Assembly (NCBI GenBank): GCA_014695175.1
Contig: JACJNV010000309.1
Coordinates: forward strand, 1-50,671
Direction: 5' to 3'
DNA: 50,671 nt
Origin: Microcoleus sp. FACHB-DQ6
GTDB lineage: Bacteria; Cyanobacteriota; Cyanobacteriia; Cyanobacteriales; Microcoleaceae
Below are positions 1 to 50,671 of this stretch, piece after piece. Position 1 is the first letter of the stretch. Each line of letters starts with the position of its first letter. The position numbers and the translations under genes were made by a program. Below the pieces are notes generated by a model. It was not told the origin of the DNA. It did not search any database and saw nothing but the letters and a program-made list of their open reading frames with translations.

Positions 1-393
1 CGCATTTTGGTAACAGTCGATCGCCCCCAACAAATTACCCTGCTTGTGAAAAATATTTCCCAAGTTATAATGAACTTCCGCCCAATCAGGTTTCAAATCC
101 AGAGCTTGTCGGTAGTGAAAAACCGCCTCATCCAGCCACGAATAGTCGCTGTAAAGTTGACCCAAATAAGCATGAGCCAGAACAAACTGCGGCGAAATCT
201 CCAAAGCTTGCACAAAAGCGTCTCTTGCCGCCGTCGGATCGCCTTGAGCTTCGAGAATTTCGCCTAAAGTCGTGTAAGCCGAGGGCGAAAACGGTTGAAG
301 TTCGATCGCCCTTTTGCAACAATCGATCGCCTCAGTTAACTTACCCCGGTTCAGATAAATTTGGGCTTGCCGGATATATTCTTCAGTGCTCAT
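1..393 (-). CDS. TPR-repeat protein, N-terminal part (runs off the window)
   Basis: The reverse strand reads open from an ATG at 393 down to base 1, giving 131 residues without a stop, so the 3' part lies outside the window. The sequence is a run of tetratricopeptide repeats: the spacing of small and aromatic residues (AIDCCKRAIELQP, AARDAFVQALEISP, AVFHYRQALDLKPDWAEVHY, AIDCYQNA) repeats about every 34 residues from residue 5 onward. TPR arrays are protein-binding scaffolds. In cyanobacteria this type is often fused to glycosyltransferase, sulfotransferase or CHAT domains, and no such domain is visible in the part present. There is no signal peptide. The family call is firm; the function is open. 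Confidence 0.85.
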   Translation of the reverse strand, partial: MSTEEYIRQAQIYLNRGKLTEAIDCCKRAIELQPFSPSAYTTLGEILEAQGDPTAARDAFVQALEISPQFVLAHAYLGQLYSDYSWLDEAVFHYRQALDLKPDWAEVHYNLGNIFHKQGNLLGAIDCYQNA

Positions 394-557
394 TGCTAGC
401 CAGCAGTTGCGGTTTCTTTACCGCTTCAGTAAAACCTAGAAATTCTAATTTAAAAACTTTGTATTTATATTTTGCCCGATCGGGCGATCGATTAATTTTA
501 TCAATAACTGTCGATCGATTTTTTTTTACTGCCCCTGCTTCAGTTCCTGCATTGAAT

Positions 558-598
558 ATTTCAACCTCACCCCGCTTGTGGCAGAGTGAGGTTGAAAT
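558..598. terminator. Perfect 13-bp inverted repeat, putative terminator
   Basis: ATTTCAACCTCAC (558-570) is the exact reverse complement of GTGAGGTTGAAAT (586-598) with a 15-nt loop. It lies about 75 bases past the stop of the RTX gene on the minus strand and could end that transcript. A weaker hairpin (about 629-645, CCCGA/TCGGG) lies between. Neither is followed by a long T run, so the call is tentative. Confidence 0.45.
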
Positions 599-670
599 CC
601 TTTAAAACTATCGGCTTTGTGAGAACAGCCCCGAATTTTCTCGGGTGCTGCCCCACAACAGCCAGTTGTT

Positions 671-1531
671 TTAGAACAACTCGAAGTTGTTCGAGGTAAT
701 CGTCAGGCCAGGCTGCAACTGAGCCACAGTTAGCACTCCGTTGGTGCCGTTGAAGAACAACGTACCGCTTGTTTGGTCGTAGACTAACTTGTTCGTCGTG
801 GTTGCTCCTGGGCTGGCTGCGTTGAAACCAGAAACGACGACAAACTCGCTTGCCTCGAAGCTGCTACCCAAACCAGAGAACACACCACCCTGCTTCAAGC
901 GGATCTTATCTTCGCCTGGGGCAAAGTCAGTGATCGTGTCTACGCCATAATCGCCACCGCTGGAGAAGAAGAAGAACGTATCGCTGCCAGCACCGCCCGT
1001 CAGGACATCAGCTCCTCTGTCGCCAGAGATAAAGTCATTGCCACCGCCACCATTGACAGTATCGTTTTCTTTACCGCCGTAGACACTGTCGTTGCCGTCG
1101 CCGCCGTCGACAATATCGTTGCCTCGGCCGCCGTAGACACTGTCGCTGCCACTTCCGCCGAGTACGGTGTCGTTGCCGTTGTCGCCAGAAACCAAGTCAT
1201 TGCCATCGCCGCCGTCTACGAGGTCATCGCCTTTACCGGCAAATATCCGGTCGTCGCCGCTGCCGCCAGCTACTACATCGTTGCCCGAACCCGAAGCGAT
1301 GATATCGTTGCCGTCGCCGCCACCGACACTGTCATTTCCGCCACCGGACAAAATGACGTCGTTGCCAGCGCCACCGGCGACGACATCTGCGGCCGCAAAA
1401 GTCAGGATGATGTCATCCCCGGAGGTGCCGTTCAACCTGTTAGCGGCAGAGGTGCCGATAATGTTTGCGCCACCGCCGGCACCTCCAGGTATTGTACTTG
1501 CTGGTTGTGTTGGATTAGTTACCTGTGTCAT
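671..1531 (-). CDS. RTX / hemolysin-type calcium-binding repeat protein
   Basis: This is a 286-residue protein. Residues 1-25 are rich in T, P and G. Residues about 30-195 are tandem glycine-aspartate nonapeptides of the GGxGxDxux class (GGAGNDVIL, GGDGNDIIA, GGSGDDRIF, GGRGNDIVD), which fold into a calcium-binding beta roll. Residues 200-286 form a typical C-terminal cap (DTITDFAPGEDKIRL ... NKLVYDQTSGTLFFNG). Such proteins have no Sec signal and usually leave the cell by a type I secretion system through an uncleaved C-terminal signal; none of the transporter genes are nearby. The start is fixed by a strong Shine-Dalgarno AGGAGGAG at 1537-1544. No catalytic domain is present, so a structural or S-layer/sheath-type extracellular role is inferred. 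Confidence 0.9.
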   Translation of the reverse strand: MTQVTNPTQPASTIPGGAGGGANIIGTSAANRLNGTSGDDIILTFAAADVVAGGAGNDVILSGGGNDSVGGGDGNDIIASGSGNDVVAGGSGDDRIFAGKGDDLVDGGDGNDLVSGDNGNDTVLGGSGSDSVYGGRGNDIVDGGDGNDSVYGGKENDTVNGGGGNDFISGDRGADVLTGGAGSDTFFFFSSGGDYGVDTITDFAPGEDKIRLKQGGVFSGLGSSFEASEFVVVSGFNAASPGATTTNKLVYDQTSGTLFFNGTNGVLTVAQLQPGLTITSNNFELF

Positions 1532-1544
1532 TTACACTCCTCCT

Positions 1545-2332
1545 AAAAGATCAATCATTTTTCTACAATACACTTTTCCCTCCAAAGGGATTCAATAAAT
1601 GAAACCGGACATCGGTTGAGACCCTAATTGACCCGGCTGCTATAAGCTGTCATGTAATTTAAATTGTCAGCAGCGAGCCTGGGAGCGCGAGTTGAATCCT
1701 GTATTCGTTGAGCAGCAAATATCGGTTGTTTCCTGCTTTTGACTCTCGACTCCACCACTGCCTCCTCTAAGACGAAAATATTCCCGTTAAACGTTTGCGA
1801 GTTTACCATAATGACCGTCGGCGTGGCTAGTCATTATTAAAACAATAGCCGGAAGATACACAGAGACCATTTTTAATGGGAGTATGCTCTCAAGATTGAG
1901 AACTTGCACCGGGCCCTTGGCACTGTCGATCGCCGGATAGTTCGATCGCCCGCAATGGGGCTGGAACTGAGCTGCGATTTCTTTTAAGTACACTGTAGTT
2001 GACCAGACTTTTGATTTTTGCTAATAGTTCCCCAGAAATCCAAATTTTTTAGCTGGCTTTGAAAGCAAGCCCGTGCACGCTGGAGGCCGGATTCAATCAA
2101 AAGTGCGTCCCAACACAGTCCCGGACAGGCTTTTGAGCCTCATCACCTTGATGTTTCCAGCCAAATCCCTGAGGCTCAACGCAGGATTTTGGCTAAAAAA
2201 CCCTGTTTTTCAACCACAATCCCTCATTTCAACCATGATCCACATCCATCCGGACAATCAGACAATGCAGCGCTCGTCTTTTGGTCAAGTTGGGATGAAC
2301 GGTGGGCCCGTAGATTTGTGACGATACTGTCA
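1545..2332. other. Intergenic region, no supported gene
   Basis: This is the upstream region of the RTX gene. Short open frames on both strands have no recognisable motifs or ribosome-binding sites. One plus-strand frame (about 2060-2335) stays open for roughly 90 codons but lacks a start and resembles nothing known; it could be a decayed coding remnant. Confidence 0.5.
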
Positions 2333-2421
2333 CTAGATTTTAGATTTTAGATTTAGTCCAGAGATAAATTTGGGAACTGGAACTAGGATATAAAATTTTG
2401 GGCTGCTGGCGAATCCTGCCC
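2333..2421 (+). repeat. Dispersed repeat family, copy A (diverged)
   Basis: A run of TTTTAGA heptamers is followed by a block that aligns with three other copies in this window (3760-3853, 5078-5209, 5922-6028): CCAGAGATAAATTTGGGA, then GGAACTAGGATATAAAATTT, then GGGCTGCTGGCGAATCCTGC. This copy is the most diverged. It directly abuts the IS630 remnant. Confidence 0.65.
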
Positions 2422-2703
2422 CAGTTATGGGTTGGCGCAATTGTAGTTATGAATAATTTACCTGTTGATAATGCTGAAGCCATCAGTTTTTTGATTGCAT
2501 CTATCGGAGCCAAGGTAAAATTCTTACCTCCATACTCGCCGGATTTATCTCCGATAGACTTGTATTGGGCCAAAATCCAAGCGATTTTCCGTTCTGAAGT
2601 ATATCCACCTTCAAATGTTCTTGATGAAGCGATTACTAAAGCTATTAATGCTTTTACTGATGAAAATGCTTTGCCATTCTTTCCTCACTCTGGTATTTTT
2701 TGA
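2416..2703 (+). pseudogene. IS630-family transposase fragment (C-terminal DDE domain)
   Basis: The frame reads LPQLWVGAIVVMNNLPVDNA ... GAKVKFLPPYSPDLSPIDLY, the C-terminal third of the DDE_3 catalytic domain of IS630/Tc1-type transposases. The second catalytic Asp of the family (VVMDNL) has become Asn (VVMNNL). The final acidic residue, usually Glu in SPIE, is Asp here. The N-terminal helix-turn-helix and first catalytic Asp are absent, so the element is dead. It differs from the second IS630 remnant at 44551-45009. The ATG at 2398 lies inside the preceding repeat and is not a credible start. Confidence 0.85.
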
Positions 2704-2882
2704 GAACTAATTAAATAGTTAATTTTTGGGGTACATTCGATAGCTAATACCTGTGAGTGAAAATTTTATTTTTTCAAGAAAATTCACTAAGTGTTGTTAA
2801 ATTCGAGCTGAGCATTAAAGATTAGCAAATTTCCAGAAATTTGGTTCGGCATTCATTCAGAGAAAATCTCTACAATTTATTC

Positions 2883-3062
2883 CTAGCGGTGTGCTTTTAG
2901 TTGCGCTGGTGACACGTTGGAATTACTCTGGCTGCCGTACTTGTAGATGTGAGCGTCACTCTCGAAAATATAATTGATGGAAGTAGCTGCATAGTAGCTC
3001 AGCGCTAGCAGCGAAAATAGATTAAGAACTCTATAAATTGGTTTCTCAGATACTTCGTTCAT
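2883..3062 (-). CDS. Small membrane protein, 59 aa, unknown function
   Basis: A 59-residue frame on the minus strand starts at the ATG at 3062, preceded by an AGGAGT Shine-Dalgarno (3067-3072) at close spacing, and ends at TAG 2883-2885. The sequence begins MNEVSEKPIYRVLNLFSLLA. One hydrophobic segment (about residues 11-33, LNLFSLLALSYYAATSINYIF) is likely membrane-spanning, followed by a polar tail rich in S, N, H and K. It matches no family I recognise. The strong ribosome-binding site and clean frame support a real gene, although it is below many ORF-length cut-offs. It stands alone, with neighbours more than 100 bases away on both sides. Confidence 0.65.
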   Translation of the reverse strand: MNEVSEKPIYRVLNLFSLLALSYYAATSINYIFESDAHIYKYGSQSNSNVSPAQLKAHR

Positions 3063-3072
3063 TTTGACTCCT

Positions 3073-4053
3073 ACTTTTTATGCAAATAACGAATTTGGAT
3101 ACCGTGACGGCACTTTTTTTTAGAAGTTCCCAAACATCTCGCACCTCTAAAAATTTAGCTGGCTCGCGTTATACACTCCTGATGCCCGATCGCCTAAAAT
3201 AAGTCGTACTTGAGATTTGAAACAGTTTTTGTTGCCTATTTCATGTTGCAGTCTCTGCCTTTAATTGTCTATCTAACTGCGGTAAGAGTTAGGCAATTTG
3301 GGTATAAACGAACTCTACAATTTTCTGTTTAGAGCTGCTACGATTTGAAGAGAAGGCTCTGGAAAAGGTTACATACCAAAGAGCGTAGCTGTTTTTCAAC
3401 GCCTAGCCAAGATTTTCCCACATTCGATTAATGGTACGCCGTGGCCGGAAGTAATAAAAATTCTTATGTTGGTCAGCGGCAGGCGAAAATATGTCTGAAG
3501 TTATATTTTTGCCAGGAACAAGCCCTGTTACACTACATATTAATTTTGAGCTTGGTTGAGGTTGTCGATAATTTTTGAGTAAAAAAATGTTGCTGTCGCT
3601 GTCCGACAATTTGGGTCTGACAATTTTGACTGAGCCGCACCCTTAAATCACGATGTGACAGAAGAAAAGTAGGCATCAGTCGATTGGAGACTTCGGCGTG
3701 AGACGTTCGGCTAGCGCGAGCGTCAATCTCGCTGAGTTGAACGATTGGAGATTTGAGAGTTATTCCACAGATGAATCTGAGAGCTTGAACAAGATCCTAA
3801 AATTTTGGGCTGCTGCCGACTCCTGTCGGAAACTTGTATCCGTTTTCGGGCGGGGTCAAAAAGCCGAAGGCAGAATTTGAGATCGGTAAAAAAATACTGT
3901 TTTAGGATTCAGAGTTTTTATTGAATTCTACCTTCTAGCTGCATTTTTTTTACACTGAAACCAGCTCATTGACTCGCTGCCAGAAGCGATGCCTGCCGAA
4001 TAATTTAGGACGAGATAACCAACTATGTTGAAGCCAGTTACTTCCACAATTAA
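3073..4053. other. Intergenic, one dispersed repeat, no confident gene
   Basis: About 1 kb without a convincing gene. A 68-codon minus-strand frame (3403-3609) has no family motif. The segment 3680-3860 holds copy B of the dispersed repeat. The rest is AT-rich and unremarkable. Confidence 0.5.
3760..3853 (+). repeat. Dispersed repeat family, copy B
   Basis: TTCCACAGATGAATCTGAGA, then GCTTGAACAAGATCCTAAAA, then TTTTGGGCTGCTGCCGACTC and on to TTTCGGGCGG. It is near-identical over about 90 bp to copy C at 5110-5209. About 80 bp of looser similarity precedes it (CAGTCGATTGGAGA from 3677), as in copy D, so the full unit may be about 180 bp. Confidence 0.8.
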
Positions 4054-4272
4054 TTATAATTCTTGATCGCATTGAGCTGTTTTTACAACAGACTTTTGGC
4101 TGGTAATTTGCAAAAGGGATAGGGGCACAACAACAGGCCAAAACAGAGGCCCCATTATTAAGGCTATCCAAGATATCACGTCTTTTTTAGATGTGGCTGT
4201 ATCATTCCAAAAACTTTTGAACCAAACAAGAAAAACGATTAAGGCAATAGAAAAGTAGCTAATCATTATCAT
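4054..4272 (-). CDS. Small cyanobacterial membrane protein, 72 aa
   Basis: The frame is open further upstream (to 4392), but that stretch has no membrane-protein character. The best start is the ATG at 4272 (MIMISYFSIALIVFLVWFKS), preceded by an AGGCAGG-like purine tract; the second ATG at 4266 is an alternative. The 72-residue product has two hydrophobic segments, about residues 3-20 and 32-55 (ISWIALIMGPLFWPVVVPLS), joined by a polar loop, with a charged C-terminus. Short two-helix proteins with an ISW...WP pattern are common in cyanobacteria and are uncharacterised. The start region reads AATGATAATGATTAG, which resembles half of a Fur box, so iron control is possible but unproven. Confidence 0.6.
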   Translation of the reverse strand: MIMISYFSIALIVFLVWFKSFWNDTATSKKDVISWIALIMGPLFWPVVVPLSLLQITSQKSVVKTAQCDQEL

Positions 4273-4697
4273 TTTTTTACCTGCCTGCCTATAGATGGGA
4301 TAGAAGTATTTATAATTATTGTATCTCAGGCCGTGGCTCGCAGCTCGCAACTTTATGCCCTGAGCTGCAAGCTGCAAGTGTCTAAAAACCAAAGTTTCAC
4401 AGCTCTCCGAGTCCAGAGCCTGCGATGTAGAGCGGACATACTTCCGCTGCGCGGCGGTCTTGGAAACTCAAAGCCTTGCGTTCAGGGCTTTTCGAGGTTT
4501 TGTCAAACCTTGAGGCTACCACCCCAATCATAGCTTATGCGATCGAGGTCTTTGGTTTTCTGTGATTTAACTCACGTATACTCGCAGACTTCGGTCACAA
4601 ATCGAGCCAAGAAAGATCACACAGCTTACCCGACTGCAATCACCCTACTCTTTTCTCAAATGTTCGATATTATAATAGTCGAGTTCAACGAGATTTC
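4273..4697. other. Intergenic, no gene seen
   Basis: About 425 bases. No open frame has a recognisable motif. The stretch contains short self-complementary segments around 4340-4400 (CTCGCAGCTCGCA, CTGAGCTGCAAGCTGCAAG). Confidence 0.4.
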
Positions 4698-4895
4698 ATG
4701 CAAGCTCTGACTTTAAAATCTGATCGCGCGATCGCTGAACTGTTCTATCAAGTCACCCATTCAGGCAATCTGACTCGCACTGAAAGCCACGGACTGCGCG
4801 AACTCTGCCAAAGCGCTCTCAGCGAAGACGCCCGAGATGCAGTCAACCGCCTGCTGCACGCCATCCGCCGCGGATGGGTCAGGATTTCCGATTAG
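4698..4895 (+). CDS. Small conserved protein, paralogue 1 of 3 (65 aa)
   Basis: This 65-residue protein shares its layout with those at 5603-5806 and 35829-36032: a short variable N-terminus, the pattern xIAELxFQVxHSGxL at residues 12-25, a helical middle, and the C-terminal signature NRLLHAIRRGWVRISD ending at the last residue. An invariant Arg-Arg-Gly-Trp near the C-terminus suggests a fixed binding surface. The family is not one I can name. There is no signal peptide, membrane segment or cysteine. The start ATG follows a GAG purine stretch at weak but plausible spacing. The gene is monocistronic and followed by repeat copy C after about 180 bases. Confidence 0.8.
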   Translation: MQALTLKSDRAIAELFYQVTHSGNLTRTESHGLRELCQSALSEDARDAVNRLLHAIRRGWVRISD

Positions 4896-5077
4896 TCCCC
4901 TCACACAAGAAGTTGAGATGAGTATTTCTACTTTCTCTCCTGTCAAGCTTTGCTAACAATAAGATTTTCGTGAGTAGGTCGCTCCATTAACCCTCTCCAA
5001 AAAAAATTGTACTGCGATCTAAAAGCTCGACCCGGTTTCTTGAAGAAGCCGGGATTTTTGATTTGAAGCAGTCAGTC

Positions 5078-5209
5078 GATTTTAGATTTTAGATTTTAGA
5101 TTTTAGATTTTAGATTGACTTCACAGATGAATCTGGGAGCTTGAACTAGGGCCTAAAATTTGGGGCTGCAGGGGACTCCTATCGAAAACTTGTATCTGTC
5201 TTTGGGCGG
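5078..5209 (+). repeat. Tandem TTTTAGA heptamers plus dispersed repeat, copy C
   Basis: Five consecutive TTTTAGA-type heptamers (about 5079-5114) lead into the conserved block: TTCACAGATGAATCTGGGAG, then CTTGAACTAGGGCCTAAAAT, ending TCTTTGGGCGG. The heptamer lead-in recurs without the block elsewhere in the window (16293, 22828, 31907, 47240). Confidence 0.8.
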
Positions 5210-5602
5210 ATCATTAAGTATATACACGGGAACAAGAACACACCAAGAAACTAGGTAAATGTAGGTAAAAGCGGGCTTCTAAACACGCTAAAAGTTTTAC
5301 GTTGAATTAAGCCGAGCGATTTCGGTAGCAGTCATTAGTAATCTCTTAATAGATAAATATTAATTTATTTGTCACCGTTTCTTAACCGAAAGTAGAGATG
5401 TGGGGGTTGCCAGAAGCGAGGAATCGGGACGGGGTTTGTGTTTCAAGTAGCAGGGCTATCGTGGAAATATCCGATCCCCTAGTTCGGCTGACACAAATCA
5501 CTCATCAAGAGCCAATCGATCACATTTACTTCTGTAGTTGAATCACATAAATTTTGGAAAAATTAGTCAATACTGTCAAAAGCGAGTTCAAAAAAAAAAC
5601 AC
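5210..5602. other. Intergenic region upstream of small paralogue 2
   Basis: Nothing recognisable as a gene. The segment is AT-rich near 5340-5390 and ends in a run of nine A residues just before the start of the small gene at 5603. Confidence 0.4.
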
Positions 5603-5806
5603 ATGATGACAACCCAAACGCTTTTACCTCAATTTACTATTGCAGAGCTAGTCTTTCAGGTATATCACTCCGGTCTGCTGAGTCCCACTCACCGACAACA
5701 GCTCCAGACAGCGCTCTTAAATGACTGTCTTACCGAAGAAGATCAAATAGCCATCAACCGCTTGCTCCACGCCGTTCGCCGGGGCTGGCTGAAGGTTGTA
5801 GATTAA
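5603..5806 (+). CDS. Small conserved protein, paralogue 2 of 3 (67 aa)
   Basis: A 67-residue paralogue of the gene at 4698. Shared features are the segment IAELVFQVYHSGLLSP (residues 13-28), a polar helical middle (LQTALLNDCLTEEDQ), and the signature INRLLHAVRRGWLKVVD at the end. Two adjacent ATG codons (5603, 5606) can serve as start; an A-rich stretch replaces a clear Shine-Dalgarno. Identity to paralogue 1 is highest in the last 18 residues. Like paralogue 1 it is followed by a copy of the dispersed repeat (copy D, 5922), which may mean gene and repeat were duplicated together. Function unknown. Confidence 0.8.
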   Translation: MMTTQTLLPQFTIAELVFQVYHSGLLSPTHRQQLQTALLNDCLTEEDQIAINRLLHAVRRGWLKVVD

Positions 5807-5921
5807 ATTATCGCCAATTTTTTTTGCCACTCTCTTTAAATGAACTGTCAGTCAATTTTGGATTTTAGACCTCCGCAAGCGCTCAGTCGAACCGTGGAGT
5901 CCCGGTCACTCTAGCAATTTG

Positions 5922-6028
5922 AGATTTTAGATTTACTCCACAGATGAATCTGGGAGCTTGAACAAGACTCTAAAATTTTTGCCTCTCCACAACACGAGTC
6001 CGGGGCTTCTCTCGATTTTTGGGCGCAT
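5922..6028 (+). repeat. Dispersed repeat family, copy D
   Basis: GAGATTTTAGATTTACTCCA followed by CAGATGAATCTGGGAGCTTG and AACAAGACTCTAAAATTTTT. The 3' third diverges from the other copies but ends similarly (TTTTTGGGCGC). A looser upstream portion starts near 5848 (CAGTCAATTTTGGATTTTAG). Confidence 0.75.
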
Positions 6029-6133
6029 GAGATTAACGCAGAATTAAATCCCCTTAAAAAAATCAGGCATTAGCCTAAATGTAGGGTGCGCCACAAGCAC
6101 CCTGCGGTTTTAACTTCTATTTTCTCAGCTTAT

Positions 6134-6883
6134 TTAGTCAGAGATTGTGCCGTCAGGCATCATGGCCTCTCTCAGATTCGCTTCATTCAAATTTGTCCCA
6201 CGCAAAGAAGCTTGATGTAAGTTTGCTCCCCGGAGATTTGCTCCCTTAAGGGAAACTCCGCTCAAATCTGCTTGATGGAGATTTGCACAGCTCAAGTTAG
6301 CTCCGCTCAAATCGGCTCCCTTCAAATCCGCTTTTTCCAGATTTGCTTCCGTCAAATTTGCCCAGCTCAGATTTGCTTGAGTTAGGTTAGCAAGGCTGAG
6401 GTCAGCTTGTGTTAAGTTCGCATCGGTTAAATTTGCTTTACTGAGGTTGATTCGGCAAAGTTTTACTTCTGTCAAGTTTGCACCTTGCAAGTTAGCGTTA
6501 ACTGCATAAACTTGAATCAAAATTGCCCCCTGAAGGTTTGCATCTCTCATGTCTGCACCCCTGAGACTCGCCCCCGTTAAATCGGCCCCGCTGAACACGA
6601 CACTCCGCAAGATGGTTCCGCTCAAGTTCGCTCCCACCGCCTCGCATTCGCCAAAATTAGCGGACATGAGGTTGGCTTGGGAGAGGTTGGCTTGGCTGAT
6701 ATCTGCTTGATACAGATTAGCTCTGTAGAGGGTGAGGCCGATCGAATTTGCACCTTTTAAATTAGCGTGACTCAGGTCAATATCGCGCAAGTTTGTCCTT
6801 GACATATTGACCCCGGCCAGGTCTACTTTGTGAAAAACCCGTTCTCCGGCTGCATAGCGTCTGAGAAGTTCCTCTGCATCCAT
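6134..6883 (-). CDS. Pentapeptide-repeat protein, 249 aa
   Basis: Residues 1-20 (MDAEELLRRYAAGERVFHKV) form the usual N-terminal cap of a cyanobacterial pentapeptide subfamily. From about residue 21 to 243 almost every fifth residue fits A(D/N)LxX: LSHANLKGAN, LSQANLMSAN, LRGADMRDAN, LTQADLSLAN, LKGADLSGAN. Such sequences fold as a right-handed quadrilateral beta helix. There is no signal peptide, so the protein is probably cytosolic. Biochemical roles of most cyanobacterial members are unknown. A paralogue with the same cap lies at 27266. The gene is divergent from the phosphoribosyltransferase gene, with 54 bases between the starts. Confidence 0.93.
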   Translation of the reverse strand: MDAEELLRRYAAGERVFHKVDLAGVNMSRTNLRDIDLSHANLKGANSIGLTLYRANLYQADISQANLSQANLMSANFGECEAVGANLSGTILRSVVFSGADLTGASLRGADMRDANLQGAILIQVYAVNANLQGANLTEVKLCRINLSKANLTDANLTQADLSLANLTQANLSWANLTEANLEKADLKGADLSGANLSCANLHQADLSGVSLKGANLRGANLHQASLRGTNLNEANLREAMMPDGTISD

Positions 6884-6937
6884 GTCATTTTCCCCAAAAT
6901 ATTTAATAATACCTTTGATATTTCAATAATATTAGGA

Positions 6938-7450
6938 ATGAGCGACCTTTACGTTTCTTGGCCTGAGTACCATCGGAAAATTGAGGATTTGGCTGTAAAA
7001 ATTGAGGAATCTCAGTGGAAATTCGATCGAATTGTCTGTCTGGCGAGGGGAGGGCTGCGCGTTGGGGATACTCTGTCGCGGATTTTCGACAAACCTCTGG
7101 CGATTTTAGCGGCCTCGTCCTATCGTGGGGCTGAGGGAAAAGTCCGGGGTGCGATCGAGTTTGCCCGCGATTTGACAATGGTGGGCGATAATTTGGGCAG
7201 CCACATTCTCTTGGTTGACGATTTGGCGGATTCGGGAATTAGTTTGAACCAAGGTATCGCTTGGCTGAAGAGTCGCTACGGCGAGGATATTCAGGAAATT
7301 CGGACTGCTGTACTCTGGTACAAGGCTTGTTCTGTTGCAAAGCCGGATTATTATGTAGATTATTTGGCTGACAATCCTTGGATTCACCAACCTTTTGAAA
7401 TGTACGAAAAGATGAGTGCGGCTGATTTGGCGGCGAAAGTTGGGAGTTAG
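6938..7450 (+). CDS. Phosphoribosyltransferase family protein (xanthine/hypoxanthine PRTase-like)
   Basis: A 170-residue protein. The PRPP-binding loop ILLVDDLADSGISL lies at about residues 86-99, two acidic residues followed by the small-residue loop typical of type I purine phosphoribosyltransferases. An upstream strand FDRIVCLARGGLRVGDTLSR (about 27-46) fits the PPi loop. The protein belongs to the COG2236-like group, which transfers a base to PRPP in purine salvage; substrate cannot be read from sequence. The frame is open back to 6830, but that extension would overlap the divergent pentapeptide gene and has no family similarity. The ATG at 6938 gives the expected N-terminus (MSDLYVSWPEYHRKIEDLA). 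Confidence 0.85.
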   Translation: MSDLYVSWPEYHRKIEDLAVKIEESQWKFDRIVCLARGGLRVGDTLSRIFDKPLAILAASSYRGAEGKVRGAIEFARDLTMVGDNLGSHILLVDDLADSGISLNQGIAWLKSRYGEDIQEIRTAVLWYKACSVAKPDYYVDYLADNPWIHQPFEMYEKMSAADLAAKVGS

Positions 7451-7520
7451 TCTCTAAAAGGCTAACATCTGGTCAACTTTTAACATGGTTTGGGGGATAT
7501 TTTGCACTTTTTGGCATAGT

Positions 7521-7780
7521 CCGTCCGGGGTTGAAACCCCTCTCTCATAGCTAAAGTCCTCTCAAAGAAAACTGAATATTTATTAAGGTTTGGCAGTCTG
7601 TTTCAACTCCGATCTTGCACCATTCTCAATAAGCCTTTTATGGGCGGGCTAGAAGCCCACCCCACAACAAAATTCACTCTTTGTGGAACAGGCATCTTGC
7701 CTGTTCTTGAGAATGGTGCAAGAGCTCAATTTCAACCAACTTTAGCTATGAGACGGGGAATTAATTCCCCGGCGGGCTTG
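7521..7780. repeat. Nested inverted-repeat element between the PRTase gene and dxr
   Basis: Outer arms CTCATAGCTAAAG (7544-7556) and CTTTAGCTATGAG (7740-7752) are perfect complements. Inner arms CTTGCACCATTCTCAA (7614-7629) and TTGAGAATGGTGCAAG (7707-7722) are a perfect 16-bp inverted repeat. The centre holds the cyanobacterial intergenic motif GGAACAGGCATCTTGCCTGT and a GGGCGGGCTAGAAGCCCACC hairpin. The whole segment could fold as one branched hairpin about 210 nt long. No ORF inside is credible. It sits between the 3' ends of two convergent genes. Confidence 0.75.
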
Positions 7781-7807
7781 TGGGTAAGCGCAAGTCTGCT
7801 GATACAA

Positions 7808-8998
7808 TTAGCGAACCGAAAGAATGCGATCGCCCAATTCCATACTATCTGCCAAAACTTCCTGCCTCGCCCACCTATCCGCGGCCAAAATATCGTCTAA
7901 ACCAGGACTTTCACAGTTATCGGTTTGATGTTTGTCGCACGCCTTTTCAATCAACTTTGGAATATCCAAAAACTGAATTTTCTCCTCCAAAAATAGCGCG
8001 ACCGCCTGTTCGTTTGCCGCATTCAGCACCGCAGGCATCGAACCGCCCGCACGTCCCGCTGCATAAGCCAACTGCATACAAGGATACTTCTCGTGGTCGG
8101 GTTCTCGGAAAGTTAAATCCCCAGCTTTTACCAAATCCAGCCGTTCCCAATCTGTATGAATTCGCTCCGGCCAAGACAAAGCGTAAAGCAGCGGCAAGCG
8201 CATATCCGGCCATCCCAATTGCGCCAAAACCGAGGTATCTTGCAGCTCAATTAACGAGTGAATTATGCTCTGAGGATGGATGACAATATCAATGTCGTCA
8301 TAATCCATTCCGAACAAGTAATGAGCCTCAATTACTTCTAATCCTTTATTCATCAAAGTAGCAGAATCGATCGTGATTTTCTGCCCCATCGACCAATTCG
8401 GATGTTTCAAAGCATCGGCTACTGTTACTGCGGCTAATTTGTCGATCGGCAAATCTCGAAAAGAACCGCCCGAAGCAGTGAGAATAATTCGTCGCAACCC
8501 GCCAACCATAACACCTTGGAGGCATTGAAAAATTGCTGAATGTTCCGAGTCAGCCGGCAATATTTTAACGCCGTATTTTTCGATTAAGGGGTTGACAACG
8601 GGGCCCCCTGCGATTAATGTTTCTTTATTGGCTAAGGCGATATCTTTGCCTGCTTTGATAGCCGCAATTGTTGGCAGCAAACCGGCACAGCCAACTATGC
8701 CGGTGACGACGGCTTGAGCGTCACCGTATTGGGCAACTTCGACAACGCCTGACTCGCCAGCAAGTAAAATAGGTTGAGGGTCAATGTCTGCGATCGCCTC
8801 CTTCAATTCCAGTAATTTATCTTCGTCGCAAACCGCGACAATTTCCGGTCGAAACTGGCGAATTTGCTGGGCCAGCAACGTTACATTTCGTCCGGCGGTT
8901 AACCCGACAATCCGAAATTTGTCGGGGTATTGAGCTACAATATCCAGAGTCTGAGTGCCGATGGAGCCTGTCGAGCCGAGAAGAGTTATTGCTTTCAC
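7808..8998 (-). CDS. dxr: 1-deoxy-D-xylulose 5-phosphate reductoisomerase
   Basis: A 396-residue protein of usual length for Dxr, the NADPH- and divalent-metal-dependent enzyme that rearranges and reduces DXP to 2-C-methyl-D-erythritol 4-phosphate, the second step of the MEP isoprenoid pathway that feeds carotenoids, quinones and the chlorophyll phytyl tail. Visible features are the N-terminal dinucleotide fold [16 protein letters not shown] (residues 6-21), the substrate motif [12 protein letters not shown], the metal/substrate motif [13 protein letters not shown], the [15 protein letters not shown] segment with paired acidic ligands, and [12 protein letters not shown]. The C-terminal four-helix domain is present. 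The ATG at 8998 is the natural start. The gene is convergent with the PRTase gene and divergent from the DUF2079 pair. Confidence 0.98.
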
Positions 8999-9125
8999 AA
9001 TTTTTTAAGGTTTTGTGGATTATTCTAATATTACGATTGCGGGGATAAAAATTAGTGGTTAACTATTGCGTGGAAAGCACATTCGATGGAATCATATTTT
9101 GAGTGACCACCTAGTGCCAGATTTC

Positions 9126-10709
9126 ATGCAGAATAGGGAAAATTTTGCTGATTCGAGTGAGGACATCAGTGTCTCGATCGCCGAAAATAGAGAGAAAGGT
9201 CGATCGCAGCTACCGTCGAGTTTGGTTTGGGCGATCGCTACGGCTGCGGCAATTTTCTTTTTGTGTAGCAGTTTACGGCACGCTTTATTCCAATCAACTG
9301 CTTTCGATTTGGGAATTTTTGACCAAGCAATTTACTTGATCAGCCAAAACCAAACGCCTTTTTCTTCTTTAATGGGGATTCATATTTTGGGCGATCACGC
9401 AGCGGTAATCTATTATCCGCTAGCTTGGCTGTACAAAATTTCCCCGGATGTGCATTGGCGACTGTTGGTACAAGCAGTTGCTTTATCCATGGGGGCTTGG
9501 CCTACGTGGAGTTTAGCGCGTTTGGGAGGTTTGAATCAAGAACAATCCCGTGCGAGCGCATTGATTTATTTGCTCTATCCGGTGGTATTTAACATCAATT
9601 TATTTGATTTTCACCCGGAAGTAATCGCTTTACCCGCACTTTTGGCAGCAATTTTGGCGGCGCGTTTAAATAAAATTGTGTGGTTTTGTACCGCTATAGT
9701 GTTAGTTCTCAGTTGCAAGGCGGTTTTGTCCCTAACCGTTGTCGCTATGGGTGTCTGGCTGTTTTTTTGCGAAAAAAAGCAACGGTACGGGGCGATCGCA
9801 CTTTTGCTAGGTGCAGCTTGGTTTTTGATAGCTTCCCAGAAAATCATCCCCTTCTTTAGCGGCAGCGAAGTCGCTGGAGTCGGGCGCTACAGCTATTTAG
9901 GCAAATCCGTACTAGAAATCATCATCAATCTCATCTTAAAACCACAGTTAGTATTAGGAAAAATCCTTTCCTTCGATACATCCAAATATTTATTTCTCCT
10001 CACCTTACCTGTGATTTGGCTGGTATTGCCATTTTCTGGCAAACTACGCCTACAATATCTAACAGCGCTAATTCCTGCCATCCCTACCCTGCTCATCAAT
10101 ATCCTCTCAGACTTGTCATTTCAACGCAGCTTAGCCTATCAGTATTCAGTGCCTGTAATTCCATTTTTATTTTTAGCAGTAATCGCGAAGGAAGAAACAA
10201 GAAGCAGGGAAGAAATAAAAGGCAACCAGGAAGAGGATAAAGCAAATAAGCAACAGTTTTTAACATTGGTCAATCGGCCACCATTTAAAAACTTCCGAAT
10301 TTCTCAACTTTGGCAGGGAATTCAATTGCCGAGAATTATGATAATTTGGTCATTACTAATTTTCCTATGTGTGGGCGAATATAAAGATTTTTCTCTGTAC
10401 CTAAATAGACTAGATACCTGGCAAGCTACACGCGAAGCAGTCGCACAAGTTCAACCCCAAAGCAGTATTTTAACAGATAATAGACTTGCACCTCACTTTG
10501 CCCACCGCCCAATAGTAAAATTGCTTTCACAAATTTCGCCCCAAACAAATTTAGCTGAATTTCAATACATATTATTAAACCTGCGCCATCCCTGGCCTGA
10601 TACGGAAAAAATTGGTGATACCTTAGCCAATCAACTTAAAAACTCTCCCGATTTTAAATTAACTTATAAAAAAAACGAAGTTCTCCTATTTAAACGAGTC
10701 GCTGATTAA
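9126..10709 (+). CDS. DUF2079 polytopic membrane protein, copy 1
   Basis: Starting from the ATG at 9126 the protein has 527 residues. The frame is open from a TTG at 9066, but that extension looks unlike the family and the downstream copy begins close to the first membrane helix. Ten or so hydrophobic segments follow. The conserved DUF2079 signature near the N-terminus reads RHALFQSTAFDLGIFDQAIY, and a second conserved block is NINLFDFHPEVIALPALLAA. The overall build resembles GT-C glycosyltransferases, with acidic residues in the first extracytoplasmic loop, so lipid-linked sugar transfer is possible but unproven. A lysine-rich insertion (about residues 357-380, KEETRSREEIKGNQEEDKAN) is missing from copy 2. 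Nine bases separate it from copy 2, so the two are probably co-transcribed. Confidence 0.88.
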   Translation: MQNRENFADSSEDISVSIAENREKGRSQLPSSLVWAIATAAAIFFLCSSLRHALFQSTAFDLGIFDQAIYLISQNQTPFSSLMGIHILGDHAAVIYYPLAWLYKISPDVHWRLLVQAVALSMGAWPTWSLARLGGLNQEQSRASALIYLLYPVVFNINLFDFHPEVIALPALLAAILAARLNKIVWFCTAIVLVLSCKAVLSLTVVAMGVWLFFCEKKQRYGAIALLLGAAWFLIASQKIIPFFSGSEVAGVGRYSYLGKSVLEIIINLILKPQLVLGKILSFDTSKYLFLLTLPVIWLVLPFSGKLRLQYLTALIPAIPTLLINILSDLSFQRSLAYQYSVPVIPFLFLAVIAKEETRSREEIKGNQEEDKANKQQFLTLVNRPPFKNFRISQLWQGIQLPRIMIIWSLLIFLCVGEYKDFSLYLNRLDTWQATREAVAQVQPQSSILTDNRLAPHFAHRPIVKLLSQISPQTNLAEFQYILLNLRHPWPDTEKIGDTLANQLKNSPDFKLTYKKNEVLLFKRVAD

Positions 10710-10718
10710 ACCAATAAA

Positions 10719-12155
10719 ATGCTAACTTTAAAATCCCTAAAATCTCATCCAGTATTTTTAATGATTGTCGTGACAACGCTAGTCTTATTTGCCGCCAGCA
10801 GCGCGCGACACGCTTTGTTTCAGTCAACTGCATTCGACTTAGCAATTTTTGACCAAGCAATTTATTTAATCTCCCAAAACCAAACGCCATTTTCCTCTTT
10901 AATGGCAATAAATATTTGGGGCGACCACGCCGCTTTTATTTTCTATCCACTAGCTTTACTTTACAAAATATATCCAGATGTTCACTGGCTTTTTTTAGTG
11001 CAAGCTGTTTCCCTAGCTTTAGGCGCTTGGCCGAGTTGGAGTTTGGCACGTCAAGCCGGATTAAATAATAGCATATCTTGGGCGATCGCCTGTATTTACC
11101 TCCTCTATCCATTAGTATTTAATGTCAATCTCTTCGACTTCCACCCAGAAGTCATTGCTTTACCAGCACTTCTAGCAGCAATCTTAGCCGCGAGGCTGAA
11201 TAAAACCTTGTGGTTTTGTGCTGCTCTTGTATTAGTTTTGAGCTGCAAAGCCGTCCTATCTTTAACTGTGGCTGCGATGGGTTTGTGGCTGTTGTGTTTT
11301 GACAAAAAACGTAATTGTGGGCTCATAGCTCTCTTTCTAGGCGCGGGTTGGTTCCTGGTAGTTACTCAGGCAGTTATACCGTATTTTAATCAGGGAAGAG
11401 AACACGCGGCAATTGGGCGATATCAATATTTGGGCAACTCAGTTTTTGAAATTGCTATTAATTTAATAGTGAAACCAAATCTAGTTTTAGGGCGTTTATT
11501 TTCTTTAGAAACTTTGCAATATTTAGCCTTATTGCTATTACCAGTAATTTGGTGGCTGTCCCCGCGTCATCTGTCATCTTTAATTAGTGCTGTGCCGATG
11601 TTAGCAATGAATATTCTTTCCGATCGCCCCGCTCAGCGGGATTTAGTTCATCAATATTCTGTGCCGATATTGCCGTTTTTGTTGGTGGCCGTAATTTCCA
11701 GTTTAGCAGCTAGCAATCAGCAAAAGGGAAAGACAATATTTGATAGATTGCCAATTCCTAATTATCCATTGCCTAGAGTCATTGTAATTTGGTCGTTGAT
11801 TGCTTTCTTAGCTTTAGGGAAATACGGCTATTTTTGGACTATTTATTTAAATGGGATCGACACTTTGCCAGCTACCAGAGAGGCAATTTCTCTTGTTGAA
11901 ACCAAAGGCAGTGTTTTAACAAATGTTCAGATTGCTCCGCATTTAGCGCACCGCCCTGTAGTAAGATTAACTCAGGCTAACGCGCCGCCTGCAAATCTCG
12001 CAGAATTTGATTATGTATTGCTGAACCTCAGATATCCTGGCTGGCTGAGCGATCGAGAATTTGTTAAAAACCTAGTAACTCAACTAAAAAACACCCCTCA
12101 GTTTCAACTAAAATATCAGCGAGACGACATATATCTATTTACTAGGAGTCATTAG
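10719..12155 (+). CDS. DUF2079 polytopic membrane protein, copy 2
   Basis: A 478-residue tandem paralogue of the preceding gene. Long stretches are almost identical (RHALFQSTAFDLAIFDQAIY; NVNLFDFHPEVIALPALLAA; LVLSCKAVLSLTVAAMGLWL), while the C-terminal soluble domain (from about residue 390, TREAISLVETKGSVLTNVQI) is more diverged. The ATG at 10719 lies 9 bases after the stop of copy 1. The shared Asp-rich first loop (FDLAIFDQ) is what would be expected of a GT-C-like active site. The gene ends directly at the heptamer array at 12154. Whether the two copies work on different substrates or as a heterodimer cannot be told from sequence. Confidence 0.88.
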   Translation: MLTLKSLKSHPVFLMIVVTTLVLFAASSARHALFQSTAFDLAIFDQAIYLISQNQTPFSSLMAINIWGDHAAFIFYPLALLYKIYPDVHWLFLVQAVSLALGAWPSWSLARQAGLNNSISWAIACIYLLYPLVFNVNLFDFHPEVIALPALLAAILAARLNKTLWFCAALVLVLSCKAVLSLTVAAMGLWLLCFDKKRNCGLIALFLGAGWFLVVTQAVIPYFNQGREHAAIGRYQYLGNSVFEIAINLIVKPNLVLGRLFSLETLQYLALLLLPVIWWLSPRHLSSLISAVPMLAMNILSDRPAQRDLVHQYSVPILPFLLVAVISSLAASNQQKGKTIFDRLPIPNYPLPRVIVIWSLIAFLALGKYGYFWTIYLNGIDTLPATREAISLVETKGSVLTNVQIAPHLAHRPVVRLTQANAPPANLAEFDYVLLNLRYPGWLSDREFVKNLVTQLKNTPQFQLKYQRDDIYLFTRSH

Positions 12156-12209
12156 TCAGCAGTCAGCAGTCAGCAGTCATCAGTCATCAGTCAAGAGTCA
12201 ACAGCCAAC
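12154..12209 (+). repeat. Tandem heptamer array (AGTCAGC)8-type
   Basis: Eight consecutive heptamers: three AGTCAGC, two AGTCATC, then AGTCAAG, AGTCAAC and AGCCAAC. Short tandemly repeated heptamers (STRR) are characteristic of filamentous cyanobacteria. The array overlaps the stop codon of the DUF2079 gene and lies between it and the convergent cas6 gene. Confidence 0.9.
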
Positions 12210-12218
12210 AAATTCGCG

Positions 12219-13349
12219 CTAATCCTCCACTTTCAAAGCCCTTCTTGCCAACTTCACGTAAGTTTTCACAGTTTCATAAGGCATTTCCAAATCAGCAGCA
12301 ATATCAAACAAAGATTCCCCCAATTCCCGGCGCGCCAAAATCGTCGCCCAAGTTTCAGCAATCTCAGCAGCGCGACTTCCGCCTGTACGCTTTCTGTGCG
12401 CCATAAACTTCTCTGTCAATTCATCTATTCGCGCCGCCAATACGCTTTGTATTGACACTTCAGGTAAGGCTTTTGTCAACCATTGTGCCCGCGTTTGTCC
12501 CAATCCAAAAGTTGTTTTGTGGCCAGTACCGCAGTAAGGCGCTAACCGCCCCAAAGCATAAAATAATTGTACAAAATCAGGGCGATTGTGAGCCGATCGC
12601 CCTAGCCCAAATTCCACAGCCCCAGTGAATCCCGTTACCATGCCTTTTTTGCCCGCCGCTACCTTTTGCGACTCCAATTTGTGGCGGCTAATAATTGCAT
12701 TTTCATCAATCCAATTCAAAAATTCTGCTTGGTCAAAATTTACCCCCGAAAAGTTATTCCAGCGGCGCAAATAGCTGTGAAAAACATTTTCGGGAACTGG
12801 CAAAGGGAAGTGATGGCCTTTGCTACGAAAGCTTGTAGGAGTCACAAAACTAAGTTTGATGGTTGGCGACAATGGGGGTTCTGCTGTTAATAATTGCTGG
12901 TAAGTGGTGGGCTCAAAAGCAATATCCCAAGAGCGAATTAGCAGGGGAGCATTTCGCAAATCTATCTCTTCGGGCAAATTTTGCAGCCACTGACTCAGCC
13001 ACTGCACTACTGGCTTTGAAAGTCCTGTTACGTACCAGCGATAAATTCGATCGCCCAAAAGCTGAAATTCTTTGCCACCCGGGAGCAAATCACCTTCCAA
13101 TCCCGAAATAGTAAAGGCTTTTTCGGACTGATCGTCGTGCAAAAGTTTCGATAAATCCGGGTCAGTTTGGTGTACTTGACCTAAAAACCAAGCGTGCAAA
13201 CCTATAGCATACTGCGCGTACAGATAGCTAGCAGCGCCGGGAGTCAATTCAAACACTAATCCGACTAACTCGGTGTCAGCCGGCCAAATCAGCCCAGACG
13301 GAGGAGATTTTCGGTCGCGGGTGCGGGTGCGGTTCGGGGAAGTTGCCAT
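12219..13349 (-). CDS. cas6: Cas6-type CRISPR endoribonuclease with C-terminal HTH extension (orphan)
   Basis: A 376-residue RAMP protein. Cas6 cuts repeat RNA in CRISPR precursor transcripts. Visible features are a His in the expected N-terminal helix (YAIGLHAWF, His51), the central strand SFVTPTSFRSKGHHFPLPVP (168-187) typical of Cas6, and the C-terminal glycine-rich loops GFTGAVEFGL (240-249) and APYCGTGHKTTFGLGQTR (270-287). After the Cas6 core, residues about 305-376 form an extra domain with a helix-turn-helix look: an ARRELGESLFDIAADLEMPY helix, a turn, then ETVKTYVKLARRAL. No other cas gene and no repeat array lies in the window. It may serve an array elsewhere or have a different RNA target. 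Confidence 0.82.
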   Translation of the reverse strand: MATSPNRTRTRDRKSPPSGLIWPADTELVGLVFELTPGAASYLYAQYAIGLHAWFLGQVHQTDPDLSKLLHDDQSEKAFTISGLEGDLLPGGKEFQLLGDRIYRWYVTGLSKPVVQWLSQWLQNLPEEIDLRNAPLLIRSWDIAFEPTTYQQLLTAEPPLSPTIKLSFVTPTSFRSKGHHFPLPVPENVFHSYLRRWNNFSGVNFDQAEFLNWIDENAIISRHKLESQKVAAGKKGMVTGFTGAVEFGLGRSAHNRPDFVQLFYALGRLAPYCGTGHKTTFGLGQTRAQWLTKALPEVSIQSVLAARIDELTEKFMAHRKRTGGSRAAEIAETWATILARRELGESLFDIAADLEMPYETVKTYVKLARRALKVED

Positions 13350-13653
13350 CAGATGCCACTAACAGGGACAGCGCTGTGCTATATTAATTATCCGATTTTT
13401 ATCCCCTTTGGGGGACGATTTTTGAGGGCGATCGACTGCCCCAATCTTTGGGGTACTCCAAAAACCAGGTCTGCCGCCAGTTTCCCGCACCGTCCGGGAT
13501 AGAGAAAAACCAGTAAAAAACCGACAACCTAAAACTAAATCTTTGTCAAGATTTTCCTCATTGTAAGTAAACAGAAATATACAAGTGTTTAAAATCCTAT
13601 TCTGCGCTACAATTGTCAAAAGCTCGTAGCATCCTCAACTCCGATCCTAAACT

Positions 13654-14016
13654 ATGAACACAACAGAAAAATCTAAACTCTCCAACGAAAAAACTTTGGA
13701 GGCGATGAAGAATTTCTCCGAAACCTACGCCAAGCGAACCGGAACTTACTTTTGTTCCGAGCCTTCTGTCACTGCTGTCGTCATAGAAGGACTAGCAAAA
13801 CACAAGGATGAACTAGGTGCTCCCTTATGCCCTTGTCGCCATTACGAAGATAAAGAAGCCGAAGTAAAAGCCGCCTACTGGAACTGTCCGTGCATTCCCA
13901 TGCGCGAGCGCAAAGAGTGTCACTGTATGTTATTTCTGACACCAGATAACGATTTCGCTGGAACTACTCAGGAGATTGGAATGGATCAGATTAAAGCGGT
14001 CAGAGACACTATGTAA
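13654..14016 (+). CDS. ftrC: Ferredoxin-thioredoxin reductase catalytic (beta) subunit
   Basis: A 120-residue protein. With the variable subunit it forms the 4Fe-4S enzyme that passes electrons from photosystem I-reduced ferredoxin to thioredoxin, linking light to redox control of metabolism. The seven conserved cysteines sit in the expected order: TYFCSEP, then APLCPCRHYE, then YWNCPCIPMRERKECHCMLF. Two of them form the redox-active disulfide beside the cluster; the others bind the cluster. Full length, no transit peptide. The ATG at 13654 gives MNTTEKSKLSNEKTLEAMKN. The variable-chain gene is not nearby. The protein is diagnostic of oxygenic phototrophs. Confidence 0.97.
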   Translation: MNTTEKSKLSNEKTLEAMKNFSETYAKRTGTYFCSEPSVTAVVIEGLAKHKDELGAPLCPCRHYEDKEAEVKAAYWNCPCIPMRERKECHCMLFLTPDNDFAGTTQEIGMDQIKAVRDTM

Positions 14017-14163
14017 TCGGTTAAGTAGGCGGTCGTTAAATGGCAGCAGTTTTGAAAACAGGTTGTTATTTTTCCTATTTTTAAGGCTTAGTTATTTAAA
14101 AGAAATCGATCGCCGCCTACTCAAACACACACCCGCAATCGAAAATCCCCAATTTTCAATGGA

Positions 14164-14571
14164 ATGACAGAGGAAATCCCGCTCGACTTTTGGCAAGGTA
14201 TCGAACAGTTTAACAGCCAAGAATTTTACGCTTGTCACGATACTTTAGAGGCTTTGTGGATGGAAGCCGACGAGCCGGAAAAAAGGTTTTATCAGGGAAT
14301 ATTGCAAATTGCGGTCGCGCTTTATCACTTAGGAAATCAAAACTGGCGCGGTGCGGTAATATTGCTGGGAGAAGGAATAAATCGGCTCAGTTATTATCAG
14401 CCGATTTATTCCGGAATTGCCGTTGAAGACTTGCTCGGACAAAGTGCTAAACTTTTGAGCGCTTTGCAACAAGCTGGCCCGGAAGAAGTAGCAGAATTTG
14501 TGCCGCTTTTAACAGGTACAGAAGTCGCAGGCTTGCAATTGCCGCGAATTATCAAAGTACCAAAAAGTTAA
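14164..14571 (+). CDS. DUF309 domain protein, 135 aa
   Basis: The sequence FWQGIEQFNSQEFYACHDTL (residues 9-28) followed by EALWMEADEPEKRFYQGILQ and IAVALYHLGNQNWRGAVILL matches the helical DUF309 fold: a helix pair carrying the H(D/E)xxE..W and FYQGxxQ patterns. Members occur in cyanobacteria, plastid-containing eukaryotes and Gram-positive bacteria; their reaction is unknown, although the conserved His/Glu pattern hints at a metal- or ligand-binding helical bundle. The ATG at 14164 follows ftrC in the same direction after 147 bases, so a shared transcript is possible but not shown. No signal peptide or membrane helix. Confidence 0.88.
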   Translation: MTEEIPLDFWQGIEQFNSQEFYACHDTLEALWMEADEPEKRFYQGILQIAVALYHLGNQNWRGAVILLGEGINRLSYYQPIYSGIAVEDLLGQSAKLLSALQQAGPEEVAEFVPLLTGTEVAGLQLPRIIKVPKS

Positions 14572-14887
14572 ATAAAGGTTAAATAAATGTTTGTATTAGG
14601 GTGGGCAGCAGACTTTGCCTCTACACAGAGGATGGCAGGCTTTCTTGCCCGCTGCACAAGCAGATTGATTTGCTGTGGAACGAGCATCTTGCCCGTTCCG
14701 GGTTAAGACAGTTGCAGCCACTCAGCAAAATAGCCAATTAAATTCCCTGTTGTCTTGCTACGATAATTGGTTGAGACTCTCGGGTCAATAAATCGACCTC
14801 ACGAAAATCTTTCTGACCGTTAAGATAAAATACCTAAGTGGAAATAATGCCCTTCAGCAATTTCAAATATTTTGAGGCTCCAAGCTT
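14572..14887. repeat. Intergenic segment with dispersed cyanobacterial repeat
   Basis: It contains GTGGAACGAGCATCTTGCCC (about 14676) and GGATGGCAGGCTTTCTTGCC (about 14630), the same class of intergenic repeat as the centre of the 7521-7780 element (GTGGAACAGGCATCTTGCC). No gene seen. The last 60 bases are the likely promoter region of the lpt genes. Confidence 0.6.
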
Positions 14888-15358
14888 ATGATGCCCTCCG
14901 CTAAACTACTCAATTCCCGAATATTCAAAGGATTATCGCTGCTGTTGCCCCTGACTCTGGCAAGCGCGATTGCCTCTCCCACCTACCCGCAAGCCGGGCT
15001 GCCCCGCACTCTTTCGGTGCGATCGGACATTCAAGAAGCCGACTCCAAAACCGGCATCGTGACAGCCCGCGGCAACGTCCAAATCAACTATCCAGCCCGC
15101 CAAATACAAGCAACCGCAGCTCAAGCACAATATTTCAGCCGCGAGCGCCGGATCATTCTCAGCGGAGATGTTTACGTATTGCAGCAGGGCAACAGCCTGC
15201 GCGGCGAAACCATAACATACCTCATCGACGAAGGGCGGTTTATTGCCCTGCCAAACAACCCAGGACAGGTAGAATCTGTTTATCTGGTTGCCCCGGAACA
15301 AGATGCGGCAGCCCAAAAAGCAGTTGGCTCCCCACGTCCAACTACAGCCCCCCGGTAA
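14888..15358 (+). CDS. lptA: LptA/OstA-like periplasmic LPS-transport protein
   Basis: A 156-residue protein with an N-terminal signal peptide (about residues 1-36: basic start, GLSLLLPLTLASAIASPTYP core, cleavage near AYPQA-like TYPQA). The OstA/LptA beta-jellyroll repeat follows: SVRSDIQEADSKTGIVTARG, then NVQINYPARQIQATAAQAQY, then RRIILSGDVYVLQQGNSLRG. LptA bridges the inner and outer membrane in LPS export. The lptB and lptF/G-like genes follow in the same direction, which supports the assignment. Start at ATG 14888, or the adjacent ATG at 14891. The tail is rich in A, P, Q and R and probably disordered. Confidence 0.88.
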   Translation: MMPSAKLLNSRIFKGLSLLLPLTLASAIASPTYPQAGLPRTLSVRSDIQEADSKTGIVTARGNVQINYPARQIQATAAQAQYFSRERRIILSGDVYVLQQGNSLRGETITYLIDEGRFIALPNNPGQVESVYLVAPEQDAAAQKAVGSPRPTTAPR

Positions 15359-15531
15359 AAGCGGCTCGCAGCAGCGAAATTTCGCCTCAGCCAAAACATA
15401 CTACTTGGGGTAGATGCGAAATTTCGTCTTTAGAAAAGTAACAAACTGGAAAAGGTAAAATTTAAATTAGAGACTCGATCGCACAAAGCCGCAGTCTGGA
15501 ATTTAGCTTGTAGAGGTTGCCGGGAGCGAAA

Positions 15532-16260
15532 ATGAAAATTGTACTCGAAAATATTCACAAATCCTACGGAAAACGCAATGTAGTCAGTCGCGTCAACCTT
15601 TCAGTAGCCCAAGGAGAAATCGTAGGACTGCTAGGCCCCAACGGTGCCGGCAAAACCACCACATTTTACATAGCAACCGGATTAGAAAAACCAAATCAAG
15701 GCACCGTTTGGCTAAACGATTTAGACATCACTAAATTGGCGATGCACCAGCGAGCGCATTTGGGAATTGGCTATCTCGCTCAAGAAGCAAGCATTTTCCG
15801 AAACATGAGCGTGCGCGACAACATTTTGTTAGTCCTAGAACAAACTCAAGTACCGCGCTGGGAATGGCGCGATCGAGTCGATTTCCTATTGCAAGAATTT
15901 CGCTTAGAAAAAATAGCATCGAGTTTGGGAATTCAAATATCTGGGGGAGAAAGGCGGCGGACTGAACTGGCCAGAGCATTAGCCGCGGGACGAGACGGGC
16001 CGATGTTCCTATTTTTAGACGAACCGTTTGCAGGCGTCGATCCGATCGCCGTAGACGAAATTCAAACCATTATTGCTAAACTGCGCGATCGTAAAATCGG
16101 CATCCTCATCACAGATCACAACGTCCGAGAAACCCTCGAAATTACCGATCGAGCCTACATCATGCGAGACGGCCAAATTTTAGCCTCCGGGGCTGAAGAA
16201 GAACTCTACAGCAATCCTTTAGTGCGTCAGTATTACTTGGGCGACAGCTTCGTGCGATAG
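15532..16260 (+). CDS. lptB: LPS export ABC transporter ATP-binding protein LptB
   Basis: A 242-residue ABC ATPase that powers LPS extraction from the inner membrane. Walker A GPNGAGKT (about 36-43), Q-loop in IGYLAQEASIFRNM, signature ISGGERRRTELARAL, Walker B MFLFLDEPFAGVDPIAVDEI, and H-loop ITDHNVRETLEITDRAY are all present. The ERRR after the signature and the DHNVRETL segment are specific to the LptB branch. The frame is open from a TTG at 15517, but GGGAG (15522-15526) sits correctly for the ATG at 15532. The gene lies between lptA and the LptF/LptG permease. Confidence 0.96.
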   Translation: MKIVLENIHKSYGKRNVVSRVNLSVAQGEIVGLLGPNGAGKTTTFYIATGLEKPNQGTVWLNDLDITKLAMHQRAHLGIGYLAQEASIFRNMSVRDNILLVLEQTQVPRWEWRDRVDFLLQEFRLEKIASSLGIQISGGERRRTELARALAAGRDGPMFLFLDEPFAGVDPIAVDEIQTIIAKLRDRKIGILITDHNVRETLEITDRAYIMRDGQILASGAEEELYSNPLVRQYYLGDSFVR

Positions 16261-16334
16261 TTTTTTGAAGGCATTCGGCAAACAGCAGAATTTTAGATTT
16301 TAGATTGAGGAGCAATCGGCGAGAACGGGCAACT

Positions 16335-17501
16335 ATGAAAATAGCAATATCCAATTCTTTGAATCCCATCAACTGGCTGCCGAGAATTTCAGTAATGGAC
16401 TGGTACATTACCAAAGAACTAATCGGGCCATTTCTCTTTGGCGTCGGACTCTTTACATCCGTCGCCGTCACAGTTGGAGCCTTATTTGAATTAGTCCGCA
16501 GAGTAACAGAATCCGGCCTCCCCTACACCGCCGCCATAGAAATTTTTCTCCTCCAAATTCCCTACTTCGTAGTATTGGCTTTCCCCATGTCAATGCTGCT
16601 AGCAACCTTAATGGCCTACAGCCGAATGTCCAGCGACAGCGAACTCATCGCCCTCCGCAGTTGCGGAGTTAGCGTTTACCGATTGATACTGCCCGCAGTG
16701 ATTATGAGTTTAATTGTTGCAGGCTTCACCTTTGCTTTGCAAGAGTTAGTCGTACCCGCCGCCAGCTACAGAGCTACTCTGACTTTAGACAGAGCCCTGA
16801 AGCGAGAAAAACCGATATTTCAAGATAGAAATATTATCTACACAGAATTTCGCAAACCAGAAAAAGGCGGCGACGAAACCCTGGCCCGCTTTTTTTATGC
16901 AGAACAGTTTGACGGCCAGCGAATGAAAGGTTTAACAATTATCGATCGCTCCACCCCAGGCCTCAATCAAATCGTTTCTTCAGAATCAGCTACTTGGAAT
17001 CCCTCAGAAAATACCTGGGATTTTTTTAACGGAACCGCTTATATAGTTGCTCCTGACGGCTCTTACCGCAATATAGTTAGGTTTCAACACCAGCAGTTGC
17101 AACTCCCCCGCACGCCCTTAGATTTAGCTGCTAGAGCGCGGGATTTCAAGGAAATGAACATTGCCCAAGCTTTAGAGCGTTTGGATATCCTTAAAAACAG
17201 CGGCGACGAACCGCAAATTCGCAAATTAAAGGTGCGAATTCAAGAAAAATATGCTTTTCCTTTCGTGTGCATGGTATTTGGTGTAGTGGGAGCCGCTTTG
17301 GGAACTCAACCACGCCGCTCCGGCAAGGGTACGAGTTTTGGTATTAGCGTGGTTGTGATTTTCACTTACTATGTATTTTCTTTCATGACCAGTTCTATGG
17401 GCGTGAAAGCTGTTTTGACTCCGATTCTGTCGGCTTGGCTGCCGATCGTGTTTGGCTTGGGAATCGGGGGATTGTTGTTGGTGCGGGCCGCCGCTAGGTA
17501 A
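16335..17501 (+). CDS. LptF/LptG-type LPS export permease
   Basis: A 388-residue inner-membrane permease of the YjgP/YjgQ family. Hydrophobic segments lie near residues 23-55 (ELIGPFLFGVGLFTSVAVTV), 70-95, 112-135, and three at the C-terminus (about 300-385, PFVCMVFGVVGAALGTQPRR onward). A beta-jellyroll periplasmic domain fills the middle (LDRALKREKPIFQDRNIIYT ... YRNIVRFQHQQLQLPRTPLD). Many cyanobacteria have a single gene of this kind in place of the lptF/lptG pair, so a homodimer is likely. The ATG at 16335 is preferred over an upstream in-frame TTG at 16305. It is preceded by two TTTTAGA heptamers in the lptB gap. Confidence 0.92.
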   Translation: MKIAISNSLNPINWLPRISVMDWYITKELIGPFLFGVGLFTSVAVTVGALFELVRRVTESGLPYTAAIEIFLLQIPYFVVLAFPMSMLLATLMAYSRMSSDSELIALRSCGVSVYRLILPAVIMSLIVAGFTFALQELVVPAASYRATLTLDRALKREKPIFQDRNIIYTEFRKPEKGGDETLARFFYAEQFDGQRMKGLTIIDRSTPGLNQIVSSESATWNPSENTWDFFNGTAYIVAPDGSYRNIVRFQHQQLQLPRTPLDLAARARDFKEMNIAQALERLDILKNSGDEPQIRKLKVRIQEKYAFPFVCMVFGVVGAALGTQPRRSGKGTSFGISVVVIFTYYVFSFMTSSMGVKAVLTPILSAWLPIVFGLGIGGLLLVRAAAR

Positions 17502-17802
17502 GTGATACAACGTAATTGGGCTAAGGGCAATGGGCTAAGGCATGGGGCGGAGCAAAGCGCAGGGATGGGGCATGGGGCATTAACTGGTTACCAGGCAGAG
17601 CCTGGGAACGAGTAGGGGTATATCTTGGGTAGCCTCCCTTGACAGACACATCCGTTGATCGCATAATAGTTATTGGAGGGCGTTAGAATCCCTTAATGTT
17701 TTATACCTCTGGCTGAACCTTGACAAGTGAATACACTACTCGCGCAGGTACTGTACCTCTTTACCCTAAGTGTTCTAAATTGCCCTAAGGAGGTGAGGTG
17801 CA
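17502..17802. repeat. Intergenic repeats upstream of the toxin gene
   Basis: GGGGCATGGGGCAT-type tracts (17537-17580) and the dispersed motif CAGGCAGAGCCTGGGAACGA (17592-17611), which is partly repeated at 47110-47235. The final part carries the strong Shine-Dalgarno of the downstream gene. Confidence 0.6.
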
Positions 17803-18249
17803 ATGCCTAATGAGTCAAAACAAAAAGCAACTGCTTACGAAGTTTTGTTTGCAGTGCCTGCTGTATATTCTTGGTTTTGTGACCTAGATGACAAAGTACA
17901 AGCACTTTTTGCCAAAATTTTTGACCATATCGAGGAGTTTGGCGAAGGAAGGAGCTCTCCTAGCTCTGGTATCCCTCGATCCAACATCAAAAAGGTGCGG
18001 GGAAGCATTTGGTCGATTCGGGTTGAACAAAACACGAACATCTATCGACTGCTTTATTCTTGGGAATGTAAAACCTGCGTTTTGCTTTATGGATTTCAAA
18101 AGAAATCCGATAAGATTCCCAATAACCACATTGAAACGGCGGACAAACGTCTCAAAAAGTACAGGGAGGAGAAAACACCACTGAATAAGCAATCCCCCAA
18201 ATCTAAGCAACCTCTCGGAAGTAAGCGAAAAAAAACGAACGAAAAATAG
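17803..18249 (+). CDS. HigB/RelE-like toxin (Gp49/PF05973-type)
   Basis: A 148-residue protein. Residues about 12-110 follow the HigB/Gp49 pattern: the helix DLDDKVQALFAKIFDHIEEF, then IKKVRGSIWSIRVEQNTNIY, then RLLYSWECKTCVLLYGFQKK and a closing helix with IPNNHIETADKRLKKYREEK. In HigB toxins the R-x-Y-R-x-x-Y core and basic residues cut ribosome-bound mRNA. The last 35 residues are a lysine-rich tail (KQSPKSKQPLGSKRKKTNEK) not usual for the family. The ATG is set by a near-perfect Shine-Dalgarno AAGGAGGTGAGG (17787-17798). It is followed after 243 bases by an HTH protein that fits the antitoxin role. Chromosomal, adjacent to repeats. Confidence 0.8.
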   Translation: MPNESKQKATAYEVLFAVPAVYSWFCDLDDKVQALFAKIFDHIEEFGEGRSSPSSGIPRSNIKKVRGSIWSIRVEQNTNIYRLLYSWECKTCVLLYGFQKKSDKIPNNHIETADKRLKKYREEKTPLNKQSPKSKQPLGSKRKKTNEK

Positions 18250-18492
18250 AGAACGACTAAAGTTATTAGATTAAATTTATTATTTATTAGAGACATTAGA
18301 TTTTAGATGGGGTATTGATAATACTTTTCTGCGGTCGAGTAGTGTAGTTCTCTTGTCACAGCAGCTTTAATTGAACATGGTTATATTTCCCAGAAGTAAG
18401 AGCGTTGCCATTCAAGAGTTTTGAGAGAGACGAAATGCTTTTACTTTATGTTTAATGGTTGTTTTAGTTCATTAAATTGGTTAGGTTTGGAT

Positions 18493-18951
18493 ATGGCAAT
18501 CAAATGGAAGGATGTTAAAGAAAAAGTGCTTCAAAATCCCCAAGTTAAATTTTTTTATGACGAGTTAGAGCCGGAATTTACATTCGCAAGAGAGATTGCT
18601 CAACTCAGGGAGACTACTGGGTTAAGTCAGCAGGATTTTTCTGATAAAGCAGATATAAAACAACCGCAGTTAGCTACTTTAGAGTCAGGAAAGCAATCTC
18701 CTAGATTGGAAACCTTATCTACATTAGATTCTAGTCCAGGGTGTTCACTTGAAGCTAGATTTGTAACTGATAAAAGTTCCAGCAAGGAAACGATTTCTTC
18801 TAGGGTTGACAAAAAAAATATTTCTGTAATAAAATCAGCTAAAAAGGCTCGTACTTCAAAAAATTTAATCTCTCCCAAATCTGATCCCAAAGCAATTAAT
18901 AAAAAACATAAAAGTGTGTCTAAACCACAATTAACGATCCACTCTTGTTGA
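18493..18951 (+). CDS. XRE/HigA-like HTH antitoxin with long basic tail
   Basis: A 152-residue protein from the ATG at 18493 (MAIKWKDVKEKVLQNPQVKF); the frame is open back to 18421. Residues 27-82 are an XRE helix-turn-helix: FAREIAQLRETTGLSQQDFS, then DKADIKQPQLATLESGKQSP and RLETL. After that the family normally continues with a helix of the type xxIAxALG; here the sequence is STLDSSPGCSLEARF, which looks degraded. From residue 90 on the protein is low-complexity, rich in Lys and Ser. As the partner of the upstream HigB-like toxin it would bind both toxin and promoter DNA. The gap of 243 bases to the toxin is wider than the few bases usual for higBA, so separate promoters are possible. Confidence 0.7.
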   Translation: MAIKWKDVKEKVLQNPQVKFFYDELEPEFTFAREIAQLRETTGLSQQDFSDKADIKQPQLATLESGKQSPRLETLSTLDSSPGCSLEARFVTDKSSSKETISSRVDKKNISVIKSAKKARTSKNLISPKSDPKAINKKHKSVSKPQLTIHSC

Positions 18952-19235
18952 TGCTGTTTACTATTTTTGCCTTTTTTGTTGTTCAATTCTTGTCCATATC
19001 AATCGACACCCCGAAATGTTCCGCACCAGGAAACTCGACACTCACGCAATAGTTTTTTAATAAATAATTCCTATCTCTAAAAAAATCAATTTAACTTTAC
19101 CTTTCCTAATATCCTCAGTGTAATATCAAATCCGGTTACATCGGAATTATGTAGTGCGAGCGTCTCCGATCGCTATCCATAGCGCGAGCATTGACATCTT
19201 TCAAATATATCATTCCGATGCAACCCGAGAGGATA
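18952..19235. other. Intergenic, convergent gene ends
   Basis: Between the antitoxin-like gene and the end of the minus-strand proline-rich gene. No gene or clear terminator stands out. Confidence 0.35.
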
Positions 19236-20606
19236 TCACGGATTAGCAAAAGTATTGATTTCGCCACCGCCAATATAGCGTCCCGGACGCAGGGAGCGGG
19301 GTGTAGAAAAAGGTTGAGGTTGAATGGGCTGCACGCCCTGATTTGTATTTTGGGGAACCACTCCAAAGTTAGGTGGCTCCGGCAAATTAAGCTGACTCGG
19401 TGGAGCTGTTTGAAATTGAGAATTCGCTGAATTGGGAGAGAATTGAGGGCTAATTATCTTGCTTCCCCCAATCCCACTCGCAAAGGGAGATTGACCGACA
19501 TTTGGAAGTAGAGGTGTTGGTGAAGGTGTGGCTACTGGAAGAGCCACAGGTTGAACTTCAGGTGCGAAGCCTGAGCCAGATAAATTAGTTTGGTAGGGAT
19601 TTTTCGGCAAAGCCACCGTTGGAGCCGCTGCATTAATTTCGGGGAGGCTCGGTACTCGGGAATTTAACCCAGCCAAGGGTTCAGGGACTGTAGCTGTGGG
19701 GTTTAAGAATTCTTGAGATTCCTTGCTCACAGTAGTTGTTGGAGCCACAGGTGGGGGAAGTGCTGTGGGAACACTCACAGGATTTGCTCCAGCTTGAGCT
19801 TTAGCGGTCGTTGGGAGCAAATTTGTCGCATTTACAGCAGCCGGATCGGAAGCCGGTCGATCGAGCAATTTAGCCGATTCTGCTGTTTTCTCAGCCTCCG
19901 CCACCGTTGCCGAAGTGTTAGCAACGACGTATTTTTTCATAGCTGCTTGCAGCGGACTCAAAGGCAGAGAATTGTCGTTTTTTTTATCTGAATTAGCATC
20001 ACTCGACCCCTGCGATAAAGTTGCTGTCGCTGTACCCCCAGACTCAGGCTCGATCGTTTTTATCCCGGAAGTCAGTCTCCCACTGCCAGATAAACTCAAT
20101 GCTGATGTTGCGTTTGAACTTGGCAAGCTGGAATTTTGAGGGTTATTGTTTCCGGCATCATCGACAGCAGGATTTGCTAAATTTGGCACAGGCAAAAATC
20201 CGCCGCTTCCTACCCGCTTGGGGGCTGAAGATGGCTGAGGAGTTTCTAAGCCCCGAGCTCGAAGTTCCTCGAATAAACCTTTGCTTTTTACTACTGATGA
20301 ATTTAACAAGTTCACTTCAGAAGCAGTAGAGCCATTAAACTGATTGACTAGCACTGGTAAGCTGTCGATTTCAGCCGCAATGGCGGTATCTTCAGCAGAT
20401 AGCCCCGATAGCGAAGCTGGAGAGTTTGAGGCTGGTACTTCTTCGCCATCTATGCTCAACCTTTCGGGATTTACAGATACCTCCCAGATAAATAACCCCC
20501 CTGCACAGAGGACGGCTAGGGGAGCCCAAACCGCCGGTTGGATCCAGTGGCGCAACCGCGCTATTAGATAGCGGGCAGATGTAGGAAATCGCTTAATAAT
20601 TGACAT
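19236..20606 (-). CDS. Proline/serine-rich membrane-anchored protein, 456 aa, unknown
   Basis: The basic N-terminus MSIIKRFPTSARYLIARLRH is followed by one hydrophobic segment at about residues 25-42 (AVWAPLAVLCAGGLFIWEVS), giving a type II anchor or uncleaved signal. The rest, about 410 residues, is low-complexity and probably disordered: long runs of P, S, A, N and T with repeated PLP/VALP motifs (VALPVATPSPTPLLPN). It ends LRPGRYIGGGEINTFANP, an ordered-looking tail. This layout suggests a periplasm-spanning or envelope protein. I recognise no family; cyanobacterial genomes often contain similar hypothetical proteins. It is monocistronic and divergent from pgl. Confidence 0.8.
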   Translation of the reverse strand: MSIIKRFPTSARYLIARLRHWIQPAVWAPLAVLCAGGLFIWEVSVNPERLSIDGEEVPASNSPASLSGLSAEDTAIAAEIDSLPVLVNQFNGSTASEVNLLNSSVVKSKGLFEELRARGLETPQPSSAPKRVGSGGFLPVPNLANPAVDDAGNNNPQNSSLPSSNATSALSLSGSGRLTSGIKTIEPESGGTATATLSQGSSDANSDKKNDNSLPLSPLQAAMKKYVVANTSATVAEAEKTAESAKLLDRPASDPAAVNATNLLPTTAKAQAGANPVSVPTALPPPVAPTTTVSKESQEFLNPTATVPEPLAGLNSRVPSLPEINAAAPTVALPKNPYQTNLSGSGFAPEVQPVALPVATPSPTPLLPNVGQSPFASGIGGSKIISPQFSPNSANSQFQTAPPSQLNLPEPPNFGVVPQNTNQGVQPIQPQPFSTPRSLRPGRYIGGGEINTFANP

Positions 20607-21082
20607 AGTTTTGCTTCCATCCGAGCGTGCGGATTTAAAACTATTTTTCCTAGTCTACCACATCAATCTTGATTATTTTTGCTATGCCGGTGTAAGTGCG
20701 ATCGGGAGGATCTCGGTTTGGCTTTTACTGTCGGCGTGCGATCGTCCGGCTCGCTATATTTATAGACTTTGCTGTGCGGGACGGCTCGGACTCCCAAAAA
20801 ACGCTTTTTACTTTCTGCAGAGATGCTCCGAGTAGGCTCAAACTTTTGATTGAAAGTTGCAAAAGCTCAATGCAACGGGTGAAAATCCATAAAGCACTGG
20901 TAGAAATATGTCTTGCTTTCGCCAAATCAAGGGGCATAAGATGATAAAATGTTATGCGATGCGGTGCCAGGTCTGCCGGGTCTGTCAGCAGATCGACCTC
21001 AAACCAAAATGTCAAACCAAAATGTCAAGGTAAAATTGGCAATTGCTGAGAATAACACCCAAGGAAAGTTGAGAGGAAATTA
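20607..21082. other. Intergenic, divergent promoter region of pgl
   Basis: No gene. A 13-bp direct repeat AACCAAAATGTCA (21001 and 21014) lies about 60-80 bases before the pgl start. Confidence 0.45.
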
Positions 21083-21802
21083 ATGAAAAAAGTAGTTGAA
21101 GTATTAGCAAATCGGGAACAACTAATAGATCGATCGCTGGAGATAGTGCTGTCGAAAATCTCAGAAGCCATAGCAGAACGCGGACTTTGTACGATCGCCG
21201 CAGCGGGCGGAAGCACACCGGAACCGCTCTACAGAGCGATCGCAGCCCAAGACCTGCCCTGGGACAAAATTCACGTTTTCTGGGGCGACGAACGCTACGT
21301 TCCCCCAGAACACCCAGACAGCAATCAAAAAATGGCGCGCCTCGCGTGGCTCGATCGAGTGAATATCCCCGCCAGCAACATCCACCCCATGCCCACAGGC
21401 GCCGGCGACCCCGCAGCCGACGCTGCGGCGCACCAAACCGAATTACAGCAGTTCTTCAAAGTATCAGAGGGCGAGTTTCCTGCCTTCGACATCATTTTAT
21501 TGGGCATAGGAGACGACGCCCACACAGCCTCTCTATTTCCCGGCACAGCCGCCTTGGAAGTCCGGGATGCCCTAGTAACTGTCGGCAACAAAGACGGTCA
21601 ACCCCGCATTACCTTTACAGTCCCCTTAATCAACCGGGCCCGGTGCGTCATCTTCATGGTCGCAGGAGCCAGCAAACAACCCGCCCTTGCTCAAATTTTT
21701 GCCCCTGCAGCGGACGAAATGACCTATCCAGCCAGACTCGTTCAACCAGAAGGCGAACTTTGGTGGCTGCTCGATGCGGCGGCTGGCGAAGCAGTAAAAT
21801 AG
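21083..21802 (+). CDS. pgl: 6-phosphogluconolactonase
   Basis: A 239-residue enzyme of the DevB/Pgl type, which hydrolyses 6-phosphogluconolactone in the oxidative pentose phosphate pathway, the main night-time NADPH source in cyanobacteria. Key motifs are AAAGGSTPEPLYRAIA (about 39-54, phosphate binding), HVFWGDERYVPPEHPDSNQK (68-87) and IILLGIGDDAHTASLFPG (about 138-155). The usual GDDGH is GDDAH here, a small change next to the catalytic His. The start ATG at 21083 follows AGAGGAAATTA, a fair ribosome-binding site. Usual length, no signal peptide. The gene partners zwf, opcA and gnd are not adjacent. Confidence 0.96.
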   Translation: MKKVVEVLANREQLIDRSLEIVLSKISEAIAERGLCTIAAAGGSTPEPLYRAIAAQDLPWDKIHVFWGDERYVPPEHPDSNQKMARLAWLDRVNIPASNIHPMPTGAGDPAADAAAHQTELQQFFKVSEGEFPAFDIILLGIGDDAHTASLFPGTAALEVRDALVTVGNKDGQPRITFTVPLINRARCVIFMVAGASKQPALAQIFAPAADEMTYPARLVQPEGELWWLLDAAAGEAVK

Positions 21803-22008
21803 CCGACAGAGCCGCAAGCGTGCCAACACAGTCAGCATTATCACTAACTCAATCTTGCCCATCACAGCTAACGTCACGGCGTCAGCTCACTTGCTAGTAT
21901 TAGCGAAGCAATATAAGAATTGTGGCGGTTAAAGTTAAAATTTGACCATATACACGAGTATTTTTATGAGGCTGATTTGAAAATCTGGCCGATAGCAAGG
22001 AGAAATCG

Positions 22009-22797
22009 ATGATTGTCTGTCCCAATTGCAATCACCAGAACCCGGACGGGGCCAGCCAGTGTGAGGCTTGCTACACGCCTTTACCTGTTACCGCAATTTG
22101 CTCGAACTGCGGTGCAGCAGTTCAGACAGATGCAGCATTTTGCGGCCAGTGTGGCTTTAACTTGCGTCCGGGTTCCATAGTTCCAGAAGTTGAGGTGACC
22201 GTACCGTCCCCCTCGCCTGTAGGCCCCACAGTGGTATCGTCACCGGCGCCGGATTTAGTCCCACCCGATCCCCTGATGGCAATGGAACCTCTAGTTACCA
22301 TGAATAAGGGGCTCAACTTGGAAAAAACTCCCGCCAGCATTCCGACGATTCCCGATCCCCCGCCATCGCCCTCGGTTCCTGTTACAACTGAATCGGTGGC
22401 AACACCAGTAAATATCTCTCCTACGGTTCCGGGCCCACAGCCAGGTGTAGCTAAAACTCAACTGCAACAGCAGTCGGCCCGCCTGCTACACGTTCAGACA
22501 AATACGCCGATGGAATTGCCTCACAGTCTGTCTGTGGTTCACATAGGCAAGCCAAATGACTTAGTACCGCCGGATATTGATGTTTCGGGATTTGCTAATT
22601 CTGAGATAGTTTCTCGGGTACACGCAAATCTCCGGGTGGAGGGAGATGCTTGCTACCTAGAAGATGTAGGCAGTTCCAACGGCACTTACGTCAACAATAC
22701 TCCGCTACCCAAGGGAAACCGCCACCGGTTGCGACCGGGAGACCGCATCTCTCTGGGCAAAGGAGACCTGGTTACCTTTTTATTTCAAATCTCTTAG
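22009..22797 (+). CDS. Zinc-ribbon / FHA domain protein, 262 aa
   Basis: The N-terminus carries two zinc ribbons: CPNCNHQNPDGASQCEAC (residues 4-21) and CSNCGAAVQTDAAFCGQC (31-48). A proline-rich linker (about 55-160) follows, then a C-terminal FHA domain (about 175-260) with the phosphothreonine-binding motifs NSEIVSRVHANLRV and DVGSSNGTYVNNTPL. FHA domains read Ser/Thr-kinase signals, so a scaffolding role in phosphorylation signalling is likely; no kinase gene is nearby. The ATG at 22009 follows AAGGAGAAATCG, a clear Shine-Dalgarno. It is the first of three FHA genes within 3.4 kb, all on the plus strand. Confidence 0.93.
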   Translation: MIVCPNCNHQNPDGASQCEACYTPLPVTAICSNCGAAVQTDAAFCGQCGFNLRPGSIVPEVEVTVPSPSPVGPTVVSSPAPDLVPPDPLMAMEPLVTMNKGLNLEKTPASIPTIPDPPPSPSVPVTTESVATPVNISPTVPGPQPGVAKTQLQQQSARLLHVQTNTPMELPHSLSVVHIGKPNDLVPPDIDVSGFANSEIVSRVHANLRVEGDACYLEDVGSSNGTYVNNTPLPKGNRHRLRPGDRISLGKGDLVTFLFQIS

Positions 22798-22879
22798 AGC
22801 GAGTTTGGATTGGGCGATCGAAAGTCTAAAATCTAAAATCGCATCTTGAGGCGCTCTACCAAAACTCAATGCTGCCAAT

Positions 22880-23371
22880 GTGATTAAGCTGACCTTGCTA
22901 CATCCACTCCAGTCTATACCCGTCCGCAGTTGGATCTTTGAAGACGAGCAGGTCGTCCGGATCGGGCGCTCGACCGAAAACCACGTCGTTCTTTTTAGCG
23001 CTGTGGTTTCTCGTCGCCACATCGAATTGCGGCGCAGCGGCATAACTTGGGAACTGATCAATTTAGGTACCAACGGCACTTACCTCGATGGTAAGCCGAT
23101 CGCTAAGGTTCCCATTGTGGACGGTCTGATCGTTCACTTGGCTCGCTCAGGGCCGAAAATTCAAATCAACGTAGGCCCGAATCAGTCCTCAGTCCAGTTA
23201 GGACAAATTAGCGTCAAGCCAAGGGAGACTAAGGAAATTCACGCTCCCTCGGGCGGCGTGCAAATTAGCACGATTCCTGTTCCCGACCAAAAAGAAGTTG
23301 GCACTTCCAGGGAAGAGGAGGAGTTAACCCAGGCAGATAATAATCGCCATTATTCGGAAGAAGAATATTAA
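22880..23371 (+). CDS. FHA domain protein, 163 aa
   Basis: A single FHA domain fills residues 1-110: VIKLTLLHPLQSIPVRSWIF, then VRIGRSTENHVVLFSAVVSR, RHIEL, and GTNGTYLDGKPIAKVPIVDG. The phospho-peptide binding residues (RIGRS, SRRH, NGTY) are intact. The C-terminal 50 residues are acidic and polar. The start is a GTG at 22880, 82 bases after the previous FHA gene. It is a close paralogue of the gene at 24891, which also starts with GTG and has the same layout (TLLHPxQSxxVxSWxFE). The PRC-barrel gene follows at once. Confidence 0.92.
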   Translation: MIKLTLLHPLQSIPVRSWIFEDEQVVRIGRSTENHVVLFSAVVSRRHIELRRSGITWELINLGTNGTYLDGKPIAKVPIVDGLIVHLARSGPKIQINVGPNQSSVQLGQISVKPRETKEIHAPSGGVQISTIPVPDQKEVGTSREEEELTQADNNRHYSEEEY

Positions 23372-23426
23372 ATCGGCTTCTTTGGACGATCGACATTTTT
23401 CAAAGGCGGCACTCAGGAGTTTATTT

Positions 23427-24164
23427 ATGAGTACATCACCACAGATTGTTAGGCGCAGCGAACTGCTCAACCGCCGCACCATCGACCGCTCAACGGCGGA
23501 AGAGGTCGGCAGGGTAGATCGGGTTTGGCTCGATGCTCACTCCCAGCGGGCGATCGGCTTTACTTGCAAGTCGGGACTTTTGGGCAGCAAAAAAACTTGG
23601 TTCGCTTGGGCGCAAGTTGATACGGTGGGGGAAAATGTTTTTGTCACCATTAACCCGGAACTGCCGGAATTGCATCAGCCGGAACAAGCTGTTTGTCCGA
23701 TCGGGCTTGAGGTGCTCACGGACGCTGGAAATAAGGCAGGTGCAGTGGTTGACTACCTATTTGATGTCCGCACGGGTTCAGTCACCAACTACCTATTTAA
23801 ATCGAGCGGCTGGCGCGGTGTTTTAGACGACATTTACTTGTTACCTGTGGCAGCTATTTCGACCATCGGCAGCAAGCGGGCGATCGTCTCTGAAGCTGCT
23901 GTATCGGAGCCAGTGCAGTACGCGGAGGGACTGCACAAAAAAGTCGGTCTGGTAGCAGAGTTTTTACATGAAGATTTCGACAGAACTCTCAAAAATGTGG
24001 CCGGTGTGAAGCGGGGCGCTCAAAGTCTGGCGGAAAAATTCCAAGATAAAGCTCTAGAAGTCAGGGATGTAGCTCAAGAAAAAGTTGCAGAGTTGAAACG
24101 GCAAAGGCAGGAATCTGTCCGGCCAGAGCCGAACCCGAAGCCACCCGAGTCAGATTTGAGCTGA
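23427..24164 (+). CDS. PRC-barrel domain protein, 245 aa
   Basis: The ATG at 23427 is chosen because AGGAG at 23414-23418 is correctly spaced; a TTG at 23382 would add 15 residues with no family similarity. Two PRC-barrel domains are visible: residues 5-80 (SELLNRRTIDRSTAEEVGRV DRVWLD is the first strand pair) and 88-160 (GLEVLTDAGNKAGAVVDYLF ... SGWRGVLDDIYLLPVAAIST). PRC barrels occur in the photosynthetic reaction-centre H subunit and in the RNA-processing factor RimM; the cyanobacterial two-domain proteins are uncharacterised. The C-terminal 60 residues form a charged, probably coiled-coil helix (AEKFQDKALEVRDVAQEKVA). It lies between two FHA genes on the same strand. Confidence 0.9.
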   Translation: MSTSPQIVRRSELLNRRTIDRSTAEEVGRVDRVWLDAHSQRAIGFTCKSGLLGSKKTWFAWAQVDTVGENVFVTINPELPELHQPEQAVCPIGLEVLTDAGNKAGAVVDYLFDVRTGSVTNYLFKSSGWRGVLDDIYLLPVAAISTIGSKRAIVSEAAVSEPVQYAEGLHKKVGLVAEFLHEDFDRTLKNVAGVKRGAQSLAEKFQDKALEVRDVAQEKVAELKRQRQESVRPEPNPKPPESDLS

Positions 24165-24890
24165 AGTTTGGCCTTCCCGCTCGCCCTGCGACTAATTGCC
24201 GATCGCATTTTGGGCCCGCGCGCGCGAGGAAGGTCGATCGGTATTTTCGCTATGAGAGATTGATGTGTTGTCGCTCAAAATTCCAGTGCTGCTCAAAGCA
24301 TTGTATTTTAAAGGTATCGCATCAATAAGGAAAATGTTAGCAACTCAAAAAGACCTATGCTGTTTGATACAACCAACAAGTATTTTATCTAGAGCCCCCA
24401 GCATTAATAAGTGGTTAACTTCTTTCTTTACAAACAGCGATTCCTCGATCTTTGACTGTCGCCCGATCGAGAACTCGAATCAGCGCTGGAACCAGCGCGG
24501 GTCTGAGTTAAATTCTCTGGTTCGTCAGCGGGAAAAGGGTGATTTGGCCGATCGAATTGAGCGGCTCACCCATGCGAACAATCGTTCCCTCCCAGACCAC
24601 ATTAATCAAGCGGTTAAGACCGCTGTCAATCACTGGGACGTTCACCCGATTAATAACATCGTGTTTGGTGGTTACCGAGGACAGCAAAAATTTGCGCCTG
24701 CGCCAAAAGCTAACCCTCAAAAGTTTGTTCAAATGCCTCAAGCAGCCAAAAGTTCAACTTTTACGGCAGACCGAGGGAATCATGGCGCACTGACGACGCC
24801 TTTAAAAATCAAATTTTTTGCAGTTTTCTGCCAAAAAATCTCTCTGGAAGTATCCCCGTTTCTGTCTGGCGGTGGAGTGTCAAAACATCA
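24165..24890. other. Intergenic segment with a doubtful 209-codon frame
   Basis: A frame from a GTG at 24265 runs to a TGA at 24892-24894, overlapping the GTG start of the next FHA gene by 4 bases (GTGA). It has no recognisable domain. Its first half (LKIPVLLKALYFKGIASIRK) is unlike soluble or membrane family proteins. A competing frame on the other strand (24508-24741) is equally featureless. I do not call a gene, but the stop/start overlap is noted in the findings. Confidence 0.4.
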
Positions 24891-25343
24891 GTGATTACCT
24901 TAACTCTTTTACATCCTATCCAGTCTGTCGCGGTTCAAAGTTGGTGTTTTGAATCAGAACCGGTGGTTCGGATCGGTCGATCGAACGACAATGATGTAAT
25001 TATTTACAGCGCTGTAGTTTCCCGCCACCATGTAGAGCTGTGGAATCACGCCAATGGCTGGGAAATTATTAATTTTGGTGCTAACGGCACTTATGTAGAT
25101 GATAGACCGATCGCTCAGGTGTCAGTTGTGGACGGGATGACAATTCGCTTGGGCAACTCCGGGCCAAAAATCAGGATTGGGGTGGCCGCCACGAATCAAC
25201 CGGGCAAAATAGTCAAGCCACCGCAGCAGGACCTCCGTCAAAAGGAGGAAGTTTCAAAAAACAGGTCAACTGCTTGGCCTGGGGGCGTGGGAATCATCGA
25301 AGACGATGAACATGGGGGGCTGACTCAAATCGATCTTGACTGA
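24891..25343 (+). CDS. FHA domain protein, 150 aa (paralogue of the gene at 22880)
   Basis: The FHA domain covers residues 1-105: VITLTLLHPIQSVAVQSWCF, then VRIGRSNDNDVIIYSAVVSR, HHVEL, and GANGTYVDDRPIAQVSVVDG. RIGRS, SRHH and NGTY motifs are intact. The start is a GTG at 24891, as in its paralogue. The C-terminal 45 residues are polar and end with the acidic stretch GIIEDDEHGGLTQIDLD. Gene order suggests a duplication of the 22880 gene followed by insertion or retention of the PRC-barrel gene in between. Predicted to bind phosphothreonine peptides; partner unknown. Confidence 0.92.
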   Translation: MITLTLLHPIQSVAVQSWCFESEPVVRIGRSNDNDVIIYSAVVSRHHVELWNHANGWEIINFGANGTYVDDRPIAQVSVVDGMTIRLGNSGPKIRIGVAATNQPGKIVKPPQQDLRQKEEVSKNRSTAWPGGVGIIEDDEHGGLTQIDLD

Positions 25344-25466
25344 CAGGCAGCTATCTCTCCGTGCGGGCTAGTTCAAAATTGGAGCGTCTAACTAATATTT
25401 TGGTAAGTGACCTGATTTGTGCCTAACTATCCCTATACATTAATTAACACGTTCTCTCCTAGGATT

Positions 25467-26045
25467 TCACCCTTCTAAAGATAAGATTGGGGGGATCTCG
25501 ATCGATATTAGCTCACTTTCGCTGCTTGCCCAGCGGCGGTAATCTAAGAGCAACTGGTACATCAACCGCTGTTTGACGCTCAGCAGTACGCTCTTGAGCA
25601 AAGCATTCCCGGTTGCTTCTAAAATGGGTTTGGGCGTCATCCAAAACGGCGGCGGTAACTCTACTTGCACTTCCAAATCCGCTTTTCCCTTCAAGTATGC
25701 TACCCCGCTGCTTTGGTGTACACAAAGCTTTCCTTTGAGATTGAGAGCAAAGCGATCGTTGATATAACCCACGCCGCGAATTTCGCAGGCGACGGACTCC
25801 AAATTGATTGTGCCGTCCGGCTGCGCCCACACCCTCATGTCTACTGTGGGTTGAATGCTCAGCATCATAAATTGTAACGGTCGCATTTTTAGGCGGAAAC
25901 AGTCATCGGTTAGCTGTTCTGTGCGACTTTGATCGACAAGGGCGTTCACCAGTCGCCTCGGCTGGCGCAGATAATGTTGAATGGGAACCCGTTCCTCTGG
26001 TACGGCGATCTCAACGGATTGGGAAGAATTAAAGCGGATATACAT
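25467..26045 (-). CDS. DUF1997 domain protein, 192 aa
   Basis: A 192-residue protein with the features of DUF1997, a family shared by cyanobacteria and plants: the start MYIRFNSSQSVEIAVPEERV, PIQHYLRQPRRLVNALVDQS, DDCFRLKMRPLQFMMLSIQP, and the C-terminal VELPPPFWMTPKPILEATGN followed by a helix (LLSVKQRLMYQLLLDYRRWA). The fold is thought to be START/SRPBCC-like, which would bind a lipid or pigment, but no function is established. No signal peptide. The gene is divergent from pheA, with 222 bases between the starts. Confidence 0.9.
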   Translation of the reverse strand: MYIRFNSSQSVEIAVPEERVPIQHYLRQPRRLVNALVDQSRTEQLTDDCFRLKMRPLQFMMLSIQPTVDMRVWAQPDGTINLESVACEIRGVGYINDRFALNLKGKLCVHQSSGVAYLKGKADLEVQVELPPPFWMTPKPILEATGNALLKSVLLSVKQRLMYQLLLDYRRWASSESELISIEIPPILSLEG

Positions 26046-26267
26046 GAGAAAATATCAAAATATAGGATTCCTAAGCATATCTTAATAAACTATCACCTTT
26101 TTTAAGGTGACATAAGTCGCGCCCTAAGTCAGGTGACATACGTCGCGAACCCAGCAATGTCATCCGAGAAATCACTGATAAAAGCTATCGGGACATCGCT
26201 AATTTTTCATCATACTTCCTAGGTGATGAGAGTAAAGCAAACATTTGTAACCTAAAATTGCCTCTAA

Positions 26268-27215
26268 ATGAAAATTTCGTTAGCGAAGCCCTCGAAGAGG
26301 ATCGCACATCTCGGCCCTGTTGGTACAAATGCAGAAACAGCGGCTCTAGCTTATGTCAATTGGTTGATCCAAGAAACTAACTTAGAATGCACCCTGTGTC
26401 CTTATTCCACCATTTCCCAAGCGCTAGAGGCATCGGCCGTAGGGCAGGTTGACTATTCAGTTGTGCCCGTTGAAAATTCGATCGAAGGCAGCGTGACTGT
26501 CACCTTAGATACACTGTGGCGACTCGATCAACTCCGCATTCAACACGCCTTAGTTTTGCCAATTTCCCACGCGCTGGTGTCTAATGCTAAAAATTTTAAC
26601 GAGATTCAAAAAGTTTACTCTCATCCGCAAGCACTAGCTCAGTGTCAGGTATGGTTGGGGCAGTTTATTCCCTCAGCTCAATTAATTCCGGCGAATTCTA
26701 CCACGGAAGCATTGCAATATCTGGAAGATAGAAATGTAGCAGCGATATCTTCGCCAAGAGCTGCAGAACTTTACCATTTGCCAGTGTTAGCTCAACCCAT
26801 TAATGATTATCCCGATAATTACACTCGATTTTGGGTACTCAGCAGGAGTGGGGGAGAAATCGCCAACGTAGAACCAGGGCAGGGATCATCCATTAAATCC
26901 ATTACACAATCTGCTTCTAAGTTGATCCTCGATGCTTCACCGTCTAATTGCACCCATACCTCACTAGCTTTTAGCGTACCTGCCAATATGCCCGGAGCAC
27001 TGGTAAAACCTTTGCAAGTATTTGCCAGTCGGGGTATTAATTTAAGTCGGATTGAATCTAGACCGACTAAAAGATCGCTCGGAGAATATATTTTCTTTAT
27101 GGACGTTGAGGCTAACGCCTGCCAAGCATTTGTTCGAGCGGCACTCGAAGAATTAAAAAATCACACAGAAACTTTAAAAATCTTTGGTTGCTACAATGTA
27201 CTGTCAGTAGTATAA
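26268..27215 (+). CDS. pheA: Prephenate dehydratase
   Basis: A 315-residue monofunctional enzyme that decarboxylates and dehydrates prephenate to phenylpyruvate in phenylalanine synthesis. The catalytic domain (about 10-200) shows KRIAHLGPVGTNAETAALAY, VDYSVVPVENSIEGSVTVTL and DYPDNYTRFWVLS, whose Thr-Arg-Phe is the catalytic TRF. A C-terminal ACT domain (about 228-312) carries SNCTHTSLAFSVPANMPGAL and the ESRPTKRSLGEYIFFMDVEA segment (the ESRP motif), which confers feedback inhibition by phenylalanine. No chorismate mutase domain is fused. The ATG at 26268 gives the expected length. Confidence 0.97.
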   Translation: MKISLAKPSKRIAHLGPVGTNAETAALAYVNWLIQETNLECTLCPYSTISQALEASAVGQVDYSVVPVENSIEGSVTVTLDTLWRLDQLRIQHALVLPISHALVSNAKNFNEIQKVYSHPQALAQCQVWLGQFIPSAQLIPANSTTEALQYLEDRNVAAISSPRAAELYHLPVLAQPINDYPDNYTRFWVLSRSGGEIANVEPGQGSSIKSITQSASKLILDASPSNCTHTSLAFSVPANMPGALVKPLQVFASRGINLSRIESRPTKRSLGEYIFFMDVEANACQAFVRAALEELKNHTETLKIFGCYNVLSVV

Positions 27216-27265
27216 TTTTCTTTTATGTAGTATACTTTTTAAGTCAAGCTTAGGAGGCTGGTGAG

Positions 27266-27907
27266 ATGAATGCTGATGAACTTCTCAAGCGATACGCAGC
27301 CGGAGAAAGAAATTTTCATGAAACAAACTTGAAAGAGGCTTCTTTGCGAGAAGCTTTCCTAATTCATATTAATCTAGCCTGCGCGAATCTCAAAGAAATA
27401 AATTTTGCTTTGGCAAACTTAAGGGGGGCAAACTTAATAGCTGCCAAGCTCAAGAATGCTTGCCTGGTGATGACAAAACTCAATGGGGCTAACCTGAGCC
27501 GAGCAGATCTAACTTTCGCAAGATTAACAGGAGCTGACATGATTGAGGCAAACCTGAAAAAGGCAAACTTGAGCGACACCAAAATGATTGGTGTTAATTT
27601 GAGCGGAGCATCCTTGTACGCGGCAAACCTGATGGAAGCGAATCTCCTAGATGCTTGCTTGGACAATACAAACCTCGAAAAAGCGAATCTAAGTGAGGCA
27701 AAACTGCGGGGCGCAAGTCTGAAAACAGCCAACTTGAGAAACGCTTTTTTGTGTGAAACTAACCTTGAGGGGGCAGATTTGAGCGGTGCTGATTTAAGCG
27801 GTGCTAATTTGAGCGGGGCATTTTTATGCGGGGCTAATCTCGAAGGAGCGAAGCTAGATGAGGCAATTTTAAGTGGGGCTATACATTTTTGCGTCAGACA
27901 AGTTTGA
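27266..27907 (+). CDS. Pentapeptide-repeat protein, 213 aa
   Basis: The N-terminal cap MNADELLKRYAAGERNFHET is nearly identical to that of the protein at 6134-6883 (MDAEELLRRYAAGERVFHKV). Residues 21-208 are pentapeptide repeats (LREAFLIHINLACANLKEIN; LSGASLYAANLMEANLLDAC; LEGADLSGADLSGANLSGAF). It folds as a quadrilateral beta helix. A strong Shine-Dalgarno AGGAGG lies at 27252-27257 before the ATG. It follows pheA in the same direction after 50 bases but probably has no role in phenylalanine synthesis. The terminal HFCVRQV is outside the repeat. Confidence 0.93.
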   Translation: MNADELLKRYAAGERNFHETNLKEASLREAFLIHINLACANLKEINFALANLRGANLIAAKLKNACLVMTKLNGANLSRADLTFARLTGADMIEANLKKANLSDTKMIGVNLSGASLYAANLMEANLLDACLDNTNLEKANLSEAKLRGASLKTANLRNAFLCETNLEGADLSGADLSGANLSGAFLCGANLEGAKLDEAILSGAIHFCVRQV

Positions 27908-27940
27908 GATCGCGCAATATATAACCGGAGAATCCGACAA

Positions 27941-28873
27941 CTAAGGACTAAAAAATATACTATTGACTTGGCTGAAAGTGAAGTCTATTTGCTGCTGTAC
28001 CTTAGCAAAATGAAGCTGCATCTTGAGGATTTCTTTCTTGGAATTAGCTTGAGCAATCTTACTTTCCAAAGCCAGCAAGTTGCGGTTGAGATTTTCTACT
28101 CGCACAGTTTGGTAGTCTAAGTCAATTTTTAGTTCTGCGGCCCGATCGACTTGAACCTGCTTGCGAACCAGGGCGAGGCGGACTGAATTTTCATCCTGTG
28201 TCTGAAGAGCTAGCAAAGCTCGTTGCTGCCACTGGTTGGCTTGAGATTCAGCTTGATTGTACAGCCACTGAATCCGCAGTTGGGCGGAAATCGCAGTGCC
28301 AACAGCCTGACGCAGTTCTTTGAGAGGTTCCTGAATTTCTAAGATTAATAGCTCCCAAAGATTCATCAGTTCGCTGGTAAATTCTTCGCGTTCTACAGAG
28401 GCTACCAGTGCTTCTAAGAGCAACAAATTTGGTTGCATTTGCTGCGTAACTGTCTCAAATATTAACTGTGCTTCGGACATTTGCCGATCGTAATTTTTTT
28501 CTGAGACTGCCCCGGATGAGTGCTTTAATATTTTTTCAGTGCTATCTACCTTAGCTTCTGAATCTGAACTTGAAGCTACAAAGGCTTGTAATTTTTCGCG
28601 AGCGATCGAATTCAGCCTTTGTCGAAGCAAATCGCAGGCCGCCCGCTGCACTGGCCCTGTTTCGCTTTGACAAATGTTGATGACTATTTTTAAGCCGGCA
28701 TCGCCGTAATTCAATGTCTCTCTCAGGGCGGCGATTCGATGTTCGCTGACAGAACTAGACAGCCGATGTTTAACTCCTGCTAGTCCGCCGAGCACTACAC
28801 CGCCCACAGGAGGTGGCAGTTGACCGCCTCTAACTGCATCGTATGGTTTCGGTTGGTCGTGATTGTCTAACAC
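27941..28873 (-). CDS. Cyanobacterial protein with HEAT-like N-domain and coiled coil, 310 aa
   Basis: The N-terminus DNHDQPKPYDAVRGGQLPPP followed by VGGVVLGGLAGVKHRL is a module found at the start of many cyanobacterial WD40, GUN4 and pentapeptide proteins. It continues into a HEAT-like pair (RIAALRETLNYGDAGLKIVI, then VQRAACDLLRQRLNSIAREK). Here no effector domain follows. Instead residues about 130-300 are helical and charged, with a clear coiled-coil at 245-300 (IDLDYQTVRVENLNRNLLAL). Probably cytosolic and oligomeric; function unknown. The start at 28873 is the natural ATG. Convergent with the pentapeptide gene. Confidence 0.82.
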   Translation of the reverse strand: MLDNHDQPKPYDAVRGGQLPPPVGGVVLGGLAGVKHRLSSSVSEHRIAALRETLNYGDAGLKIVINICQSETGPVQRAACDLLRQRLNSIAREKLQAFVASSSDSEAKVDSTEKILKHSSGAVSEKNYDRQMSEAQLIFETVTQQMQPNLLLLEALVASVEREEFTSELMNLWELLILEIQEPLKELRQAVGTAISAQLRIQWLYNQAESQANQWQQRALLALQTQDENSVRLALVRKQVQVDRAAELKIDLDYQTVRVENLNRNLLALESKIAQANSKKEILKMQLHFAKVQQQIDFTFSQVNSIFFSP

Positions 28874-29088
28874 AAGTTACTGCTATAAGGAACCTATCCG
28901 AACCTGTTTGAAGTTAAGAATTAAACAGATACCAGTTCCCAAAAAGAATGGAACTGTAGGCAATCTCCGAACTCTTAGTTCATAACTCATTCCCAATCGA
29001 AAATCGCAAATCGAAAATGGTATGATTTGTGTGTAATTATTTCTTCAATGCAGGTCAAACCGATCGTGCTTTTTCCTAGGCAAATTGG

Positions 29089-29730
29089 CTACTTGAGGGT
29101 ATCTTTAAGTACAGTCCTCGCTGCCAAGTGATTGCGAGTCGAAGTCAAAATTTCGGTTTCGCGTTCCAATCTCGCAGCAGTATCTTGCAATTCTAAAAGA
29201 GTTTGCTGTTCTGTCGCTGCGCCGTAAAGGTAGCTGGCTACCCAGTAGGACAATTCGGTAGGCAAACTGGGAATGTCTTCGGGCAGGTCGATCGGCTGAT
29301 CCATCAATTTGCTGGAGAGGCGAACTACATCTCTCAGCAGTTGTTCGACATCTTTTCCCAAAGGTCTGAGGTCTTTTTGCGGCGGTTCGTCTTCAATCCA
29401 TTCTACTAGACCGACTAAATACGGTTTTTCCCGAACGGCGTCGATCACTCGGAACCGCTGCTGCCCGAGAGTCATAATTTTCATGCGATCGTCGGGCAGG
29501 CGTTGGCAGTGAATCACTTCGGCGCAACAGCCAACGGCAGAGACTTTGTTTTGGTTGGGGTCCCACATGAGTACACCGAAACGCCGATCGCCCTCCAGAA
29601 TCGTATTCATCATGATTCGATAGCGAAACTCGAAGATTTGCAGCGGTAGCGGTCTACCTGGAAATAGAACCACTTCCGCCAACGGAAATAAGGGGAGTTC
29701 GCGAACTGCTACAGAGGAAGAGGATGCCAT
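29089..29730 (-). CDS. LON-domain (Lon protease N-terminal-like) protein, 213 aa
   Basis: This protein is only the LON substrate-binding domain, without the AAA+ ATPase or protease of Lon. Motifs are RELPLFPLAEVVLFPGRPLP (residues 10-29), LQIFEFRYRIMMNTILEGDR and FGVLMWDPNQNKVSAVGCCA, and a helical C-terminus (ATEQQTLLELQDTAARLERE). Stand-alone LON proteins are common in cyanobacteria and conserved next to rpsJ; a peptide-binding or adaptor role is inferred. It lies downstream of the str operon on the same strand, 400 bases past rpsJ. Confidence 0.93.
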   Translation of the reverse strand: MASSSSVAVRELPLFPLAEVVLFPGRPLPLQIFEFRYRIMMNTILEGDRRFGVLMWDPNQNKVSAVGCCAEVIHCQRLPDDRMKIMTLGQQRFRVIDAVREKPYLVGLVEWIEDEPPQKDLRPLGKDVEQLLRDVVRLSSKLMDQPIDLPEDIPSLPTELSYWVASYLYGAATEQQTLLELQDTAARLERETEILTSTRNHLAARTVLKDTLK

Positions 29731-30137
29731 TGTCGCTCAAAAGTGACGGTACTTGCGCTTATTTTTCTTACTTTAACTGATTAAAGGCAATTCCGGGGCA
29801 GGAGCGATCGGGCTTTTGCGACGCGGATTTGAGCCAGCGAGCGTGATCGCCCGTGCTAGCAGCTTGACAAAGGCCTTATTTCGTCAAAATGCTAAATATA
29901 CCTTTTTGCTGAACTAAGTGATGCTGAATTGGATGATAGCGACTGCTAAAGGAGCGTTTTTGTAGCGATCGCCCTTAATTAAAAATAATTATTTAAGTTC
30001 GTGCCGGAGCAGAAATTATTGTTGAGTCTTAACTAATAACTAATACCTAATAAGTAATGACTAGGGAACTTTATGCAAAAAGAAGGAACAAATGCTCTTC
30101 CCTTTGATCCTTCTTTCTGCGTTTGAGATAGGTCAAT
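29731..30137. other. Intergenic between rpsJ and the LON gene
   Basis: No gene. AT-rich, with short repeats TAACTAATAACTAATACCTA (30028-30047) of the heptamer class. Confidence 0.45.
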
Positions 30138-30455
30138 CTACAGCTTGACTTCGATATCTACGCCGGCTGGCAAATCCAGTTTCATCAAAGCGTCAATTGT
30201 TTTGGCTGATGGCTGGTGAATGTCGATGATGCGGCGGTGCGTGCGGGTTTCAAAGTGTTCGCGAGAATCTTTGTCTACGTGGGGCGATCGCAGCAAGCAG
30301 TAAATCCGCCGTTTTGTCGGTAGGGGAATCGGGCCGATCGCTGTGGCTGCTGTCCGATTTGCTGTATCTACAATCTTTTCGCAGGATGCGTCTAGAATTC
30401 GGCGATCGAAAGCTTTGAGGCGAATGCGAATTTTTTGCTGTTGAATTGTTGCCAT
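30138..30455 (-). CDS. rpsJ: 30S ribosomal protein S10
   Basis: A 105-residue S10, last gene of the str cluster here. It has the conserved [20 protein letters not shown] start, the loop [20 protein letters not shown] and the C-terminal [19 protein letters not shown]10 sits in the 30S head and, with NusB, takes part in antitermination. In many bacteria rpsJ opens the S10 operon; in cyanobacteria it usually follows tuf, as here. An 18-bp inverted repeat lies between tuf and rpsJ, so its expression may be partly independent of tuf. Confidence 0.98.
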
Positions 30456-30579
30456 TTTTGTTTCTTGAATTTTCGAGGTTCAGTTTGTTGTTTATTGTAT
30501 GTTGTCTGTCGTCTGTCGTCTATTTGCAGTTGTTTTTGGGCTAACTGCTAACGGCAGACTCCTCAGTAATAACTAATCA

Positions 30580-30629
30580 CTAAATAGCAGAAAAGCCTGA
30601 TTAAATTTGGCGGCTTTTCTGCTATTTAG
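30580..30629 (-). terminator. 18-bp perfect inverted repeat between tuf and rpsJ
   Basis: CTAAATAGCAGAAAAGCC (30580-30597) pairs perfectly with GGCTTTTCTGCTATTTAG (30612-30629), loop 14 nt. It starts 15 bases after the tuf stop on the minus strand. A partial terminator or an RNA-processing site that stabilises the tuf message is likely. No long U-run follows. Confidence 0.75.
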
Positions 30630-30644
30630 GCTGTTATCGGAGTC

Positions 30645-31874
30645 CTACTTGAGGATTTTGGAAACAACGCCGGCGCCGACGGTGCGGCCACCTTCGCGGA
30701 TAGCGAAGCGCATTCCTTGTTCGATCGCGATCGGGTGAATCAGCTCAACAGTCATTTTGATCCGGTCACCGGGCATCACCATTTCTGCTTCACTACCGTC
30801 ATCAGCGGTGAACTGTGCGATCGTGCCGGTCACGTCAGTGGTACGGACGTAGAATTGAGGGCGATAGCCAGAGAAAAAGGGCGTGTGCCGACCGCCTTCT
30901 TCTTTCTTGAGGATGTACACTTCAGATTCAAACTGAGTGTGAGGCATGATGCTTTTCGGCTTGGCAATCACCATTCCGCGTTCAATATCCGCCTTCAAAA
31001 TCCCCCGCAGCAGTAGGCCTACGTTATCACCGGCCAAACCTTCATCCAGAGACTTGGTGAACATTTCCACACCAGTCACCGTAGTGCTGCGAGTGTCCTT
31101 AAGACCAACCAATTCGACTGTTTCGCCGACTTTGATGGTTCCGCGTTCGATCCGGCCCGTGGCGACAGTACCCCGACCAGTAATCGAGAATACGTCTTCA
31201 ACTGCCATCAAGAATGGCTTGTCAATTTCCCGTTCTGGGGTGGGGATGTAAGCATCTACTTCTTCCATCAGCTTGTAAATCTTGTCAACCCAGGGATTTT
31301 CGCCCTTCTGGATTTTGGGGTTAGCAATCATAGCTTCGAGAGCTTGCAATCCAGAACCTGTAACGATGGGGATGTCATCGCCGGGAAAATCGTAAGAGCT
31401 CAGCAGTTCGCGGACTTCGAGTTCCACCAGTTCCAGTAGTTCTGCGTCGTCTACCATGTCTTCTTTGTTCAAGAACACCACCAAGCTGGGAACGCCAACT
31501 TGCTTTGCCAGGAGGATGTGTTCGCGAGTTTGAGGCATGGGGCCGTCTGCGGCTGACACTACTAAGATGCCACCGTCCATTTGAGCAGCACCGGTGATCA
31601 TGTTTTTCACATAGTCAGCGTGTCCGGGGCAATCTACGTGGGCATAGTGCCGAGTTGCGGTTTCGTACTCAACGTGAGCAGTATTAATCGTAATACCCCG
31701 TGCTTTTTCTTCAGGTGCGGCGTCGATTTCGTCGTACTTCTTAGCCTTTGCCTGACCTAGTGCAGAGAGAGTCATCGTAATCGCGGCGGTCAAAGTTGTT
31801 TTGCCGTGGTCAACGTGACCGATCGTGCCGATGTTTACGTGGGGTTTATTCCGTTCAAATTTTGCGCGTGCCAT
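30645..31874 (-). CDS. tuf: Elongation factor Tu
   Basis: A 409-residue EF-Tu, which delivers aminoacyl-tRNA to the ribosome as a GTP complex. G-motifs: [10 protein letters not shown] (residues 18-27), switch [20 protein letters not shown] (NKxD) and the SAL-equivalent [11 protein letters not shown]. The cyanobacterial/plastid insert ([17 protein letters not shown]) is present. The three domains are complete, ending [11 protein letters not shown]. The gene follows fusA by 102 bases, a gap with several imperfect TTTTAGA heptamers. Confidence 0.99.
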
Positions 31875-31976
31875 TCTCGATTTGTTCCTTGTTTCTTTTA
31901 GCGATTTTAGATTTTAACATTTTAGATTTTAGACTTTGGATTTCATCCAAAATCCAAAATCTAAAATTCAAAATCG

Positions 31977-34049
31977 TTAGTTACCTTTGTTCTTAGCGAT
32001 GATGGCTTCAGCCACATTTCGCGGCACTTCTTCGTAATGGCTGAATTCCATTGTGAAGATGCCCCGACCTTGGGTTTTCGAGCGGATGTCAGTGGCGTAG
32101 CCAAACATTTCTGCTAGTGGAACTTTTACAGAAACTTTGGCAATTCCCTGATCCGTCTCTTGGCCCTCAATCTGACCCCGACGCGAGTTGAGGTCGCCGA
32201 TGATGTTCCCGATGTAATCTTCGGGAACTTCCACCTCTACTTTCATCATAGGCTCTAGCAGCACAGGCGAAGCCTTCATCACGGCTTCTTTGATCGCCAT
32301 TGAGCCGGCGATCTTAAATGCCATTTCCGAAGAGTCTACGTCGTGGAAAGACCCGTCTACCATAGTAGCTTTGAGGTCGATCACGGGATATCCTGCTACA
32401 ATACCCGATTCGCAGGCTTCTTTCATCCCTTGTTCTGCCGGGCCGATGTACTCTTTCGGTACAGTGCCGCCGACAATTTTGGAGACAAATTCAAAGCCGC
32501 TTCCGACTTCGGTAGGTTCTAGTTCGATCACGACGTGACCGTACTGACCTTTACCGCCGCTTTGGCGGATAAATTTACCTTCGGCGCGGACGGCTTTGCG
32601 AATGGTTTCGCGGTAGGCTACTTGCGGCTGACCCACGTTGGCTTCTACTTTGAATTCGCGCAGCATCCTGTCTACCAGGATTTCCAGGTGCAGTTCGCCC
32701 ATGCCGGCGATGACTGTCTGGTTGGTTTCTGGGTCAACGTTGACTCGGAAGGTGGGGTCTTCTTCCGAGAGCGACTGGAGGGCTTTGGAGAGCTTCTCCA
32801 TGTCTTGTTTGGTTTTGGGTTCGACAGCCACCGAGATGACTGGCTCTGGAATAAACAGAGATTCCAGAATCACTGGCGATCCTTCTTCGGAGAGGGTGTC
32901 GCCGGTGAAGGTCTCTTTCAAACCCAAGGCTGCTCCCAAGTCTCCGGCCCGCAGTTCCTCAACTTCTATCCGATCGTCCGCTTTGAGGACAATTAGGCGA
33001 GAAACCCGCTCTTTTTTGTCTTTGGTGGAGTTCAGGACGTAGGTACCTTTTTTGAGGATACCGGAGTAGACGCGAACAAAGGTCAGGCGACCGTAGGGGT
33101 CAGCCATGATTTTGAATGCCAGGGCTGACAGGGGGGCGCTGTCATCTGCAAATCGTTCTGCTGTGTCGCCGTTGGGGAGGAGTCCTTGAATTGGGGGAAC
33201 TTCCAAGGGCGACGGCAGGTAGTCGATCACTGCATCCAACAAAAGCTGAACGCCTTTGTTTTTGAACGCCGAACCGCACAACATGGGGACGATCGTCCCA
33301 GAGATGGCGCCAGTCCGCAAAGCTGCACGAATTTCGTCTTCCGTTAACTCTTCGCCTTCGAGGTATTTCTCCGTGAGGGCGTCGTTGGTTTCTGCTACGG
33401 ACTCGATCAGCTTGGTGCGGTATTCTGCTGCTAGCTCTTGTACTTCATCGGGAATTTCTACTTCCTCGATGTCGGTTCCCATGTCGTTGTTGTAGATATA
33501 GGCTTTCATTTGCACTAAGTCTACAATTCCCCGGAAGTTTTCTTCACTGCCGATCGGGATTTGGATGGGTACGGCGTTCGCTCTCATTCGATCGCGAATT
33601 TGGGCGTAGACTTTGTAGAAGTTTGCGCCCATCCGATCCATTTTGTTGACGAACACGATCCGCGGTACTTTGTACCGATCGGCTTGTCGCCAAACTGTCT
33701 CGGATTGCGGCTGCACTCCCCCTACCGAGCAGAACACTGCGATCACTCCGTCGAGCACTCGCATCGAGCGTTCGACTTCGATCGTGAAGTCTACGTGTCC
33801 GGGAGTGTCGATGATGTTGATTTTGTAATCTTTCCAACTGGTGGTGATAGCAGCGGCAGTAATCGTAATTCCCCGCTCCCGCTCTTGCTCCATCCAGTCA
33901 GTGACTGCTGTTCCCTCGTGCACTTCACCCATTTTGTGAACCATGCCTGAATAGAACAGAATTCTTTCAGTTGTTGTTGTTTTGCCCGCGTCGATGTGGG
34001 CTGCGATGCCGATGTTGCGAGTTTTTTCTAGCGGGACGGTACGTGCCAC
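31977..34049 (-). CDS. fusA: Elongation factor G
   Basis: A 690-residue EF-G, the translocase GTPase. G1 [15 protein letters not shown] (about residues 17-31), G2 region with [10 protein letters not shown]3 [16 protein letters not shown], and G4 NKMDR are intact. Domains II-V follow in order, ending at the C-terminus [20 protein letters not shown]. Full length, no fusidic-acid-type change is evident by eye. The Shine-Dalgarno AAGGAGG (34054-34060 on the minus strand) precedes the ATG at 34049. A 330-base AT-rich gap separates it from rpsG, so fusA may have its own promoter. Confidence 0.99.
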
Positions 34050-34379
34050 AGCTACCTCCTTAATCTTGTGTTGCTGTTATAATACTATTATACTACACAG
34101 TAACCCTATTTTGCACTCCCCAGCGACTTACAAAAGTTTCTGGAGCTTATTGTTACATTTTAATATTTTTTGCAAAATTTGTTTACAAAAATATTAAGGA
34201 TGCGACATGGAGGATTCAGAGAGTGCGTGAATTTTGATTTTGGGAGTTTTGAGTTTGCTTCACGAATCGCAACTGCGCCAAGAGAAGCAATCTCAACACT
34301 CAACACTTACACTTTCCAATTTCTCACCCGATGCTTTTATACCGCACGATCGCGCTCTTCTCCATGCCCGATGTTGCAG
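34050..34379. other. Gap between rpsG and fusA, likely promoter region
   Basis: About 330 bases, very AT-rich around 34060-34195 (TATAATACTATTATACTACA). On the minus strand this part could hold a promoter for fusA-tuf. No gene is visible. Confidence 0.5.
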
Positions 34380-34850
34380 TTAGTAGCGGTAGTGAGCAAA
34401 AGCCTTGTTAGCTTCAGCCATGCGGTGAGTTTCTTCGCGCTTGCGAATAGCACTCCCTGTTTCGTTAGCTGCATCCATCAGTTCGTTGGCTAGCTTGGCT
34501 GCCATCGAGCGGCCGGTGCGGGCGCGGGCAAATCTGATCAGCCAGCGGAGGGCGAGGGTGGTACCGCGATCGGAACGCACTTCCATCGGCACTTGGTAGG
34601 TGGCGCCACCTACCCGGCGGGCTTTGACTTCGACCAAGGGTGTCGCGTTTTTGACTGCTTTTTCAAACAAGTCTAACGGTTCAGCCCCTGTGCGTTCTTG
34701 GATGGTTTTGAGGGCGTCGTAGACGATGCTGGAGGCAACGGATTTTTTGCCGTGCTGCATGATCCGTCTCACCATCATGCTTACCAACCGGCTGTTGTAG
34801 GTTGGATCTGGTGGAACTGGACGTTTTTGAATAACTGTGCGGCGAGACAT
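34380..34850 (-). CDS. rpsG: 30S ribosomal protein S7
   Basis: A 156-residue S7, which nucleates the 30S head and contacts E-site tRNA. The N-terminus [20 protein letters not shown], the segment [40 protein letters not shown] and the helical C-terminus [17 protein letters not shown] are all typical, and length matches. Second gene of the str cluster, 145 bases after rpsL. Confidence 0.99.
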
Positions 34851-34995
34851 AGTTCTACTTGGGATTTTTGATTTTGAATGACTGAGTTTGGGGTTTTGGG
34901 CTCAGATCTCGATCTATGACGATCGAGCGTGCAATCGATCGGCGCGATCGGATTTATTTTTGCTTCCCAACCTCGACGATCGGGCGAGCTGCGTG

Positions 34996-35376
34996 TTATT
35001 TTTTCTCTTTAGGACGCTTGGCCCCGTATTTGGAACGACCCTGCTTGCGGTCTTTCACCCCAGCGGTGTCTAATGTACCGCGAATGATGTGGTATCTAAC
35101 TCCGGGCAAATCTTTTACCCGACCGCCCCGGATCATTACTACAGAGTGTTCTTGCAAGTTGTGACCGATCCCTGGGATGTAGGCTGTCACTTCAAAACCA
35201 GAGGTCAGCCGTACCCGAGCCACCTTCCGCAGCGCCGAGTTGGGTTTTTTCGGGGTGGTCGTGTACACTCTGGTGCAAACTCCGCGGCGCTGGGGGCAAC
35301 TCTTGAGAGCTGGCGATTTGGTTTTTTTCTGCGTTTGTTCCCGTGCTGAACGGATGAGTTGCTGAATAGTGGGCAT
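34996..35376 (-). CDS. rpsL: 30S ribosomal protein S12
   Basis: A 126-residue S12, located at the decoding centre. The motif [18 protein letters not shown] carries the Lys that governs streptomycin sensitivity in its wild-type form, and [18 protein letters not shown] contains the second Lys and the conserved Asp that is often methylthiolated. First gene of the str operon. The C-terminus [12 protein letters not shown] is normal. Confidence 0.99.
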
Positions 35377-35828
35377 GAGTTACGGCATTTCTAGCTTTTT
35401 GCTGAATATAGTGATTTGGCTGCATCCGCACTGAAAGTCCCTTCCCCTCTGGGGGGGACGGGATGAATGAAAATCTATGGGTAAGTGAGGATACCAGACT
35501 CTATATTCTACACGACGCGAGTTTCTTTGGCAAGAAATTTGCGCGACCCGCGCTCAAACTTCCTTCCTTGCTGCAAGTTGGGAGGGGGCGAGCGCAACGG
35601 GAGAATGGTATGTGACATCCTATAATTTAGGCGCAACTATGATGATTGTCACAGCCGTCAGCAAAATTTATGAAGCTCGCCATATCGCTTTTTCAATCAA
35701 ATTACCACTGTTAGGAGAGGCGCATTAACTCCAGCCTGCGATCGCATCACAGTCTATAGCCGATCTACATCACATAAACTTATCTAAAATTGCCGGACAA
35801 TAAGAAATATACATTGAGTTGACTGCAG
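35377..35828. promoter_or_regulatory. Divergent upstream region of rpsL and small paralogue 3
   Basis: About 450 bases, no gene. On the rpsL side there is a G/C-rich imperfect hairpin (TCCCTTCCCCTC at 35439 with GGGGGGACGGGA at 35451) in the expected leader. The promoter of the str operon must lie here; no single -10 box can be chosen with confidence. Confidence 0.4.
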
Positions 35829-36032
35829 ATGACAACCAAAGCTTATATTCCTGAATATAAAATTTCCGAACTTTACTTGAACATTTGGAAATCCGGTAAG
35901 ATCGATCGGACTGTGTTCCAACAAATTCAATACGCAATTAATTCTCACAGTTTAAAAAGTTCAGAGGAGCGAAAAATTGTCAGCAGGCTGCTGTATGCAG
36001 TACGGCGGGGATGGGTGTCAGTGATGGACTGA
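35829..36032 (+). CDS. Small conserved protein, paralogue 3 of 3 (67 aa)
   Basis: This 67-residue protein belongs with the genes at 4698 and 5603: YKISELYLNIWKSGKIDRTV (residues 10-29), a polar helix (NSHSLKSSEERKIV), and the signature SRLLYAVRRGWVSVMD at the end. It is the most diverged at the N-terminus. No membrane segment or cysteine pair. The ATG at 35829 follows GACTGCAG, a weak ribosome-binding site. Unlike the other two it is not followed by the dispersed repeat. It lies 200 bases before the HD-domain gene in the same direction. Function unknown. Confidence 0.8.
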   Translation: MTTKAYIPEYKISELYLNIWKSGKIDRTVFQQIQYAINSHSLKSSEERKIVSRLLYAVRRGWVSVMD

Positions 36033-36239
36033 GTTGCTTGGGAGTTTTGACTCAGGGCGCGAGATTGCTTAGTGACTCCCCGGCCGTAGCTGCGTCAATG
36101 AGTTTTGAGATTGCCACCCACAGAGCACAACACACACGGGGTGCATGAGTTGTGAGTTCAAATCTCATCCATAAAATTAGAGGACTCCCCAATAGATGCA
36201 CCGTTCTTGAAAGGCAATATTAAGGTAAAAGGATAGGAT

Positions 36240-37091
36240 ATGTTTAATTCTACAGAACTGCTGATCGAGGCTTTCATCGAACAACTTCAGAACGGGTACA
36301 GCCGCACTTACGGAGGCTACAAATCAGACTATGCTGACATTATTGCCTGGGTGGGGGCAATGGCGTTAGAAAACATCGCTAACAGCGACGCTCTTTATCA
36401 CAATGTAGAACACGCCATTTGCATTAGCTTAGTCGGTCAAGAAATCTTGCGGGGAAAACACATTCGCAAGGGCGGAGTTTCCTGCGAAGATTGGCTGCAC
36501 TTCATCATTTCTTTGCTGTGCCAAGACATCGGATATGTCAAAGGAGTTTGCCGGCAAGACCAAGAATCAGAAGGATTGTATGCTACTGGAAAAGATGGCA
36601 TGAGAATTGCACTTGCTCCCGGTGCAACAGCGGCTAGCTTAGCTCCTTACCGAGTTGACAGAGCTAAATTGTTCATTGACGAGCGCTTCGGCAACCACAA
36701 GCTAATTAATGCTGAGATAATTAAGCAGAACATAGAACAGACTCGTTTCTCGGTGCTTGACGGTAACACTGACGAGGATGCAGTTAATTACTCTAGTTTA
36801 GTGCGCGGTGCTGACTTGATAGGTCAGCTCAGCAACCCGCAATATTTGCAGAAAATAGGCGCGCTGTTTTACGAGTTGGAAGAAAGCGGTGCTACTAAAA
36901 TTTTGGGCTATCGACATCCGGGCGACTTGCTGCAAAGCTACTCTAAGTTTTACTGGACGGGCATTTATCCTCACATCAGTGAATCTCTCGGTTACTTGCA
37001 GTTGACGCAGGAAGGTAAACAGATTGTTGCTAGTTTGTACGCTAACATATTTCGGATGGAACACCAACGTTGCGATTCTGAGGTTGCTTGA
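36240..37091 (+). CDS. HD-domain metalloprotein (Npun_R2479-like), 283 aa
   Basis: An all-helical protein with the first metal motif LYHNVEHAICISLVGQEI (residues 52-69; His54 and His58), as in HD/PDEase phosphohydrolases. In the second motif, where HD is expected, the sequence is LLCQDIGYVKGVCRQDQESE, with Gln95-Asp96 in place of His-Asp. Later conserved parts are SSLVRGADLIGQLSNPQYLQ and GYRHPGDLLQSYSKFYW. The family resembles cyanobacterial metal-dependent phosphohydrolases of unknown substrate. If the Gln is real, metal binding may be altered. The ATG at 36240 follows AAAGGATAGGAT, a good Shine-Dalgarno. Single gene, no obvious operon. Confidence 0.85.
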   Translation: MFNSTELLIEAFIEQLQNGYSRTYGGYKSDYADIIAWVGAMALENIANSDALYHNVEHAICISLVGQEILRGKHIRKGGVSCEDWLHFIISLLCQDIGYVKGVCRQDQESEGLYATGKDGMRIALAPGATAASLAPYRVDRAKLFIDERFGNHKLINAEIIKQNIEQTRFSVLDGNTDEDAVNYSSLVRGADLIGQLSNPQYLQKIGALFYELEESGATKILGYRHPGDLLQSYSKFYWTGIYPHISESLGYLQLTQEGKQIVASLYANIFRMEHQRCDSEVA

Positions 37092-37335
37092 CGGAAGGGG
37101 AAGGGAAAGGCGACAATTTTTGAAGGCGTGACATTACTTTTCTAATAATTGCTTCGCTAACATTTCTTAACATTCCTTCCCATCCTACTAAGCAGAAGGG
37201 GTTTTGAATGGGTGAGATTGCTTTCATAAGAATCACTTCGCTAGCATTCCTTGCAACGCTATTGCCCTAGCTGAGTTCAAGAGTGACCAATTACCAATTA
37301 CCAATTCCCCATTACCTAAGTGTATTTCATCCAAA

Positions 37336-37851
37336 TCAACTAATTTCCTCATCAATTTCTGAATGATATCGGGGACACAACCAATTGCTGGGTACCAAAG
37401 AAGGCCATCCCTCCCGCAGCGCTTCCAAACAAACAGCTCGCACAGTTAATTGACAGTCAAGCAGTTCGACCCCTGCTTTTTCAACTTGCTTTTTGCCAAT
37501 TCTTAAAATGGATTCATCGCTAAATTCAAAGGTTTTGTGACACTGAATGCAAACCAGGTGGTGGTGGTTGTGCAATTCGGGAAAATTCAGTTCGTAATGT
37601 TTGTGCCCTTCTGCTAATTCTAGTTCACGCAAAATTCCAATTCTTGCTAATAAATGCAGCGTTCGGTAGACAGTAGACAAGCCTATTCGTTCTCCTTTAT
37701 TCTGCAAAGTCCTGTATAACTCTTCCGCACTTAAATGATTGCCTTGTGGCAGATTTTGAAAGACACTCAAAATAGTTTCTCGCTGGGGAGTAAGGCGGCA
37801 GCCTCTCTGGTTTAGTTCGACTTTGAGTGAGTTAGCACTGTATAAATTCAT
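37336..37851 (-). CDS. Fur-family metalloregulator, 171 aa
   Basis: The winged-helix DNA-binding half (about 1-85) reads LKVELNQRGCRLTPQRETIL, HLSAEELYRTLQ, LSTVYRTLHLLARIGILREL, very close to cyanobacterial Fur. The dimerisation/metal half has ELAEGHKHYELNFPELHNHH and HLVCIQCHKTFEFSDESIL. Only one CxxC (CIQC) is present; the second pair is replaced by a single Cys in VRAVCLEALREGW and another near the end (NWLCPRYH), so a structural zinc site of the PerR/Zur kind may be incomplete or built differently. Whether it senses iron, zinc or peroxide cannot be settled here. Nearby genes for iron uptake and storage make iron plausible. Confidence 0.88.
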   Translation of the reverse strand: MNLYSANSLKVELNQRGCRLTPQRETILSVFQNLPQGNHLSAEELYRTLQNKGERIGLSTVYRTLHLLARIGILRELELAEGHKHYELNFPELHNHHHLVCIQCHKTFEFSDESILRIGKKQVEKAGVELLDCQLTVRAVCLEALREGWPSLVPSNWLCPRYHSEIDEEIS

Positions 37852-38189
37852 GTCGCAAAAAATAAAAAACTTGAACGAAGCTTCTAGGGGATTATCTGTT
37901 ATTTATTCGCGCTCTTTTGTAGATTCTCCTAAACTGTATTTTCCGTGATAATCCATCTAATTCTAGACTTCCCCTTTAGTTAAGGGTAATCTGCTAGCCA
38001 TCTATCCCCCTTGCTAAAAGTGGAACTAAAAAAGTAGTTTTCGGTATTTATGCGTAATTTTTGTGAAGTTTATAGTAATGTTGCTGATAAGCATTGGTAA
38101 AACAAGTCTTAGGGTCAAAGTCAGTGCAACCGATCGCATCTTCAGTACAAGCAACGCACGGGCGCACTGTAAATGTGAGGCGGTAGTCG
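37852..38189. other. Intergenic, upstream of the fur-type gene
   Basis: No gene. The AT-rich part near 37890-37960 (GGGATTATCTGTTATTTATT) could hold the promoter and an autoregulatory site. The right boundary meets the end of the TnpB element, so part of this sequence is the predicted omega-RNA guide region. Confidence 0.4.
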
Positions 38190-38226
38190 TTATTGACATA
38201 CTCCCCGCGCATGAATGCGGGGGATT

Positions 38227-39360
38227 CTAAAGGCTCAAACAGCAGTTGCAGGCCTTGGCCTGTCTGACACTACCTAACCCAACCATTGATGCCCCAACGG
38301 TTTGAATATTTATAGATGCGTTTTCATCTCGTCCATTAACAGATTGGCAAGATGGGCAACGCCATTGCCTCACCGATAGCTCTAGCGATTCCAGAATGTG
38401 ACCGCATTGAGCGCACGTCTTTGAACTCGGATACCACTGGTCAATAAAAACGACTAATTTACGCTTTTTCTTGGCTACCCATTCGAGAATTAACAGGAAT
38501 TCGCCCAGTGCCAAGTCATTGATTTTACCTCCCCAAAGCCGTTGCATTCCTTTGAGGTTCAATGTTTCAAAGCACAATACATCAAAGCGAGCAGTTAGTT
38601 GATGAGCCAGCTTCCAGAACCAATCACGTCTTTGGTTGGCAATCTTTTCGTATTGCCTACATAGATGCTTTCTGGCTTGCTCACGACGCAAAGACCCCTT
38701 TTGTTTACGTGATAACTGTTTACACGCTTTACGGATGGTATTGAGTCCTTGTTTGAAGAATTCGGGCGATTCAATCTTGCTGCCATCCGAGCAAGTGAGG
38801 AAAGTTTTCAGACCGAAATCGAATCCCGCTATCTTACCAGTCGCAAATTCAATCTCTGGCTCTGAACCCTCATCCACCACTACAACCATAAACAACTCAC
38901 CTAATGGTGTGCGTTTGATGGTCAACGTTTTAACTATGCCCTCAATAGGTCGAGAATTCCCAAACTGATAAACCCGGCTTCCAATCTTCACTCGATTACC
39001 ACCCTGAAACTTGTATCCAGCTTGTTTCAGGGTGAACGATTTGTATTTTTTGATTTTCTTAAATCCTGGTGGCTTTACCCCCTTCTTGTGATGTTTGAAA
39101 AATAGCTGGTATGCCTTCTCAATGCGCTGACAAATATCTTGCACCCCTTGAGAGCCAACTAACTGCCAAAATGGATTACGCTTTCTCAGCTTGGCAATAT
39201 GAGCTTGAAGTTTGGCGCAGTTCAAATGCTTACCCCACATCCGGTAATACCGACGATGGAGAGCGAGCGCATGGTTGTAGATAACTCCAGCAGCATTGAT
39301 TGACTGCTTCAGGTATCTATTCCGCTTGTGACTGTAGAGCTTAAACTTCAGTGTCTTCAT
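38227..39360 (-). CDS. tnpB: RNA-guided endonuclease TnpB (OrfB)
   Basis: A 377-residue TnpB, ancestor-type relative of Cas12. The OrfB N-terminal domain (1-150) precedes a split RuvC nuclease: first catalytic Asp181 in IAGFDFGLKTFL, Glu265 in VLCFETLNLKGM, and Asp345 in NGRDENASINI. The zinc finger is C316/C319 and C335/C338 (CAQCGHILES ... WRCPSCQS). All catalytic residues are intact, so the nuclease should be active. TnpB cuts DNA beside the element's target motif using an omega RNA transcribed from its own 3' end and the flanking sequence. Length is normal. The start ATG at 39360 is 35 bases from the divergent companion. Confidence 0.93.
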   Translation of the reverse strand: MKTLKFKLYSHKRNRYLKQSINAAGVIYNHALALHRRYYRMWGKHLNCAKLQAHIAKLRKRNPFWQLVGSQGVQDICQRIEKAYQLFFKHHKKGVKPPGFKKIKKYKSFTLKQAGYKFQGGNRVKIGSRVYQFGNSRPIEGIVKTLTIKRTPLGELFMVVVVDEGSEPEIEFATGKIAGFDFGLKTFLTCSDGSKIESPEFFKQGLNTIRKACKQLSRKQKGSLRREQARKHLCRQYEKIANQRRDWFWKLAHQLTARFDVLCFETLNLKGMQRLWGGKINDLALGEFLLILEWVAKKKRKLVVFIDQWYPSSKTCAQCGHILESLELSVRQWRCPSCQSVNGRDENASINIQTVGASMVGLGSVRQAKACNCCLSL

Positions 39361-39395
39361 CCTAGTATTGTAGATCGTTTAGATGTATGTATGCC

Positions 39396-39537
39396 ATGAA
39401 AAAGAGTGTGTTTTTTAGGTTGACTGACGAAGAGTTTGAGAGGCGGGAAGTCTATTGCGAATCAACATGAAGATCTTTCATCAGATGTCTTAAGAGAACT
39501 CATTATAAGGCTTAAGATTAAGAAAAAGCCGTCCTAG
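39396..39537 (+). pseudogene. Frameshifted ribbon-helix-helix companion of TnpB
   Basis: The first frame from ATG 39396 reads MKKSVFFRLTDEEFERREVY then CEST and stops at 39468. The next frame continues the protein with NQHEDLSSDVLRELIIRLKI and KKKPS, stopping at 39535-39537. Joined, they give a 46-residue ribbon-helix-helix (MobC/Arc-like) protein: strand KSVFFRL, helix TDEEFERREVY, helix SSDVLRELIIRLK. Small proteins of this kind are seen divergent to tnpB in cyanobacterial IS elements. One indel near 39460 explains the break. Confidence 0.7.
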
Positions 39538-39695
39538 AAGGACGGGGCTTTAAACCAAAAATTTTCGGTAAAAAAATCCCAATAACAAGGAATTGGATAC
39601 AAGCGCTTGATTTGATGCACTCCTTCTGGCAATGTTACTGACAGACTCCACAAAAATAATCAAAGTGGCGATACATAAATTTTAGAAAAAGACAG

Positions 39696-40228
39696 TCATA
39701 CGGTTATTGTCTCAAGGTTGACCGAAATCTGAAAAGCTGCCGAGGTGCCACCGATGGCAAAACCACTCTGGAATAAACTCCCATCTTCGGGAGTTTTATG
39801 CCAATAGAATGACTTGTCTTTTTCCAGATTGGGGCGATCGCCAACACAAAGGGCGATCGACAAAATCCAAATCAATGCCAGCGTCGTCAGCAAACCCGTC
39901 AGCCGTGTCAACCCTTTTTCCTGCAACCGAATCAACACAGCAACTGCTCCTACTAGGGAATATCCGTCAGCTAAACTCATAAACCACCGAAATACATAGC
40001 TTTGGGTACCAACAAGAAGGTAGCGACACCCAGCAAAACTAGGCTGATGCCCAAGAGGGTGGTCATTTTGTCTGCGTCTTCCCATGTGTAGCCAAAGAAA
40101 GAAGTTCTTGCTTCGAGGGTTGCTGGCCCTTTGAGGGAGTGAAAGATGTCGCCGAAGCCTAGAAAGGCTGAGCTGATTAGGTGAATCGCCCTAACGGCGA
40201 AGAAGGATTTTTTTGCCATGCTGGTCAC
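39696..40228 (-). pseudogene. Remnant of an IsiA/CP43'-PsaL fusion gene
   Basis: The upstream part (40228-39977) reads [40 protein letters not shown], then [20 protein letters not shown] and KAMYFGGL, an internal piece of the chlorophyll-binding CP43/IsiA family. It stops with TGA overlapping the ATG at 39980 of a second frame: [39 protein letters not shown] and DGSLFQSGFAIGGTSAAF, which match photosystem I subunit PsaL (compare AHGYFLIGP...; GGLIGALALILVATAAL; WSQFAAGFFVGG). IsiA proteins with a C-terminal PsaL domain are known in some cyanobacteria. Here the N-terminal helices, the middle and the rest are gone and the frame is broken, so it should not make a functional antenna. Confidence 0.78.
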
Positions 40229-40282
40229 GGCCCTTTACCTCTTGAGAAAGATGTCAGGGGAGTTTTAAGCGATAGCAGGTTA

Positions 40283-40299
40283 TTGATATAGATAATCAA
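40283..40299. promoter_or_regulatory. Fur-box-like AT-rich palindrome
   Basis: TTGATATAGATAATCAA has perfect outer arms (TTGAT/ATCAA) and lies about 55-65 bases upstream of the isiA-like remnant on the minus strand. isiA genes are Fur-controlled in other cyanobacteria. Similarity to the consensus is only partial. Confidence 0.3.
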
Positions 40300-40696
40300 C
40301 AATTTTAGTAGTTTCGTCAAGGGGTATTTGAGAAAAATTTTCACTGATTTGAGTTCAGGTATGTAAATCAGTAGGAAAAAACATCGCTATATCACGATTA
40401 TGACTGTTTTTGGCCCTTGAGCGGAGTTTGGTCTCTCGTTAGCAAAAATAGCAGCTAAAGGAATACTTCTAAATTTATTGATAAATAATATTATTAAAGA
40501 GTATTATGGCTAGAGTATTGTTTGAGTACCTATCCAATCCTCTCGGAAAAGACAAGGTGGAAAAAGAAATCCGGTACTTTCCTATGGACAAGCTTCTCTA
40601 AAAGTACGGTTAGAGGGGGGTGCGCCATTGTTTTTTTCCGAATCAAGAGAGTTAATGCCTATTTGTTGACATATTCATCTCAAACTCCAAACAACC

Positions 40697-40724
40697 AAGC
40701 CTGAGAGCAAATGCTCTCAGGCTT
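40697..40724. terminator. Strong hairpin terminator downstream of rpaB
   Basis: AAGCCTGAGAGCA (40697-40709), loop AA, TGCTCTCAGGCTT (40712-40724), followed on the plus strand by TTCT. A 13-bp perfect stem 45 bases past the rpaB stop; it may act in both directions. Confidence 0.85.
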
Positions 40725-40768
40725 TTCTAGCGGAATTTTTAACTGCTTGTTGCATCTGGCGCGCTAGC

Positions 40769-41509
40769 TCAAGCAGAGGATTTGGTTTCTTCAGCTACTT
40801 GCTCGTTGTTGGGCAACTCCAGGCAATAACCGGCCCCGTATACGGTTTTGATGTACCGAGGATGGCGGGGATCGGGTTCCATCTTCGTTCTCAGGTGTCT
40901 GATGTGTACACGAATAGTTTCGATGTCGTCGTCGGGGTCGTAACCCCACACTTCTTTGAGAATTTCGCTGGGAGAAACTGTCTGACCGTGGCGCTGAAGC
41001 AAGCAGTGCAGCAACTCAAACTCTAGGTGGGTCAGTTTGACTGTCTGAGCGTACCAAACAGCTTCAAACCTTTCGGGGACAAGGGTCAGCGGGCCGTAAT
41101 TCAGAATTTCGGAGTGTTTGGCAGCTTGGGGGATGCGGTCTGTGCGCCTTAGTAGAGCTCGCACTCGGGCTAGCATCTCTTCTAGTTCAAAGGGTTTGGT
41201 CAGGTAGTCGTCGGCGCCGGAGTTGAAGCCTTCTACTTTGTCTTGAGTTTGACTTAAGGCTGTCAACATCAAGACGGGAATGTCTGAGGTGCGCTCGTCA
41301 CGTCGCAAACGCTGACATACGGTGAATCCGTCTACTCTAGGCAGCATGAGGTCTAGCATGATCAGGTCGGGGAGCAGTTGTATGGCTAGTGCCTGACCTT
41401 TGATGCCGTCTTCTGCCTGGGTGACTTCATAGCCAGCCATTTCTAGGTTGACGGCTACGAGTTCGGCGATCGCCGCGTCATCATCAATAACAAGTATCCG
41501 GGGCATCAT
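40769..41509 (-). CDS. rpaB: Response regulator RpaB (OmpR family)
   Basis: A 246-residue regulator. The receiver (1-125) has the acidic pocket LVIDDDAAI, phospho-acceptor Asp53 in [14 protein letters not shown], and the Lys in [12 protein letters not shown]. The OmpR winged helix (about 145-235) has [20 protein letters not shown] and [20 protein letters not shown]. The linker [20 protein letters not shown] and the end [13 protein letters not shown] are those of RpaB (Ycf27), the essential cyanobacterial regulator that represses high-light and photosystem genes through HLR1 sites, paired with the kinase Hik33/NblS. The start may be the first or second Met. Confidence 0.95.
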
Positions 41510-42104
41510 TATTTATCTCACCGCTAACCGAATGGCAGATCCTACAGCCTTCTGGGGGTTCCAGGTAACTTTAACGAACAATTTTTTAATTTTAAGCTTC
41601 ATGTAAGGATTATAAGGTTGATTAAGAACTTTCGGGGCTCTGTAAATATTCTTGTACTAATTATAAGCCCTAAGAGCACATATCAGAAAACTGTTGACCA
41701 AAAATCTTGCTGGGGGCAGATTTTTGGTCGGCAAGAACAGCCTTAACTTTTGCAGGGTGCGCCTGGGGCTTCACAGCACCGCCCTAACGGTAGTCCGCGT
41801 TTTGCATAACCCTGTCCACCGTTAACTGTAAATTTTTTAAGTTAGTTAATTTTGCTTATAAAATTTTTGTGTTTTTTGAGGGGGTAGGGCTTGCTTTGTT
41901 GGGGTATTGACGGTATTATTAAATAATACTAATATAAGTATTTATAAGGTAAACAAACAATATTGCAATCATTAAATCATATCATATAAAAGTCAAATAA
42001 TCAATTCCGCAAGCTGACAATTTTTGGTCATTTTTTTGCCTGTGGGGCTAATTGTTGTCTCGCCCTGGAATCAGCAAAACAACCGATAACAACCGCTTGC
42101 ATAC
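41510..42104. other. Intergenic, upstream region of rpaB
   Basis: About 600 AT-rich bases without a gene. It should include the rpaB promoter. The stretch TTATTAAATAATACTAATAT (around 41917-41936) is extremely AT-rich. No clear HLR1 pair could be picked by eye. Confidence 0.45.
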
Positions 42105-43067
42105 CTACTGAGGGCGAGTTTGCGATCGAGCTGGCTGAGTATTTTTGTTGGGAACAGTCGCCTTAGAGCTTAATTTTTGGAAATAAAGACCGCCGATGGT
42201 GGCTAAGAATATTGTGTAAGCGGCTGCTTGGACGAGATAAAGTCGATCTCTGTATCCAAACAGTGCTTTGAGAATCACTCCTGGAAACTGTCGATCGGGC
42301 AAAATTTCCGCTGCATTCCACACCATAGGCCCTAAAATACAAGAGTGGAGTGGTGCGAGGCGATCGTAATAAAAACAAATCGCTGCATACTTGCTATTCA
42401 TCTGCGACAAAATCCCAGCGGCTTGGTCAAAATGTTTGAGTGCAGATACTGCCAAACCTGCCACGATTAACAGCAACAAAATCCCCATAAACTTGAAAAA
42501 CAGGCGGATATCAATTTTGACACCCCACTTGAACAGTAGCGCGCCAATGATTGCCGCCCCAGTCAAACCGCCCAAAGCTCCCAAAGCGGGACTCAAACCT
42601 TGTTGAAACTGAGCGCTGACAAATATAACTGTTTCAAAACCTTCGCGCAGTACCGCAATAAAAATTAAGCCAAATACGCCCCAGCCGGCATTGCTATTTT
42701 CTGTCAAAGCTGCTGTAACTGCTCCTTCAACTTCTGCTTTGAGAAAGCGCGCTTGCTGAGTCATCCAAATTAGCATCCAGCTTAGCATTGCGATCGCCAC
42801 AATGCCCAACACGCCCTCTAATAGCTGTTTAATTACTGGTGCGTAAGCCTGCTCTGATGTTGATAGTGCTGCCAGCAATCCATTGAATAGAACACCTACA
42901 AAACCGCTAGCAGCAATGCCGGCTGCGACACCTGCATAAACCCAAGAATTGAGGTGAGTTTGCTCGGCTTTTTTGAGGCAAGCTAGTACAATTCCGACGA
43001 CTAAGGCGGCTTCTACGCCTTCGCGCAGGGTAATTACAAAAGTCGGTACCGCTTCGCTAAAATTCAT
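42105..43067 (-). CDS. FTR1-family iron permease
   Basis: A 320-residue membrane protein with seven predicted helices. The two REGxE iron-binding motifs are intact: FVITLREGVEAALVVGI (about residues 11-27) and IAVLREGFETVIFVSAQ (about 137-153). FTR1/EfeU proteins import iron, usually Fe3+ with a partner oxidase or periplasmic EfeO; neither partner is beside it. The protein ends in a soluble tail rich in T, Q and R. The gene downstream of the ferritin-like gene lies on the same strand with a 101-base gap, forming an iron uptake-storage pair. Start at the ATG 43067. Confidence 0.92.
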   Translation of the reverse strand: MNFSEAVPTFVITLREGVEAALVVGIVLACLKKAEQTHLNSWVYAGVAAGIAASGFVGVLFNGLLAALSTSEQAYAPVIKQLLEGVLGIVAIAMLSWMLIWMTQQARFLKAEVEGAVTAALTENSNAGWGVFGLIFIAVLREGFETVIFVSAQFQQGLSPALGALGGLTGAAIIGALLFKWGVKIDIRLFFKFMGILLLLIVAGLAVSALKHFDQAAGILSQMNSKYAAICFYYDRLAPLHSCILGPMVWNAAEILPDRQFPGVILKALFGYRDRLYLVQAAAYTIFLATIGGLYFQKLSSKATVPNKNTQPARSQTRPQ

Positions 43068-43168
43068 TTTTTATAATCATAGAGCATGGGATGGGGCACG
43101 GGCATGGGGATTTGGTCATTGGTCATTGGAAATAACAACTCACCACTAACCAATAACCAATGATTAAA

Positions 43169-43603
43169 TCAACTATAATCCCGCAGCATTTTTTTCAATT
43201 CTACTTGGTGCAATTCTTCTTGTCCAATCAGATTGCGGGCATATTCTTCCAAATAAACGCTGGAGTTAGTCACAACTTCAAGTAAAGATTTATACTTTTT
43301 GAGCGCTTTTTTCTCGTGATTTAAACTTTCTTCCAATAAGTCTTTCACCGAGTGTTTGTAGGTTTCTTCGATGGGAGCAATTTTCTGACTGGGATGCCCC
43401 TCTAAACCGGTGAGAATTTCTCCTGCTTGTTGGGCGTGGATTAGAGATTCCGTTGCTTGCGCTTTAAAAAACTGCACGATGGGAATCCGGTTTGGCCCTG
43501 TCACCATTAGTGAATAGTGAGTGTAGCGCACGACACCTGCAAGCTCCCATTCCATGATGGTGCATAGCAGTTCTTGGGTTTTTTTCTCGTCAAGCTCTTT
43601 CAT
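43169..43603 (-). CDS. Ferritin-like / bacterioferritin-type protein, 144 aa
   Basis: A four-helix bundle with ferritin-type di-iron ligands: ELAGVVRYTHYSLMVTG (Glu19 and the following Tyr), KAQATESLIHAQQAGEIL (ExxxH-type pair), LNHEKKALKKYKSLLEV and IGQEELHQVELKKMLRDYS (ExxH). Length 144 is slightly shorter than bacterioferritin. There is no obvious haem-binding Met, so it is a bacterioferritin-like or DNA-free ferritin-like protein. It lies before the FTR1 gene on the same strand. Likely role: storing or detoxifying iron brought in by the permease. Confidence 0.85.
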   Translation of the reverse strand: MKELDEKKTQELLCTIMEWELAGVVRYTHYSLMVTGPNRIPIVQFFKAQATESLIHAQQAGEILTGLEGHPSQKIAPIEETYKHSVKDLLEESLNHEKKALKKYKSLLEVVTNSSVYLEEYARNLIGQEELHQVELKKMLRDYS

Positions 43604-43721
43604 TGGTTGTTTTAGATGTAGAATGCCTTAGAGGGAGCTGTTTATAATATCACATTTAAGTTAAAAATGAAAAGTAAGGTGCGGATGGCGCACCTTACTG
43701 GATATAGATGTTGTATGTGAG

Positions 43722-44477
43722 CTACGGGTTAACTTCTAAGGTTCCAGTAGGAGCAAACACTACAGTAAACTTAGCGACTGGTGCTGCATTGTTGCTGCTA
43801 GTTTCGGGAGATTTGAGCAGATTTGGCAAAGGAGTTTCTTTCGTGTAATCCTTGGCTGGTTGATTGAGCGGCTCGAAATTGCCGATCGCCCCATCTTGAC
43901 TTGTACTGACTCGATAGACTAGATTTTGATTGAACGTAGGGCTAGTTTGTCAAGTCTGATTTATGCGATCGTAGACTTTCAGAGCTAACTCATCTAGTTT
44001 TACGCTATCCGTAATTTCTGCTGTCTGATTTGTTCCATCCACCGCCTGAACTTGCTGCTGGCCTGCTGATACAGGTACAGCTTGGACAGTCTTATCTGTA
44101 GGGCTACTCGCAATAGCCGTTTCAGTAGACGTATTAGTGAAAGGTACAACCTCTGGAGACTTGTCAGGCAGTTGTTTTTGGCTGTCAAGAGCTAAATAGG
44201 AATTATTTGCAGCCGGAAGCGCACTGCTACTGGCAATAGCTGCTTCCGCCAGCCCCTTAGCAACAGCATTAACAACAGCATTAGTTGGATTTCGTCCCTC
44301 AATTGTCAAAGAGTTGACGTGAAAACCGCGAAACTTTTCTTTTTGGCTAACGCGCCACATCGCGATGGAAAAAGTCATAAAGAAAAGACTCAAAACTCCG
44401 ACGCTAACCCAAACTATTTTGTGCATCTCCCTGGCTGGGAGCGGCTTATTTTTTGTATCCATCATCAAACCTGACAT
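43722..44477 (-). pseudogene. Membrane-anchored protein interrupted by an in-frame TGA
   Basis: The first part, ATG 44477 to TGA 43950-43952, gives 175 residues: a polar start (MSGLMMDTKNKPLPAREMHK), one membrane helix (IVWVSVGVLSLFFMTFSIAM), then a Ser/Thr/Ala-rich part ending VKLDELALKVYDRINQT. Without any shift the same frame continues after the TGA for 75 more codons to a TAG at 43722: QTSPTFNQNLVYRVSTSQDG, then PLNQPAKDYTKETPLPNLLK and KFTVVFAPTGTLEVNP. The continuation looks like an ordered domain, so the full protein was probably 251 residues with Trp (TGG) or another sense codon at the stop. Family unknown; periplasmic or thylakoid-facing location inferred. Confidence 0.75.
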
Positions 44478-44550
44478 TACTTACAGCACTTTCCGATGCT
44501 ATGAGGTAGAATTAAGAATTAAGGTGAAAAGCATCTGATAGTCAAAGCGT

Positions 44551-45009
44551 GGAAAATCCTATAGGGACAAGAGTAGGAGAGGAATCAAACCATTTTATCA
44601 AGAAGCAAGAGTCACAGCCAGTGGCGCAATTAGTCTGAAAAAAGTGCTGGCAGTAATGACCATGAAGGATTCAATGGATGGTGCGGCTTTTTCTGTATTT
44701 ATTGAGAAGTTTTTATGCCCTCAATTGTGGCTCTTGTGCGGCAGTAGTAATGGAGAATTTACCCGCCCCTCAACTCACCTCAATCAAGTCAATGATTGAA
44801 AAGGTAGGTGCAATGGTTATTTATTTATCCCCTTACTATCCTGATTTTAATCCTATTGAAATGTGGTGTTCGCAGCTTAATTTTTTTTGCGAATGTTCTC
44901 TCCCAAGACCTCAGAGATGATTTATCGGATCATAGCAGTTGCCCTTAATTTGATGAATCCTAACCATTTAAGACATTGGTTCACTCATTGCTGCTACTGT
45001 ACCTCATAG
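44551..45009 (+). pseudogene. IS630-family transposase remnant 2 (frameshifted)
   Basis: Frame 1 reads GAISLKKVLAVMTMKDSMDG then AAFSVFIEKFLCPQLW. After a shift a second frame gives CAAVVMENLPAPQLTSIKSM, then VGAMVIYLSPYYPDFNPIEM, and after another shift MFSPKTSEMIYRIIAVALNL and MNPNHLRHWFTHCCYCTS to a TAG at 45009. Together they rebuild the C-terminal DDE half of an IS630 transposase (VVMDNL has become VVMENL). The N-terminal half is missing. It is a different element from the 2416 remnant. Confidence 0.82.
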
Positions 45010-45507
45010 CATTGGGAAGCGCTGTATGAACTAGCAATAATTCGGACTTTTTAGTTTCTATAAACGCAATACTTTGGCTGTGACTAGCTATCTGCTAATG
45101 TCACTGTTGCGGTTGTCAAACACTTAATTATATTTTTTAACAGTAAAAATGAAACCAATGAGAGAGTTTCAGTGTATTCTTTATATTTTTTTAATATTCT
45201 TGTTTGAGCTTGACGGTGAATACAATTTGGGAGTTGAATCTGTAAACAAATATTGATAATTTTTATCAAAAAGCTTCAAGGTGAGGGTGGTCGGTAAAAT
45301 ATCCGAATAATTCTTCAGGATTATTTAATGTAAAATTTCTCATCCTCGAAATTCTGCCCATGAGGCGCTAATCTATATCGAATAAGCGATCGCCCGCCGC
45401 CAATCCCCCGATCGCTCGATCGCATTAATGCCCCCAGAGGGGGTTTTAAATCTTTGTAAAAAATAGTTGACTAAAGAGTTGGAACTTCTCTCGTTTGGGA
45501 TAGATCG
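45010..45507. promoter_or_regulatory. Upstream region of the nickel/cobalt transporter
   Basis: About 500 bases with no gene. A short hairpin CCCCCAGAGGGGG (45431-45443) followed by TTTTAAATCTTT looks like a terminator or attenuator 65 bases before the cbiM start. No B12-box or other known riboswitch core could be recognised. Confidence 0.5.
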
Positions 45508-46437
45508 ATGCACATACCTGATGGTTTCCTTTCACCGCCAGTAGCCGTTGCCACCGCCATAGCAAGTGCAGCAGCAATCGCAGTTGCCCTAAATCGAACC
45601 CGCGCCAGTCTTGGACTTCGACAAGCCCCAATCATGGGCTTAACTACAGCTTTCGTATTTGCAGCCCAGATGATCAACTTTCCCGTAGCCGGCGGCACCA
45701 GCGGCCACTTGTTGGGAGGAGCGCTCGCATCCGTCGTTTTGGGGAACCCTTGGGCGGCAACTTTAGCGATGAGCACAGTTTTTATAATTCAGAGCGTCTT
45801 GTTTGCCGATGGGGGCATCACCGCCTTGGGAGCCAATATTTTTAACATGGGGCTAGTTGGCATTTGGGTTGGCTGGTGGCTGTTGCAGCCATTGCAGCGA
45901 CTGTTGGGAGGTTCCAGAAACCGTTTGCCGCTAGCTGCGGGGATTGCAGCCGCCCTCAGCGTCGTGGCTGCTTCGATTTGTGTGGCGATCCAATTGGCAA
46001 TTTCTGGAACAGTAGGGCTCAATATCGCATTGCCAGCAATGGTAGGCGTACATATTTTAATTGGGATTGGCGAAGGGGTAATTACAGCCGGCGTTTTAAC
46101 TTATCTCGTCAAAGTGCGGCCGGATTTACTGCCGGGACAACAGCCACAATTGCAGAAATGGGTAGTGCCAGTAATCGGAGTGTTATTAATTTCGGGGGTG
46201 CTTTCGCTGTTCGCTTCAAGTTGGCCTGACGGGTTAGAAGCGGTAGCCGAAAAATACGGCTTTAAAGATAAAGAAGCTGTGGCGATCGAAAATCCTACTC
46301 CTTTAGCCGATTACACAGTTAAAGGATTAGAAGAACAGCCTATTGGTACTAGCATTGCTGGACTTTTAGGGTCGGCCTTCAGCTTCGGCGCGGCCTTTGG
46401 TATTGCTCAGTTGGTGGTAAAACCTAAAGATGTCTAA
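45508..46437 (+). CDS. cbiM: Nickel/cobalt ECF transporter subunit CbiM with fused PDGLE (CbiN-like) domain
   Basis: The mature-like N-terminus MHIPDGFLSPPVAVATAIAS has the invariant His2 whose side chain and N-terminal amine bind Ni2+ or Co2+. CbiM helices fill residues 1-205 (APIMGLTTAFVFAAQMINFP; FADGGITALGANIFNMGLVG; PAMVGVHILIGIGEGVITAG). A CbiN-type PDGLE segment follows (ASSWPDGLEAVAEKYGFKDK), then a last helix. In NikMN-type proteins this fusion is typical of nickel transporters, so nickel is favoured, but selectivity cannot be fixed from sequence. The next gene overlaps by 8 bases. Nickel would serve hydrogenase or urease. Confidence 0.93.
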   Translation: MHIPDGFLSPPVAVATAIASAAAIAVALNRTRASLGLRQAPIMGLTTAFVFAAQMINFPVAGGTSGHLLGGALASVVLGNPWAATLAMSTVFIIQSVLFADGGITALGANIFNMGLVGIWVGWWLLQPLQRLLGGSRNRLPLAAGIAAALSVVAASICVAIQLAISGTVGLNIALPAMVGVHILIGIGEGVITAGVLTYLVKVRPDLLPGQQPQLQKWVVPVIGVLLISGVLSLFASSWPDGLEAVAEKYGFKDKEAVAIENPTPLADYTVKGLEEQPIGTSIAGLLGSAFSFGAAFGIAQLVVKPKDV

Positions 46438-47107
46438 ACTCTCCATACCTTTTCGATTGCGAATGTCTCTCACAATTGTGATTGGCATGGGTTTTCTGAA
46501 GACAGGCGCTTGGCTGTGGCTGGGAATTTATGGGGCGATCGCACTTTTTTGGTCATTTTGGCTGAGGGCGCCGGTGCGAACCCTAGCGCAACTGTTGGGA
46601 GCAGAATTGCTTTTTCTCTCATTATTAGTCCTGCCCCAAGGTTGGGAACGCGCCAGTTTTCTGTTGCTGCGTTCCCTAATTTGCCTGCTAATTATGAACA
46701 GCTTCCTGCTAACTTTGCCACCCCACAGTTTCGGAATCGCCCTCAAAGGATTACCCCTACCAGCAGGTTTGCAAGAGATTGTACTTTTAACGGGACAATA
46801 CTTAGAAATCCTGCTGGCAGAAGTCAACCGCATGAAAATATCCGCCCAACTCCGAGGCTTGTCCGGCGCCGGAGGATGGCTGCGTTACGCCAGTGCTTCC
46901 ATGATCGGATCACTTTATTTGCGAAGTCTCGATCGGGCAGAAAGAGTACACGCAGCCATGCTAATTCGGGGATATAAAGGAAGTTTGCCCGCCGACTCGA
47001 AATCGACACCAAAAGAGCGACTCTGGCTGACAATAACAATTTTAATAGTAGCCGGATTAACAACAGCTTCTTACGGTAATTGGGAATGGGTAATGGGGAA
47101 GGGGTAA
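46430..47107 (+). CDS. cbiQ: ECF transporter transmembrane (T) subunit CbiQ
   Basis: A 225-residue protein with about six helices and the coupling segment KISAQLRGLSGAGGWLRYAS. The second coupling helix RAERVHAAMLIRGYKGSLPA contains the Ala-x-x-x-Arg-Gly pattern by which T subunits contact the ATPase. The start overlaps cbiM by 8 bases (ATGTCTAAACT), indicating translational coupling. Slightly shorter than the family norm of about 225-260. It works with CbiM and the ATPase encoded downstream. Confidence 0.93.
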   Translation: MSKLSIPFRLRMSLTIVIGMGFLKTGAWLWLGIYGAIALFWSFWLRAPVRTLAQLLGAELLFLSLLVLPQGWERASFLLLRSLICLLIMNSFLLTLPPHSFGIALKGLPLPAGLQEIVLLTGQYLEILLAEVNRMKISAQLRGLSGAGGWLRYASASMIGSLYLRSLDRAERVHAAMLIRGYKGSLPADSKSTPKERLWLTITILIVAGLTTASYGNWEWVMGKG

Positions 47108-47274
47108 TTAACTGGTTCCCAAGCTCTGCCTGGGAACCGATGTCCAGAGGCTCTGCCTCGCTTCTTGCGGAGGGAAATTGGAGGCAGAGCCTCCCGAGCT
47201 GCTTTTCCAGGTAAAGCCTGAGAACGAGTAGAAATTATTCAATCTAAAATCTAAAATCTAAAATCTAAAATCGG
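47108..47274. repeat. Repeat-rich gap between cbiQ and cbiO
   Basis: GGTTCCCAAGCTCTGCCTGG, GAGGCTCTGCCTCG and GGAGGCAGAGCCTCC form several overlapping hairpins of the dispersed class also seen at 17592. They are followed by four AATCTAA heptamers (about 47241-47272) right up to the cbiO start. Such a gap inside an operon is unusual and could reduce cbiO expression. Confidence 0.75.
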
Positions 47275-48009
47275 ATGACTAATCTCAAATCCGCGCCAAC
47301 AATCGAAGTGCAAGACTTAGTATTTGGCTATCCCGAGCAAAAGCCAGTATTGCGGGGAATTTCTTTTACTTTGCACCCCGGAGAAAGAGTGGCTCTACTC
47401 GGCTTGACAGGTGCTGGTAAAAGCACTTTGCTTGAAAACTTGATCGGATTAAAAATGCCTCAATCCGGCGAGATTAGAGTGCAGGGAAAAAAGCTGGAAG
47501 AGGCGACTTTATCGCAGGCGCGCAGGCAGATTGGATTTTGCTTTCAAGACGCTAACGACCAGCTATTTATGCCGACTATTTTGGAGGATGTAACGTTCGG
47601 GCCGCGCAATTACGGAGTGCCGCCGGGAGTGGCGCGCGATCGAGCTTTATCGCTATTAGACGAATTCGGTTTAGTAGAATTTGCCAACCGTTCGGCCCAC
47701 GAACTTTCGGGAGGCCAAAGAAGATTAGCAGCATTGGCAGCAATTTTAGCATTAGAGCCGGCAATTTTAATCTTAGACGAGCCGACTAACGGGCTCGATC
47801 CCTCGTGGCGGCGTCACTTGGCTAAGGTTTTGTCACAATTGCCGATCGAGGTAATTTTGATCGCGTCCCACAATTTGAATTGGATCGGGAAAACGACTCA
47901 AAGGGCGTTAGTTTTGGCTGATGGGCAGATTCAGGTCGATCGGCAAACTGAAGATTTGCTGAAAGATAAATCGACTCTTGAATATTACAATTTGCCGCCC
48001 GATTGGTAA
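47275..48009 (+). CDS. cbiO: ECF transporter ATP-binding subunit CbiO
   Basis: A 244-residue ABC ATPase energising the Ni/Co transporter. Walker A GLTGAGKST, the Q-loop in IGFCFQDANDQLFMPTILED, signature LSGGQRRLAALAA, Walker B AILILDEPTNGLDPSWRRHL, and the switch His in ASHNLNWIGKTTQRALV are all present. The DANDQLF after the Q-loop is typical of ECF energy-coupling ATPases. The ATG at 47275 follows directly on the repeats, with no good Shine-Dalgarno, so expression may rely on a weak site. It completes the transporter set cbiM-cbiQ-cbiO. Confidence 0.95.
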   Translation: MTNLKSAPTIEVQDLVFGYPEQKPVLRGISFTLHPGERVALLGLTGAGKSTLLENLIGLKMPQSGEIRVQGKKLEEATLSQARRQIGFCFQDANDQLFMPTILEDVTFGPRNYGVPPGVARDRALSLLDEFGLVEFANRSAHELSGGQRRLAALAAILALEPAILILDEPTNGLDPSWRRHLAKVLSQLPIEVILIASHNLNWIGKTTQRALVLADGQIQVDRQTEDLLKDKSTLEYYNLPPDW

Positions 48010-48070
48010 TTAGTCATTAGTCATTAGTCCAGTTTGTACGGTGTGCTGTAAGCACAGGTTGAGTTTGTAG

Positions 48071-48173
48071 CAATACGGTTGACTTAACGCTTTTTGACGA
48101 ATTTCACATCGCGATTTTATAGGCAATACAGGCATTTTTCCCAAATCCGATTGTTCTTAAGTCAACTGTATTG
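48071..48173. mobile_element. MITE-like element, copy 1
   Basis: A 103-bp element with terminal inverted repeats CAATACGGTTGACTTAA and TTAAGTCAACTGTATTG (one mismatch). The centre (CGCTTTTTGACGAATTTC, TTTTATAGGCAATACAGGCA) is shared with copy 2 at 48300-48399. It is non-coding. Confidence 0.85.
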
Positions 48174-48212
48174 GAGTTTGTCGGACACTCCATACCCTAC
48201 AAACTCAACTTG

Positions 48213-48229
48213 CTTCTTCCTTCTTCCTT
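48213..48229 (+). repeat. 17-bp direct repeat, left
   Basis: CTTCTTCCTTCTTCCTT; the identical sequence occurs at 49006-49022 in the same orientation, flanking the arr gene and the second MITE-like copy. Confidence 0.7.
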
Positions 48230-48299
48230 TTTTTTAGCCGCTCGGGAAGCCTTTATAGCCAGGGAGAACGCATCTTATTGAACGCTGTTCATAAGTCAC

Positions 48300-48399
48300 T
48301 ACGGTTAACTTAACGCTTTTTGACGAATGTAATCTCAGCATTTTATAGGCAATACAGGCATTTCTTGAAAGTCAGATTGTTTTTAAGTCAACCGTATTG
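48300..48399. mobile_element. MITE-like element, copy 2
   Basis: A 100-bp copy with arms TACGGTTAACTTAA and TTAAGTCAACCGTATTG. The shared core GCTTTTTGACGAAT and TTTTATAGGCAATACAGGCA is the same as in copy 1, with internal differences. Same orientation as copy 1. It lies 125 bases before arr. Confidence 0.85.
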
Positions 48400-48524
48400 C
48401 AATATACCATATTTTGTTAACATGAAATTTAGATGCGTTCGCCCTAGTCTCAGGCCAACCTACTCCCTGTCGAGACCGGCGCGAGATTTGCGAGCGGAGG
48501 ACAAACAGTATCAGGAGCGAGCCG

Positions 48525-48941
48525 ATGACAGCCACTGACGATATGATTCCGCAGCAGTTCTACCATGGCACACGGGCTGACCTGAAGCCGGGAGACCTAA
48601 TCGTGCCCGGCTACAACTCTAACTACGGTAAGAGAAATAAGGCAGTCTACGTCTATCTGACGGCCACCTTGGATGCGGCTACTTGGGGGGCCGAGCTGGC
48701 CCTCGGCGAAGGACCCGGCAGAATCTACATGGTGGAACCGACCGGCCCGATTATGGATGACCCCAATCTGACGGACAAGAAATACCCGGGTAATCCAACG
48801 AAGTCATACCGATCCCGGGAGCCGCTGCGCGTCACGGGCGAGGTCACGGATTGGCAGGGGCACTCCCCCGAAGCGCTCAAGGCCATGAAGGACCACATTG
48901 AGCGACTTAGGCAACTTGGTATTGAGGCAATTGAGGACTGA
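48525..48941 (+). CDS. arr: Rifampin ADP-ribosyltransferase (Arr family)
   Basis: A 138-residue protein matching Arr: QQFYHGTRADLKPGDLIVPG (about 10-29), the KAVYVYLTATLDAATWGAEL segment, GPGRIYMVEPTGPIMDDPNL, the signature KKYPGNPTKSYRSREPLRV, and the C-terminal LRQLGIEAIED. Arr transfers ADP-ribose from NAD+ to rifamycins, inactivating them. All core motifs appear intact. The Shine-Dalgarno AGGAG (48513-48517) supports the ATG at 48525. GC content of this gene and its short leader (from about 48430) is clearly higher than that of the surroundings, and it lies next to MITE-like copies and between direct repeats, so recent horizontal transfer is likely. Confidence 0.93.
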   Translation: MTATDDMIPQQFYHGTRADLKPGDLIVPGYNSNYGKRNKAVYVYLTATLDAATWGAELALGEGPGRIYMVEPTGPIMDDPNLTDKKYPGNPTKSYRSREPLRVTGEVTDWQGHSPEALKAMKDHIERLRQLGIEAIED

Positions 48942-49005
48942 GTTACTCCCGGCATCCTCGGGCAGTCGATGATGCGCTCGCCCTTCCTTTCCCTTCCTTT
49001 ATAGC

Positions 49006-49022
49006 CTTCTTCCTTCTTCCTT
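49006..49022 (+). repeat. 17-bp direct repeat, right
   Basis: Same CTTCTTCCTTCTTCCTT as at 48213-48229; may be a low-complexity coincidence or a duplicated target. Confidence 0.6.
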
Positions 49023-49037
49023 CTGCTATGGCTGTAA

Positions 49038-50042
49038 TTAAAGCTCGAATTTGCGAACAGTCTCGTTGTACAGATGAATAGCTAAATCACGAAGAATTTG
49101 TTCATTTTGAAAATCACTTCCTAACTTCTGTTTCGCCGTTTGAACACAGATTTTCATCAACTCGGACGAACTTTCGATGTGAAGTGCGATCGCCCTTTGT
49201 TTTTGGTCAAACCCTACCTCGATTTCCGCCAGCCTTTTGACCGATTGACAATTCGCAGATTGCTCTAAATTTGCAGCCATTCTTTCCTGCTTTCTCTTTT
49301 GCACTTCCTCGGAAAAACCCGCAGCAATTATCCCCGCAGGTAACGCAAAAATTCCAATTCCCAATAATGCTAATATTGCTCCTAAAAATCTGCCTAAAGG
49401 AGTGATTGGATAAATATCGCCGTAACCAACAGTAGTTAATGTCACAACTCCCCACCACATTGCATCGGGGATGCTCCCAAAAGCTTTTGGATGCGCCTCG
49501 TGTTCCACAAAATACATGATGCTAGAGGCAAATATTAACAGAATAAAAACTGCAAATGCAGTGGCAATTAACTCCTCTTTTTTAGCGAACAATACTGCTC
49601 CCAGAGTTCGGACTGACTCTGAATAACGGCTCATTTTTAGCAAGCGCAACAAGCGCAGGAGTCGAATTAAATTAACGAAGTTTAAACTCGGAAATAATAG
49701 CAAGGAGTAAAAAGGTAAGATTGAAATTAAATCTATCAGACTTAGCGGGGTAAGAGCATATCTCAATCTGCCCCAAAGCGGGTGGGTGTATCTGCAATCG
49801 ACTGTACATACCCACACCCTCAAAAGATATTCTATTGTAAATACTAAGGACGAAACTATTTCGATGTTGTCCAAAATCGCTTGGTGTTCTTGCGCCAAGG
49901 TGGGCGAAGTAGAAGCAATAAAAGCTGCGACGTTTATCAAAATCAAACTTGTAATAACAATGTCATCGGCTAAACTGTATAAATTGCGACTTTCTGAGGT
50001 TTCTAAAATTTCATGAATTATAGTTTTGAGTTGTTTACGCAT
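49038..50042 (-). CDS. Voltage-gated potassium-type ion channel, 334 aa
   Basis: The Shine-Dalgarno AGGAGG (50050-50055 on the minus strand) fixes the ATG at 50042; 11 more codons are open upstream. Six membrane helices S1-S6 lie in residues 28-250. S4 carries basic residues at every third position (FVNLIRLLRLLRLLKMSRYS). The pore loop has the K+-selectivity filter MWWGVVTLTTVGYGDIYPIT. S6 is LGAILALLGIGIFALPAGII. The C-terminal cytoplasmic tail (about 265-334) is helical (QKRKQERMAANLEQSANCQS) without a recognisable nucleotide-binding domain. KvLm/KvAP-like prokaryotic Kv channels have this build. Monocistronic, facing the arr gene. Role in cyanobacteria: membrane potential or K+ homeostasis (inferred). 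Confidence 0.93.
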   Translation of the reverse strand: MRKQLKTIIHEILETSESRNLYSLADDIVITSLILINVAAFIASTSPTLAQEHQAILDNIEIVSSLVFTIEYLLRVWVCTVDCRYTHPLWGRLRYALTPLSLIDLISILPFYSLLLFPSLNFVNLIRLLRLLRLLKMSRYSESVRTLGAVLFAKKEELIATAFAVFILLIFASSIMYFVEHEAHPKAFGSIPDAMWWGVVTLTTVGYGDIYPITPLGRFLGAILALLGIGIFALPAGIIAAGFSEEVQKRKQERMAANLEQSANCQSVKRLAEIEVGFDQKQRAIALHIESSSELMKICVQTAKQKLGSDFQNEQILRDLAIHLYNETVRKFEL

Positions 50043-50286
50043 CGGATATCCTCCTAAAAAATTAGCAATTAACATCGCGCTTTACTACAGTCTAAGCAAT
50101 TAGATAAAAAAAAATTAAGCAGGACTTGCCCTAGGGCTAAAAATTTGGTGTCTTCAGAAATGCCATCGTTGCGAAACTCAATATTTCTCATGGAAAGTGG
50201 GTTGTTTGGGGCAACGGCGCTCTAGTAAAATTTAGAGTTAATCTGGAAAGAATTCCCAACTATTACTGGATTTGCAGGCAAAAATC

Positions 50287-50571
50287 ATGAAGGTAGCCGT
50301 ATTTAATACCAAATCCTACGATCGCACTTTTCTGACAGCAGCCAATGTCGGCGGTAAACACGAGTTGGTTTTTTTTGAACCGCATCTGACCCTGGAAACC
50401 AGCGTTTTGGCTGCTGGATTTCCGGCAGTCTGCGCGTTCGTTAACGACTGCTTGGACGCGAAAACGCTCGGGGCGATCGCCGAAAAAGGCGTCCGCTTGC
50501 TCGCCCTGAGATCGGCCGGATTCAATCACGTCGATTTAGCAGCAGCGAAGGATTTAGATAGGGTTTGCTGA
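50287..50571 (+). pseudogene. D-lactate dehydrogenase (2-hydroxyacid dehydrogenase), 5' fragment
   Basis: The frame from ATG 50287 reads MKVAVFNTKSYDRTFLTAAN, then ELVFFEPHLTLETSVLAAG and KTLGAIAEKGVRLLALRSAG followed by FNHVDLAAAKDLDRVC. This is the start of the catalytic domain of cyanobacterial D-lactate dehydrogenase, including the LRSAGFNHVD substrate motif. The family continues with about 230 more residues containing the NAD-binding domain. Here it stops at TGA 50569-50571 right after AAAGDL-like AAAKDL, where the next sequence (GGTTTGCTGAATAA from 50560) resembles the tip of an insertion sequence. So the gene appears cut by an element whose body lies beyond the window. Confidence 0.75.
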
Positions 50572-50671
50572 ATAATCGATCGCAAACTAAGAACAGGAGC
50601 GATCTATATATTCAAACAGAGTTAAATATAAGTTTTTTCTGTATCGAGTCCCCCCATTTATAAGTGGGGAT

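Follow-up and report, generated by a model that had tools for sequence, protein, structure and literature searches.

Why does a gene for a Cas6 endoribonuclease stand by itself in a Microcoleus genome, with an additional domain at its C-terminus, and which RNA might it serve? We analysed this locus within the window, the whole 50,671-nt stretch of DNA presented above, and within the genome from which it comes, a 6.72-Mb draft in 402 contigs. An earlier note, made from the sequence alone, had described the gene as an orphan and had suggested either self-regulation or a target outside CRISPR.

Genomic setting of the cas6 gene

The neighbours of cas6 in the window are two DUF2079 genes, ftrC and a DUF309 gene. 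The principal features of the locus are as follows.

12219..13349, minus strand: cas6, orthologue of Synechocystis cas6-2a, 376 aa with an ATG start (open reading frame, profiles and orthology)
12480..13289, minus strand: Cas6 endoribonuclease core, approximately residues 21-290 (profiles, alignments and model)
12222..12464, minus strand: C-terminal tail, residues 296-376, four helices, sigma-70 region 4-like helix-turn-helix (profiles and model)
13654..14016, plus strand: ftrC (PF02943), divergent neighbour marking the conserved junction
10719..12155, plus strand: DUF2079 membrane protein, the usual neighbour on the other side

The placement of cas6 between DUF2079 and ftrC given in the earlier note is correct, and the locus is both isolated and syntenic. 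A repeat search confirms that there are no CRISPR-like repeats in the 50,671-nt window. The statement that the window contains no other cas gene holds for the three families tested, since genome-wide matches to PF10040, PF01867 and PF03787 are all on other contigs with the exception of the window Cas6 itself. The word orphan is apt for the window and not for the genome, whose III-D effector operon includes no cas6 gene.

Architecture of the window protein

The open reading frame had been read as a Cas6 core with an extra HTH-like tail, and both parts of this reading are borne out. The window protein is a member of the Cas6 endoribonuclease family by profile and by fold. PF10040 matches residues 166-286 (E-value 7.6e-22) and TIGR01877 matches residues 70-286 (1.2e-23), with scores above their cut-offs in both cases (78.3 bits against 25 and 84.6 bits against 58.65, respectively), and PF19308 matches residues 31-84 (4.7e-08). 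The AlphaFold model of the whole protein has a pLDDT of 82.7, and its best Foldseek match among solved Cas6 chains is 4c9d (E 3.2e-15). The glycine-rich loops had been correctly located at about residues 240-250 and 270-287; within the second, the GTGHKTTFGLG loop at residues 274-284 is nearly invariant in the orthologue alignments. His51, which had been named as the Cas6 histidine, gives way to H52 and H71, the histidines that are invariant in both alignments (A1 and A2). Only in a weak HMMER alignment does H71 line up with the histidine of Thermus Cas6A.

Structure prediction, proposed in the earlier note for the C-terminal residues, yields a separate four-helix domain with helices at residues 300-318, 325-342, 347-354 and 358-373, and the tail modelled alone has a pLDDT of 89.0. 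PADLOC model PDLC01151 matches residues 286-373 (6.4e-24) through its C-terminal part, and this Cas6 tail is the sole PDLC01151 match in the genome. The model is described as an xre + Sigma70_ECF-like two-HTH protein that is 'often fused to Cas6'; where such proteins have, by the model description, an xre-type N-terminus, the window protein has Cas6. The fusion is therefore real and not new, having been recorded beforehand by the authors of the PADLOC model. PF08281 (Sigma70_r4_2) scores 23.8 bits against the window tail, below its gathering score of 25.7, and weakly matches 40 of 40 orthologous tails (E<=1; best 7.4e-07). The top Foldseek matches of the tail are sigma-E region 4 and related domains, the best being sigma-E region 4 on -35 DNA with an E of 0.26, and none reaches E<=0.001. 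By these sequence and model comparisons the tail resembles sigma-70 region 4, short of being classed as a member, and may bind DNA. The likeness to sigma-70 and ECF sigma proteins lies in the region 4 HTH, and no other sigma domains are reported in the window protein.

Over 12 ortholog pairs, dN/dS is 0.14-0.26 for the whole gene and 0.04-0.47 for the tail, the highest tail value coming from a pair that includes a broken copy (G018, see below). Purifying selection acts on the tail as it does on the core. In titles and abstract openings, with subscription papers mostly outside the search, we saw no function assigned to a Cas6-HTH fusion; the term 'helix-turn-helix' is absent from the searched text of PMC3575380 and PMC11026444, as is 'sigma' from that of PMC11026444.

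Orthology with Synechocystis Cas6-2a

The same architecture was sought in other cyanobacteria, as the earlier note had advised, and full-length orthologues that include the tail were found. The window Cas6 is 48% identical over 357 aa, tail included, to a Cas6 encoded at 62908-64011 of pSYSA, where the gene sits between the III-Dv effector genes and csx18-cas1-cas2. We equate this Cas6 by position with slr7068 (Cas6-2a) because the available text of PMC3575380 places cas6-2a beside CRISPR2; the record has a different locus tag. The window protein is thereby likened to Cas6-2a of Synechocystis sp. PCC 6803 (type III-Dv/CRISPR2), to which it is orthologous over its whole length. Whereas cas6-2a adjoins effector, array and cas1-cas2, the window gene is alone.

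The functional parallels come from papers on the orthologue and would extend to the window protein by analogy. In the accessible text of PMC3575380, a cas6-2a knock-out leaves CRISPR2 precursors unprocessed, and CRISPR3 crRNAs are unaffected by any of the three cas6 knock-outs. Cas6-2a was co-expressed for the III-Dv effector, yet is absent from the purified complex as described in the searched portion of PMC11026444. A figure legend of the 2025 classification indicates that most type III systems apparently rely on a Cas6 provided in trans (PMC12669027).

The tail of Cas6-2a recurs in a second protein encoded on pSYSA at 66936-67976 (L178:12937-13977, SGL_RS00985), beside CRISPR2. It is a hypothetical protein that matches PDLC01151 at 6.4e-172, with an xre-type N-terminus by the model description, and is a possible partner or regulator.

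CRISPR-Cas systems in the same genome

The genome has three Cas6 genes, namely the window copy, a type I-D copy on contig C190 and a paralogue of the latter on C366. The C190 and C366 proteins share the Cas6 core with the window protein at 27-28% identity and, unlike it, have no tail match. The C190 Cas6 lies within a I-D operon beside its own 53-repeat array, together with the only Cas1 of the genome, whereas the window Cas6 stands alone. On C366 (L003), at about 27.7-28.6 kb, is a lone 304-aa Cas6 that is 55% identical to the I-D Cas6; no array is present within 9000-47000 of that contig.

Contig C374 carries a III-D effector operon comprising HTH-WYL, CARF nuclease, Cas10, Cas7, Csx10, Cas7-2x, Csx19 and a TIGR03986 protein, and has no cas6 and no array. 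The earlier note had allowed that a cas operon elsewhere in the genome might already use the window protein, and this is largely the situation found: the III-D effector operon is there, without a cas6. The 6.6-kb contig C253 carries a fragment of a Cmr (III-B) operon that likewise lacks cas6.

Among the matches listed from a search that took repeats ending in GAAAC, arrays are found on C190, C211, C66 and C127. The repeat of the 48-repeat array on C211 (C211:9145-12577, L198), a contig without recognised cas genes, shares AAAACCCTATCAGGGATTGAAAC in its 3' part with the repeat of the C190 I-D array, and these two arrays are I-D-like. The arrays on C66 and C127 have the repeat GTCCCCACTCGCTGGGGAAACTAATTGAATGGAAAC, of a type resembling Synechocystis CRISPR3. 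A genome repeat scan, also suggested by the earlier note, yielded no array of the cognate type (CCCC-N4-GGGG stem), with zero matches to TTCCCCGNAAGGGGANGGAAA at up to 2 mismatches in the 402-contig draft.

Conservation, synteny and decay of the locus

We kept 80 genome-contig loci out of 217 relatives, and 12 of these are close to the window (at least 83% identity). Both ftrC and DUF2079 flank cas6 in seven of the 12 close loci. L205 has ftrC only; L212 and L215 have DUF2079 only, and on their opposite flank the contig ends; and L213 and L214 have ftrC with no DUF2079 within 10 kb. In the sequence around cas6, all 12 are free of cas genes and arrays. Outside the syntenic group, a cas gene or array is present near the orthologue in 32 of 68 loci, and the other 36 have none nearby by BLAST against the Cas proteins of the window's genome and pSYSA only.

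Several orthologues sit directly among their partners. In genomes G068 and G096, the order is array-cas2-cas1-Cas6-III-Dv operon. Phormidium sp. LEGE 05292 (L227) has a 31-repeat array, Cas6 and then a III-D operon side by side; its Cas6 is 63% identical to that of the window, and its operon compares with C374 at 82% for Cas10, 83% for the next Cas7 and 79% for Csx10. Nine plasmid orthologues were examined out of 16 with at least 80% cover, eight of them with an array in a stretch of about 9 kb and seven with a CCCC-N4-GGGG stem in the repeat.

Decay of cas6 has occurred repeatedly at or near the same junction, as in the following copies.

G018:C1:5455462-5456586: cas6 with an in-frame stop
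G015:C294: cas6 remnant between ftrC and DUF2079
G013:C300: cas6 remnant between ftrC and DUF2079

The palindrome described below is intact in G018 and has one change in G015. A search for viral relatives gave 54 pattern matches in viral contigs, none of which was confirmed.

Co-occurrence with type III-D genes and repeats

We scored 118 genomes by hand, 38 with a full cas6 and 80 without. In counts that ignore shared ancestry, repeats of the form CCCCNNNAGGGGAYGGAAAC are present in 21/38 genomes with a full cas6 and 3/80 without, and TIGR03986 is present at E<=1e-13 in 30/38 and 15/80, or above its curated cut-off in 19/38 and 9/80, respectively. Within the genus (29 genomes, ancestry again ignored), TIGR03986 is found in 10 of the 15 genomes with a full cas6 and three of the 14 without, and the CCCCNNNAGGGGAYGGAAAC repeat in four and none. 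TIGR03986 matches weaker than 1e-13 were dropped (G044, G058, G059, G077 and G087). The association has exceptions in both directions. Eight of the 38 genomes with a full cas6 have no TIGR03986 match at E<=1e-13, including G020 (one contig), whose cas6 is intact; G012 likewise has an intact Cas6 and no detected TIGR03986, and G013 has kept a III-D gene (TIGR03986) while its Cas6 copy is a remnant.

Repeat counts per genome use the exact GGAAAC pattern. The pattern TTCCCCGNAAGGGGANGGAAAC at up to 2 mismatches was rejected as too loose, catching repeats that end in TTGAAAC, some of them by a different cas1-cas2 (L182 and L183).

Three very long open reading frames, of 1199, 1440 and 1272 aa, contain several TIGR03986-like stretches (G007:C1:126782-130183, G011:C1:3383093-3387130 and G057:C466, respectively). 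They are possible single-protein Cas7 fusions (III-E/III-I-like) in cyanobacteria.

A repeat-like palindrome upstream of cas6

A repeat-like palindrome, TCCCC-N4-GGGGA, was first noticed in an upstream alignment of 11 genus sequences. Its position in the window, and that of a promoter-like hexamer, are given here.

13402..13415, minus strand: palindrome TCCCC-N4-GGGGA, coding strand TCCCCCAAAGGGGA, starting 66 nt before the ATG
13381..13386, minus strand: putative -10-like hexamer TAATAT (consensus match), 15 nt after the palindrome

This is the only match in the 50,671 bases of the window, where 0.02 would be expected. In a motif-free alignment of the 11 genus sequences, 10/10 arm columns are invariant compared with 47% of gap-free upstream columns. 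The exact palindrome occurs within 150 nt upstream of cas6 in 44 of 78 loci, a count that leaves out L212 and L215, whose matches begin at the contig edge. It occurs in none of 768 upstreams of other ORFs from the same loci, and in a mean of 0.07/78 over 100 shuffles. The palindrome is the new part of our findings; titles and abstract openings, with subscription papers mostly outside the search, gave no earlier mention of cas6 promoters carrying a repeat-like element.

The 45 exact cases, window included, divide into 37 solo sites and eight flagged as array-adjacent, among which L222 may be wrongly flagged. The arms of the solo sites are fixed by the pattern, and between them are 21 different loops, at a similar place across distant cyanobacteria. 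On the 3' side the solo sites continue as A-[TC]-N-N-A-A-A, like a repeat handle, with T/C in 33, A in 35, A in 36 and A in 31 of the 37 at positions 2, 5, 6 and 7; the 5' flank is less constrained. When 24 non-redundant contexts are aligned on the palindrome, a common TAAAAT-like box appears, and the invariance of the arms in this alignment is set by the search pattern and is not evidence. A looser palindrome is present within 260 nt upstream in 51/79 loci. A -10-like box lies 9-13 nt downstream of it in 39 of the 51, at exactly 11 nt in 30, compared with 8.6% for shuffled downstream sequence. A conserved TTGACA is located further upstream of the palindrome.

The element varies among orthologues. 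No looser palindrome is found within 260 nt in 28/79 loci, though their matches run through the tail, and close to the start the exact form is seen in only three of the nine plasmid orthologues (L287, L288 and L290). Synechocystis has a degenerate form, GATTTCCGAAAGGGGATC, in contrast to the exact form of the window. Four loci have TCCCC-N4-GGAGA, in which a C-A mismatch breaks the RNA pair while two TCYCC half-sites are kept.

Where the palindrome would stand, L250, L264, L273 and Anabaena cylindrica PCC 7122 have the final repeat of a neighbouring array, and the palindrome therefore probably descends from a terminal array repeat. In Sphaerospermopsis an array is succeeded by a degenerate palindrome copy at -62. 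CRISPR-leader boxes (TGCGTCGA) were present upstream of cas6 in 0/51 loci tried, out of 80. A plus-strand consensus scan marks the palindrome as terminator-like in the window, but the T run is supplied by a local AAAAA; we rejected the terminator reading because most orthologues outside the genus lack this local AAAAA.

Proposed role of the window protein and its upstream element

The window protein is of an ordinary, characterised enzyme type; what is unusual is its location, and its fusion was already known. We consider it likely that it is a Cas6-2a-type pre-crRNA endoribonuclease acting in trans for a type III-D system. Core, tail, orthology, synteny, co-occurrence and upstream element were all computed here, and we infer that the window copy is active and serves C374. 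Cas6 would recognise a short stem of the CCCC-N4-GGGG type in CRISPR repeats and cut immediately beyond its 3' end, so that an 8-nt 5' handle like ACTGAAAC remains. The resulting crRNA would then be loaded into the III-D effector encoded on C374, and Cas6 would leave the complex. In the ancestor of the genus, cas6 may have come to adjoin ftrC, away from arrays and effector genes. On this account the apparent orphan becomes a testable case of Cas6 supplied in trans. The most likely role of the tail would be regulatory nucleic-acid binding, with the palindrome upstream of cas6 as the best candidate site, and this provides a specific, testable hypothesis for the tail of Cas6-2a-type proteins.

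The palindrome suggests autoregulation of cas6, with either the tail acting on DNA or the Cas6 core acting on RNA, both of them hypothetical routes. The possibility of self-regulation raised in the earlier note has thus gained a candidate regulatory element, and one that is present in many cyanobacteria, where its spacing from a -10-like box is constant in most cases.

Sigma region 4 contacts promoter DNA around -35. It is possible, at rather less than even chances, that the tail, either in Cas6 or in another protein that carries it, binds the palindrome as DNA over the cas6 -35 region and represses or activates the gene. Such control would add to the proposed role in trans rather than exclude it. 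The enrichment of the palindrome upstream of cas6 over controls and shuffles is consistent with an operator, and the usual 11-nt box spacing puts it over the -35 region, the site bound by sigma region 4, on which the best Foldseek match of the tail, at E 0.26, is seen. If the box is the true -10, the palindrome would cover about -37 to -24, and this position, together with the half-sites kept in the four GGAGA loci, favours a DNA operator over a leader hairpin. The second same-tail protein of pSYSA, adjoining CRISPR2, also fits. Against this, tail-bearing orthologues without even the looser palindrome are numerous, the exact form is in a minority of the plasmid orthologues and degenerate in Synechocystis, the -10-like box of the window is 15 nt away and not 11, and the palindrome might instead be bound by a different regulator, for example the HTH-WYL protein from the III-D locus.

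An extended form of this idea, that Cas6 in cyanobacterial III-D systems is two-headed, is rather doubtful. Here the core would cut repeat RNA and the tail would read the palindrome as DNA at its own promoter, the element having been captured from a terminal array repeat. If so, a single motif, recognised both as RNA and as DNA, would set the supply of crRNA, and this circuit would outlast the loss of the array, as in the window.

Alternatively, the palindrome might act as RNA, as a repeat-like hairpin in the cas6 leader transcript that Cas6 binds or cuts, limiting its own expression. The repeat-like 3' flank of the 37 solo sites, set against a less constrained 5' flank, favours recognition as a repeat; live terminal repeats at the palindrome site in the four array-bearing loci named above point the same way, and a long leader could arise from the conserved upstream TTGACA. 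Against it, the position of the -10-like box, in most cases 11 nt beyond the hairpin, implies a transcription start after the hairpin, and four loci have a C-A mismatch in the stem. We regard this mechanism as unlikely.

The chances are similarly poor that the palindrome is a functionless relic, inherited from an array that has since disappeared except for its terminal repeat. Live terminal repeats at the exact position in several loci, and the Sphaerospermopsis array with its degenerate copy, are what a relic would predict, but the arms are invariant in the genus against a far less conserved upstream background, and solo sites with 21 loops hold a similar place in distant cyanobacteria.

A domesticated Cas6 with a non-CRISPR RNA target is very improbable: within the genus the gene does stand alone, in a syntenic position and subject to purifying selection, including G020 versus G012 where no TIGR03986 was found, but its repeated decay at one junction is in keeping with an immune component that can be dispensed with, orthologues beyond the genus are accompanied by arrays and III-D genes, and the move from isolation to a non-CRISPR target made in the earlier note is unsupported given the III-D operon without cas6 and the characterised Synechocystis orthologue.

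Two other features were recorded in the window. An IsrR antisense RNA is located at 39979-40084 on the plus strand (Rfam RF01419, 57.5 bits), and positions 1018-1393 hold nine overlapping copies of a 27-nt-periodic repeat.
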